Below are positions 1 to 64,000 of a stretch of 64,000 nt of DNA, in pieces. The notes below the pieces were generated by a model. The model was not told where the DNA came from. It searched no databases and was given only the letters and a program-made list of their open reading frames with translations. The position numbers and the translations under genes are program-made. The DNA comes from Pilatotrama ljubarskyi (lineage: Eukaryota > Basidiomycota > Agaricomycetes > Polyporales > Polyporaceae), in assembly GCA_022385805.1 (NCBI GenBank), contig MU277729.1, positions 139,245-203,244 of the forward strand. Reading direction: 5' to 3'. The stretch's first letter is position 1; every line of letters starts with the position of its first letter.

Positions 1-301
1 GAGGACGACAGGAAGCGCATCGCTCAGCCCGCGGGGCACGCACACTTTCCGGAGAATAGGGCTTGCGGTACGGAGGTGTTCAAGCGGCTCACGGAGTGGC
101 TCGAAAAGGGTCTCATCAAGGTGCGGTCATTCGCTGCCCTTGCGTGCACCCGGAGTTCTGACTGTGTATTGGTGCCGTCAGCCGAACATCGTGGAGGTTT
201 TGCCGAATGGTTTGGCGGGCGTTCAAGATGGTCTCGAGCGGCTTGAGCAGAACAAGGTGAGCGGGAGGAAGCTCGTCACCCGTCCTCAGGAGACTCGTTG
301 A
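1..301 (+). CDS. MDR family oxidoreductase, 3' fragment
   Basis: This is the 3' end of a medium-chain dehydrogenase/reductase whose start lies outside the window. Exons 1-120 and 182-301 flank a 61-bp GT-AG intron and encode the last 80 residues. The tail reads LVTRPQETR followed by a stop at 299-301. The phase-0 intron just after the KGLIK helix lies at the same place in every intact paralog in this window, which supports the model. The segment before the helix (PENRACGTEVFKRLTEWLE) resembles the paralogs at 18.5, 20.5 and 28.1 kb more than the pair at 1.5 and 4.0 kb. The substrate cannot be inferred. Confidence 0.75.
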   Translation, partial: RTTGSASLSPRGTHTFRRIGLAVRRCSSGSRSGSKRVSSRCGHSLPLRAPGVLTVYWCRQPNIVEVLPNGLAGVQDGLERLEQNKVSGRKLVTRPQETR

Positions 302-413
302 GTTGAGCCCCCCGCTGTGACTACGAATCTGGAGAGATCGTCAGTGTAATCCTGCAGCAATCAGATTCCAAGGTGATATGACGTTGTACCGATTCGCGTC
401 GGTCCCGCCTCAG

Positions 414-964
414 CTGTACAGCTTGCGAAGCTCGCAGGACATGATCCCAACTTGCGCCTCCCTGCCTACACGACGCGACGCTCCTCAAATCTTCGGTGAC
501 CCATGTCCTCGAAAGTGTTCGGCCATATGGCACAATCCTCACGCGGCTGCGCGCACTCACGAGGGCACGCCCATAAAGTTCGCTTTCGTTGTATATATAC
601 AGCTCGAGGTCTCCGCCTCGGGCGCGAGGCACTCGTCCCAGACGGTGTCTGCGACCGCCTGCAGCTCACCTGACTACATTCCAGAGGACATCATGAATAC
701 TGGAGAAGGGAAGCACTTCAGTTTCGTCTTCGAGAGTGCCCTACCGGGTCTGCCCCGTCGCAACAGGGTCACGGATCCGGCAAATCACAAGATCGCCGGG
801 GAAAGAAGGTATGCCAGTGGCCAAACTGTGTCATCGTGAGCGCAAACTGAGTGGAGCACTTCTGAACGAATCGACAGCCAGCTGAGGCGGAAGGCGATCG
901 GCGGGTGAGATTCGACAAGGTCTTTGGAACGAAGGTTGTCGTGCTGCCTCAAGAGACTATGTGA
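414..964 (+). pseudogene. MDR family relic, exon 4 onward
   Basis: This is a decayed copy of the same oxidoreductase family. A CAG acceptor at 411-413 opens exactly where exon 4 of the paralogs begins, and the first residues (VQLAKLAGHDPN) match their cofactor-binding helix. Frame is then lost. Recognisable islands follow: an SSVTHVLE stretch matching the paralog VTHVLDRS, a YIPEDIMNTGEGKHFSFVF stretch matching the VPEDIANPGDG region, and the tail DKVFGTKVVVLPQETM with a stop at 962-964. Exons 1-3 are absent and the last intron is no longer recognisable. No product is expected. Confidence 0.75.
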
Positions 965-1483
965 GACGCTATAGCCAGTCGTCCCCGGCGGCAAGTCAGC
1001 AGCCCGACCGAAGCGGTCGATGCATCCACCCCATTGTTTCGAGCCACCTCCAGGCCCGTGTGTATGTGCTATGTACGCATGTACGCATGTACCTAACTGC
1101 TAGCCCCGACAGCGCACGCCGACATGCTGCCAGTGACTCATACACATGACTCCTCTGTCTTCTGACGTTTGCAGCCTTTCAAGTTGAACGAAGGTGCGAG
1201 GCGTTTTTTTTCAACTCATGTTCTCGCGACGCCGGTGTGCGGCCCATCCAACTACCAGTCTACACTTATACAGGGCATCGAGTGAATCGGGAGCACCGTT
1301 AGCGGCTATGTCCGCGCGGAGCAGCTGACGAGCGTCGCCGCACTTACGAATGGCGTACTTGGATAGAGACCTATCCGTCTGCTGCGGACTATATAGGACG
1401 GAAGGAGCGTACACTCCTCCGAATCCTCGCGCCCAACCACATCGCATTCCAGATCCCCAAGTCTCGACGAACGCTCCCAGCTC
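965..1483. promoter_or_regulatory. upstream region of the 1.5-kb MDR gene
   Basis: No gene is visible here. A TATATA-type element at about 1390-1396 lies roughly 90 bp before the ATG at 1484, a spacing shared with several paralogs. Positions 1071-1092 carry almost three copies of the 8-bp unit ATGTACGC. Confidence 0.4.
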
Positions 1484-2823
1484 ATGGCTGTAGCTCTGCC
1501 TACCACTCAGAAGTCACTCATCGCCTATGGGGAGGACAAACCGTACGTCGTCGGCGAGACTGCTGTCCCCCGCCCGGGCCCCAAGGACGTCCTCGTGAAG
1601 ATCATGGCTTGTGCACTGAATCCCGCGGACCACCTCTTGCTCAATCTACCTCCGTCAGCGAAGGCGACGTTCAACCTATCATATCCGCTCATACCTGGTT
1701 GCGACGGAGCCGGTGTTGTCGTTCAGCGTGGCGAAGAGGTGACGCACCTCAAGGAGGGCGATAGAATGTTGGTGCATAGTGATTTGCACTGGACATGCGG
1801 GATCACTGATCACTCTTGCCAGCCTTTTCGGTGCACACTGGGGTTACTCCGGGGCCGCCTGCCAACAGTACGCCACCATCGCTGCTGAACTCGCCGCCAT
1901 AGTAAGTTGCCGGCCATTGCGCTGATTGAAACTCAGGCTGTCTCTTACTCCTTTTCCTAGATTCCGGACAACCTTACGTTCGAGCAGGCTGCCTCCATCC
2001 CTCTGGCGCTCACGACGGATATCCTCGTGCTCTATAACCAATCACCCGCCCCCGAGAACCTGAGCCTCCGCCTCAAGCCTTTCTGGGAGCCTGAGGGCGC
2101 ATCCGCGTACGCCGGAACGCCAGCCTTCATTGTCGGGGGCGCAGCGTCTCTCGGGCAGTATGGTGAGCCTTCTCAGCCAGAATCTCCCACAAAGCTGAAA
2201 AGTGGTACCGTTCTTGATTCCTAGCCATTCAGCTTGCTAAGCTCGCTGGACATCATCCTATCGTTGCGACGGCCTCACCGCACAACGCGCCTCTTCTCCA
2301 GTCCCTCGGAGTCACCCACGTTCTTGACCGCTCACGCTCGAACGAGTCCATCTTGGCCGAGCTCTCCAAGTTAACCGGAAGCAAACCCATCCGATATGCT
2401 TTCGTGTCCATATTCCAGCCTGAGTCCATGCGCCTTGGACGGGATGCGCTCGCTCCGGGAGGGGCGCTGGCAACTGTGGCGGGCTCGCCTGCAATGGTTC
2501 CCGAGGACATTGCAAACCCAGGTGACGGGAGACGTGTTGGGTAGGTGTATGGAAGCGCGTTACCCCCGTACAATAGGGATACGGGCGTCGCCATGTTCCG
2601 ACAGCTCACGGGCTGGCTCGAGAAGGGACTGTTGAAGGTACGTCCGGATGCTCGTGCACGGGTGGTCGTCTTCACCAATCCTTCACGTGTGTATGACCTA
2701 CAGCCGAATCCGATCGAAGTGCTGCCGAACGGACTGGCAGGTATTCCTAAAGGCCTTGAGCGGATGAAGGCTGACAAGGTTTCCGGCAAGAAGCTGGTCG
2801 CGCGTCCTCAGGAGACTCCTTGA
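1484..2823 (+). pseudogene. MDR family oxidoreductase with one in-frame stop
   Basis: Exons 1484-1767, 1823-1901, 1961-2162, 2225-2637 and 2704-2823 join in frame (1,098 nt) and match the intact neighbour at 3974 exon by exon; exons 2, 3 and 4 are equal in length. Family marks are CALNPADH, GCDGAGVVV and the Rossmann loop VGGAASLGQYAIQLAKLAG. The only lesion is TAG at 2542-2544, where the neighbour has TTC (Phe) in GFVYGSG. All splice sites and the tail (KKLVARPQETP) are intact, so this is either a very young pseudogene, a base error, or a protein shortened by about 80 residues. No zinc-binding cysteine cluster is present. Confidence 0.7.
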
Positions 2824-3973
2824 ATAATGGCGCAAGGCTAGAGTCAGCACTGGCACAAGAACGTGTATGGATTCTTACCAATTGTCTGGATGATGCGTCA
2901 TGTCCGTCAGATACATACGCAAGCCTTCGTAGTCACGCAGTCGCCCACTATAGTCCGCTATCGCACTCCTGGGTTCCAGGGCACAAGCTACAATGAATGT
3001 AGCCTCACAGCCCTCGTGGCATGCTGGAATGCTAGCCGAATCTCGGGCACTATGCTCGTTGCAAATTCGGAGTGAACAGAGTGATGTCGACGGTTTTTAT
3101 GAGATATACGCGCCGCTAAGAGTTCATGATGATGTCGGTATATAGACACATGGGGGAGAGACGCTTGCCCATGCTGGCAGCAGCAGGGGCCTGCGAGTCC
3201 CCATTACGCCGTGCCATCCGTCAAACAAGCCCAACAGCCAGTCCGGTCAATCGTTTCCGACTTAAGCTGATTTTCTAACCCAAGTGAGGTTAGCTGGTAC
3301 CTTGCAAGAGTCACGATCCTATTCGGCTGCGCCTGCCGGGCACCCATAGCAAAACTAAAGTGCGCCGACTTCCAGAACCCATGACAGCGCTGTGAAATGC
3401 GCTGTACCCCTTGCATCCTATGCCAAGCGGCCACTCATAATGCAAATTTAAGGTGGAAAAGCACATTCTAAACGTCCCGAAGTTGTCAGAGGCCTTGGAA
3501 ATTGGGGATGTGTGTCGTGCAGTGGGCCGGGACCGTTGATCGAGGATCACTCTCCTCGGCGCCTAAACATATTGTTTGGACCAGAAGCTCTAGCCAAACA
3601 AATGGCCAAATCGGGAGGAACGAAGGGTTGACTTCGAACTTGAGTTGTTCGAGTCTGCAAGCTCTGTAACCCGGCCCATCGGGAACGCTCTTGCGTTGGT
3701 TGTTGCCGTCTTCTCCTACCATGAAGACGTCCCTGATTTACAAGAGACACTGGCGTTGAGAAGCAACCTGCGTAGCCTCGCCGTACCCCGAGAATCGGTG
3801 AATGACCGCTTCTTAACTCCGGTCAGATGAAGCTGAGGCTCGCTTACGGAGAGGCCACGCAAGTGACGACTTAGAGGTATAAAAGATAGACAGACGGTGC
3901 ATTGTAGTGTCCAGATCAGCAACTCCCCGCATACGAACTTCACCCCTCACCAGTGGCAACCCGCATTTTCAAC
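2824..3973. promoter_or_regulatory. intergenic, upstream of the 4.0-kb MDR gene
   Basis: No gene is visible in this 1.15 kb. A clear TATAAAA box lies at 3878-3884, 90 bp before the ATG at 3974. Nothing else could be assigned. Confidence 0.5.
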
Positions 3974-5340
3974 ATGTCTACCGCTCTGCCCACCACGCAG
4001 AAGGCCCTCGTTATCTACGACGAAGGAAAGCCTTTCACCGTCGGAGAGACTCCGGTTCCTCGTCCTGGCCCCGGGGAGGTCCTGGTCAAGGTTCTGGCCT
4101 GTGCGCTCAATCCGGCGGACAACGTACTGCCCAATATACCTCCGCCGCTCAAGTCCCTGGACATAATCAAGTTTGTGTCTCTCAAATACCCGCTTATAGC
4201 TGGCTATGACGGCGCTGGAATTGTCGTTGAGCGCGGCGCGGAGGTGACGAACCTGAAGGAAGGTGATAGGGTGTAGGTCGCTCGTCCACATCAGCTATCC
4301 GCATCGGCGGTTCAATGTCTATGAAACACGATACTCATGATCTCACTTTCTAGTCTCTTTGCCGGCCACTTTGGCACCCCCTCTGCCACCTTCCAGCAGT
4401 ATGCCTCTGTGCCTGCTGAGTTCGCCGCCATAGTTCGTGCTGTAGCATTCGTAAACGATTTCACCCATCTGAGCTTCCCCGCAGATTCCGGACAACGTCA
4501 CGTTTGAGCAAGCCGCTACCATCCCGCTTGCGCTTACCACGGATGTGCTCCTACTCTACAACCAGTCGCCAGCACCGGAGAACCTCACGCTTCGCCTCAA
4601 GCCGTTCTGGGAGCCCGAAGGCGCGAATGCGTACGCGGGATCCCCCGCGTTCATCGTCGGCGGCGCAGCCTCCCTCGGACAGTATGGTACGTGCTGCATG
4701 CCCTCCTTGGTTCTCAGATGACTGAAGGACGTTACGGTTCCCAGCTATCCAGCTCGCGAAACTCGCCGGGCACCACCCCATCATCACGACAGCGTCCCCG
4801 CATAACGCCGAGCTCTTGAAGTCCTTCGGGGCCACCCACGTGCTCGACCGTTCCCGTTCCAACGAGTCTATCCTCGCCGAGCTCCCCACGCTCACCGGAG
4901 GCAAGCCGATTAACCTCACGTTCGCCGCCGTGCTCGACCCGCAGGCACTCCGCCTTGGGCGCGACGCCCTTGCCCCTGGTGGCGCGCTCGCGCTCGTCAC
5001 AGCAGTGCCCTATTTCGTCCCGGAGGAGATCAGCAACCCGGGCGACGGAAAGCGCGCTGGGTTCGTGTACGGGAGCGGACTCCTTCCATACTACCGAGAC
5101 ACGACCGTCACTCTCTTCAAGCAGATCACTGGTTGGCTCGAAAAGGGTCTTGTGAAGGTGCGTGCGCCGTGCTCCGTCTATCTCACGAACGACGCTTCTG
5201 ATGCATATTACCAACAGCCGAATCCGGTTGAGGTGCTCCCTAATGGACTGGCGGGCATTCTGGAGGGCCTTGAGCGGCTGAGGGACAACAAGGTTTCTGG
5301 AAAGAAGCTTGTCGCGCGCCCTCAAGAGAGCACTCTGTGA
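3974..5340 (+). CDS. zinc-free MDR oxidoreductase (quinone/enoyl reductase-like)
   Basis: Five exons (3974-4272, 4354-4432, 4485-4686, 4745-5157, 5218-5340) give 371 residues. The GroES-like N-terminal domain carries CALNPADN and GYDGAGIVV; the cofactor domain carries FIVGGAASLGQYAIQLAK, an NAD(P)H-binding Rossmann fold. The cysteine/histidine zinc ligands of classical alcohol dehydrogenases are absent, which points to the zinc-independent branch of quinone oxidoreductases and trans-enoyl reductases. It shares with the 1.5-kb copy an insertion after the NPAD motif, not seen in the 16-29 kb copies. The ATG at 3974 matches paralog starts (M-x-x-LPTTQK). A TATA box lies 90 bp upstream. No polyketide synthase is nearby, so the substrate is unknown. 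Confidence 0.88.
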
Positions 5341-5868
5341 AGAATAGGAGTATATAGATCAACATCGTCATCCCATAATTGAGTGTATTCATCTCATTGA
5401 CAATTTCAACTATGCTGTCTAGCCATATCATGCGAGATGCGCGGCAGGACTCTTGATTTACATTAAGTACTCCCGAATCATATACATTTCGTGTACACAC
5501 AATCGACAGATAATGAACTAGTGCGAGTGCGAGACTAGGTAAACGTAGGGGAACGCGTGAGAGGTCAGAGATCAGAACACAGATTTGCGAGGATCCGGCA
5601 GTCAAGGCAAAGAGGGAAGGCGATAGACACGGGAAGGAGCGTGAAAAGAGATGCTACAGGAACGGATAAGTATTACAACGTGGTCGTACATGTGCGGGCT
5701 CGAGAGCGAGGAAAGTTGGTCGGATAGCTCTGAAGACAGCCTTGGGATGTGAAGCAGGCAAGGGTGCGCAGAGTCTTGTGTGGTCGTGGAGAGGGATCGG
5801 GGGTGTGACGATGATGCGTAGGAAGGGAGCACCACTTGTCGTGTAGAGGAGGTGTGCGCCGGAGCTCT
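5341..5868. other. convergent intergenic spacer
   Basis: Between the stops of the MDR gene (+) and the PPS1-type gene (-). No gene-like signal was found beyond likely 3' untranslated sequence. Confidence 0.5.
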
Positions 5869-8800
5869 TCAGTGCAGGTACTTCTCGTTGAGCGCATGCA
5901 CTTCCTTCGCGAGATACGGCCAATTGAGCGCGCGCGCGAGCTCGCTCTGCAGCCGCGTCTTCATCTTCTCGCGCTTCTCATCCTCGCTCATTCCCGCGCA
6001 CTTCTCCTCGGAGAACGCAGCGTCGGTCCGCTCCCGCGCCAGCTTGATCTCCCAGCCGAGTAGGTTGTAGAGCAGCCGCATGTTCGGCTGAATCAGAACT
6101 GAAAGCCGCCGCGAGCGGACGATGAGATACGCGTCGACGAGCGGAAGCGAGAGGTGCTTCATGACATAGGCGATCGTGACTGTTGCGCTGCGCGACACGC
6201 CGACGCGGCAGTGCACCAGCACCTTCCCGCCCTCCTCGCGCGCCTTCTCGATCCACTCGCAGATTGGCTCCAGCTGTGGCTCGAGCGTGTCGATGCCGTC
6301 GTCACACACGCCCTTGATGTCAAGCACCTTGATGCGGCCCTCGCGCTCCTCGATCCACAGGGAACCCTGCCCACCCGGGCCCTTGCCTGGGACGAACTGG
6401 GCGCCGGGACCCGGGAGCGAGCAGGACATAGCGCCTACGGAGGCATTCGTAGAGTCGATATGGGGTGGAGGCACAAGCGCGCACTCGCCCACGGAAACGA
6501 CGTGCGTGATACCGAGTGCGTGCAGCATGAACGCATTCGAAGCGTGGTTCCTGAAAAACGCACACGGAAATAAGCATGAGCACCCACATGACAGAAGATG
6601 GAGAAATAGGAGCACTCACAAGTTCCCGAGGTACAGGAACGGTAGCACTCGACTCGGGAAGCTTCCGTCAAATCTGGGGTCGTTGAACCACGCCTGGTGG
6701 TCCCTCCACGGCGGTACACGGGATGGCGGCATCGTGTGGGCACGCGGTCGTCCAGGAGTAGGGGTCTGTGTCCCAGCATCCGCCTCCGACCCGGAGCGTG
6801 TCCGCAAGGGGTTGACAGCTGCAGGCGCGCTAACGCCCGTCGGCGCATCGGCGGGGTCGTCGATAGCTGGAGGGGTCACGAACGACACGCTCTTCGCGGC
6901 CGCACGGCCAAGAGACCGTACCCAGCCCTGCGGACTCTGAGCTTGCGACATGCCGTCACCCTCGCCTTGGTGCTGCCCCTGTCTCTGTGCGACAGAGGAC
7001 GGCAACCCGGTCGTGCCGTTGTGCTGGCTCTGGGCTGCACGATCCTTCTCCAACCGAGCCTCGACACGCCTCAGCACGCCGAGATCGCTCTGGTACACGA
7101 AGAAGGAACGGCGCTTCTCGACCTGGAGGGTGAGATATGCCTCCGGGAGCGAGATCCGACGTAGCGCCATCAGAATGCACAGAGCAAGCACGGACGACTC
7201 CGTGTATCCATCAGCGGAGTATATCAAGATCTTCACCGGGCGTGTGCGCAACGGAAGGGAAGGGCCCGATATTGGGGTCGCAGAGACGGGGGTTGAAGGT
7301 GAGGACGCGGGGAGGAAAGTCGCAGATGTCGAACGCACACGCGTGTATGCGGGGGTCGGCGTAGATGGTGACGATGGGAAGAAAGACGTCGGGAATGAAC
7401 TTGGTGGTGGTAGGGAGCTTGGGGTGAAGCCGGCGCTTGTATTGCGCCTACTGTGATCGTAGGGATTGAGGCGTGGTGACAGCTGCTCACTCGCAACCTC
7501 GTAGGTCAGCGGAGAGCCAGATACAGGCTGTAGGAGTCTCTCAAGGAATGCGATGAATGGGAGGAGCGTGTTGACCGTGACGACAGAGGAGGCGGGCGAG
7601 CTCGGGAAAGGGAGATGAACGACATACGACGCACTCGGCGGCGGCCGCGGAGGGACAGGGTCCTTGGCGTCGACGCCATCCATGTCCGCGACGCACCGCT
7701 CGACCCAGCGTTTTTCCAACACGCGTAGGTGCTCCTCAGCCGCGCGGAGATGCGCAGAGGTCGGGAAAGGCGCATAGTCGTGGCACTCGATGCAGATGTC
7801 GTACCCATAGCCGTGGCCGGGATCATTTGTCCGCCAATCGAACGTGTCCTCGTCATTCTCGTCGCCGCGCAGCGTGCGCATACGGACGCGACGGTCAGGA
7901 GGGAGAGGCACATCGTTGGAGTTACCAAGGAAGATCTGGCCTACGGAGGGCTCCCAGTGAGTCGCAGTATTTGAGCCGGCAAGGGCGTTAGTGTCAACCC
8001 CTGACTCGGGGTCGACGATGGACACTATCTCAGACGCTTGGGTGAGGTCGCGCATCTCATCCTTCTCCCGCTGAGCGAAGTCTATGGTGTTGGCGCGGAG
8101 AAGGCGGTTGGCATCATCACCCTCACCATGGGTATGAGCGTCCGTCCCATCTGTGTGCGCACCAGAACACGATGCATCCTCGGTGCGGACCACGAGGTGG
8201 GGGAGCTTCTCTGCCATCTCCGACGCTGACGCGTCAAGTACAAAGACATTGTACACAACGAGCGCCTCGGGGCGGGGTGCGCGCGCGCGGCGCTCCTCGA
8301 GCTTGAGCTCTATCGCCTGCTTGAATTTCTCTGCGACGGCAATGGCGGAGCGCGTAGCACCGCGAGGAGAGTAGACCACAATGTCGGAAATAGTGGCATA
8401 AATTGGCTGTCGTGGGCGCGTATGTGAGCGAACAGTTCCTGACTAACAAAAAAATGCCTGCGCTAGAAGCCGCGCCCTGCGCGCGCAGGGACCTCAACAG
8501 CACGAGGACGACGAGGACGGGCTCGATCGATGCACGCGTTCAGCTGGGATGGGCGACTGCCGCTTGCGGAAGATCTGCGACGTCTCATTGGGCCCGGGTG
8601 GATACTCGGCAGCCCAGCAGCCATGCACGCCACCTTCTGTGACGGGATCCCGCCCTCTGTGCACTTCCCTTCGAAAGAGAGCGCGTCGCGACAGGTGGGA
8701 CAATTGGACGAACGCGTGTCATCCCCTTTGTGCGGGTTCCATGCATCCGCCTACGCCAGACCAGACCGTCCGCCAACGCCACAACAGCAAGCAGCGACAC

Positions 8801-9500
8801 TCACCACCTGGATTCCGAAGTTCCTCAGGCTAATTCCGTCCGGGATCTTCGGCTCAACGAATACGTTCGCCGTCCCGCGCTCGTCCGTCCGCGTCCGCAG
8901 CAGCTCGCGCGGGCGGAAGCTCGATGTGAGAAGGGATGGCTTCGTGTGCGTCGTAGATTTGGAGGGTAGCTGGCCAGCAGTGATAGGTGCAGGAGGCGGG
9001 GAGATGGGCATCTTCTCGAGTGGCTCGGGCGGGGGGCAACCAGTGACCATGGGCCCTTCGACGGTCGGGTCAAGCTGCATGGCTACGTCCTCCTCCAAAT
9101 CGGTGGGCCCGAAAGAGTCTAGAGAGGAGCTTGAAGAGTAATCATCGTCGTCCTCGTCCAGCTCGTCGACATCGCAGATGTCGTCTTCGTCCTCGTCGCA
9201 CGCGACCCAGACAAGCCCTCGGAAACGTGGCACGTCCCCCTTTGGCCGTGCTGACGCGAAGAAGGCGTTCTGTTGTTCGTTGTCGCCCTCGAGTCCGTGC
9301 AAGAAGGGAAAGAGAACGTGGTCCGGTGCATGGCTGGTGAGATGCGCAAAGTGCAGGTCGGAGAACTGGGAAGCAGTGAGGGCGCGTATGGGTGGATGGG
9401 GTTCATGACGGGGCTTGACGACGGGCAAGGATTCGAGGAAGGACACGGGGTAGTCGAGACCGTGTATGGCGGTGGCGGCGTCGTCCGGGGCGGTGTACAT
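5869..9500 (-). CDS. PPS1: PPS1-type dual-specificity protein phosphatase
   Basis: Exons 9500-8805, 8406-6620 and 6550-5869 join in frame to 1,054 residues. The C-terminal catalytic domain holds the signature HCRVGVSRSA (Cys about residue 942), preceded by the family hallmark LYLGNLNHASNAFMLHALG, which is read across the last intron. The N-terminal two-thirds is long, with an acidic serine-rich patch (DDDDYSSSSSLDS) and S/P-rich segments as in fungal Pps1 homologues, which act on phosphotyrosine and phosphoserine/threonine in cell-cycle control. The first intron is 398 bp, six times the local norm; it joins FGIQV to PIYATISDIVVYSPRG. The start at 9500 is the first plausible ATG and could be wrong. 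Confidence 0.85.
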
Positions 9501-12500
9501 GGTGAAGTCGAGCGAGGAAGAGGAGAGAGGAATAAGGTTGGTGGTGGAAGAGACGAGAGGCGGTGGAGGGTTTCTTGATAGGACTTTCCAACAAGGGATT
9601 GGCCGTACCAGACGCCAGCTGCTTCTGAGCTGGGCCAGGTGTTGGTGAGAGGCTCAGGCAGAGGCCGTCGCAGTCGCTTGTCTCTCTCTCCGTCCTTCCA
9701 CAGGCGCCCATCTGGCCCATTTCATATCCTAATCTCAGATCCCCGATCGCCCCTTATCACCCGCCCTCCTCTCCGTCGTTGCCACCGCCTTCTCCCGCCA
9801 CGTCCTCGCTGCCCTCCATTTCGTCCGCACCCAGATGGACGTCCCGCTCACAAGTCGGACCGTCTGCTTCGCGCTCCTCGCGGATAGTACGGCCGAGGGT
9901 GCTCAGCCTCACAGCTTCCAGCAATGCGCGTGCTCCCAGGAGAATTTGCCGTCTTCCTCCAGGGTGGCTTCTCTCTCGCACGGCCGTACCCCATGACAAG
10001 CCTCCTTTGCCTCTTTCGTCGAGACCCACACCTCCGGGCGCAGGTCCAGACCGTGCCACTGTACCGGACCCTTCACACCCCTTTCGGGTAACGCGCGGGC
10101 GGTGTCCGCTGTCTGAGCCATCACGCCACCCCCGCTTTACTCGTTCTGGAACGTGCGCCTGCCTACGGCTTCTCACGACCAGATTGGCCACCGAGACTGA
10201 TCAGACCGCCCGCCCGGTCGCGTCACTGCGCGTCATCCCCCGACCGCCGCTGCCCGCTGCGGTACCGGCCGAGTTGGAGCGAGCAAGCTTCCGCCTTGGT
10301 TCGGGGCGTGTCGTGCTGCGGGGAGCTTCCCTGCGCGAGTCCACAGAACGTGTCTGTCGCCATAGCCTGCCGCAGACACGCTTGGAAGCAAGTGCGAAGA
10401 GAGCCGCCACGGGGCACCGATCACGCTCGCCGCCGTGGTCGCACGGCCTCTGATGCTCCTCCTCTCTCTCCACTTCGTGCACGCCCTGGCGTTTCGCGAA
10501 CACCGCCCGCTCCATCGGCGTGCGCCGCGTCGAGCAGCTGACAGGGCCCGTCGTCGTCGACTCTCCGCCATTTCTCCCTCCGAAGGACGCAATTCGCGCG
10601 ACGTTCCATCAGGGACGAGTCGGTATGCGAGCATGACGACGGCTAGAAGCCCGCGAGTACGCCGCGGTGGTTCCAAAGCAATCAAATGTTTATCAGGTTC
10701 GGCGGCGACGCCTCAGGAGGAATTGCGATCGTGGTGGCCGTTTGTAAGCATGCTGCACATTGTGTGCACATGGGTGGTCTCATTGTTGACGAGAATGAAG
10801 TTCCCAACCACCGAAGGACCATCAGACAGACTACTGCAGCGCAGCAATATGTCGGCCATCTCCTCGCACGGACGCCTGCAGCCAGAGAACTGTGACGGAA
10901 CGGCGCGGAGGGTGTGCGAGGTGGACGCTGAAATTGACGGCTAAAGTGAGTCTAATTCGTCGCGTCGGGAGTGGTACCTGTTACAGTACGTACCGGTCGG
11001 TCGGGCTCGGCGGTCCATTTCAAGGCCCCGAGTCCGTTCCCGGCTGAGCCTGCTGCAATCGCGAGAGCGCTCCTGTCTCACGAACGATCTCGCAGCATGC
11101 ACGGTACCGTATCTCACAGCAATGCATGACCAAGGAGTCCCCAGCTCTACAGAAATAGCTTCGAAGACGATCGATGATGACAGAGAGCCCCTCGACCTGG
11201 CGCCTTGCTCTCGGTGCTTGAGTCCACTCGCCCTTCGTTTGGTTCGACGGACGGGCGGAGCACCATTGCAATCTGCGAAGGTTGTTCGACTAGTGGAGAT
11301 GGGATGGGAATGTGGAGGAAAGATGCGGAAGAAGTGACAGCGCCGGGATTCTCGGAACGGGATCGTACCTCACAAATTCAAGTACTCGGTGAGTCCGCCA
11401 TTCTTGCGCGACGGGAGCTGTGCATTTGCCGCCGCGGACACGCCGACGTACACTACATGCACGCACTGGCAAACGATGACGATGGCGCGATAGCGCGCGA
11501 TGCGGCTGTGGGTACCGCTCCGGTCGCCCGTTTGCCTGGCTTCTGCGAATGCGCCGCTCTCCTCGACCGTCTTGCTCACTGCGTCTGCTCCGTGCAGCCA
11601 GGAGCTCTCTCACAGAGTGCGAGCCCTGCGAACGGATGCGAGCCTCGAGGCGGCGTGGGAGCAGCTGACCTTTGCGAACAGTCTGTCCATCGCGCCGAGC
11701 GCACCATGGGACTCTCTAAACCGCCGACGGATTTGGCCTGAACCATGCTGTAGCTTATCAATAGATACAGTTACCCCTGGAGAAGGCGAAGCTGGCAGAT
11801 GCTTCTGCATACGACGTCGTACAGGCTTACCGTTACGCGTGCGTCCCCGGTGAATGGAGGCTGCCGTATGCATGCAGCGGCCTCGAGGCGGCGGTTCGAG
11901 CGCGTTCGCAGCACTGCAGATGCTTCGGGTGAGCCTCATGTCCGGCCGCGTGCTCAGGCTGACATCGGTCTGACGTCGCTGCACTCGTCAAAATATAGCG
12001 TGGTCGTCGTCGATCGAGGCTCGGACGGACGCTCAGCGGCACAGACATCGGCGTTCTTGGCTATACTTGTCACTCGCCGGCCGGCGTACACGATCGACAA
12101 TCTTGTCCGCCGGACGCCAATCTTGGACCTGTCCTTGGCTTCAATTCGTGAAGGTACGGCTGCAGTACCTGTGATCATAACGGATGCCCTCGGTCGGCCA
12201 TGGCCGTACTAACAAGTTGGCTAGGCACGATCAATGGCAAGAGAGCACCCCGGTCTCACCTCTGCAACTTGGCGACGCTCCGGAGTTCACAAAGTGGCAC
12301 TACAGCACCCTTGCACGTTCTTCGTTCCATAAATATCTACATATATATGCTCTCGGCGCTATTGAACCCAAGCCTGGTCGCTATCGATTTAGTATCCGCG
12401 ATTGCGCCACGCCTCCGTCACAGGCATTCAAGCAAGTACGGTTCAATATGCAGTCATGCAGAACAGGATCAAACGCATCCTGTGAGTTTTCCATTCCGTG

Positions 12501-14300
12501 GATGTCCAAGGTCTTCAAGCAACAAACTCAGCTTTTATGATTCCTATTGCTAGGCACGTCAGCTGAGACAGGTCACGCTCGTGAGCAGCATTCAGTCATG
12601 GTGCTAGTACAGTACGCTCACAAGCCGCGATGCTGAGCCTTGCTGACATGCCTCTCTGGCACACCCGCCGGCCTTGGCGCAGGGTCGCGGATCCCCCTAG
12701 TTTGGCAACGTTCGGTGCACTTCGTCTCGCTAGCTTCTGGGCTTCTGATGCAACCTACCGGTTTGCAGGTACGGTTTTACTGGGATGCTCAGTTGCATGT
12801 TTGGCGTGGGCTTAACGCGCTGTTCTCCGCGCACTTCTGGTCGCGCGTTCAGCCGACTATAGCCCACGAGGCGATCCGCCTTCCGGATTGTCGTAAAGGG
12901 TGGGCTGGAGGACTGCTGCTGACATACCCATGCCGATCCAATAGGTATAGCCTCCGGACAGTTCGGGAAGCATACTGCGGGGGGTTGGGTGGAACTCGTC
13001 TCCCATCATTGTGCATGGCGGTACCTACAAAGGTGAGCATCGTTGACTATACCACCGTTGGTGCGACACCCGTAACCTCGCGCAGAGCTACACGCCGCAT
13101 CGTGCTGCGAGTGATGTCAGTGCTTCCGCGGATGAGGCGCACTCGGCCACTTCGCTGTACTTATACTAATTGCCCTGCCAGTGCAGCAGGCACATTAATA
13201 CCCCAGGATTGTCCGGCATGTATGCGGATCTCTTCTGGGACATAGAGCACGAACCTGGAGCCCGCCCAGGTATGCGGTATTCCATCCTACTCCACTGCCG
13301 GTTCTGAAGCACATAGTCTATGAGAAATGCGTGTTGTCATGTGAGGCCGTCCTGCGCAGCCTGTATGAAGATCGACGTGCAGCGACAGCCCACGTTGCAC
13401 TTATGTCGGTCACGATCACAACCCGCGGCGGTGAGGTAGCGAACTAGTTCTCCTGTGTCAGCCTCTTGTCTGACATTCCCGTGCCAGCTGTCTGCGCTCG
13501 GAGCACATAGTTCTTCATCGCTCTTCATCAATCTCTTATCCTCAAGCTCTGGCAGCTATCCCTTTCCTGCACCAGTCTCGTGTTCGCCTCTCACGCCAGC
13601 TATTCACCGACTCGTCATCTCTGGACCTGCACTCTGGTAGTGCGACCGCCCACTAGAAGCTCAGTGGTCTTTCTGAACAGGAAGAGATGGCTCTGTCCGC
13701 GTGCTCTCGGCGACTGTCTGGCACCGTTCGTTCTCGTGCTCTGTCTGTCTCGGCGTCCGGCGGTCATGCTCCGGGACTCAGAACTAGCAGCACGCTATCG
13801 TCTTTGGACAACCTATGCGGAGATGTTGCAATGTCCGTATCTGGGCAGGATAATGCGCTTGACACTCTTCAAGTGTTGTCCAGTTCGACACTCGGCCCAC
13901 CTCGCAAGGGACTCAATTTTGCAACCCTGGGTCGTGCCCGACCTGCCCGAAGGTCGCAGGACGGTACGTCACGCACTCTGGCGTCGGTAAATCCGCGAAC
14001 CTCTGTGTATACCTGCATGTATCGGGCTGTGACCGCTCTTATTCTCGCATTACCTCATACCGCAGATGACGTCGATACTCATGGTACCCAGCAGAAAACG
14101 ACACCGAGTCCGCGTTCCCGCGCAAACCGTCTGCGGGTACCCTGTGGCGTCCCGGCGTGCTGTGCTCGAGTACCAGCCTGAACGCCCTCGCCAACGCTGG
14201 GCTGACGCTCGCTGAGGCTCACGCTCCTTCCGTTGCGCCTGCATCTCCACCAATCTGGCCAAGCGACGAGCAGGTCCCCAAGCTGGAGGGCAGTTCGCAG
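9501..14300. other. 4.8-kb region without a readable gene
   Basis: Long open stretches exist on both strands but none matches a family I recognise and none resolves into exons with sound splice sites. On the + strand, 9745-10090 has protein-like composition in overlapping frames (for example PYPMTSLLCLFRRDP near 9985) and 10530-10635 encodes a plausible C-terminus ending HQGRVGMRA, but frames are broken between them. This may be a decayed gene or a gene with exons I cannot join. From about 10.9 to 13.6 kb nothing gene-like was seen. Confidence 0.4.
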
Positions 14301-14369
14301 GCGCATATTCGCTGCACTGCTCCGGCTGCCTCGCTCGCGAAGCACTCATCCCCAGTCGTGCGCCCCACC

Positions 14370-15117
14370 AGCACCCTGGAACCCAATTTTCTACAGGGAG
14401 TATATGGGACTGAGGCTGACCCAGGTAAGGCAGTCAATTGTCCGTCCTTGTCCGTTCACTCGACTACGATGCCCTCTCAATCGGCCTCTTGCTCGAACTC
14501 GACTATGCCCCCACCGTTGGGGCCAGTCCTGCGCATTCCCAGCGGCTCGAAGGCAGCAATATCGCAGACACCGCTGCCCTCGCCGTCAGGTATTTCCCGA
14601 GCGCCCTCGCATCCTGGCCCTGCCAGCCCGCTGTTCCCTCCAGCGTCCCCCGCCCTCCCTTTGTACTCGCCCTCGCCCACCTCCCCACGTGCATCGGCCT
14701 TCGTCCCGGACTCCCCTATCGCACATGCACGACGCACACCATCGCCAGCGCGCACACCCCCGATGCGCCTGCGCTCCACACCAGCCGAGCATACGCTCTC
14801 GGTGCGGCTTCCGCAGGGGCTCGCACCCGAGATGGTGACGGTGTGCGCGAAGAAGGGTGCGCGGCTGTCAGTGGTGGCTGATCTGTGGCACAGAGAGAGC
14901 GATTGTAAGCGGGATTCAATGATAGACGGGAGGGCGATGATAGCTGACTTTCCTTCTTGCAGGCCATTACGAATGGGAGGTCGCTTTCTCGCCTGCCGAT
15001 GTGGACATGATGTCCGTACGGGCTGTGTTCGACCCGGACGGGCTGCTCGTCATCCATGTGCGACGCAAGTCTATCATGGACGGGCTTCCTTCTCCCAAAA
15101 TATGCACCCCTTATTGA
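14370..15117 (+). CDS. S/P-rich protein with HSP20-like C-terminus, 5' end unresolved
   Basis: The last two exons are clear: 14568-14904 and 14963-15117, separated by a 58-bp intron. They encode a serine/proline-rich linker followed by HTLSVRLPQGLAPEMVTV, then WHRESDCHYEWEVAF and VRAVFDPDGLLVIHV, a beta-strand pattern like the alpha-crystallin (HSP20) fold. An upstream exon ending at 14424 (NPIFYREYMGLRLTQ) joins in phase through a 143-bp intron, but its own start and any earlier exons could not be placed, so 14370 is only a nominal boundary. The HSP20 assignment is a judgement from pattern and recollection, not a strong motif match. Confidence 0.45.
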
Positions 15118-16042
15118 TGAGCTCGCACCATATCATCGCCCTTTGTATGTTTTTCTTCATAGATCGTATCTCTACCGGCGGAGCAGAACCGCTTGGCCCG
15201 TCTGCCCCGCAAAAGTGCATGATGCGTCGGCGCATTGGGAATGGACGCAGGTCACTACATATCACTATATACAATACTCATCATGTGTGCGTTCGTCCTT
15301 TGTTCGTCCTATCGACTACTATGCTCGCCGTGGGAGGAGTGTCTAGACGTGTAGCGAGCGATGGACCGAAGCGCCGGTTACCTCTAGCATTGGCGGTTGT
15401 TTGGTTCAGAAACCGTAGCCAAACACACGGCCTAAAAGAGCACCCAATGACCTGGTATCATCCTCGTCCTCTGCTGGCCAGATGAATGAACCGCAGGCGT
15501 AGAAGATTTTGTCCTACAGCTTCGGCATCTTTGCTTCCGGGATATCGCGATCCCTATCATCTGTCTTGGCCCGAAGCCTGCTACGGGTACGCTCGACTTG
15601 GGGTACCGTTATACTATGCATACAGTACTGAACGAGTCTGAACGGCAACTGTGACCACGTATCTGGCGCCACGCGTTCCAACTCATCAGCCTTTCTCAGG
15701 AAGTCTTCACAGCGATAGTCAGCCTGTCCTCACCAACCTACATCAGCTGTGCATCTGCGGAGCTTTCTCAGGAACCGCAGAAGACGACCTTTCGAATGGC
15801 CGACTCGGAATACGAATGCTGATGACCATTGCTCAACTGCGCTGGGGTCTGTTCCTGAGCTTGGATCACCTAATATGCAGCTTGAACATCCCTGCCAAGG
15901 GTGCACAACTTCTTGCTTACTGGGCATGATTAGCAGAATACTGGCGACATCTGCCAGTATCGCTCGCGCCTCGGGCTCTCACGCTTCCTCCGCATTTATA
16001 TAGCCAAGGGATAGCGCCTGTAACGCAGATTTCCACCTGAAG
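15118..16042. promoter_or_regulatory. intergenic, upstream of the 16-kb MDR gene
   Basis: No gene was seen. A TATATAG-type element at about 15997-16003 lies 40 bp before the ATG at 16043. Confidence 0.4.
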
Positions 16043-17326
16043 ATGACGGTCCCGACAGAACAGAAGGCGCTAGTCCTCCCTGTCAAGCAAGGGGAGTTTG
16101 TAGTCGATACTCGGCCGGTTCCCAAGCCTAGCCCGGGCGAGCTGCTCGTCAGGAATGAGGCGAGCGGGCTGAACCCCGTGGATTGGAAGATCCAAGCGTT
16201 CGGTGCTATAGTCACCAAGTACCCCGCAGTCTTGGGTATCGACGCGGCCGGTGTCGTCGCCGCCACTGGTGAGGGTGTCGCTCAGCACACGCTAGGAGAT
16301 AAGGTGTCAGTGGGCGTCCTCTCACAAAGTCAGGATGCGACTGATGCATGCTGTATGATGTATAGCCTCTATCAAGGCTCGCTGAATATCGATCACGCCA
16401 CATTCCAGCAGTACACTCTGGTCAAAGCCGGTTTTGCCGGGAAGGTGAGCTTTTGGAGGTCAACCCACCTGACCGCCCTAACGTGTGCTCACGTCTTCGT
16501 TTGCAGCTCGCAAAGTCTCTCACCTTTGAGCAGGGCGCCTCTATTCCACTCGCTATCGCCACGGCCGCAGTAGGGCTGTACAACCAACCGGGTGGTACGC
16601 TTTTCACCCCTCCGTGGGCTGAAGGTGGCAGAGGCAAGTACTCTGGAAAGCCCATGGTCGTCATGGGGGGCTCCAGCGCTGTCGGATCGCTTGGTGGGTC
16701 GCTCCGCAACCGCGTCGCAAGCTTTCTATTGAATCGTGTTCACAATCAGCCATTCAACTGTCGAAGCTCTCTGGATTTTCCCCAATCATCACGACCGCCT
16801 CGCTCAAGAATACCGCCCTGCTTGAGGGTTATGGTGCGACGCACGTCCTCGACCGGTATCTATCTGCCTCGGCGCTACGAGAGGAGGTACTCAAAATCAC
16901 AGACGAGCCTGTCTCGGCCGTTTACGATGCAATCTCCCTTCCTGAGACCCAGAATGCTGCTTTCGACTTGCTGGCCCCCGGGGGAAAGCTCCTGGTCGTT
17001 CTCGGCGACGCAGTGAACGACGACAAGAAGAAGAATGCCAACGGTCGTACTGTTGTCCCTGTTGCCGGTACAATCCAAATCCCCCAAAACGCCGAGTTTG
17101 GGAAGGCGCTATATGCTAGTCTGACGGGACTGCTCGAGTCTGGGGACATCAAGGTAGGCATTCCTCATTCGGCTTCATAACCAGGATAATCATGGTTACT
17201 GGGTAGCCACTCGTCGTCGAAGTCATCCCTGGTGGCCTAGGCAGCATTCCCAAGGGTCTGGACAAGCTCAAGAACAACCAAGTAAGTGCGACGAAGCTCA
17301 TTGTACGCCCCGTGGAGACTGCTTGA
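16043..17326 (+). CDS. zinc-free MDR oxidoreductase
   Basis: Exons 16043-16305, 16366-16444, 16507-16693, 16750-17153 and 17207-17326 give 350 residues. The family marks are GLNPVDWKIQ, GIDAAGVVA and VMGGSSAVGSL followed by IQLSKLSGFSP; the loop reads VGSL where the paralogs have LGQY or VGQY. Intron positions and phases match all other intact copies. As in its paralogs, no catalytic-zinc ligands are visible, so an NAD(P)H-dependent reduction of an activated double bond or quinone is the general expectation. The tail KLIVRPVETA differs slightly from the common KLVARPQETP. The next copy downstream, on the opposite strand, is a deletion relic. Confidence 0.87.
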
Positions 17327-17479
17327 AGCTTCGAGTATGGGTATGTCGGTGAGGGCACTTGATCCGGACTCCGTTTGTTCTCGGAGACTCGACCATACTA
17401 AGCGAAGAGCGAGTAGTGTTCATATCATACGTGTATAACACGACTCAAGTTCTACAGTGCTAGAGGACATACAACAGGC

Positions 17480-17953
17480 AACCTCCACGGCGTGTCCTGA
17501 GGGCGTGCGATGTGCTTGGCCGCCGCTGACTTGACTACACTTGATGCGTTCCAGCCCCTCTGGGATGCCTGCGAGTCCGCTAGGGAGCACTTCGACCTTG
17601 TTTGGCTGTAGAGGTATGTGTTGAGCGAGCCTCGATATAGTGCTGGCCGATGCGGAGGCATACCTTGATCATCCCCATTCCGAGCCATCCTGTCAGCCGA
17701 TTGTAACATCTCATCAGCGATCTGCTTGTATTCGGGCTTGAACGGGGTCCCGGATACAAACAGGACGCGATTGTCTTCTCCGACCTTCTTCCTCTCAGCC
17801 GCGATCGTCTCGGGCAGTGAGCACCAGGGCTCCTCCGGGGGCAAGGACCTCATAACCAAGCAGCTGCGGCTTGGGTACGGACACTTGCTCCACTGAAGAC
17901 TGTCCATGCTTGGAGGGCAAGTGGAGAGCTTTCTGGGTGGCGGAAGCAGGCAT
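17480..17953 (-). pseudogene. MDR family relic with large internal deletion
   Basis: The start is intact: ATG at 17953-17951, then PASATQKALHLPSKHGQ and VSVPKP. The text then jumps directly to LLGYEVLAPGGALVL, which belongs about 200 residues later in paralogs, so most of the GroES-like domain and the first part of the Rossmann domain are gone. After this the frame shifts (TIAAERKKVGEDN in another frame) and the final exon (PNKVEVLPSGLAGIPEGLER) carries a further frameshift near its end. The tail ARPQDTP is still recognisable. It is on the minus strand like the genes at 18.5 and 20.5 kb, so these three probably form one tandem set. Confidence 0.8.
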
Positions 17954-18498
17954 GCTGACGCGCACAATCACAGTTCTCTGGAGATACGAAGCTATGTAGG
18001 TACGTACCACCTTCAAGGAGTGCGACTGACTGCCCGGGCCTTATGTCCTCTCATTCTGTGCTGGCATCGGGCCCAAACCAGCAGCGGCCGACGACGCCGT
18101 CATGTCAGCTATCGCACTCTATTAGCTCGATGTGTTACTCAGTATGGTCCTTGCATGTCAGGTCGCTGAAAAAGCATGCAATGGCGTGCCAGACACCACG
18201 AGCTCACGACAAGGCATGCTCTCGAGGTTACATCCGATCGGTCGGCAATTGCTTGGGCATCCCGAAAAGCATAAGTCAGATGTGTTGTTTCTCTGGGTTC
18301 TCTGTGTTTCGCAAGCGCCCTGCCGAAGGAGGGCGCAAGGAGGTACAAAGGGCTCTCGAAGGCCCAACTGGAAGGTTGAACTTCGTTGAGGTCTGGTCCG
18401 GAGTGCATACTGAATACATAGTACAGCCTATCAGACACTGATCGAGCTTAAGCTCCAGCTCTTCAAGGCTCCGAAAGATCATACACGGTCATGGCTAC
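17954..18498. other. intergenic
   Basis: No gene or regulatory element could be assigned in this 545-bp stretch. Confidence 0.4.
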
Positions 18499-19824
18499 CT
18501 AAGGCGTTTCCTGCGGACGGGCGACGAGCTTTGTCGCGCTGACCTTGTTGTTCTTCAGGCGCTCCAAACCCTCCGGAATACCCGCCAGGCCGTTCGGAAG
18601 CACTTCGGCCTTGTTCGGCTGTAAAAATGGGTGACCCTCAGCTTCGACATCCTCCAGACCGTGATGTAGAATGAACAGGCCCCGTACCACGACGATGCCC
18701 TTATCAAGCCACTCTGTCAACCGGCTATAAAGCTGGATGCCGATCTCCCTGCACTCGGGAATGTGCACGTTCGCCAGCATCATCGAGACCTTCTTATTGT
18801 CGCCCTCTTTCTTCTTTTCGGCCGGGATCGTCTCATTGAGGACGAGCAGTAGATTACCGCCCGGCGCCAGGACGTCATAGCCGAGCAGTTGCGTGTCGTC
18901 GACGGAAATCGTGTCGAAGACGAGGTCGATCGGCTTGCCTTGGGTGATCTTGGCGAGCTCCGACTGTATGGCCTGAGTCGAGAGCGAGCGGTCGAGGACG
19001 TGCGTCGCGCCGAGGGAGAGGAGCAGCTGCTCGTTCCGGGGAGACGCGCTGGTGATGATCGGTGAAAACCCGGACAGCTTCGCCATCTGAATAGCTTCAA
19101 GAACGCCACATGTAAGTCGACCACAGGATCGTACGGAATAGTAAGAACGACGATGCATACCATATTGTCCTACAGAGGACGCGCCGCCGATGATGAAGAT
19201 CGGCTGGCCTGCGTATTTCGTCGTTCCGCCCTCTTCCCAGGGTGCGGTGAGCTTCACACTCCTCGATTCCGGCGCGCGGTGGTTGTAGAATCCGACAACG
19301 GCCGTAGCGAGGCCGAGAGGAACCGAGGCAGCTTGGTCGAACGAGATGTTGTCCGGAATCTTATAGCAATCGCGTCAGGTCGATCCTTGGCAGCACAGAG
19401 TTACGACACAAGCGCACTTTGGCAGCGATCTCCGCTGGTACGATGGCATACTGTTGAAACGTCGCTTTCGGGTTCTCAAAATACCCCTGGAAGAGCCTTC
19501 GTTCAAGTTGTCGTCAGGGGCCCGTTACACGCCCGACAATTTTGATGCTGGGACTCACACCCTATCTCCCTTGACGAATGTGGTGACTTCTTGACCTACA
19601 GCCTCGACGATACCAGCACCGTCTGTGCCGCCGACATGCGGGTAATCCGTCACAGGAAAGCCGTACACCTGTACCTTCCAGTCGACCGGGTTGAGGGCGG
19701 TCGCGAGGATCTTGACGAGGACGTCCTTGGGCCCAGGATCGGGTATGGGCAGTTCTGTTACGGTCCACTCGCCATGCTTAGAAGGAAGAACCAGGGCTTT
19801 CTGAAGAGTTCCACGCGATGACAT
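18499..19824 (-). CDS. zinc-free MDR oxidoreductase
   Basis: Exons 19824-19559, 19496-19418, 19359-19161, 19094-18688 and 18618-18499 give 356 residues. Motifs are ALNPVDWKVQ, GGTDGAGIVEAVG, FIIGGASSVGQY plus IQMAKLSGFSP, and the LAPGGNLLLVL strand. Introns are 62, 58, 66 and 69 bp at the family positions. A TATATA element at 19896-19901 lies about 72 bp before the ATG. It is closest in pattern to the copies at 20.5 and 28.1 kb (VLNETIPAEKKKEGDNK block). The reaction is presumably NAD(P)H-dependent reduction; the substrate is unknown. Confidence 0.88.
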
Positions 19825-20460
19825 GATGCTAAGGAGGAGTGACCAACGGGGTATGCTGCGAGCTCAGCGTGCCTGGGATGTTATCGACCAAGTATTATAT
19901 AGTCCTGGGGCATCTCGATCACCTGCGCCGCTAAGGGGTAGCATGTAATTTTAAGCCAGTCACCTCCGGATGGTCGACGGGGTTGCGTTCGCCGATTCGG
20001 GAGTCAACTCCGGTGGGTCGGTGTACGTACGTCTGAGCGAACCCAGGGGTTCTCCTGCAAAGGGCTACCCACTGATATCCGCGGATGGTACACTTTTCCC
20101 ATCTATCCGTCCTCAGGCTACTGCGGAACTGCGAAGCTTCGAATGCAGAAGCGTAATTGCCTGATCTCGCATATGTGCCGCAACCTCTCACTCCTGATCA
20201 CTCACTCTCATGAATGCAATCGCTCAAGACGCCCATGAGCTCTGGCCACGCAGACGCTTCTCAGGACCAAGATCCTACGAGCGGTCCTCTCGTGACAGTA
20301 CCTTAGAACGTGCATGAGAGTCGCAGCGCATACCGTGCGGTGATTCAATCCCGCGAGGAGGTAGGAGTTAGAACGCCGAAAAACCTGAATTGCCACCGTA
20401 CAAATACAAGAGTTGATTCAATTACTGTCACCTCCTTCTCATGCTGCGTTCCTTAAAACA
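19825..20460. promoter_or_regulatory. upstream region of the 18.5-kb MDR gene
   Basis: This holds the TATATA element (19896-19901) of the minus-strand gene starting at 19824. The remainder shows no gene-like signal. Confidence 0.4.
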
Positions 20461-21755
20461 TCAAGGCGTCTCATGTGGACGAGCGATGAGCTTCGTGCCG
20501 CTGACCTTGTTGTTCTTCATGCGCTCGAGGCCCTCCGGGATACCCGCGAGGCCGTTCGGGAGTATCTCGACCCTGTTCGGCTAAGCGCAACGATCGTCAG
20601 GACGAGCGCGAACTCAATGTAAGAAAGAGGGCACACGTACCACAAGGATGCGCTTCTCGAGCCACTCTGTGAGGCGGCTATACAGCTGCACACCAACCTC
20701 CCTATTCTCGGGCGTGTGCACGCTGCCGAAGACGGTGATGACCGTCTTGTTGTCGCCCTCCTTCTTCTGCGGGATGTTCTCGGGGAGGACGAGCAGTAGG
20801 TGGCCGCCGGGCGCAAGGACGTCATATGCGAGCGCTTGGGTGTCTGGGAGGGAGACGGCGTCGTAGACGAACTCCAGGGGCTTGCCCTGGGTGAGCTTGG
20901 GGAGCTCGAGCTTGATCGCGGCAGGCGAGAGGGAGCGGTCAATGACATGGTCCGCACCGAGCGAGCGGAGCAGCTCCTCGTTGTGCGGCGAGGCGGTCGT
21001 GATGATAGGCGAGAAGCCGGACAGCTTGGCCAGTTGGATGGCTGTGGAATTGGTGTCAGCTTCTGCAAGTGCGGGATCAGAACAGATGCGTACCATATTG
21101 GCCGACTGAGGACGCGCCGCCGAGGATGAACGCGGGCTTGCCGGCAAACTTGCCCGCGCCGCCTTCCTCCCAAGGCGCGGGGTAGCTGACACTCTTGGCC
21201 TTCGGGTCGTGGTTGTACAGCCCAGTGACAACGGTAGCAAGACCGAGGGGAACCGAGGCCGCTTCATCGGCGGAGATGTTGTCCGGGATCTAGACGACAC
21301 ATCTATGTCAACCCAGAGTAACAATACGTATATACAATCCAAAGAACGTACCTTGGCCGTGATCTCCGCTGGAACAGTCGTGTACTGCTGGAAGGTGGCC
21401 TTGGAGTTCTCGAACCAGCCTTGGAAGAGGCTAGGGGGCACCGAAGGTCAGCCGAATCGTACCGCACAGCCGCATCTGAAAGCAGAACGCACATCTTGTC
21501 ACCCTTGGCAATATTCTTCACCTCGGAACCAACCTCCTCCACAACCCCGGCGGCATCCGTACCTCCGACATATGGGTACTCGCTGACGTAGAAGCCGCTC
21601 GCCTGAATTTTCCAGTCGACCGGGTTTAGAGCAGTCGCGAGGACCTTTACGAGGACGTCTTTCGGGCCGGGTTTGGGTACGGGGAAGTCGGTGACAGTCC
21701 ACTGGCCCTGCTTGGCTGGGAGGACGAGAGCCTTCTGGGTAGTCGGAGCGGGCAT
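20461..21755 (-). CDS. zinc-free MDR oxidoreductase
   Basis: Exons 21755-21493, 21430-21352, 21289-21094, 21041-20641 and 20580-20461 give 352 residues. The motifs are ALNPVDWKIQ, GGTDAAGVVEEVG, FILGGASSVGQY and IQLAKLSGFSPIITTASPH, with an intact tail (KLIARPHETP). A TATAAA element (minus strand, 21837-21842) lies about 82 bp before the ATG. With the 18.5-kb gene and the 17.5-kb relic it forms a same-strand tandem array. All four introns follow GT-AG at conserved positions. Its specificity cannot be read from the sequence. Confidence 0.88.
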
Positions 21756-22357
21756 GTTTACTGTATGTTGCGGTTATACTGGTGAGCGCGGAGTTGATGA
21801 GGGTGGATGATCATGGACACCGCATCGGTCGACGGGTTTATATGTTCTCAATCGTGTACGCACTCCCATGGCGTCGCCCGCAGAAGCAGGAAGTGGATCG
21901 CTGGTTGTAATATGCGCAAGCGTATGTGTCAGCGAAGTGCGAGACTTTTCGCAAGCGGTGACGCAATCGCTGCAGTCGGGGTCTAACGTCTATATTTGAG
22001 GTTGATAGAGCTGCGGCGAGAAACCGCTCTAGCCGCACGAAATTAGCACATATGTTCCGGTTCATTAAGACAAGAGACGAGCGAGTTTGAGCTGACGAGA
22101 CTGAGGGTATGCGTAGATCATTTGTGTCACTGTTAGGAACGGTGGACATGCTCAGCGGGAGACGAGGAGGAGGGGGAGGAGAACTTGAAGGAAACTGCGG
22201 AGGACCGGTGCGGTGCCCAGATCGTGGAGATCGTAAGTGCGCAGATAAGATGATCTTGACGGCCCGGATCTCCGATTCCCTCGGAATGAGTCCATATGTC
22301 GGAAAGTCAGGCTCATGCCCTCGACACTTGTCGTTCTCCCCTCTCTCCGCTTCCACC
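21756..22357. promoter_or_regulatory. divergent promoter region, MDR gene and mutarotase-like gene
   Basis: This separates two genes transcribed away from each other (starts 21755 on minus, 22358 on plus). The minus-strand TATAAA lies at 21837-21842; no plus-strand TATA could be assigned. Confidence 0.4.
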
Positions 22358-24143
22358 ATGTCATCCGAGACAGATCCAGCGTTACAACCCATTCTGCTCA
22401 CCCTCCCGTCTCTCACACCGTCGCTTGCGCTTGAGGTATAACACATCCAGACGTCATCGTGTGCAGTGCAATGCCAACGCCACCGGCACTCCTGTTAGGT
22501 CCTCCCTGCTGGACTTACTCTTCACCGCCTATTTGTGCAGGCCGACGGCAAGGTGCGTGTGTACAGGTTTTGTGCTTAGAACGTCCTTAACGCCGTATAG
22601 ACCCATGACATTCTCATCGGACCCGAGGAGCCCCGGGGTCACCTCACTCAGAAGTACACCAACACCATCATCGGGCGCTACGCCAACCGCCTTCCAGTCG
22701 GCTCGTTCCTTGTAGAGCGTAATGGATTGACCTCTGTAGTGTCACCCAAGCCTAATGAGGCTCCGACCGTCTCTCTGCACGGTGGCCAGAAGGGCTTCGA
22801 CGCGTACCCATGGGAGCCGCTCACGGATCCCGCCACGGCTGAGCTCTTCACCCCAGCGGAGCTTGCCACCATCCAGACGCGCCTCCCGACCTCCCTCATC
22901 TTCAGGCGTATTTCGGAAGATGGAGAGGAAGGTTACCCTGGTCGGCTACTCATTGAGGCCCTCGTCGGCCTCGTACAGCCAGAGGGCGCGCCGAACGTGA
23001 CAGCCGATGGTAAGAAGGAATGGAACCTAGGGAGTGTGTTGATTGTATACCGCGCGAAGCTGCTGGATGAGAAGAAGGTGACGCCTATCAACCTGACCCA
23101 GGTATGTGCACTATTCGCGTTCCGACCGGGTGCAAGCTTTCAGGACCCTGGACGTGCCAATGCATTGTTGCATGCCAACCTATGTCTATTGCGTTATCCT
23201 GACGGTCGACCGCGATAGCACTGGGGTTTCAACTTGGATGCGTCTCTCCAAGAAGGCGAAGATACCCTTACCATCAAGGACCACACCATCTCCATAAAGG
23301 TAGGTCTTCTCTACACGTCTGCTTTCGTCTCGATTGCGAGCCTGCTCTCGTTTGCAGGCCGATCATGTCATCGAGCTCAACTCCGAGGGTCTGTCCACGG
23401 GTACCCTGCTCCCTGTCGCTGGGACGCACCACGCACACGCTGAGAAAGCCTCCGGGCGTATCGGAGAACGGTTCCCCGAGCGTGGATATGGTGCGTATCC
23501 TCCCGGAAACTTTATCTATTCTCTTTCCATCTCTAACGATGCATTGATACAGACGAGTTCTACGTCTTTTCTCAACGCGCCGCGCCACCGCCGCCCACCA
23601 TCCTCCCCGCGTCGGAGCTCAAGCCTGAGCTAGACCTCGTCGGAGCAGCGCTCTCCCGCGACGGCCCTGCTGCTGAGGAGGTCGCCTCTCTCGCCGGGGC
23701 GAAGAGTGGTCTTCGTGTCGGTTTCGCGACGAACCGTGCGCATCCCCGGTCTTGGTCCGTTACGCGCTTCCGACGGCGCTAACTACGCCGCTACAGAGCC
23801 CGGCGTGCAGTTCTACACGAACAATTTGTCCGTTCCCGAGAAGAGCGCGCGGAAGAAGATACATAGCGGCTCCGGAGCCGTCGGCGACGGGTATGCCCCT
23901 GGCAGTACGTCTTCCTTCAGGTCTCAATCACGTAGGATACGGATGAGATCGTTAACGTCTTGCGCTTGGTCAGCCGCTGCGTTCCTTGAGTTCCACGCCC
24001 CGCTCGCTGCGTGGATCCACCCGCAGACGCGCGGCCCCACGGGCGACGACACGCTTCTCGCGTCAGGAGAGGTGTACAACAACTTCGTGCGCATGGACGT
24101 GTGGTACCGCGGCGGCGCTGCTGCTGCCCCGTCGGCGGCTTGA
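22358..24143 (+). CDS. aldose 1-epimerase (galactose mutarotase)-like protein
   Basis: Eight exons (22358-22435, 22499-22552, 22601-23101, 23219-23299, 23358-23490, 23553-23735, 23797-23904, 23974-24143) give 435 residues. Family marks are NTIIGRYANRLPVG near the start, LHGGQKGFDAYPWEP with the conserved His, HWGFNLDAS, and the late GVQFYTNNL strand. The 61-bp intron at 23736-23796, with a CTAAC branch site, explains what looks like a frameshift in the raw frames. The family interconverts sugar anomers in the cytosol, but fungal members of this broad group may act on hexose-6-phosphates or other sugars, so the exact substrate is open. Confidence 0.9.
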
Positions 24144-24340
24144 GCCCCTGGCGTCGACTTACCATTCGTTGATGTACAGAGGAAGGCAAGGGTTATAGGA
24201 TTGTAAGCTATCGTAATGAGGCGCTGGAGAGCAGTTATATGCCTTGTACTGATATCACTTCGTTCGAAACTGGATTCCCGAGTGTGGTGTCGCGACGATG
24301 ATGGTACAAAACAACCATGGATGCTTGGCGAGCCGCCTGC

Positions 24341-24702
24341 CTAGTTCGCATACCCCAGCATTCGCTTGAAAGCCAGCAAAGCTTGCTGCGACGCCATCTC
24401 CTTCGCCTGATCAAAGGTCGCTGCCGTCCCGCGCCCGTACTCTACACCGTTGTCTGTATGGCGCGCGTGAGAGGATGGTCGAGCTTGGCGGCGTGTACGT
24501 CTCCTTACAGTAAACGATCGCAGTTCAGGCCGGGGCGGCTGCTGTGCCCGTCGCCTGCTGGGTCCACTGCATCTGGTTCCAGTGATGCCGAACGTGTTGC
24601 AGATCGTGCCTAGCGTGGTGCGCCAGCCTGGAACCCATGATCAGGTGAGTGTCATATATGTCTGCATACGAAGTGTGGCTCACCGCTGTAGTAGTAGGAC
24701 AT
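24341..24702 (-). pseudogene. small dsRNA-binding-domain protein, decayed
   Basis: From ATG 24702-24700 the text reads MSYYYSG, then after a short intron WRTTLGTICNTFGITGT, the first helix of a dsRNA-binding domain. A one-base shift follows, then MQWTQQATGTAAAPA in another frame, and a TGA replaces the Trp expected in the PxW strand. After an intron with good sites (GTAAGG...ATACAG) comes YYNGVEYGRGT and QAKEMASQQALLAF, the classic basic loop and last helix, ending at a stop 24343-24341. The two lesions mean no full domain can be made. It neighbours a larger gene that ends in the same kind of domain. Confidence 0.7.
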
Positions 24703-25505
24703 TGTTGCACTTCGGATGCGTAGAGAAAGGAATGCAAGCCTGGTGGTAGAGAGATGCCAAGGTCGCCACCAGTCTCGTCAACAGACATCTTATAGCCCAC
24801 TCCCACCGCGACCTGCTGACTCGAGCTGCGCGTATTCGCGCTGTACAACTGAACCTAAGACACAGAAGCCTCGCGCTGGTGTGGGGTGAAGCCCCATACG
24901 AGGGTACGTTCCTTATCATCAATAAATTAGAATGCGGAGCGCAGCCTCTGCGAGCTACTATGCATACACCAGCAGGCTACGGCGAGGCCTGCTAGCTCGG
25001 GTTCCTAGCGCCAGATGTGGTTTCGATGCATACCTTGTCGCGGGAGGTGCCGCTCGTACATCTCATTCGACAGTGTATATTTCCGACAGCGCTTCAGCTA
25101 AGGATCACGGAGTGGTAGTACTGTAGTACGTCCCATGTACGTCCTGTGTTATGATACAGAAGACTCTCACTCACATAATCCCGCCACTGCTTCTCCCCTC
25201 CTTCAGGCACTATACGCAGCCTTCGCCCAGCGAGAAGGCGGAGTCCGAGGGGCTCCTTCATATGAAGAAATTCGAAGTGGATTAGAGCGGTCATGAACGC
25301 AAGGGGCGCTGCCCCGCTGGGATCGAGCGGATTGCGAAAGCAATGTAATCCCGATCGAGGTAGCGTGCAGCCAGCGAAGTGCGCAACCGTTACAGCGTCA
25401 GACTGCCACGTCCGATTGCTTCGCTAACAAGCAGCATACATAGCCACGAGGAATCACATCGTCAGGTCCCAGATGGATTCGTGGGAGCAGTAAGTGTTAG
25501 GGAAT
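24703..25505. other. intergenic
   Basis: It lies between the dsRNA-binding pseudogene and the fused dsRNA-binding gene, both on the minus strand. No gene could be read; the sequence just upstream of 24702 contains an open minus-strand stretch (QLYSANTRSSSQQVAVGVG) of unknown meaning. Confidence 0.35.
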
Positions 25506-27440
25506 TCAGGCTGTCGTCTGTGTCATGATCGCCTGGAGGGCCTGTTCCGCAGCATTCTCTTTCGCTGATTTTACACTTGTTCCCGAGCCCCGACCACATT
25601 CCACACCTTTCACTGCCCACAAGACGATTAGCGCACGGCATCGCGGCATATATGGTGGGGGTGCATATGACTCACGTGAATATATCGCGATCCAAGACTG
25701 GAGGTGGAGAGGGCCCGTGGAAAAGGACTCGCATGTGAGATGACGTCGCAGACCATGCTTCTGGCAGAATTCATGGAGCTTCACCGCCCACCCTAAAGCA
25801 TGTCAATCTCTCTGCGCGAGAAGTATGCTATGATCCGTACTCACGCCCAGATTTTCCAGGTGTGCTACGACCAGCGGAATCGGATCCTTCAGGAGCATAA
25901 GGATTTGCGAAGCTCCTGCGCAAGTAGTCGGACGGCAGCCTTTGAGTGTTTTCCTCGAGTTGAGTGTCTTCATGCAATACCAGAGACCCCACTACGCATA
26001 AAATCAGCCCGTGACTGCTGTGTGATACTTTGAATGATTGTACTTACCACCCCGGACGACAGCGGTCTCGGGCGACGCTGATTTTAGGAAGCGTTTGATG
26101 TCCCCGAGTTGGTGCTCGTACCAGCTCTACGAATTCACATGTGGGATGTCGTGGATCAGAGAAGACGGTTCACCACTTACAACAAGCTTCACATTCGTAA
26201 TATCTCGGTCGGAAGCAGCCGCTGCTTCGGAATCCGAGTGCTGTCGAAATTGAAGAAGGCGGATCAGCCGAGCAGTAGCGCGAACTTGAAGGGCGAGCAT
26301 AGTACCTCAAGGATATAATCCAAAAGCACCTCGACACTATCTGCAATTTAAACACATGTCAAGTCTTGGAGGAGCGGAGAGGCTGCGATGATGACCCGCC
26401 TTATCAAGAAGCATGTGGTCGCCACTGTGCCCTGACCGCCGAGCATCTGTTGCGAAGACAGTGGCAGATGACGGCGAGCCGCCATTTGGTGGTTCTTCTG
26501 GGAGTTCATGTTCTCCACCCACAGCGCGCATAACTGTGGTCCAGAAAGCACGGGTCTTCATTATGAAGTAGTTCAGGAAGATGCACTGGTTGAACGGCTG
26601 TTCCGCCGTGCTTTCCGTGCTTGTTTCATGTCCCATTGGTACTCTCGCAAGCGTCTCCGGATGCCCGATGGGCCCCTCACGATAGAAGATTGTGGGCTGC
26701 TCGCACCGCTCGAGTGACGCGGAAAAGCCAACGGATGCGGAAGCTGCAGGGACAAGCGCGCCTCCTGATACGAACAGCTCACCATGTGAGGTTTTGCTGG
26801 TGAATGCAGCTTCCGCCCACGTCGTCGTTTTCACGAATCCTGAGACAAACTTGAAGAGGATGTCGGATTCCTTCAAGTCGATACCGAGAATGTGGGTAGC
26901 GAAGGCATGCCAGTTTGACAGGTGTGTGCGATCGCATACCAGCCGCTTAGAATGGCCCGGTCGCTTCAGCATGAGCAAGGCCCCAGATTGTTCTGTGCAT
27001 TGGTAGCGGAAGCCGACTTGAGCATTGGCTTGGCCAGCGGCTGATGCTCTGTTAACGAAGAGGTAAGCTCACATTCATCCAAATTGCCACGATCCTACAA
27101 TGGTTGCTTACTCAAGGGTGCCTGCGCCCTGTGCTGCCATAGATATCGACTGTATCCCTTCACTTCGCACCTCAGGCTGCGTGATCTCATTAGGGAAGTC
27201 GACTATGAATGGGGATGGAGCGCGAAAGGGGACGAAATTGGCGGGTGTCCCACGGATATTGACCGGGTCATCGCTGGGTCGCATAGCATGGAACAGAAAA
27301 TGAAAACGACCCTCGTCCAGATACCCAACGTCCCCAATCTGGATCTCTCCAGAAACGATGGAGGGCTCCGGTATCCAGAGAGGGTGACCGTAGCCGCAGG
27401 GAAAGAGTTTCGCGGCATAAATGTCCCATGGAGCGACCAT
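25506..27440 (-). CDS. agaricomycete unknown-domain protein with C-terminal dsRNA-binding domain
   Basis: Eight exons (27440-27112, 27048-26396, 26340-26306, 26240-26181, 26126-26048, 25991-25845, 25792-25676, 25606-25506) join in frame to 506 residues. The N-terminal 340 or so residues show the layout of a repeated agaricomycete family of unknown function (YGHPLWIPEP, GDVGYLDEGRF, a FVKTTTWAEAAF block, then a FLNYFIMKTRAFWTTVMRA block and LLDYILE). A low-complexity linker leads to a dsRNA-binding motif: KLHEFCQKHG helix, then a GPLHLQSWIA strand, VECGRGSGTSVKSAKENAAE loop-helix. A role in binding double-stranded RNA is inferred from this domain only. The nearby pseudogene carries a related domain. 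Confidence 0.72.
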
Positions 27441-28124
27441 TGTGGAGGATACGATTCGGAGTCTCAGGCGTAAGCCTGCCTTAAGGACTCAAGGACGTTG
27501 AACAGGAGCTGTCCTAGCGCAATGACAGGGGTTGAGAAGTCACACAGAGTCTGAAGAGATGTTCAGCGTCGCGTGCTCATGCCTACAGTACTGGTACTGA
27601 TACCGTCGAGTACCGCATGCGTGGAATTGGCTCGCACGAACCGCTCGTAGCGATAGCCTGAGAACCTTATATGAAGGAACGCCGGGCCCGGCGGCAGTGA
27701 GCAAGCACAAGCGTACTTCGGGCCCCGATAGTCGTTCCAGAAGCCTGAATCCCATCGTGTTCACGAACTATGTTCAGTGCTGTTCAGTGTCACGGTGCAA
27801 GTAACAAGTGATCTGGACAGTCGACAAGTTCAAGATCTGCCACTGAACGACGCCGACGGTCGGCCGCACGAGCTATGTCGCCACGCCACCTGTATTAGAG
27901 GGGCCCGAGTCTCTCGCATGATCCATGATCCTACCTTATAAAGCGACTGGGGCAATGTCTCCGACTTTGGATGATGCGGTTTCCTTGAGCGTCCAGAACA
28001 TCATCGAGATTCGAAAGAGACCGATGACATTTTGCATAAGAACCTGCCAAAGAAGCGGTTTCGACAGCCTCGCGATCTAACATAGTCGACCTGAACTCTG
28101 CACCAACGCCATCAGCGTCATACC
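27441..28124. promoter_or_regulatory. divergent promoter region
   Basis: This separates the dsRNA-binding gene (minus, start 27440) from the MDR gene (plus, start 28125). A TATAAAG element lies at 27937-27943 on the plus strand, farther from its ATG than in the paralogs. Confidence 0.4.
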
Positions 28125-29416
28125 ATGCAGAAGGCACTCTACCTACCCCAGAAGCAAGGCCAATGGATGCTTGGAGAGTTCCCAGTGCCGAGTCCGGGGC
28201 CCGGAGAGGTGCTCGTCAAGGTCATCTCTGCGGCGCTTAACCCGGCGGACTGGAAGATTCAGACATACGGTGTGTTCATCGAGGACTATCCGTATATTTC
28301 TGGAGCAGACGGCGCGGGCATCGTCGAAGATGTCGGGCAAGGTGTGACAGATAAGCAGAAAGGAGACAAGGTGTATGTCCAATTCGGCAGTTGGTGGCTG
28401 CTCAGTGAGTGCGTACTGACGCCTGTGCAGCCTCTTCCAGGGATGGTTCATCAACCGGCATGCAACCTTTCAACAATACTGCGTGGTCCCTGCAGAACTC
28501 ACGGCGAAGGTAGGGTAGTCGTTGTGCATACTTCTCTGCTGTAGACCGGCTTGACGCAACGCCTGCAACACAGATTCCGGACAACTTGACCTTCGATCAG
28601 GCAGCATCTGTCCCGCTGGGCCTGGCGACCGCCGTCTGCGGACTGTACAATCACTTCCACCCGGATGCAAAGAGCGTAGCCTTGCCAGCGCCGTGGGAGG
28701 AAGATGCGTCCACACAGGCCATCGGGAAGCCTATCCTTATCCTAGGCGGTGCATCTTCCGTCGGACAATACGGTACGCATAGCCAATGCCCTTCGACGCC
28801 TGATACCCCGCTCATCCGCCACCCGTCCCAGTCATCCAGGTAGCGAAGCTATCCGGGTTCTCGCCTATCATCACCACCGCCTCGTCGTACAACGAGGATC
28901 TGCTCAAATCCCTTGGCGCTACTCATGTCATCGACCGCACACTATCGCCGGCGGCGATCCTCCTCGAGCTCCCCAAACTCACTGGCGGAAAGCCTCTGGA
29001 CCTAGTGTACGACGCGGTGTCCCTACCTGAGACTCAGTCGCTCGGATACGACGCACTCGCTCCGGGGGGAACGCTGCTCCTCGTCCTGCCCGAGGCTATA
29101 CCCTCCGAGAAGAAGGCGGGCGGTGACAAGAGGGTTATGACAGTGCTCGGGAACTTCTATCTGCCAGAGAACAGAACTCTGGGAGCAGAGTTGTACAAGA
29201 GACTCACCGCATGGCTCAAGGAAGGCGTGGTGATTGTGAGTTCCTCGGCAGTGCACTAAACAGGTGGAGATGGTTGACTGATATTCACATGCACAGCCTA
29301 ACCGAGTAGAGGTACTACCAGGAGGACTCGCCGGCATTCCCGATGGTCTGGAGCGACTCAAAGGGAATAGAGTTAGCGCAACGAAGTTGGTCGCGCACCC
29401 GCACGAGACGGCGTGA
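28125..29416 (+). CDS. zinc-free MDR oxidoreductase
   Basis: Exons 28125-28372, 28431-28509, 28574-28772, 28832-29235 and 29297-29416 give 349 residues. Marks are ALNPADWKIQ, GADGAGIVEDVG, LILGGASSVGQY and IQVAKLSGFSPIITTAS. The N-terminus is shorter than in paralogs: it starts directly at MQKALYLPQKQGQW, without the four to seven residues that precede QKAL elsewhere. Introns are conserved. This is the most distant family copy in the window and the only one flanked on both sides by unrelated genes. Reaction as for its paralogs; substrate unknown. Confidence 0.88.
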
Positions 29417-29631
29417 CATGAAGCGTTGGAGTGTGCTGTGGATAAGCGCGCGATGACAGCGACGCGCACTATGGAAAAATTGAATATTATTATACAGCAT
29501 CGAAGTGCTCACCGGAGTGGGGGCAACCTGTGAACGGGATATACCAAGGACGAGAACGAATGCGTGTTGCACTATGGGTGCTGGGGAACAAGTACGCTAT
29601 TTCTGATGGCAGAGCGACCAGGGGGGCGACG

Positions 29632-31358
29632 TCACGGCCCGAGAGGACTCATGGACCTCCTCTCGCCTGCCCGGATCTCCTGAAGATGCTGAAGCACGCT
29701 GTTCCATGTTTCTACCGTCTTCGTCCCGACTACCTCTGCAAGAACCAAGTCAAGCTCCGCGTCCAAGGACGGGAAGCAGCGGTCCAAGATCGCCGCCAGA
29801 GCGTGCCACGTCTTGTCAGGGCGATAAGAGCCCGTCTCCGGATCGAGCCCCAAGAAGAGCCCGCGCAATGGGTGCGGCGCTATCGTAGTGTCGCGCCATG
29901 TGCGTCGTGCACTGCAGTCGAAGCGCGCGCAGAGGACGAGCGTCTCCAGACGCGGGCAGGCACGGACCAGCTCCAGGAAGCTCATGACAGGAGGGAGTGC
30001 GTCCCGGCTGGGTGTGGGCGCGTGCGCCACATTCAGCGTGACGATGTTCGGCCAAGCTGAGGCGAAGGACAGGATATCCTCCCGGGTCAGAGCGAACGCG
30101 TAATTCTCTTGCAGGGTGAGCGAGAGCGTCTCCAACACGCGATGCTGGAGGAGCGGCTCGATGACTGTCAAGAGGCGCGAAGGCGGGCGGTCCCCGTAGG
30201 CGGCTGCTGATCTTGTCGTGAGGACGAGGCTTCGCAGCTTCGGCGCGCTGTTGCACAGAGTCTGCATGATCTGCGTGAGCCCCTCGGTCGCATCGCTGGA
30301 GTGCGGCCAGACTTCCAGACGTGTGTGTTCGAGAGCAGGGAAGTCGATCACCTGGAGCGACAAGACGAACGGCTCGGTAAGACTGAGAGCAACGAGGGTC
30401 TTCACAGAAAAGCAGCGTCTGCGCTGGAGATTCCGCAGGCTACTGGCCTCCGCGTGACGCGTCCAGTAGAGCTTGACATACAGGTGCTCAAGGTGCTTGA
30501 GGTTCTCGATGGTGGCGTGAAGGGAAGGCGTCATCCAACCCGTAACGACCAGGACGCGCAGGTGCACCAAATGAGGGATAACGGGGGAAACGTCTTGCGG
30601 GGGAGCTCTGAAAGTGACATTGAGCACCTCCATGCCTGGTGCCGACCTTGCTACCGCGTCCAGTACGTCTGCGCTGTTCCATCGCGATGTCCCCCCCGCA
30701 GAGCTGTTGGCCGAGTCGAAGTCTAGGGTGAGGTCGCGCATGCATGAGTTGAGCAATCGAAGTGACCGGTTGATAGATCGTGGATCCAGCTGGAATCGAG
30801 CACTCTGCAGCCTGGGCAGGACGGGAGGACCGCCCCTGTCTGACCATTCTTCCAGAGCGTTGCAGTTGATGACGGATCGGACACCGGTGACGCATGAGGC
30901 ATACCAGCGATACCGGCGCCATTCCCGTACTTGCGAGGAGGGCTCGAAACCAATGGGCAAGGTCTGTGGGCGGCAACGGTTAGCTTCGATTCACAGCTGC
31001 GTCGCTCTAGAGCGCTCACATGTACGGGAGTGCCCTCATTCAGATCCGCATATGAGAATCCCATCGAGTCTAGGAGACGTTGGAGGGGCCGGAGATCTGG
31101 AAGTGTCCTCCACAGGACCTTGAGCGCGTGGAGACTGAAAGCGCGAGACACCCGAGCGCACTGCACAAGGGCGCGCTGGTTATCCAAGGAGGGAAGGTCG
31201 TCCACGCCGAGCAAAGAGAGATCCTTCACGGGCCCTACGTCGAGGCCATCGGGGACGGAAAGGACCTCTCGACGGTCCCACACGTAGGGTGTGAGATGGC
31301 GGACGATCGTCGCAAGGATCTCCTCGACATGCAAAGCCCTATGGGTTAACCCGGCCAT
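29632..31358 (-). CDS. F-box-like protein
   Basis: Two exons, 31358-31020 and 30963-29632, separated by a 56-bp intron, give 556 residues. The N-terminus has the F-box-like helix pattern of agaricomycete proteins (ALHVEEILATIVRHLTP, then LVQCARVSRAFSLHALKVLW), used to dock on Skp1 in SCF ubiquitin ligases. The rest is rich in leucine-repeat-like stretches (LVHLRVLVVTGWM, LKHLEHLYVKL, PRLETLVLCARF), as expected for target recognition. Such genes are numerous and fast-evolving in these fungi, so the target cannot be named. The start at 31358 fits the common M-x-x-LTHRALHVEEIL layout. Confidence 0.82.
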
Positions 31359-31906
31359 TCACTATTCAAAGCAAACGAGATACGTCTAGAGCTGGAGTAG
31401 AAGTGAGCAGGCTAGGACACTCGGCGGGCCAGAAGAGCAAGCAAAGCGGAGGACTTTGGTCAACACAGCGCTGCTTTAACGTAGCACTCGAAAACGCGGC
31501 GCACGGACACAGAGCAACGTCAGCAAGAATTACGAGAATCCCTGAGTGACTTTAGAGACTTGTCGCATAAAGCGGACATCCTACAGAAACACAGGGAGAT
31601 GCCAGTCTGCAGCAGCACTTTTGCATCAGCCAAAACGCAGCGGAAGACGAGGTGCAAGGAGCCTGGAGGAGACTGAGAAAAGTTACTACAGACCAAGGCG
31701 GGGGTCTAGACTGCGAGTCGGATCGGTAACAAGCCCGCTCAGTTCAAATCTGCGTTGCCGGTAAGTTCGTCTCTATCATCGAGACAAACCAACGGTGAGG
31801 CGGGCGCCTCTTGTCTATACCTCCTCCTGCTCGCACCTGCACCTGCACCTATTCGACGCACCCCCTTGCCACGCACAAAACTCGCCCAGACTCTCCCTTG
31901 CCCAAC
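31359..31906. promoter_or_regulatory. divergent promoter region
   Basis: Between the F-box gene (minus) and the NatB catalytic gene (plus). No gene and no clear TATA box was seen. Confidence 0.4.
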
Positions 31907-32702
31907 ATGAGTGTCCTCAGGCCCTTCCGCGCTACCGATATGTTCAAGTTCAACCACATGTGCGTGCATGTACACCTATTCCAACGCCCGAGCGGCCGTC
32001 ACTGACGCATGGTACCCTGCTCAGAAATCTCGATCTGTGGACGGAGACGGTGTGTCAATGTCCTCATATCAGGTATGGCGGTGCCTGACAAAAGGGACAT
32101 GCAGTATGCTATCAACTTCTACCTGGGTTACTTCTCCCGCTGGCCGGACATGTGTGCCGTCCAGGAGACACCACAGGGTCGCATCATGGGCTACGGCAAG
32201 TCTGGCTCCCCATCTCCCCACCCATCGCCCTCTTATACGTTTGCAATCCCTGGCAGTCATTGGCAAGGCTGAAGGCGCAGGACCGGAGCGGCACGGGCAC
32301 GTCACCGCGCTCAGCGTCGCACCCGAGTACCGCCGACTAGGGCTCGCGCGCAAGTTCATGTCCTGGCTCGAGCAGGTGTCGGACGAGAACTACCGCGGCT
32401 ACTTCGTCGACCTCTACGTGCGCTGCGTCAACACCGACGCGATCAAGATGTACGAGAGCTTCGGGTACAGCGTGTACCGCCGCGTGAAGGAGTACTACAG
32501 CAATCTCGGGCTGGGGCTCAATCCGCGGGACGAGGAAGACGGGTTCGGTGCGTGCTCATGTTATGTGCTCTTCGAGGGAACTCGCTCACGGAGGATTGCC
32601 GGATGTGCAGACATGCGGAAGCCATTATCGCGAGATCCTATGCGACGGTCTGTACGAGCGAACGGCCGAGACATCACCGTCAGCGCACACGAAGTGCCCT
32701 GA
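31907..32702 (+). CDS. NAA20: NatB N-terminal acetyltransferase catalytic subunit
   Basis: Five exons (31907-31959, 32025-32049, 32105-32195, 32257-32547, 32611-32702) give 183 residues, the normal size for Naa20/Nat3. The start MSVLRPFRATDMFKFNH and the strand NLDLWTET are typical. The GNAT core has HVTALSVAPEYRRLGLA (acetyl-CoA-binding RRLGLA loop) and FVDLYVRCVNTDAIKMYES. The C-terminus DMRKPLSRDP is strongly conserved. NatB acetylates Met-Asp, Met-Glu and Met-Asn starts on the ribosome. The third intron begins with GC (GCAAGT at 32196), the only way to connect MGY to VIGKAEG in frame. Confidence 0.93.
32196..32256 (+). other. GC-AG intron in the NatB gene
   Basis: The donor reads G|GCAAGT and the acceptor TGGCAG|TC. 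No GT donor nearby keeps the frame; with GC the protein reads MGYVIGKAEG as in homologues. Confidence 0.8.
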
Positions 32703-33167
32703 TGTCCCTCGAGCTGCGGTCCACTGTCCCTATCATAAATGCTCATCTAGTACTTGGCTCCGTGGAACGCGTCCCGGTCACGCGAGCGCCGAGGTAGCGA
32801 TAGGATTCAATAAGTTACGAGGAGACCAGACTGGTGCTGCCCGAAGAGCATCCTTGGAGCAACTGGTAACAACATGGTCAGTATACGTATCCGACTATCC
32901 TCTCGCACAGTAGAAAACGTGATTCAGTGTAAGAAGCGAGCGCGTAGCTCGCAATGCAAAGCCGGACGTAAGTCATTCTCCTTCCCAAGTGCGCAGCAGG
33001 GACGAGCCCAGTCACGCTCTCCGAAGGGTCGTATGGCCCCGGCAGAATATCATCCCCAAAGCCTCACAGCAGAACGCCCACGTACCTATAAACCACTACA
33101 ATAGTCAGAGCGCAACGAGAGCAAGCAACTGGCAGTGATTCGTCCGGGAGGCGGGAGCCAGCGAGTC
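32703..33167. other. convergent intergenic spacer
   Basis: Tail-to-tail spacer between the NatB gene and the palmitoyltransferase gene. Nothing further was seen. Confidence 0.5.
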
Positions 33168-34674
33168 TTAGTCGTCGTCTTCGTCGGTGAGCTCTTCGCC
33201 GGGTCTGACTCCTAGGTGTTGCTCGAAGCCCGGTTTGCGCGCCCATGATCGGCCGTCGGTATATGGCTCGATGCGGAGCGGTACGACGAGGGTGTATGAT
33301 GGGCTGCGCCCCCTTTTATCAGCGTATGCACAACGGAGGAGTTTTCCGCAAAGCACTCACTATCCGGTCGGACCCACGTTGAAGAACAGCTCGAGGTTCT
33401 TGCGCCACCTGCGAAGACCGTTTGTGAGGGACCTCGCACGACTTCCGACGGCTTCTATACGCACCCTAGGTCATAGCAGTTCACGAAGGTCTACGTGGAA
33501 CAGATTAGCCAACACATCACAACCGATAGAAAGATATGCACAAACCTCTCCTCGCTGCTTCGCCACCTTACGATACTGCTCGTGATCCTGGGTCTCTACA
33601 GACGTCTCACCGGAGGCGACCATGTAGAGGTGCCAGCCGGCCATCGCGGAGACAGCGAGGAAGAGCACGACCGCGAGGATGTACTCTAACAAGAATGCCA
33701 CGGGAGGTACGAGGTAAGGCCATGGCTCCTATCACGGCGGTGAGGATGTGGTAGGGTGACCAGAGGAGTCGGAACGAACGTTGAACCAGCCCAGTCCTAG
33801 GAGGACGTGTCTCCAGCCGAATGCAGCGTAGCAGAAGGACGCGATGACGAGATACACCCTGGACAGGAACGTGAGCCACGGTTGAGCCGGACAGGTCAAT
33901 ATGTAGACGCACATGAACAACACGAAGTGTCGCTCGTTATACAGGCCCACGCATTGGTTGATCCCTGTGCACGTATATTAGGATCGGAGCACTCATACAA
34001 CCCAACTTCGCGCACTCACACTAGACAGCGATTAGCCTTAACTGTAACCTGAGGAGCGTGCGCGAAGAACTCACAGGACAGTGGTGGTCATATTTCAACA
34101 CGCAGCGGTTGCATATCCTGCAGTGATGGGACCTCTCACAGACGCACCTCAGCATGTCCCGCCCCTATTCACGCCAAGCACGGTCGAACGACGTACCTCT
34201 GGTCTCATCTCCCCGCACTTCCTGCACTTCGACGTCGCCGCCCTGGTGACCTGCACGTCTTCGGACCACCGCACGCCCGTCAGCTGCCGTCCCCTCGCAG
34301 AATCCCGCCTTCTTGCCCATAGCACCCCCCTGCCGTGCGCAGGTGGAGGGTCGGGAACGAAGCCTGGGGAGATAGTGCAGACGTAGAAGTAATGCGCGAA
34401 GAGGTTGAGCGCGATGAGAAGGCACACGGGCGTCGTGAGCCATGGCCACGGTAGGGAGGGCAGGATGACGTCGACTGCCACGACCAGTCCCATCAGCTAT
34501 GTCTTGTCTTCGTATTCCTGAGGAGTACGCACGGAAGCAAAAGAGACCGGTCGAGAGCAAGACGACTGCGAGGGTGACGAAGACGGGCCCCGCTGCGCCT
34601 GTGAGTCTGTCCCCAGCGCGTTCGAGCCATTTGAAGCAGCGGAAGACTTGTCGGGTGCACCATTGCGGTGCCAT
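33168..34674 (-). CDS. DHHC palmitoyltransferase with a one-nucleotide exon
   Basis: Ten exons: 34674-34533, 34474-34197, 34134-34075, 34020 (single base), 33964-33913, 33858-33780, 33728-33546, 33490-33465, 33408-33361, 33303-33168. They total 1,005 nt, 334 residues. The cysteine-rich domain reads [11 protein letters not shown], then [18 protein letters not shown], then [14 protein letters not shown]; the DHHC cysteine carries the acyl group in S-palmitoylation of target proteins at membranes. Four hydrophobic segments flank it (two before, two after), and the tail ends [10 protein letters not shown]. The tryptophan codon after DHHCP is split: T from the one-base exon, GG from the next exon. 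All nine introns are 51-62 bp. Confidence 0.88.
34020..34020 (-). other. one-nucleotide exon (T) between two introns
   Basis: The upstream intron 34074-34021 (54 bp) starts GTGAGT and ends CTGTCTAG; the downstream intron 34019-33965 (55 bp) starts GTGAGT and ends GCACAG. Each has a CTAAT branch site 12-16 nt before its end. The single T is needed to build TGG of DHHCPW. Confidence 0.75.
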
Positions 34675-35167
34675 GATCGCGTTCACCTATGTTGCAGAGT
34701 TGCAGGTGGACCAGGGATTAGATTAAGTACGCGGCGAGTGGGCCGAAAGAAGTGGAGGCAGAGCAGAATATGCCCGTCATGACGCGGATGCGGTGTACAC
34801 TACTTCGGCGTCAAGCTTCAAGTCTCAGTGTACGTTGAATCAACTCAGGCCGGTACCGTGACACTGACAGTCAGCAGCAGCAGGAACACTAGACAGTTCG
34901 AGGAAATATCCAATACACTATACATACGGCACTAACACCCCAGCTCCTAGTGAGCTGAGGGTATGTAAGTTGGGGCGCAGTACTACAAACACACAAGCAA
35001 GTCTGGGCGGAAGGTCGAAGGAGATGGGAGCAGCCAGGCACAGCGACGCAAGACACGACAAAACGAAGCGGATTCGAGTGAAGAACGACGAGGAAGATGG
35101 GACAGATGTCACTACACTAGGGGCACGGCGACGAGGGCGACATGGCAGGCAGGGTGGCAAAGCAATC
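34675..35167. other. intergenic
   Basis: Between the palmitoyltransferase start and the Mis13 stop, both on the minus strand. No gene was seen. Confidence 0.5.
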
Positions 35168-37235
35168 TCACCTGCCCTTGCCGGGAGTAGTAGCGCGGCG
35201 CGGTGTGCCTGGAGGCTTGCGGGGAGTCGGAGGTGGTACGCCTGTTAACCGCCTCTCCACCATTCCTGCAGATGCGTCTGTCGCACGCTGGACCTCTCGG
35301 ACGGCACGGCGTGCTGCGTCGCCCACCTGGGTCTGAGGACGCTCAGCATCTATTCGCGACAGGGCACGAAGGAGATCTTGGGGATCCGTCGCAGGCGGGC
35401 GAGGAAGGGAGGGCGGTATGTATGAGGAGAGGGCGGTGGGATCGGCATGACCAGGTGGAAGCGCGGGCTGGGATCGAGAGACGATAGAGATGTTGAGCAG
35501 CGCGAATCGTCGATCTAGGTCCGCTTCGGCTACCCGAGTGGTCTGCAGGGCTGCGTTCGCGAATGTGTGTACACGATCCATCTGCAATGGGTCAGGACGG
35601 CGCCGACCAACAGAAATGACATGGCGCACCGTGTATTCCAACTGCTGGAGTCGACTGCTGAGCGCAATCCTCTTGGACGCGTCCCCAAAGACAATCTCTC
35701 TTGCGCGATCCACGCTACCGCTTGATAGGAACTGTTCGGGTAGGTCTCGCCTTTCCACGTCCCAGTCGTCCAGCTCTTCCGCGGATGCCCGCTCCTTGCC
35801 CTTAGACCTCCACGCGGCCAAGGTTCGCTTCCGCTTCTCCATCTCCGCTTGCACGGACTTCTTATGCGCGTCGTACGAGTCTGATAGCTCTTTCCAAGCC
35901 TCCGCTTCCTGCTTCGACCTGTCGTTCGCAATCCCATTGAGCGTTCGAGCGGCCAATGCGAGAGATGGTGGGAAACGCACTGTTGTATATGGGCGTTGAA
36001 CCGCGCTTCGCGCGCCCTGTTCTTCACGTTCTGCTCGTTCTCCCTCAAAGGCCGTCCATCTCCACTCTGTGACCCGGCCCCGCCATAGACATTCGTGTCC
36101 ACCTTCCTCTCCGCAACCATCCGTATCAGACTCTCCTCCGTCCGCTTCAGGATGTCGGCTTGAGCTGGTGATAGCGGTGGTGGGTCCTTGCCAGAATTTG
36201 TTGACTTTCGTCTTGACGAGGATGCTTGAGGGCCCTGATCCGCAAGCTCGTTCATGGCTCGGTTCGCGCACCATATGAGCAGTTGTCGTGCGCGTTGAGG
36301 TTCTGGAAGTTCGCAGTCGATGTGCTTGAAGAAGCTCGACACGGAAACGGAGGTATGGGGATGTGCTATGCCGCATTAAGCACGCAGTCGACCGTGCACA
36401 AAGAGGGACATGCCACTCACAGATCACGCCGGTGGTCTCAAAACTAGAACTGATGCGCTTACCGCGACTGACGGAGCTCCTTCTCCTGTGGCCTGTCTCT
36501 CCTCGCATGATCTTGTTCTTCTCAATTTGTGGTGTCTCTTGCTGGGCTATTGGTACGACCGTGTCGATGTTCCGACGGGATGACGACCCGGGTGGTCGTG
36601 ACGAGCGCGGAGGGAATTCGAAGTCTCCAGATACGGTGCCAGCAACCTGCTCAGCCGCCTGCGAACGTCGTCGTAGCGTGTCCGTCTCCGACTGCATCTG
36701 CCGCACGTCCTCCTCCAGCTCGGGCTCAGCACGCGTGGTCGCATACACGTCCCGATCCTTCGCCTTGCCAACAGCCCGCGACGAACCGTCTGCGCGCAGC
36801 TTTTTGGAGGGCGGCTTCGAAGGCTGTGGCTGGACAGAGGGCTGACAAGAGGTCGCGCGAGACTCTGATGGCAGAGGTTCAATCTGAAGCGTGCGGTTTG
36901 CCGGCGCTGGAGCGCGTACAATCACAAGCCCTCCTGGCTGCTCCTCGCCATTGACTGTTGGCACGCCTCTTCCGTATCAGCGACGCGTCGGCTCGTACGC
37001 ATACGGGACACTCACGCTTGCGCTTATTAGACGGACCAGCCTTCGAGTTCTAGCATAAAGATTACAGCGCGCATGCATGGCATTCATCCTTCGGACGCAC
37101 CTCTCGCTTGAGCTTCTTGCCCGCCGTCGCTGCAAGTGGATTGGCATCGTCGGTGGCTTTCCGTTTGGACGGCTGTGGCTGGCTGGGTATCATGGGTACT
37201 TCTAGTCCGATGGTAGTCGTGCGCGAGCCGCTCAT
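35168..37235 (-). CDS. mis13: Mis12 kinetochore complex subunit Mis13/Dsn1
   Basis: Five exons (37235-37101, 37049-37016, 36966-36421, 36365-35981, 35918-35168) give 616 residues. The diagnostic block is SVSRGKRISSSFETTGVI, continued across an intron by SHPHTSVSVSSFFKHIDCELPEPQ and RARQLLIWC, typical of the Mis13/Dsn1 domain. An acidic and basic low-complexity N-terminus with nuclear-localisation-like KR clusters precedes it; a coiled-coil-rich C-terminal half follows (KELSDSYDAHKK, EMEKRKRTL). The protein links the inner kinetochore to the Ndc80 and KNL1 complexes. It is transcribed divergently from the cytochrome c gene. Confidence 0.9.
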
Positions 37236-37713
37236 GTGCAGGGCTATTCGGCGCGTGTCGAACAGGCAGAGTCGCGCAGGTCGTGCGGCGGGGACGGCGG
37301 GAACGCGCTCGCCGACGCGCGCGGTGGTGAGGGCGTGATGTTAAACAACGAGCGAGCGGAGTGCCAATAATCTTCCCACACTGGCACACGTCCACGCGTA
37401 ACATTCCCACGGCGTGACCTGTTCCCTCAGGCGCCCACTCGAGCGCTTCGAACTTGCTCGGGCGCTCCGGAGGCTAGGCGGCCGACACGGCACGATCGGG
37501 AAGCGGCGGGGCGCCTGCGGGCGCCTGGACCGTGGTTGGAATGACGCGCCAATGATTGGCTCCCCCGCCTGCCGGGAAAAACCGGCAGCACGGGTACTTA
37601 TAATCGAAATTTGAGCGAGTGCTTTCGTCACAACTCCCCATTTCTTGCTCTCGTAGCCTCTTGTACCACTACACCCGTAATCTCCCCCTTCACGACCCTC
37701 TTAGACTTTAGAC
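37236..37713. promoter_or_regulatory. divergent promoter of mis13 and cytochrome c, with CCAAT palindrome
   Basis: CCAAT at 37549-37553 and its inverse ATTGG at 37555-37559 form a compact palindrome able to bind the HAP/NF-Y complex, the known activator of respiratory genes in fungi. A TTATAA element at 37598-37603 lies 111 bp before the cytochrome c ATG. An inverted repeat CCGG...CCGG sits between them at about 37572-37584. Confidence 0.6.
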
Positions 37714-38281
37714 ATGCCTTACCAGCCTGGTATGACGCGTCCGACACGTTTGCGAAGAAGTGGGCAGCGAGCTGACCGTTTGGCACACAGGTGACGCTTC
37801 CAAGGGTGCGGGCCTCTTCAAGACCCGTTGCGCTCAGTGCCACACCCTCGCTGCTGGCGAGCCTCACAAGGTCGGCCCCAACCTCCACGGGTAAGTGCCA
37901 TTTGTATGAGCGGGTAACATGGCGACGTTGGATGCTGAGATATGGTCCGACTTCAGCGTCTTCGGTCGCAAGACTGGTCAGGCAGAGGGCTACTCGTACA
38001 CCGCCGCCAACGTGAACAAGGGCATCACCTGGGACGAGCAGACTCTGTTCGAGTACCTCGAGAACCCCAAAAAGGTGCGCGGGGTTGACACGTCATGGCG
38101 CTCCTGCTCCCTTGCTGACGCTATTTATGCAGTACATCCCTGGCACCAAGATGGCGTTCGCTGGTCTTAAGAAGGAGAAGGACCGCAACGACCTCATCAC
38201 CTACCTCAAGGAGGCGGTACGTAATGGATGATGCTCTTCGCTGGTTCCCATGCTCATACTCCATATCTCTAGACCGCATGA
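37714..38281 (+). CDS. CYC1: cytochrome c
   Basis: Five exons (37714-37729, 37791-37890, 37957-38074, 38133-38216, 38273-38281) give 108 residues. The haem site CAQCH, the HKVGPNLHG loop, the Met-ligand region [17 protein letters not shown] and the closing helix DLITYLKEA are all present. The protein carries electrons from complex III to complex IV in the mitochondrial intermembrane space. The first coding exon is 16 nt and the last 9 nt (Thr-Ala-stop). The CCAAT palindrome in the promoter fits a respiratory gene. Confidence 0.97.
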
Positions 38282-39076
38282 TCGTCTCATCTGGACATTA
38301 CTCTCTTCTATTTACGACTACTGTACGCGATCGCACTATTGGTCATTCTAATGTAGACGACCGCTCCATCGTGTCTTCTGCATATTCGCCGCGCATTACC
38401 CACCACCCCTCAGCAATAAGATACCTTGGAAACAGTATCTGAACGGTTACAGTTGTGAAGTTTCTGATGTCACTCGGGACACCGCATGAGACATCGCGAG
38501 TAGTGCTGGTTCTCCGGGATTCCATACCTTGCTAGTGCATTCGCGTCAGTATACTGTAGGCCTGATTATTTTGCCTCAGAACGGCGGCCTGCGGGTTAGG
38601 TGGGAATGACGTCAAAGTAAGGTCGCGTTTGGGCACCAAGAGAAGTTTCACTGAACGCCAGAGCACGTGAGCGCGATTCGGACGAGCGAGTGAAAGCAGG
38701 TGAAACTTGAAAGCTTGTCCGGTCTCGCCCGAGGCAAGGTAGGGGTCACTACTAGGTGGGCGATATCACAGCCATCTGGATGTCATGAGAATATCGGTCA
38801 ATACGCCGAAATCTGCCATGCCCGGTAGGACGTCCCAATGATGCTTGGCAACGCACAGTTCGCATTTATCATGTATATAACATGGAATATTGATTTCGTC
38901 TCGTGGCAGTAGTGATACAATCACTGGACCCCAGACTACAACATAATGATACACTCTACTTGTCACCGGCTCAGCCAGCGAGAACCCTGTCGATGAATAA
39001 ATACCCGCCCGCGCCATATCATGGCGAGTGAATCCCCGTGCACCTGTGCACCCAAGAAGAAAGGAATTGCGCTGGA
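38282..39076. other. convergent intergenic spacer
   Basis: Tail-to-tail spacer of 795 bp between cytochrome c and the chitinase gene. No gene was recognised. Confidence 0.5.
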
Positions 39077-40858
<1,782 letters not shown>

Positions 40859-42925
40859 CATCCTGCAAGTCGGGGCCGTGAAGGGACTGGGAGGGGATGA
40901 AGGACCACCTGGAGAAGGCCAGAAAGGTTGCCCTTCACCTTCTTTATACTCCTACTTTCGATGCTTCGCAGAGCTCCCGGCAATCATCCCGCGCTTTCTC
41001 CGTCCCAGTAGGGCCGTGGACCGCGAGACGACCGCAGGTGTCGAAGGCGCTTAAGTGATATTCCCGGGCGACGCGTCGTTCGGAGTCTGTGCGTTTGTTC
41101 ATGAAAATTTCCATTTAACGAATGAAACGCGGTGCTCCCCGTGGGTGCCATCAGCGCGGGGTATAGCCCGCGACTTTTAGACTGGCACGTTTGACCTGGA
41201 ATCAACAGAGGAAAAAGAAAAAGCGTTGCCAACGTGAGTGGGGTGCTGGAAGAGGGTACGGGGATGGCATACGTGTCTCCGGGCCTGGGCCGGCGTGGGA
41301 CGAAGATGAAGGACCAACACCGCGATCAGATGATTTGGAATGCTTAAATCCAGCATCCATAGGTGTTGAGACCGCAAGTAGTTCATATGGCGCGAAAGTC
41401 ACGATGAGCTACGTTCGCATGCACCCAGGGAAGATCATTGCGAGAAGGCGGAACAGATGACAGCAGTGAGGGCATGAGGCGTCGTCGAAGGCACCCTAGG
41501 AAAGCCGGCAGACTCCAGACGGTCCGCCGAAGATAGAACCCGAATGCTGAGCGCAGTAGAACAAACAAACAGACATAGAAGAGGGGCCAGGCGCATCAGC
41601 GGGCCAGTGGTCTTGATATGTCCGACAGATGTCCCTGAGATGGCGCAAAGTCGGTCCCAGAATTTGACGCCGGACATGAACGGTGTTGGACGTAGCGCCC
41701 ATCCGGAGGGACCGGGAACTCCGAGAGGCAGGATGGAGGAGACTCGAAAGTGGAGAAAGCGTAGCTGATGGGGCGAGGGTCAGGTTCCCCAGATAGTGTG
41801 TTTGCGATGATTTTGGTGAAGGATGGAAAGTGATGTACGGGCGAGAGACAGCGAGCGATGTTACCGACTGCCTCGCTGCACGACCAGCAGATTGAGATGT
41901 CACCAGTGCGCTGCGACCTCCTGCTGATACAGTACATGGGTGCCAAAGAGATCCGAAAGGACTGTTGAACAGACCAAACTTTGAGCATTCGAATTGATTT
42001 GATCTAGGATATTTCCCACTGACCGTATGCTGAGAACAGTATTGCCAGCCTCAAGTACTGTCGTGACACCACCTTATACGCCTCCATGTGATAAGGGTAT
42101 GGGTTACTCACGGATGCTCCACTGGCACAAGGGGAGACATATGGTCCACTTTGCTGAGCGCGCGTGCATCTCGTGCGAGCATCCGAAGACGGCCCGACGC
42201 GCGTGACGGAGAGGCGGTTGGGCAGGTTGAAGGGGCTGGCTGCGACATTGCAAGTGAGCAGGCATGTAACTGCTGTATTCTGTTCTCCATAGCCTTTCAT
42301 ACGGACGCGCATGAACCTACCGGTTATGAGCGCACACGAAGGCGAGCGTTCACGCGAAGGATATAGACTGTAAGAGGTTGATATGAAGACGGACGGAAGA
42401 CTCATCGGTTGCAGCACTCAAGCTAGCCGTCTCCCGGTGTGCTGCCTCCGATACTGCAGCACTTCGTACAAACAGACCGTCGCACAGCAGCACAACATTT
42501 GACACAAACGGCCCCTGCTACTGGACCGGCAACAAATGAACGTCGTCGTGAGACCGGTCCGAGTCGCTTCTAGAGTCCATGTCCATTCCACGATGTTCGA
42601 GCACGTACGGTGCGTTCACGCGAGAAGAGGACGGGAGTACTGGGAGGCCCAGTCAGACAAGACGAGGTCGAACGAGATGAGCAACAGAGAGGTCGCCGTG
42701 GTCTGCGACGAGGGCGTTGGAAGGAGCCTGGCACTGGGCGGCAGGTCTGCCGCCGTCGCTTCGGACGTTCGGCAGGGCTGAAAATGTGACGTCGTGAGGC
42801 TCCGGCGCTTGTGCTGCAGCGCGCCTGCCTGGAGTCCAGCGCAGACGGCTCCCAAGCCTCACATTGCTTTCTTCTCGACCACCACGTACTCCTCCTCCCC
42901 ATCACCATCCTACCTTCTAGCGAAC
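40859..42925. promoter_or_regulatory. 2.1-kb divergent intergenic region, chitinase and YPI1
   Basis: This contains the chitinase TATAAAG (40942-40948, minus). Several open stretches lie between 41.2 and 42.4 kb on both strands, but none shows a known motif or a convincing exon chain, so no gene is called. Confidence 0.4.
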
Positions 42926-43560
42926 ATGGCCACCAGACAGCTGCGTCGTCCTGGACCCTCAGCCCCGTCAGACGGATCGCGGACGATCACCACACAAGAC
43001 AATCAGCCTCGCGAAGAAGACTCGCACAGCGAGGCTGAGTCTACTCCGGTCGGCACCCTCCGTCTCCGCGCTGCACCCAGGAATCGCCAGCGAGTCGTTT
43101 GGCGTGAGGATGTGGTGGATAATGAAGGCGCGGGGAAGAAGTCGTCGAAGAGTGCGTACCGAACCCTCTTAGCCACACCTGTTCCACTCTGACATCGCGG
43201 CTATTTCTGCAGTCTGCTGTATCTACCACAGACCCAAGAGATTCGACGAGTCTTCCTCGGACGAGTCCTCAGACGATTCTGATTCGTCCTGTGAGAGCCG
43301 TACCCCCCGCCGCTGCCGTGGCCACGATCACGACCATGACGACCATTCAAACGGCGCCGGCCATGGAACGGCAACTAGAGACAGCCAGGGAGGCGGAGTT
43401 GTTCATGAGCTGGACAGCGACTCGGACGATGCGAATGCATACGAGCGCATGCCTCGTAGGAAGCCGAAGAAGACCAAGAACGTCTCTCATGCTGACTGTA
43501 AGCACCTTGGCTCCTAGCCCTTGCCTTACCCTGACAGTACTACGTATCTCCGCAGCTTAG
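42926..43560 (+). CDS. YPI1: type 1 protein phosphatase inhibitor (Inhibitor-3/Ypi1)
   Basis: Exons 42926-43151, 43213-43497 and 43556-43560 give 171 residues. The PP1-binding core is unmistakable: QRVVWREDVVDNEGAGKK, which contains the RVxW docking motif, then across the intron ICCIYHRPKRFDES. A DH-rich (HDHDHDDH) and acidic C-terminal half follows, ending in KKTKNVSHAD. The protein binds and regulates the catalytic subunit of PP1 in the nucleus. The last codon and stop come from a 5-nt exon; reading through the last donor instead gives a tail CKHLGS and stop at 43515-43517, so the true end is uncertain by a few residues. Confidence 0.92.
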
Positions 43561-43687
43561 CCCTGGATATCCTCTGATAGTAGCCCTCTTGGATCGCTCT
43601 CCGTCTTTGTATGATATTGTGATACTCGGGACCCGTATATATCGTGGACTGTCTTCGAGGAGGCCCCTCTGTCTGGTTTCGTTCTCA

Positions 43688-44672
43688 TCACTCTTCTCCT
43701 AGCCTTCCCTTCAGCGGCTCAAGCTCGAACGTATCCCAGAACTCTCTGCTGTCCATCGCACGCCCAATGACTTCCGGAGGCCTCGGCAGAGCTCTGATGC
43801 CCTCCTCCTTGATCAGCTCCCTCACCCATCGCGGTTGCTTCCCCTCTTCTCCCCAAGCGGACGCCAGATCCCACCAGTCGTTCACGCGCATGTCCGTGAG
43901 GAGCCAGCGCTGCCCAGATGCGCGGTCAAAGTTTGCGTGTACGGCAAGGACTGCGCGGGAGACGTCGATGCCGTGGATCATGTGGATACTGCCCTGTACG
44001 TGCCCCAGCATCGCATCAGTTACACCTGCGCTGACAGCACCGGCCAGACTGACCTTCTGCTTGAGCGCCTCCTTGGTTGGCGCGACCCGCGAGATCCAGT
44101 TCTTGAACTGGCGTTGTCCGCCCCAGAGACCGCACAGGTTGAGGACAGTCGTCGGCACATCGGGCGCAAGAGCGAGGAGCTCCATTTCGGCCTTCGCCCG
44201 GTCATTGGTCTCGTCGAATTTGCAGTGACGATCGGTCCAAACGTGTCCCTGCGCTCTCAGGGTAGGTCCACCCTGCTCAGGACATCAATAGAAGTCCGCG
44301 CAAACCTCGCTGCTGTACCAGCCTTTCGACTGGAGCCGGCACTCAAGTACTCACATCCCAGATTCCAGTCGAGCCGAGTTGGACGAACGCTGTCTTCGGG
44401 CCCTCGCCATGCGTATGCTGGAACAGCTTGACGAGCCGCTCCGATGCGCCCGCCACTTTAATCGGGAAGGTGATTAATACGGTCTGCGCATTCGGCAGGG
44501 CTTGGAACGGCTGCGGGTTCGTCGAGTGCGGGTCGAACTCGAACGCGATTGTGCCGTCCCGCCCGGAGCGGGAGGTTGCGGCATAGGAGACGCCGCGCTC
44601 TTTGCAAAGCGGAATGAGGAACGTGGACGTCCAGCCTGCACCAAGGATTAGCAGGTCCACCGTTGACGACAT
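43688..44672 (-). CDS. NAD(P)-binding Rossmann-fold protein
   Basis: Exons 44672-44355 and 44248-43688, with a 106-bp intron, give 292 residues. The N-terminus has a dinucleotide-binding strand and loop (VDLLILGAGWTSTFLIPLC), and LGSTGIWD resembles a later strand of extended short-chain dehydrogenases; the second exon starts GHVWTDRHCKFDETNDRAK. No catalytic YxxxK motif is evident, so it belongs to the atypical group resembling bacterial YeeZ-like epimerase-related proteins. The reaction is unknown. It lies downstream of the TFIIF gene on the same strand with 262 bp between them. Confidence 0.8.
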
Positions 44673-44934
44673 GATGACGATTGCGGTGTGGTGAAGGTGG
44701 CGGTGGGCGAGCAGGAGCAGACACGGGAGGGATGGGAATTCTTCAGACCAGCTGTAAATACCGAACCGTTGGGCGTCTGTGCTCTCGGACGGGGAACTAG
44801 ATTGCATTGCTTGCGTTTATGGTAATGTGGATGTACTATGCGGCGACGTAGAAATACATATGAGACAGACAAGACAGCATTTATGAAAGGTCCGCGTGTG
44901 TGGAGAGAAAGGAGCTCAGCCGGTCGATACTCTG

Positions 44935-46072
44935 TCATGAGACTTCCTCCATGTCGTCCTCGTCCTCCTCGTCCTCGTCTCCTTCGCCCTCCATCTTCAA
45001 GTCCTCCGACTTGATGTCGTATCCGGGAGGAATGGGAACGTTCTCCGCCTTGATCTGTAGTCTGTCTCAGCCAACCGAGGACAGCAAGTACAAATCTCCT
45101 GCAAGTACTCACTCCCTCGCCCTTGTAGTTCGCCATGAGTTCCCACGTCCCGTTGAACTCTCCGCTGCGGTGCAAAAAGGCGATCTCGCTGAGGACCTCC
45201 TTGAGGTACGCCTCTGGCTGTTGCGTGCGCTCGCGCAGGACCCTGATAGACCACCTCTCGCGCTCCTGGAACGCCCTGAACAGTTCGTCTAGAAGTTGGT
45301 CGCGCGGCATACGCGCCATGCGCTCGAACTGGCCCTTTTGTGGTTTTGGCTTCGTTTTCTAGATGCACGTCGCGTAGGTGACTCGAGAGTACATATTAGA
45401 CACAATAAGGAGTGAACTCACGACGAGGTTGAAGCCTGCGTGGTTCTTTGCCCCGCTGGTGAGCATGTTGATCTCGCCACGCCCGCCGGGGTGTGCGTCC
45501 TCGATGCGCATTGTGGTCCGCTTGGGCGCGTTCGCCGCCTGGTTGCGTGCCTTCAGCTGCTGCCGGTACTTCTCCGTCAGGCTAGGGCGCATATTGCATT
45601 CATGTTTGACCGAGCCAGTGAGGATCGTCGTGCGCGCACGGCTGCCGGTGCCAGGTTCCTTCTCGCGCTCCGCGACGACAATCTGGTTCTCGACGTCCTG
45701 GTTGACCATGTCCATCTCGTACTCGTCCGGATCGTCCGGGTGCTCCGGATCCGGAGGAAGTGTGAGGACTATCCGTGGTCTCCGGCCTAGCGAAGACTCG
45801 GCATGGTGGTAGATGCGGATGTTGGCGAGGTGCACGCCCTCCTCGTCGATTGCGGACCAGCGCTCCATGAGGTGTCTAGGGATCTTCCAGGCAGCTATTG
45901 GCGAGCAATGCCTCGAAGGGTGTCATTGCAAGCGCACCTTCACCAGCCACACTTTTCCGAGCCCTGCATCCATCATAAGCGGCTCGTCCGGATCGGGCTG
46001 GGTGTCTTCTTCATGTCCTCCGTGGACGGAATCGAACTGCTTGGTATCTTCCTCCATGGCCGTGTCGTCCAT
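44935..46072 (-). CDS. TFG2: transcription initiation factor TFIIF beta subunit
   Basis: Four exons (46072-45938, 45883-45422, 45358-45113, 45054-44935) give 320 residues. The Rap30 homology includes KVWLVKIPRHLMERW at the start of the dimerisation fold, SVKHECNMRPSLTEKYRQQ in the middle, and the C-terminal winged helix FERMARMPRDQLLDELFRAF with WSIRVLRERTQQPEAYLKE. The end is a long acidic run (GDEDEEDEDD). TFIIF escorts RNA polymerase II into the preinitiation complex. The start fits the acidic N-terminus of fungal homologues. Confidence 0.94.
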
Positions 46073-46448
46073 TGTGAATCTTCGCGATCGCACTTGGATG
46101 TCCTAATGTTCAGTATACTGTCCCGGAGGCGATCCAAGTGAGGTAGGGAGCGACCAGGTTGAGAGACAACAATGCCTGAGCGGAGGAAGGCAAGTGAAGC
46201 TGCTGTGGCAAAGCGCGAGAACGGAGAACGTGCTGCATAAGCGCTTACGTAGGGCGTCTATTATCGGTAAGTTACGGCGGAACCGTTGAGCCGACTTGCT
46301 CCTCGAAAGTCGCGGCGAGAGCGATCCAACGACTCACCTGCTTGAACGAGTGATACATAATAATGGGCATACCCCCGCACTAAAGTGCGGTTTTGGTGCA
46401 ATAAAGATATCTAATACACGAAACTATACATGTACACATACCCCTGCT
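46073..46448. other. intergenic
   Basis: Between the TFIIF beta start and the dioxygenase stop on the minus strand. No gene was seen. Confidence 0.5.
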
Positions 46449-47979
46449 TTACTGCCGACCGAGCAATGCCCCCGCAGTTAAATCCCTAACGCCCTTCACG
46501 AACTGGAATGCATCCGTTCCTCCGGTACCCTTCGGTGCGCCCTCGGCCTCTTGTGCACCTGCTGCCTTCCGCGAGGGAACGAGGATGTAGAGCGCCACAA
46601 TGCGGACGTGCTCATCGCGGAACTCCTTCAGTGCGGTCACAGCCTCGTCGTACGCTTCCCGCAGCGCAGTATCGTCCGATCGCTCAACGAGCCTGCGCAG
46701 TGGCCGCGGGTTGGCCTGCAAATGGCGAAGGAATGCACGGTGGTGACGCGGCATGTAGGATTGCATGCGCGTGAGGAAAGGCACCTTGGGCGGGCCGGGG
46801 GCGGAACTCAACGCCGTTGTCGATGGAGGAGCCGGTGCAACCGGAGTCCCGGACGCTGAGTCGTGCGAGGAGGAAGACGAGGGTTTCTGCCCACGGTTGA
46901 CAGGGAAGTTCGAGTGCGAGTACTTCTCCACACCCAGGAAGATGTCGAGGGCGTGAATGAGCGAGCTCTGACCAGCACTGGGACCCGAGAGCTCTGTGGG
47001 CTCTTCCAGCGTCGGGTCGAGGTCGATGCCGTCGAACACCCACTTGCGACCCTTGGGGTCAGAATCCGCGCCCTTGAACCATGGCCGGATCTCGTCGTAA
47101 AATACCTGAGGGTCGCAGCCCTCGCGCACGTCCGCGAGGAGCTTCCGCATATCTCGGATGACGCCGGCAAGAGCTCGGAGGTATGCCGTGATACGTCGGA
47201 TGGCGATGGCGTCGCCGACGAAGGCCTCGTCCATGATTGCTCTCATGACGGAGAGCGCCTCTACACCCCGAAGCTCTATACGCGCGGACGAGAGGTAGAA
47301 CTCCTCTTCGTCGCGCGTGCTCGTGAAGAGGGTAAGGCAGCGGAGGTTATGGAGCTCCTGCTTCGGCGCGAATAGAACGGAAGACGCCGGCGGTGTCTTG
47401 AAGGCCCAGTTATAGAGCACGTCGTCTGAATAGGTGAGAACGGGTGGGAGTTGCAGCTGTGCGCAGACTTGCAGGTGGGGGACGGTGATGGGAGGGGGTA
47501 TGTGAATTTCCCGCACGTATGTCGGGGTGGTATGGACGTAGAAGTGCATTATCCATGCGAGGACATGGTGAGCGCGTCGTAGCCGGACTTCAGAGGATTT
47601 CAGGTCTGTGATGGGTAGGATTGGTAGCTACGCCCCGAAATCAGCATCTGTGCGGCAGGGCGCCGATTATGAAGATTAAGCTTACTTCGCGGACGCGGTT
47701 ACGCCATCGCTCGGACTTGTCCTTCTCCTCCTCTGTCAAGTCCGGCTTGTCCGCCAGCTGGAGCTTGCTCTCGATTGCGTCTTCTAGGATCGCCTCCCAT
47801 GGCTCCCATGCGCTCGGTAGACGCGTGAGTGGTGGCTCGGGAGGCATAAACCCAGTACGTGTGTCGACGTCGAAATCATGCGCGGCGAGGGTAGAAGTAT
47901 CTGGTGTGCCCGCAAGCGTCGGCACGAACACGTCTGGACGTGGAAGGTTGAGGAAGTGGTTCGGCGGTAGATTGGCCAT
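46449..47979 (-). CDS. IDO: indoleamine 2,3-dioxygenase
   Basis: Exons 47979-47686 and 47627-46449, split by a 58-bp intron, give 490 residues. The family layout is clear: a start with FLPRP-like text (NHFLNLPRPDVFVP), RLRRAHHVLAWIMHFYVHT, LYNWAF, IHALDIFLGVEKY, YMPRHHRAFLRHL and the C-terminal helix EFRDEHVRIVALYI that supplies the haem-ligand His. The enzyme opens the indole ring of tryptophan to N-formylkynurenine, the first step of de novo NAD synthesis in fungi. A Ser/Pro/Ala-rich insertion lies between LGVEKY and the MPRHH motif, as often in fungal members. Confidence 0.92.
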
Positions 47980-50393
47980 GATGTTATTAGGCGGATGAAG
48001 GCCTCGCAGAGGACCCGCGGATCTCAGTAATCAGGAGGGCAGAGCAGCAATGATGAAGTATGGTCCGGTGCAAGAGGGGAGACCGCGCGGGGAAGGCGGC
48101 TGACTTATATTGGACGTGTTGGAGGAGCCCGACGCCGGAGATGGTCGCGATGTGGGTATGTGTTGACGCGGAAAAGTTCTGACTGTTTCTGCCATATCTC
48201 AGATCTCGCCCTGGCCGAGTGGCTGACGGAGCTTGGGCCTGGGGCGGATCACCACCCGATCGGTCCAATCCCGACCCCGCCGCCCCCGCCGCCCCGCATC
48301 TAGGCGCTCGGAGCCGCGATAAGATTAGCCACCACGGCGTGACTCTGCAGGCTTCTGCAGGACGATCCGTGTTCAGTGCACGACGACTTGGAAAAGGAGC
48401 AGGCTGGGAGAAGATCGGTACAGCGCGTGAAACAAGGCGCCTGAATTGGTGAGTGCTCACTGAGGATGCTTTCAGTACGCCATCATGGCGCCTCCTGTGC
48501 CGCACGAACGGATCTTGGACCGCGCCTCGAACGCTGCGTCATCAGAGCACTTCCAACATGCTTGAGATATGTTAAGCGATCGCGACCTGAGTGTGCACGC
48601 ACTGGAGTAATGCCCAAGATGACATCCCGAAGTTTTGCAGAGTCTGGTACTTCCTGAGGAACGGTCCGGCGCGTGCGAAGCTGACAACTTTCAGAACGAA
48701 GTGGCCTGCCATGCTGAAGCCGGTTTGTACCCTGCTACTGGGCTCAGGAGCGCGCCAGCGGGACGGGAATAACGTGCAAAGGTGTCACAATCACAGCGAA
48801 GCACGCACCGTTGTGGCTGGTCGGGGTCATGCCTGGGTCCCCTGTGTCATGTCACTACCTGAGCATGCTGCATACGAGGACATCGCTCCGTGAACTAGAG
48901 ATGGCAGTTGGCTCACTGTCGGAAGACATCCAAGAGCGGCGGATCGTCACTCGTGCATTGCCAACCTCGGATCTATGACGGTCATACTGTCCAAACTGGT
49001 CGTATGCGACCGTCATGCAGTCCACCCAGAGTCCATGTGAGGCCCGGAGGATGGTCACGTCGCACAACGTGCAATGCAGAGGGCCGGGACATGATCCCTA
49101 GCGTTTTTGCGGCTCAAGTAACCTCAAAAGTGGAACGGCAGAAAGAGGAAGCTAACGCTCAAGGGAGTCAGGATCAGGTGCCAGTGGGGGTGAACACTAT
49201 GAGCTCCTGTAGGCTCCTGACACGGGTTCGCCGCAACTTCAGCATCAGGAAAGGTCCTTGAGAGGAACACGGGGGGGCAGAAGCGTACCTCGTATGCATT
49301 GCAAAGACTCCTTTGACATTTCACTTGCAGATTGAGCGTTGCGGCAATTGATCAGGGCCCGCCGTATTACGGGGTTCAGGGCTCTGCACAGGCGGTGGCT
49401 GGAGTAGTTGGAAAAGAAACACAGCATGCCGCTCGTTAGTAGCATATGGGCGGGCAGTGACGACAGGTTGACTTCAGAGGTTGAACAGTTGACATGATTA
49501 GCGTGAAGGCGATGGGTCAGGACTCTTTGACAGCAATCCAAAGCCTCTGGCAGCGCCATTGCGACGCGTCTCATATTCTCGCGTAGAGGTCCTGGCGCCA
49601 ACTCCTACCTCAGGGAAGATGTCCGATCTTCCAAGGGCTAGACGGCAGTGCCCCAAGAGCATCAAACGAGGAATTACAGCAAACGATCTTCCAAAAGGTA
49701 GGCCAAGGGGTCCGATGAATGGAGTAGCTGTGAAGGAAGAAGCAAATGCGCTTCAAGTCATCAGCCTCATGCCTGAGCTCTCTGATATGCGAAGCGCGGC
49801 GCTCCAGACTTCTGCGTCAGCACGCGAAGATAGAACGGCGAGAGCCTGTCTGTCGCAAGAACCACACAGGTCGGTGGTCCGACATTGACAGATGCCGACT
49901 CGAGACAGGATCTTGAGGCCCGATGGTTCGAACGGACTTCGAGAAGTACGGACGGTTGTCAGAGCGAAGACAAGACAAAAAGTGTTGCGGACCGGGCTTT
50001 TTGTTATACGAGGCGCAGACGTATGCACGACTGTGATGAATCTTTTGTTAAGGAGTCGGAGCGGAGGAATATTACTTTCGAGAACGCGAACAAGACAATA
50101 AACGACGGAGTGAGAGGGAGCGAGGCCCGACGCGTGAGCAGCAGAGACAAAAAGACAAGACCGCATCGGCAATCTACTTTTCCCAGAATGGCAACCCGGT
50201 GGCGTGGACGCGCCCCCGATTACAATTGGCCACAAGCGCTGCGACTTTGCTCAGGACCGCGTTCCACATACGCCTCGCAGAATATTCATTCCAGCCATGC
50301 GTTTCACTATAAAATACCCTCAGAGGCCATGGCCGAGTCACTACGACTCACCGCCGATTCGTTTCACCCATCCAGATCTGTCTGCTCGCAGAA
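47980..50393. promoter_or_regulatory. 2.4-kb divergent intergenic region
   Basis: This separates the dioxygenase (minus) from the MYND gene (plus). A C/G-rich run of CCGCC units lies around 48274-48296. No gene, tRNA or repeat could be supported. A TATAAAA-like element on the plus strand at about 50310-50316 lies roughly 80 bp before the ATG at 50394. Confidence 0.4.
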
Positions 50394-51383
50394 ATGGCTG
50401 CTGTTTACGCCCAACCCGCCGCCGCCAACTACTTCACTGCTCCGGCACATGCACCCCCTAAGCAGCGCGGTTATCGTATCTGCGACCAGTGCGGGACCGT
50501 AGAGCAACCTCACCTCGGGCGTTTCAGACTGTGCGGTGGCTGCGTAAGTCCCAGCTGTTCCTTGCAGCTCGATACCATTCACTCACCCGGCGGCTGTCGT
50601 ATCTTCAGATGACCACCCAGTACTGCGTAAGTACTCTACCCGACATAGCTCTGATGCACTTGTCTCACTCGTAGTCTCTAGTCTCAGGACTGCCAAAAGG
50701 CTCACTGGCCATCCCACAAACCCATTTGCCAGCATACCGCCTCGCAAATATCGTCTGCGAAGCAGCCTGGTCCCAGCGCGATGGACGAGGGTCTCGTGAA
50801 GGGCCTTCGGAAGTTCGTGTCCACGCACTGCACCCTGCTCAGTTGGGCTGGCTTCCAGGCGCTGCAGCTCAAGAGGCTGCCCTCCAACATCCGCCAAAAC
50901 GCCCTCTTGATCGAACTCAATTACCGCCACTCATCATCGGATTCTCTCCGTCGGTGAGTGTTTGCGGTGCTGAACCTACTATACCATTCGTGAACAGCCA
51001 CTGACGTGAACCCAACTTACAGCTTCTCGATCAAGGGGACGCACATCGTTCCGCGGACGTACGTCACCGATAACGACCCTCTTGTTGGCCAGGACATCTT
51101 GCGCCGAGAGGAGCGATGCCGCAAGAGCGGCGGCATCGGCTGCGCTGTCGTTCTCATCCAGTGTGGAGAGATCAGTCAAGTCATGCCCGTCGAGGTCGAT
51201 TCGCCCTCGCGGATCACTTGGGACGCACGGGAGGACTGGCTCCAGGTGCTCCAGCACTTCATCGAGTCCGGGCGGACGGACTTCAAGCCCATATCCACTA
51301 CGCCCAGGGGGTAAGTTCCGCAGTTCCGAGTTCAGAGGGGCAGCCCTGACGACGTTGTCACCCGCAGCATCGTCTACGGATGA
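50394..51383 (+). CDS. MYND-type zinc finger protein
   Basis: Five exons (50394-50543, 50609-50626, 50682-50953, 51023-51310, 51368-51383) give 247 residues. The MYND finger runs across the first three exons: ICDQCG, then LCGGC, QYCSQDCQKAHWPSHKPIC, with all Cys/His ligands in order. MYND domains bind proline-rich partners, often in transcriptional repression. The remaining sequence matches no enzyme I recognise. Exon 2 is 18 nt. The acceptor of exon 4 is the least certain; the choice at 51022 is the one that keeps the frame and reads RRFSIKGTHIVPRTY. Confidence 0.85.
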
Positions 51384-51987
51384 GTCCTTAGCACTCTCCT
51401 CGGACCCTTGGCGTTGACCGCTTCTTGCATGAAGTTGCACTGGGTGCCTTCGCTCCTTCCCTGCTGTCCTCCGTCCGGACATTCGTTCACCACTCTCTCC
51501 CGCTCTGTTCGTCGCGCGTTCGCTCCTCCGGTCGCTTTCGTACCTTCGTAATCCGGTTCTTCCGCGCTGTCCATACTTCCCCGTCCTCGTCCACGCGTCC
51601 GCTTACCGTGTGCAGATCTTCTTCGTTTCGTTCCATGCATCTAAGTTATACCCACGCATCTTCCTCTTGTATTAAAGCTGTATCACCACTCTCAGTTACA
51701 ACCACCTCTTGAATAATGACCCGCTTAGATGCTCTCAGAATCGTGGAAAAACATAGCACACGACCTATGTGTTTTACCGACAAGCTCGGAATGGGGTTCT
51801 TACCCTAGGTGTCCTTGGCCGGCCTCGTCATTAAGACCATGAGGTGCCATGCACTGGATGTCAAGGTCCCAAAACCATCCTTAACAGGTTCGTGCATAAT
51901 GCACTCTATACACGGGGCTATCATACAACATGTGCCACGCACATCGTTCATTCACGCTTGCCGTGTTTCCGACCTGCCCCCCGCTCA
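51384..51987. other. convergent intergenic spacer
   Basis: Tail-to-tail spacer between the MYND gene and the oxygenase gene. No feature was recognised. Confidence 0.5.
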
Positions 51988-53610
51988 TTACGCGTACACC
52001 TTCTCCTGGAAGCCAGGCAAGATCTGAGCCGTCTCGAAATTCGGATCGCCACGGACGACATTCTTAGTGCGCTGCCACTTCTGCTTCGCGAATGTCCACT
52101 CTGAAAATGCTGTGAGATACACACCTCAGGTACTACGCAAGGTAACGGTACGCACGTTCCATGGTCGGCACGGGATTCCCGGACCTCTCGAAGTCGTTCT
52201 GGGTGTATCCCTCGCGTATCAGAACTGGAGACTTGACGGTCTCGAGCTTGACGTCGTTGTTCGGTCTTGAGAGTTCCAGGTCAAGCATGCTAAGACAGCG
52301 CAATTGTTGTCAAGCCTCACCTGGAGAAGTAAAGCAGACCGAGGCGGTCCACGTGTTCCTGATCCTTCGGCGGCGAGACAACCCTGCCGAGCTCCTAGTC
52401 AGGTAATGCGTATGGGACTCGCCGTTATTAGCTTACCGGTGGATGGTGCTCTTGACGTAGCCTCCGGTGAGGAACGAGAGCGCATCACAGGCGTTCACGG
52501 TCAGCGTGCCATCCTGGGGCTTCACCCACTTCCATTCGCCCGTGGCGTGATGCTTGATCTGAAGCGCTGCCACGGGCTGGCGGAAGAGAAGCGTCCAGGA
52601 GCCGAGGTCAGTGTGGCCCTGGACCCACTGCTTTCCGATCTTCTTGTTCTCCTCCGGAGTGTACTTGGAGTACTTCATGTATCGGAGGTGGTCCTGCAAG
52701 CGAACGACAAGTGAGCCTATTGTAGCGCCCACTGAGGGAATGGAATTCACGTACCTCGCTCTTGACGTCGTACTTGTGGATGTTGGTGAAGAAGTCTTCG
52801 GGGAGCTCGAGAGCGATGGCGAGGAGCACATGCAGCGGGTCCAGAACCTCGCTGTGCAGGGACTGCTCCGACTGTCAGTCCCTTCAGTTCTCCATCAGGC
52901 AGGTTGGATGTACTTACGCGAGCGAACTCCTCAATCTCGGGGAGGTGCTGCTGCACTATATCCGGGTGTTCATGCTTGAAGTCGCCGTTGAACTCTGGGT
53001 TGATGTCAGTGCCAGTAAAAGGCACGCAGAGGCCACGACGGAGACCCAACTCGGAATGTTATAGATCTCCACGCGATCTCTCAGACCGGAGACTGGGTCC
53101 AAACTGTGAGGGAATTCAGTCGAGGTTCGGACAAATTGAAAGGAGATAACTGACATCCGACGACCCGCGGGAACGTAACCGTTGAACGCCCCATTGTCTA
53201 CCTAGGTCATGAGTAGGATTCACACAGGCGGAGAGACAACATGCCACTGACCCAGCCCTTCGGGGACGTACTTGAGTTTCTCCTCGTGGGGCAGCTCATA
53301 GAACTGCTTCCCGATGGAGAACTGGCGGTTGACTCGCTCTTGCGAGATGTTGAAGTTCTTCACGTAGAAGAACCCATGGTAACGGACAGCCTCGATGAGC
53401 TCGACAGCCAGTTCCTTCCTGCCCTCTGGCGTGCCGTATTTGCTGAAGTCGAGCGTCACCAGATCGGCCCAATCGAGATCCTCCTGTGGGCACCGACGAC
53501 GATCATTAAGCTCGGATTCCGACACAATGCAACACATAAGATCCACCGGAACTAACCTTCGTCTCCGGGACGTAATTGAAGGAACCGAGTTCAGGGACGG
53601 GAACAGGCAT
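51988..53610 (-). CDS. 2-oxoglutarate/Fe(II) oxygenase, isopenicillin N synthase-like
   Basis: Ten exons (53610-53557, 53483-53252, 53197-53155, 53103-53051, 52994-52918, 52871-52755, 52693-52437, 52383-52321, 52265-52156, 52100-51988) give 372 residues. The iron triad is visible as GHTDLGSWTLLF (HxD) and the distal His in GYVKSTIHRVV, with YFSR nearby. The N-terminal DIOX_N-like domain has RYHGFFYVKNFNISQERVN. Family members hydroxylate, desaturate or cyclise small molecules using 2-oxoglutarate and oxygen. No biosynthetic partners are adjacent, so the substrate is unknown. The donor of exon 2 (GTCAGT at 53251) was chosen because it alone gives EGLDNGAFNGYVPAG in frame. Confidence 0.9.
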
Positions 53611-54783
53611 GATGTTCCGAGACTATCGAGGACGGTCGTGGAGACAGTGGGTGCGGCGGGTGTCCTCGAGTCGAGCACCTCTTTTCAACGGTTGCAGCCG
53701 TCATCACAAAGCAGGCCGCATAAACCGTCCTCTCACGCCGGATGGGAAGAACTTGCATCATCTGAGGGTTCGATGGCGGGAGTACGACGAACTAGGGGCG
53801 TATCATCCTGTGACCCAAGTCTCGTGGTGTGCCGGTCCTTATCATTGCAGGTTTGAGTCACTGAACGGAGGTCAAACGCCTTATATAACTCACCGTGGAG
53901 CGAGAGGAAGGCTTGCCTGGGCTTCGATAGATGTATGTCTGAGGGGAAGTCGGTGCAAATTCGCGTACTCCTGCGACGAGGCTGACCGATAGGCACATCA
54001 ACGACTGCGTGGATGAATTGCAGAGTGCATTAACGCCATCTCGCCGCCATGATGAGCCAGTATCTTGAAGCAGGTAGCCCGAGGTAGGCGTTCTGCCAGT
54101 CTGATGTTTGTAGCATGCCCAGGCTCAAGAACACGGAGCGTCGAGTACTTACTCGAGTGACGTGTGTGAATTTCAAAGCAAGCCCTCTTCGACCAGGCGC
54201 AAAATGTCCCTGTCGGGATGATCTCTTAATGTATTGAAACGAGGAGCTGGAAGACTTGGGATATGTCGCTCGCTCTGACACGATGATGGTCAGAATCACG
54301 CGTCGAGGTATGTCAATACACCGGCTACGAGCGCCTAACGAATACGCCGACACTCTCAAGTCCGTCCGACCCGGTCGTCAACTTGAAGCGACATGCATAC
54401 TCAACTATGTGCATACGTTGCCTCTGCGGCGACATCTTTTCAGCAGATTATGAAGCAGTTGATGCGTCGCTAACTCAGCCTCCAACGTCTCATGAAGATG
54501 CCCGGGTGAGAATCTCGAGTAAGTGCTTCTGTATTGTGCCATCTTGCGTGCTGAAACTTAAACCGTCCCCTTCGGTCATAGTGCACCATCCTGATGCGCG
54601 GCATGCCGCCATGTTGTAATTTGGAGCAGTCTATCAGTCTGTGTCGAGCGAATGCGCGCTGCGCCAGTGCCTTAGCAGATACGCTCAGCAGCATTTATCA
54701 GTACATGGCACAAAGCAGCTTCTGCCCGGGTTCCCTCTCGGACCCGCGTTCAAGTGCATACCGAAGGTCAGCCCTCAGTGAAG
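53611..54783. promoter_or_regulatory. 1.2-kb divergent intergenic region
   Basis: Between the oxygenase (minus) and the transporter (plus). No gene was recognised; an additional 5' exon of the transporter cannot be ruled out. Confidence 0.35.
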
Positions 54784-57659
54784 ATGCCTTCCCACGTCTC
54801 GAAGCCGCGGCCTTGGACGAGTTACATCTGGTATTTGGGAGAAAGGTTTCTATCTTCCCCCGTAGCTAATCATTGGACTGCACGCAGGGACACCTGGGAC
54901 AAGCCCGCCGCTGAGCGTCGCTTTCTCTTCAAGCTGGATGCATGCCTCCTCACGTATGCGGCACTGTCGTACTTCAGCAAATAAGTGTCTACTTCGTCAC
55001 TGCTCTACAGTGCGCCCGAGCTCACGTTCTTGTCTCCACGTATTTGGACCAGCAGAACATCACAGTGAGTGCATTTGCTGTCAAACTGCTACAGTATCTG
55101 GATTGAGTGTGTCAGAATGCATACGTATCAGGCATGCAAGAAGAGTACGTCCTCACTGAGGCTTTTCGCTGGAATCACACTGACTACTTTGTAGCCTGGG
55201 ACTGTAAGGTCTCGTCAGCAACGTCTGGGATTGCCCCTATTGACAGATACGCAGGCATGGGAATCAGCTGAACTACATCACCACCGCATGGACTTGCGGA
55301 TATGTCATCGGCCAAATCCCGTCTAAGTAGGGTTAATAAAATATGTTTTTCTCTCTTCGTACTGACCACTCGTATAGCATGCTCATCACCAGGATACGAC
55401 CGTCAATATGGGTATATGCAGTCTCATCGTGCTGTCATACACTCACTGAAAGCTAATCGGCTCGACATCACTAGATCCCGACTATGGAAGTGCTATGGAG
55501 TGTCCTGACCATGGTTCTCGCAAGTGCAAAAAACTTCGAGACACTAGTAGTAGTGAGATTCTTCGTCGGTGCGTATGGCATTGCTGTCCGCAATGGGTGC
55601 GTTAATCAATACGACTGAACAGGCCTCGCCGAGTCGACATTTTATCCGGCCATACAGTATGTCATCGGCAGTTGGTACAAAGGCGACGAGCTCGGGAAAC
55701 GTGCTTGCATCTTCCATGTGCGTTTTTGTGGTCTCGCTCTTGCAAGGTTGACTGAAGTGATTCTTGCTACAGACTGCGAGCGCTCTGGGACCGATGTTCA
55801 GTGGCTTTTTGCAGACTGTAAACAGATTGTGTATGTGCAGTTATGCTGCTGCTGAGCGGTTCTCTTCAGGGTGCCTACAACGGCCTGAACGGAGTCTATG
55901 GCCTGGCGGGCTGGAAATGTAAGCCTTCTACCGTTAATGATGCGATAGTCCGACTGACATTTTTGATTTGTAGGGCTCTTCATCATCGACGGCATTATCA
56001 CCATACCCATCGCTCTGCTGGGATACCTGATTATGCCTGGTATGTTCGTGGCGTTCATGCTTTGAACCTCTCTAACCCACTGCATCTAGACCTTCCGACT
56101 ACTACCCAGCCCTCGATATTCTACACCCAGGAACAGATCGACATAGGCAAGAGGCGCATGGCTGAAATCGGCAGGAAGCCGCCTGCGCCGTTCACCCGGA
56201 AGAAGGTTGGTCGTGCTCGTTCAAGTATTATACCGACTGCGGCTGAACGTCGTCCGACAGATCCTCGGCTTCTTCACAACATGGCATATTTACTGCCTTG
56301 TTCCTCGTAAGTAAGATCGCATTCCTGCCTTACAGTCTGAAAGGCTCACGTTGCAACACCAGTTTACATCTTGGTAAGTGCCGGTGCGTCGACACCGGAT
56401 GAGCCTGGCGATTTAAGCTGCTGGCAGTTTAATAACGGAACCGGAGCAACAAACTCAATGATCTTCTGGTGTGCACTTTTTCGCAGCTATGCTATTCGGT
56501 CGTTGACGTGCTACCGTATCATAGGTTGAAGAGCTTCAACAAGCCTGGTCATCAAGTCTACACGGTTGGGCAGATCAACACGTACCCATTGGGTATCCAA
56601 GCCGTTCAGGTCGTCACCAGTATGCCATCATCCTCTGAGATTGCAGGCGCACAGTTTGACTCAGGATTCGACTTCAGCTCTCATTTATGCTTGGTGGTCC
56701 GACATTGTGAGGGCTAGGTGGCCGCCGATGATCTTCGCTGGGGTGAGTGCGCCAGGCTCTTGAAGCGCTCATAGCTTACACAGCGCCCCCGCAAGACGTG
56801 GAGCATGATCACCTGCATTGTCCTTGCTGCGACGCCTCTCTATACTCATATTACACGGTATGCCCATGCTCCCTGCATCTTGCCTTGTTATACGACATTC
56901 ATGCGAATGACTCTGCAGCCGCTGGATTTTCTACTACTTCGTAAGTCTGTACGAGACGCGCTCAGCCAAGCTGCTCACTAGTTCTACTTATCAGACTTCG
57001 TGCACGGGTGGCCTTTCCGGACTGATTCTTGCATGGGCGAATGAGCTGACTGGACACGATAATGAGAGTACGTAGGTTTCCGCGTTTCGAGGCTGCCACA
57101 ACCATTCACGATGTCCCGCTCACTAGAGCGGTCGTTCGTGGTGGCGAGCTGCAATATGTTTGCCTACGTGATGCAGGCTTGGCTGCCGATGTGAGTTTGA
57201 ACGGTGGCTCGCGAGCGTCCTGACAAGGCTGATAGCTCGATGCCACCATAGCGTCATCTTCCCGCAGGTCGAGCAGCCTCGGTACGTATCGCTTCAGCTC
57301 CACTTCGCTACCTGTCGTACTGACCGTCTTGCACCAGCGTGTTCAAAGGCAACATCGCCACGGCATGCATCAACTTCTCCATGAGTTCGTCCCTTGCTCG
57401 TTATACACATATCTCTACTAACCTGCCTCTCCATTGTCCAGTGGTGTTCGCGATGGCTACGTACTACCTCTCGCGCCGTGATCAGCGCCGGGCACGCAAG
57501 CTCCGGGAGAGCACCCCCGTCAGCGAAGTGTCGGAGGAGATCGTACTCGAGGACGAACTCGACGCGGATTGCAAGAAGCCAAAGGATCTGCAAGTGATCG
57601 AGGCTTCTGAGACGGTGTTTCCGACATTGGGACATCGGAATCCTGTCTTAAACACGTGA
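54784..57659 (+). CDS. MFS transporter, Fen2/Dal5-type, 25 exons
   Basis: Twenty-five exons, from 54784-54830 and 54888-54980 to 57442-57659, total 1,548 nt and 515 residues. The first helix block is FLFKLDACLLTYAALSYFSK then YLDQQNITNAYVSGMQ, typical of the fungal anion:cation symporter family (pantothenate, biotin, allantoate, nicotinate carriers). Further marks are TTAWTCGYVIGQIPSNML, RFFVGLAESTFYPAIQYVIG and WLFIIDGIITIPIALLGY. The ligand cannot be named. Exons include ones of 9 nt (55195-55203) and 11 nt (56363-56373). The second intron has AT-AC ends. The start at 54784 is the first in-frame ATG after a stop; the N-terminus could be longer. Confidence 0.88.
54981..55039 (+). other. AT-AC intron in the MFS transporter gene
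   Basis: The exon ends AGC AA at 54980. The intron starts ATAAGTGTCT and ends TCTCCAC; the next exon starts G TAT TTG GAC. This yields FSKYLDQQN, exactly the family sequence. TAA follows AAA directly in frame, so no downstream GT donor can be used. Confidence 0.7.
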
Positions 57660-57875
57660 TGGCCGTCTTGACTCGGTCGCCCCAACACGGAGTCCGGTAT
57701 TAGCAAGGGCGGTTCACATAGCTTATCCGGAATGTATACTGTACCGGTGGTGGACTTCAGTGAAACAAGTGGTTTACGCTCGTAGTACTGTGAAACGTCG
57801 CTGAGCTCTTGGTACGATGGTACGAACAAGCAAAAGCAACGGAGAAGGGAAAGGGGAGTGGGAATTGACAAACGT

Positions 57876-59835
57876 TCACGAGTTTCGCCGCAGGACGACC
57901 AGCTTCTCCGTTCTCCTCATCTCCAAGACACTGACGAGTGCCTTCACCCCTCCGAGTAATCCTTCCCTGAATGCCTGTCGCACGTCGGTATGTAACCTCC
58001 ACCCATCGAAGCCGTCGATGACTGCGACAGGGCGCCACGCCTGCATCGCCGCGTCGGTGAGCGAGGGTATCTCTGCGATCAGATGCGTGATCTGTCTCGA
58101 AGCTGCGAGGTCCTCCATTGTGAGGTTCTCCGTCTTGTTGTACACCCAGTCGGTCGGGTGGCCGACATCCATGCCGGGAAGGAAAGGCGGGGCGTGCGAG
58201 TGCAAGAACAGAGATGCACCGGTCTGTGCGGCGAGGTTGGAGATATGGACGTGCACTAGAAAATTGATGCGGTGAGCATGAGCGAGAGGTGACACCAACC
58301 CAATGTGAGCATACCGCCATGCTCGGACGCGAAGAGCTGGTTGAAGGCGTACAGCGCCGCCCCTCCGGGGTAGTTGGCACACGACGATCGCGCAAGGAGG
58401 AATGTCGCGAGACAGTTCGCGAAGAGCATCCCAGCTACGATAAGGAAGCTCAACCGTCCGAAGAGGGTGCTCTTCTTCCTGCTGATACTGAAGGTTGTTC
58501 TGTCAGGGCCCTCCATGACGAAATGATCACGCTGCGAGTATAGAACGTACAGCCAATTGGCACCGCGGGCTGCGGCAATGTTGAGCGCGGGCACGACGTA
58601 AATGATGAAACGCCATTCCTTGTGCCCGAGGCCGCTGATGAGAACGAGAAAAGCGAGGTACGATACGAGGAGGCCACGTATTCTCCTATCGAGCGCTGCT
58701 CCAAGCACCGACAATGGGAGGGCAGAAAGAAGGAGCTTCGGAAGGTGTGAAGTGAAGTAGCTGTGGAAGGGGGAAACCTGTTGAGAGCGAGATCACTTAG
58801 CTCACTGTCTGATGACCCAGGCCCAATTACACTTACGCCCCATTCCGCACTCTTCCCTTCAACTACGTTGAAGAAGACACCATACAGCTCTGGCCACAGC
58901 GGCCATCTTTGCCAGAAATATGAGTCCACCACGACTGTGAGAACTGTATCCAGGTCGAGTTAGATGACCGAAGCAGGCTTCAGAGAACACACTCACTAGC
59001 GGAGATCGCGCCCGCGACAAAGCCGACTTTGATTATCTCGGCCACCGACGTGTATCGTCGGACGATGACCTGAAGTACAAGAGGACCGAGGAGCAGGAGC
59101 AATTCCCCGCGGAAAACAACTGCCGCGAACACGAGTAACGCAATCGCCCGGTGTACATTCGAACTTGAAGGACGGGTTGCATTAGGCGCCCTATCGACCA
59201 AGAGATACAAGGCAACGTTTGCTACGGCCGTTCATTGCAAAGGTTTCAGGCTAGATGACAGGCGAAGGCTTACCAGGGAATAGTGCGAACATGTTGGGCA
59301 ACGTCCGCCCCATCCAGAACAGTAGGTGGAACTGTGTGCATGTCAAAATGACAAAGAGCACGCTGGTAGGACCTCCGAAGCGTCGTGATATTGCGCGGCG
59401 CAAAAGGGAGAGTCCTAGGGCATTGACGGCCGCCAACATCAGTCGAACTTATGTCCGGGCCTTGTGAGTCCGAGCACGTCCTTTGGCCCTGATTGAGGCG
59501 TACCTACGACTTGTACATCCATCTTATCTGAGAAAGACCCAAATACCGAACCGACCCGCAAGGCGAATTGAGAGAGCCAAGCGAGTGCCACGCTCCCAAC
59601 GAAAGTTCGTGGGACGGCTCCAGGGAAGGCGAAGTGATCATACTTCAAGAATTAGGCCTTGGTTCTCGACGGCATGAAGGTTGCGCACTTTGTGTAGGTT
59701 CTCGGGTCGTACACCGTACATGATGACATCGTGTGTAGCGTGGAGATTGAAGCTTTCCTCGACCTTAGTATATGGGGCCAAGGAGACATACGTCCAGCTC
59801 GCGAGTAGCAAGATCGCGTCCAGAGAGGTGCTCAT
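57876..59835 (-). CDS. ALG12: dolichyl-P-Man:Man7GlcNAc2-PP-dolichol alpha-1,6-mannosyltransferase
   Basis: Seven exons (59835-59689, 59642-59504, 59447-59274, 59221-58997, 58943-58837, 58777-58300, 58255-57876) give 549 residues, close to the yeast enzyme. The signature [19 protein letters not shown] lies at the N-terminus, followed by [42 protein letters not shown] and [13 protein letters not shown], all hallmarks of the GT22 family. Many hydrophobic segments span the ER membrane. The enzyme adds the eighth mannose to the lipid-linked N-glycan precursor in the ER lumen. It is divergent from the RAD51-like gene, with 249 bp between the starts. Confidence 0.95.
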
Positions 59836-60084
59836 CGTCAAAATGCGTCAGCTCACAGCTTCATGTATGGTCCAGGTCGCTCTGGGAAAGAGGTGCTGCG
59901 AGTTGCGTCTGAACGCGCGAGAGACGATGTGTGTTGAAGCAAATTGGCCGGCAAGCGCTCACAACTGCGTGGTCCTGAGGTGCAAAGTGGCTGTGCCAAC
60001 CCCATCATGATCTTGATGCGGAAGGTCCTCTACTTTGAGCTTCGTCTCTGGCCACCATCCGCGAGTTTCCTTTGTCCTAAGAGA

Positions 60085-61388
60085 ATGCGCCTCCAGAACT
60101 TTTCACCTCCTTTAAAGCTTGAAACTGTACAGGCGCTGCAAGAAGTTGGCGTAAAAACCGATACGGACCTGCTACTGACCAAAGACCCCACGGACATCTT
60201 CACCCGTCTCCCAGCAGAGCTCGGTATAAGCCTGCTAGACTTTCGAAGTACCATCTCGAAGGTCGCAGAGCTCGCGTCAGCCACGCCGATACATGGAGAG
60301 AAGCTGCTTGAGCAGGAGAACAAACGCCGAGAAGATATCTTCGCAGATGATATGCTCCTCGGAGTCCCAGAGGTCGACGCCCTCCTTGGCGGGTTCAGCC
60401 CTCCGCGCGTCGTCGAGGTCTCCGGAGATCAAGGGTCAGGGAAGACGGTGAGGCTCCACGTCCCCGAGATACACTACCAAGCTGAGACGGCATATGGCAG
60501 ACGCTGGCAATGCAGCTAGCGCTACGGCACTTGTCACGAGCCGAGGATTCGAGCGTCCTGTGGATCGACAGCAGCGGAGAGTTCTCACCCGAACGAGTGA
60601 CCCACATGCTGGAGCAGCTTGGAAATGAGGTATGCATCTGCAACACTTCAAGCTCAAGCGATCTCTCACTCCCCTGCGTTCTCCCAGTTCTCTCCCACCG
60701 TCCTCGAGAGGCTGCAGGTTTCGCTCGCCTTCGACATCGAGGCCGTGCATGAGGTCCTAGAGACGTTGCGGCGGACAGTGTCCGCGAACACGGGATATAG
60801 CGAGTCTCCTATACGTATACGCCTCGTCGTGATCGACTCCATCACACCACTACTGGGACCGATGCTCAGCGCAACGTCCTCACAAGGTCTGCGAGACTCG
60901 GACGCTATGGTACATTTACTCACAGCGTGCGTAACCTGTAGGGCATGCGATCATGACCACGTTCATGCGCCAGCTGCGAGCCTTCGCAGAGTCGTTCTCG
61001 CTTACAGTCATCGTGCGTATGTCCCGCCCTGCAAACTATGTCCCTCTGCAAACTAACCCGCATTGACAATCCTGCACCCTGCAGGTCATCAATACGTCTA
61101 CCAGAATACTACCCAGAAATTTTGAAGCTGTCTTCGAGACTGCGCGAAAACCGGCGTTGGGCCCGTCCTTCACCTTCATGGCGGATGCCACCCTCTGGCT
61201 CTCGCGCCGTCCCGAGGCAGAGTCCGCAGGTGACGAGGAGGCAACCATCCACGTTGCTGAGGTGCTCCGGTCGCGGATAACGGTACGTTCAGCTTCTGCG
61301 GGGCAGTGCGTTCTCTGACTAGTGGCCATAGCGATCACAAACCTGGGCCCGCTTCAAAATCCGGAGGGGGCTGATGGTGAGCTTGTAA
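60085..61388 (+). CDS. RAD51-family recombinase, RAD51D-like
   Basis: Six exons (60085-60447, 60501-60629, 60688-60886, 60942-61012, 61085-61282, 61332-61388) give 338 residues. Walker A is GDQGSGKT, completed across the intron by TLAMQLALRHL; Walker B is IRLVVIDS. The N-terminus (LETVQALQEVGVKTDTDLLL) is a small helical domain as in RAD51D, and the length is near that of human RAD51D (328). Such paralogs load RAD51 on single-stranded DNA during homologous recombination. RAD57 or XRCC3 identity is less likely from the short C-terminus. An upstream ATG exists but the one at 60085 fits the family length better. Confidence 0.82.
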
Positions 61389-61521
61389 CCACAAAAAAGG
61401 AGACGACCGTCAGGAGACCGACGACCGTCTCACGAGCTGAAGTGACGTCCGTGTACTCTATGTAATACTACCAATCGTACAATAGCGTATGTCATACATG
61501 ACTCGTAACCAACCACGCCGC

Positions 61522-63422
61522 TTAAAAGTAGTCGCTGAACCTGCAGATGAGGACGGGGCTTAGTGTCCTGGCAACTACGAGTGATAACGAAAGCGTACCT
61601 TTCAGGCATAACAACGGGGGCGAGCAAGCTCCAGATGTACAGGAGCATGCAGATCCAGCTCGAAACGACTCGCATCCACATCGCGACCTCGGACCGTCCA
61701 ATGTACACATCTTGGTGGTGATTAGGGTTCGAGTCGGGCTTGACGACGTTCCTTGAAAAGGGGTGAGGATGATCAAACAGCAAGTATATAATACACCCAG
61801 GACTCACCAATCGGTCAGCAGCATCGCGACATACATGGCGCCGATCGCAAAGATGACATGGAACCAAGAGTACTGTCAAGGGGATGAGTCAAGACATCGG
61901 GCATATTGCGATTCACGCGGCAGAGGGGACGTACGTTGTAGCGTGTACCGGAACGCTCATCGTCCCTCGCGTCGCCGACTGCTTCGTCATCGTCATCTTC
62001 CAGTTCTTCATCCAGAGCAGAAGCAGGGATAGCACTGAATATCTAGGTCAATTGCTATTCATCAGGACAATATTAGTATGCACTCACCCTGCTTCAACGG
62101 CGGCGAGGAGAGCCTGATAACGTGGCGACTCCGTCCTACTGGGTTGCGTATTGACCACACCAAGCTCCGAATGGTGTTCGGCCTCGGTGGGAAGCTGAAT
62201 GAGGCCCTTCCTGTCCTTTCCGACCAGCGCACGGCTCTGCGTAGCTGCCCTGCTAGTCGAATATGCAATGGCCAAGAAAGTAAACACCGCGCCCAGGAAG
62301 AGAGTCGTGTACCGCGTGCCGGTGCCACGGCGGATCGGGTTGCAGGTCTCGTGCTCGTGGTTTCCGACCGCGGACATGATGAGGTATGTGCAGTACGCGG
62401 CAACCATGCTCGCCTGCGCGAGTCCGGAGCGGGGATTATACTCTTGCACGGTGGGGTGGACGCACATGATCGTGATGAGGATGCAGAGGGCGAGGTTGAA
62501 TGAGATGAAGAAGCGGTTGAGGGTGCATCCGGAGTCGGCGAAAAACGCGTACAGAACGCCGGTCAGCGCGATTGTCACCGCGTACATGCCAGCCGTTGAG
62601 CCGATGAGGACCCACTGCCAGAGGTTGGAGTTGGACTGCTCCCAGTTCTCCAGACAGGTCTCGGACCAGGAATGTGCGAAGTCGACAAGCAGTACCAGAC
62701 CGAGGAGGATGAAGATAGAAGCGCCAATCATGGCGACGTAGTTGCCCCAGAACATGAAGAAGCCGTTCGGAATAAAGAAGGATACGACGACCAAGACGAG
62801 CCAGAGAAGAACCTTGGGGCCCCACCATCTGTACGTTCTCAGTACGAAACCCGAGGGGATAGGTGGTCGACGTACCCATTCTGGATGGCAGCCCGCTTGT
62901 CCTTCGTGTCCTTCACACCGATCAGGGACGCACCAAGGAAGAAATGGAACAGGGCTAGGGCAAAGCAGATTCGATGAACCTGCTCCCATCAGCTACGAAG
63001 CTGGTATGGAAGGAGGGCACACGCACTGCAAGAACACCATAACACTTGTCTCCCTCGCAGTCCATCTTGAGATAGCCATGGGACATCTTCTCGATTTGGT
63101 CAATGATCACAGGCGACTTCATGAGCCATGCCAACATGGAGTTCAAGCAAAAGATCATCTATGAACACGTTCAGAGTCAAACTGGTTCACATTATGAGCA
63201 CGGCAAGACGTACTGCAAAGCCGACACGCGTCGCAATAGACGAATTGCAATTACATGACTTGCAGAACATCGAAGCTGTCTCCTCGTGAGTACCTCGACT
63301 CAACATCCTACTCGAGAAGACTTGCCTGCAGTCGAGGTAAAGCAGAATGCGAGTCCGGCCAGACATGACGAGGCTACTGTACCAAATACACCAGCAAGCG
63401 GTAAAGAGAGGAGCACACCCAT
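61522..63422 (-). CDS. TMS1: serine incorporator/TMS family membrane protein
   Basis: Nine exons (63422-63326, 63275-63214, 63158-63027, 62979-62876, 62828-62088, 62034-61935, 61872-61808, 61751-61599, 61540-61522) give 490 residues. Family marks are SMFCKSCNCNSSIATRVGFA, KMDCEGDKCYGVLAVHRICF, GWWGPKVLLWLVLVVVSFF and the C-terminal YSWFHVIFAIGAMYVAMLL and WICMLLYIWSLLAP. About ten membrane segments are expected. The family (SERINC, yeast Tms1) was linked to serine incorporation into lipids; later work suggests lipid scrambling. The first intron starts with GC (63325), the second GC-AG intron in the window. Confidence 0.95.
63276..63325 (-). other. GC-AG intron in the TMS1 gene
   Basis: The minus-strand donor reads ACTGCAG|GCAAGT and the acceptor GAGACAG|CT. 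Only this pair gives STAASMFCKSCNCNSS, which matches SERINC homologues. Confidence 0.8.
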
Positions 63423-64000
63423 GTTGCGGATAAGGAAGCTGTAGAGAGATGCTCGGAGACGTTGTCGTAAACACAGTACTGTACGTAGTGATTGCAGAGT
63501 GCGTCGTAGTGCCGCAGCCGAGAACGCTACTGTACCGTCATGGAGGGCTTACGTAAGCTCTGGAGGCACCTAGATTAGCGCCGCCGGTTGCGACTTGTCG
63601 CGACGCGCGGATAAACGCTTTGGTAGAGACAGGGCTGAATACGGTACGCGTATGATACAGTGACGGCCAAAAGTCGTGCCCCACCCCCCTACTTTCACAG
63701 GATTGTATACAAGCCCAGGCTAGTCACACATGTGTATATGATATCTAGATTGTATACTGGGTGTTATTGATTTGCTACTGATTATTGAGGGTGTAGCTCT
63801 TAATGGAGCGCGAGAAATACGGGCGCTTATTTTAGCGCCTGCCAGCGAAGCACAGCACTCAGCCATGACCCTCAACTTAATCCACTACCATTCAGTCACT
63901 GTACATATTGCACCTCAGAATCTTCATCCTCATCCTCTATTCTTTCTGCTCTTCACACATGGTTGCTCTATCCTGCCTTAAACGTGCCAAAATTCTCTTC
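63423..64000. other. intergenic to window end
   Basis: Upstream of TMS1. No gene, TATA box or repeat was identified in these 578 bp. Confidence 0.4.

What the first reader, a model, noticed from the sequence alone, without database searches (positions are those of the whole stretch)
33965..34074. One-nucleotide exon in a DHHC palmitoyltransferase gene
Two intron-like units of 54 and 55 bp lie back to back around a single T at 34020. Each has a GTGAGT donor, a CTAAT branch site and an AG acceptor, and both match the 51-62 bp size of the other seven introns in the gene. With the T, the coding length is 1,005 nt and the protein reads DHHCPWINQCVG, the invariant motif. If the whole 110 bp were one intron, the frame would shift right after DHHCP and the last third of the protein would be lost. 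Single-base exons are extremely rare; the case I know of is plant APC11.
Basis: partly seen in the sequence, partly recalled or inferred. Interest (0 to 1): 0.88.

Follow-up and report, generated by a model that had tools for sequence, protein, structure and literature searches.

The report
Conserved one-nucleotide exon in mushrooms
A gene for a protein-lipidating enzyme in a polypore fungus contains an exon that is a single letter long, and comparison with related proteins suggests that the same one-letter exon is old, really used, and overlooked in nearly all the gene models of mushroom-forming fungi that were examined.

Summary
On the minus strand two complete GT-AG introns (54 and 55 nt, both GTGAGT...CTAAT...AG) flank a single T at 34020. 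With T the nine-intron gene gives a 334-aa DHHC palmitoyltransferase; without it the frame breaks after DHHCP and 174 of 334 residues are lost. In an enumeration of splice choices, DHHCPWINQCVG arises only through a one-nt T exon, and only T34020 has GT donors on both sides.

The decisive evidence is comparative. Of 125 Agaricomycete gene models, 2 read DHHCPW, one (P0209) lacks the region, and 122 fail at or around that residue. All 22 ortholog rows on short, transcript-sized contigs read DHHCPW. So do 53 of 53 named orthologs from outside the class. The simplest reading is a real, spliced one-nt exon, present through Agaricomycetes including Cantharellales and missed by gene predictors.

One-nt exons are a known kind: plant APC11 and VPS55, Fusarium CYP621A. 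This is a new and apparently older fungal member. No RNA reads of this fungus and no DNA of relatives could be examined.

The parts
33168..34674 (-). DHHC palmitoyltransferase gene, start codon to stop codon, 10 exons and 9 introns, CDS 1005 nt, 334 aa
   Evidence: Spliced model; Pfam DHHC (PF01529) 113.4 bits; orthologs up to 86% identical over 99% of the length. The start codon is the likely ATG and is not proven.
34075..34134 (-). Exon 3, ending in GAC CAC CAC TGT CCT (DHHCP, with the DHHC cysteine)
34021..34074 (-). Intron 3, 54 nt, phase 0 (after the Pro codon of DHHCP): GTGAGT donor, CTAAT branch site, CTAG acceptor
   Evidence: Sequence and enumeration
34020..34020 (-). Exon 4: one nucleotide, T (first base of the TGG codon for Trp161 in DHHCPW)
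   Evidence: comparative evidence
33965..34019 (-). Intron 4, 55 nt, phase 1: GTGAGT donor, CTAAT branch site, ACAG acceptor
   Evidence: Sequence and enumeration
33913..33964 (-). Exon 5, beginning GG ATC AAC CAA TGC GTG GGC ((W)INQCVG)

Best explanation
T34020 is a real, constitutive one-nucleotide exon. Shown by sequence: two complete short introns lie back to back with one T between them, and that T (or the same solution at two other T's with GC donors) is needed to restore the invariant DHHCPW motif and the second half of the enzyme. Shown by comparison of proteins: gene models of the orthologs throughout Agaricomycetes break at the same residue, while transcript-sized contigs of the same clades read it correctly. 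Inferred: the spliceosome treats the two introns by intron definition and removes them one after the other. The acceptor of the first and the donor of the second are one base apart, so they can hardly be engaged at the same time. Either order leaves the other intron's signals intact and gives CCT-T-GG. Inferred: the tandem arose once before the divergence of the sampled Agaricomycetes. It may persist because loss of one intron by recombination with cDNA would need exon sequence between the two introns, and one base offers none, so the pair could only be lost together. Errors (T skipped or an intron retained) give truncated products that lack the second half of the enzyme.
For: Enumeration: solutions with one or two introns (GT/GC donors, AG acceptors, 20 nt or more) between the fixed flanking exons were listed; three give DHHCPWINQCVG, all with a one-nt T exon, and only T34020 has GT donors for both introns. 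Pfam DHHC scores 113.4 bits with T and 40.3 bits (profile positions 6-38 of 133) without it. Orthologs: 2 of 125 Agaricomycete gene models read DHHCPW exactly (one more, P0209, lacks the region); 22 of 22 transcript-sized rows do; 53 of 53 named non-Agaricomycete rows do. The damage sits at this junction: indel in 105 of 120 models against 0 of 22 transcript-sized rows. At six of the other seven junctions 0, 13, 2, 0, 2 and 2 of 120 models are affected (transcript-sized rows 0 of 22 at five of them, 1 of 22 at the last); the seventh (residue 204) varies naturally in both groups, 88 of 120 and 17 of 22. 56 of 125 models read DHHCPVR before [IV]N, which is CCN|GTRA-GT read as P-V-R; this window would give the same through donor 34070. 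V follows DHHCP in 82 of 125 models, as expected if the GT of the donor is read as coding. In 119 of 125 the residue before [IV]N is R, G or W, all compatible with an exon that starts GG. Transcript-sized rows are scattered over the tree like random labels: 20 label changes, shuffled mean 20.9. The strict tandem pattern is unique in the genome.
Against: No RNA read of this fungus and no DNA of any relative could be examined; relatives' intron structure is inferred from how their protein models fail. 'Transcript-sized' is judged from contig length and an unbroken ORF, not from a library record: 12 of 22 rows lie on contigs under 1.5 kb, too short for a gene laid out like this one, while the longest is 4.0 kb. 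Three of the 22 (P0123, P0125, P0134) sit outside the main 134-row clade on long branches, so their membership of the class is unsure. Two gene models (P0019 Taiwanofungus, P0032 Tricholomella) read DHHCPW, so the tandem may have been lost there, or those models may contain the exon. Eight models lose a longer stretch around the residue and say little about the exact junction. The donor after T lacks the usual G at -1.
Confidence: 0.94

Rival explanations
1. A single 106-nt intron (34070-33965) with donor A|GTTCTT is used, so that the enzyme reads DHHCPVRINQCVG. This is what 56 of 125 Agaricomycete gene models predict.
For: It keeps the frame and is the commonest reading in the gene models examined.
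Against: Donor GTTCTT is poor and overlaps the perfect GTGAGT. It replaces the Trp that is present in 22 of 22 transcript-sized rows and 53 of 53 named non-Agaricomycete orthologs, and in the five solved DHHC sequences aligned. None of the 22 transcript-sized rows reads VR.
Confidence: 0.03
2. Assembly or sequencing error: the 110-nt stretch is one ordinary intron and a base is missing or extra nearby.
For: Single-base indels are common assembly errors and no reads could be inspected.
Against: The same problem recurs at the same place in 122 of the 124 Agaricomycete gene models that contain the region, and the internal branch-AG-T-GTGAGT unit is not expected by chance (2 of 20,000 strict shuffles).
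Confidence: 0.01
3. A spliceosomal twin intron (stwintron) or a zero-length recursive splice site: one intron nested in a splice signal of another, all 110 nt removed.
For: The two introns are consecutive without a normal exon, as in the stwintrons described from fungi (abstracts of PMC6616335 and PMC12403724 in the listing).
Against: Each intron has its own complete donor, branch site and acceptor, and removal of all 110 nt gives the frameshift and the 197-residue product.
Confidence: 0.02

Closest known systems
One-nt exon of plant APC11 (PMC4674806, part 1 of 3 of the text read; PMC8831610, passages read)
   Same: One base flanked by AG and GT, needed for the frame, constitutive, present in most land plants and missing from annotations
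   Different: Unrelated gene and kingdom; the Arabidopsis exon lies 333 nt into a 422-nt interval, here two introns of 54 and 55 nt abut it; the plant case is proven by cDNA and constructs
One-nt exon of plant VPS55 (PMC8831610, passages read)
   Same: Conserved one-nt exon with a GTRAGT donor, missing from reference annotations
   Different: In VPS55 some lineages make transcripts with and without it; here no alternative use is shown
One-nt exon of Fusarium CYP621A P450 genes (PMC12940212, parts 1 and 2 of 3 read)
   Same: Fungal nuclear gene, one base in a conserved motif, a short interval between exons, wrong in almost all gene models the authors list
   Different: Base G between AG and GT in one ascomycete genus (20 orthologs in the abstract, 24 genes in the text), confirmed by SRA reads; here base T, a basidiomycete gene, signs of it throughout Agaricomycetes, and no reads inspected
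Stwintrons of fungi (PMC6616335, PMC12403724: starts of abstracts in a search listing)
   Same: Two introns without a normal exon between them
   Different: Here no splice signal is interrupted and one base is kept

Membership tests
Single-nucleotide exon (APC11/VPS55/CYP621A kind) | Exactly one base between an AG acceptor and a GT donor, each intron with its own signals | tested here: met
Single-nucleotide exon (APC11/VPS55/CYP621A kind) | The base is required for the reading frame and a conserved motif | tested here: met
Single-nucleotide exon (APC11/VPS55/CYP621A kind) | Conserved in orthologs | tested here: met
   Protein level only: 122 of 124 gene models that contain the region fail at it, 22 of 22 transcript-sized rows are correct. 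DNA of relatives was not available.
Single-nucleotide exon (APC11/VPS55/CYP621A kind) | Transcript of the same locus contains the base | not testable with these tools
   No RNA reads held for this fungus; transcript-sized ortholog rows are indirect evidence
Stwintron | An internal intron interrupts a donor, branch or acceptor element of an external intron | tested here: not met
   Both introns carry complete, uninterrupted elements
Recursive (zero-nt exon, AG|GT) splicing | Acceptor directly followed by donor, nothing kept | tested here: not met
   AG|T|GT; dropping T breaks the frame
DHHC palmitoyltransferase | PF01529 domain with the Cys-rich region and DHHC catalytic motif | tested here: met
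   113.4 bits against a cut-off of 28.7, residues 129-251
DHHC palmitoyltransferase | Palmitoylation activity | not tested
   Not computable here

The most novel reading that the evidence does not exclude
A one-nt exon fixed in the common ancestor of Agaricomycetes has been kept in nearly every lineage since, because the tandem introns cannot be lost singly, and it makes expression of this palmitoyltransferase depend on strictly sequential splicing; skipping or retention, both of which truncate the enzyme behind its DHHCP motif, could act as an off-switch.
Probability: 0.2. Interest if true: 0.82.

Novelty: new member of a known kind. Interest (0 to 1): 0.64.

Why it matters
My searches of the open-licence library showed no one-nt exon in a basidiomycete gene, and this one shows signs of presence through a whole fungal class. 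It sits in the catalytic motif of an enzyme, so 122 of the 124 Agaricomycete gene models examined here that contain the region appear to carry a false sequence at or around that motif. It gives a naturally replicated system for asking how a spliceosome handles two splice sites one base apart, and whether such tandems are evolutionarily locked in place.

Tried and rejected
Single-intron readings that keep the frame with the real acceptor: two GT donors (34079, giving DHHW without the catalytic Cys; 34070, giving PVR) and four GC donors (34112, 34106, 34103, 34061); none keeps DHHCPW. Two other one-nt T exons (34014, 33991) need GC donors and are the less likely form of the same explanation. The enumeration went no further than two introns between the fixed flanking exons.

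DNA of relatives: the search for related loci with P0018 in viral contigs and genome contigs found no relative. The pattern for DHHCP followed by GTRAGT found 0 in viral contigs and 7 stretches in genome contigs; none of the 7 shows a DHHC-like frame upstream. The DNA pattern for K[FY]DHHCPW-like codons found 0 in viral contigs. Plasmid records gave no match.

Paralogs: of five further DHHC genes seen in the genome (a lower bound by the tool's own note), four (L001, L002/L004, L003, L008) read DHHCxW in one unbroken frame; the fifth (L007) gave no readable motif.

Rows dropped before counting: P0218-P0250 (33 more distant DHHC enzymes, among them PFA4, ZDHHC16 and ZDHHC6 by name) were left out as not orthologous. 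P0209 is counted in the 125 but lacks the region. The first two protein searches list only the best 120 of 500 and 284 hits, and one search scored only the 7998 candidates sharing most words.

Paper PMC5587772 could not be read (not held).

Full report
WHAT IS IN THE SEQUENCE. The gene lies on the minus strand, from an ATG at 34674 to a stop at 33168. Spliced with nine GT-AG introns (58, 62, 54, 55, 54, 51, 55, 56 and 57 nt) it gives a CDS of 1005 nt and a 334-aa protein that matches the Pfam DHHC palmitoyltransferase family with 113.4 bits. The closest named ortholog is from Cubamyces lactineus (86% identity), followed by Trametes species, so the genome probably belongs to a polypore near Trametes; its name is not given. 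Introns 3 and 4 are 34074-34021 and 34019-33965; between them is one base, T at 34020. Both begin GTGAGT and both contain CTAAT before the AG; three of the other seven introns contain CTRAY.

IS THE ONE-NT EXON FORCED? I listed solutions with one or two introns (GT or GC donors, AG acceptors, at least 20 nt) between the fixed upstream exon and the exon for INQCVG. Three give DHHCPWINQCVG, and all three contain a one-nt T exon. Only T34020 has GT donors for both introns; the other two T's need a GC donor. The sequence itself explains why: the Trp codon TGG is made of GG at the start of the downstream exon and a T that is next to neither exon (CCT is followed by GTGAGT, and GG is preceded by CAG). 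Keeping intron 3, with or without intron 4, gives 177 residues, and keeping intron 4 alone 187. Without T the Pfam match falls to 40.3 bits and covers profile positions 6-38 of 133.

IS IT CHANCE? In 20,000 dinucleotide shuffles of the inner 85 nt of the 110, a unit branch-AG-T-donor arose 2 times with strict and 7 times with relaxed signals, and 15 times with any base in place of T. A strict tandem pattern was found once in the 33.1-Mb genome, at this place, and its backwards control never. In the 64-kb window the relaxed unit also occurs only here.

THE COMPARATIVE TEST. Two protein searches gave 142 distinct rows, and a third gave five more Agaricomycete models. I divided them into 125 gene models (rows with an NCBI source) and 22 rows with only jgi, lgn or ena as source, whose longest contigs are 1.1 to 4.0 kb. 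Twelve of the 22 lie on contigs shorter than 1.5 kb, too short for a gene of 1507 nt laid out like this one, so they are most likely spliced transcripts. The outcome is sharp: 22 of 22 transcript-sized rows read DHHCPW; 2 of 125 gene models do (P0019 Taiwanofungus camphoratus and P0032 Tricholomella constricta). Of the other 123, P0209 lacks the whole region, which leaves 122 failures among 124 models with the region. Of all 125, 56 read PVR, 12 read PG, 32 give other readings that end in G, 5 others that end in R, 9 keep W with an insertion or a deletion, and 9 are unclassed; these last are P0209 and eight that lose a longer stretch around the residue.

WHY THE FAILURES SPEAK. PVR is what a predictor gets when it reads CCN-GTR-A as coding, takes the next GT as donor and joins A to GG. 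It therefore indicates that those genes, too, have GTRAGT directly behind the Pro codon (phase 0) and an exon that starts GG (phase 1), two ends that cannot be joined in frame. This window would be misread in the same way through donor 34070. V follows DHHCP in 82 of 125 models, and the residue before [IV]N is R, G or W in 119 of 125, as an exon starting GG demands. As a control I counted indels at every intron position of the gene: 105 of 120 models at this junction and 0 of 22 transcript-sized rows; 0, 13, 2, 0, 2 and 2 of 120 models at six other positions (transcript-sized rows 0 at five of them and 1 of 22 at the last); and a naturally variable loop at residue 204 in both groups (88 of 120 and 17 of 22). 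Poor gene models in general do not explain this.

WHERE IN THE TREE. Failing models include Cantharellales (Clavulina, Rhizoctonia, Ceratobasidium), Ramaria and Sphaerobolus, Hymenochaetales, Russulales, Boletales, Polyporales and Agaricales (order names for genera are recalled). The transcript-sized rows are scattered through the same tree like random labels (20 label changes against a shuffled mean of 20.9; quick tree); 19 of the 22 lie in the main clade of 134 rows, and three (P0123, P0125, P0134) lie outside it on long branches, so that their class is unsure. Outside the class, 53 of 53 named orthologs (52 from Tremellomycetes, Ustilaginomycotina and Pucciniomycotina, by recalled taxonomy of the genera, plus one Mortierella) read DHHCPW, as do 17 of 17 unnamed rows of the same search. 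That sample was selected by length, and I saw no Dacrymycetes, Auriculariales or Sebacinales among the names. The most economical reading is one gain before the sampled Agaricomycetes diverged. In the same genome four of five other DHHC genes seen read the motif unbroken.

HOW IT MOST LIKELY WORKS. Shown: signals, frame, motif, and the protein-level conservation. Inferred: each 54-55 nt intron is recognised across itself (intron definition, general knowledge of fungal splicing, recalled). The two splice sites one base apart cannot well be occupied together, so the introns are removed in sequence. Either order works, because after the first event the other intron still has all its signals (CTAG|TGG or CCTT|GTGAGT). 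Also inferred: loss of one intron through cDNA recombination needs exon sequence on both sides, which a single base cannot provide, so the pair is locked together. Regulation by skipping is possible but nothing here shows it.

RELATION TO WHAT IS KNOWN. One-nt exons are established in plant APC11 (PMC4674806, part 1 of 3 read) and VPS55 (PMC8831610, passages read), both conserved and missing from annotations. In fungi, a 2026 paper reports one in Fusarium CYP621A, with reads, and calls it the first for a fungal gene (PMC12940212, parts 1 and 2 of 3 read). A one-base exon is also reported for the placozoan mitochondrial cox1 gene (PMC5436844, title in a search listing). The present case is a member of the nuclear kind, in another phylum and gene, apparently spread over a whole class. 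My searches of the open-licence library showed no description of it; papers outside that library were not searched. It is not a stwintron, because no splice signal is interrupted, and not a zero-nt recursive site.

LIMITS. No RNA reads for this fungus and no DNA of relatives could be read. The transcript nature of the short contigs rests on length and unbroken ORFs. The age of the tandem and the reason for its persistence are inferences.

Noticed in passing
Proteins P0019 (Taiwanofungus camphoratus) and P0032 (Tricholomella constricta): The only 2 of 125 Agaricomycete gene models that read DHHCPW; either intron loss or a correctly modelled one-nt exon.
   Followed up: no
window 34135-34196 (-), intron 2 (residue 140, RPE|RSH): Second weak spot of public gene models: indels in 13 of 120 against 0 of 22 transcript-sized rows. 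In this window the intron ends in GAG and has no CTRAY.
   Followed up: partly
window 31911-32702 (+): Neighbouring open frame with a GNAT acetyltransferase domain (PF00583, 1.8e-10).
   Followed up: partly
window 35168-36976 (-): 602-codon open frame (stop to stop) upstream of the gene, no Pfam family at E 0.001.
   Followed up: no
Protein P0143 (Marasmius tenuissimus): 842-aa public gene model that joins this enzyme to a PF20149 domain; perhaps two genes fused by the annotation.
   Followed up: no
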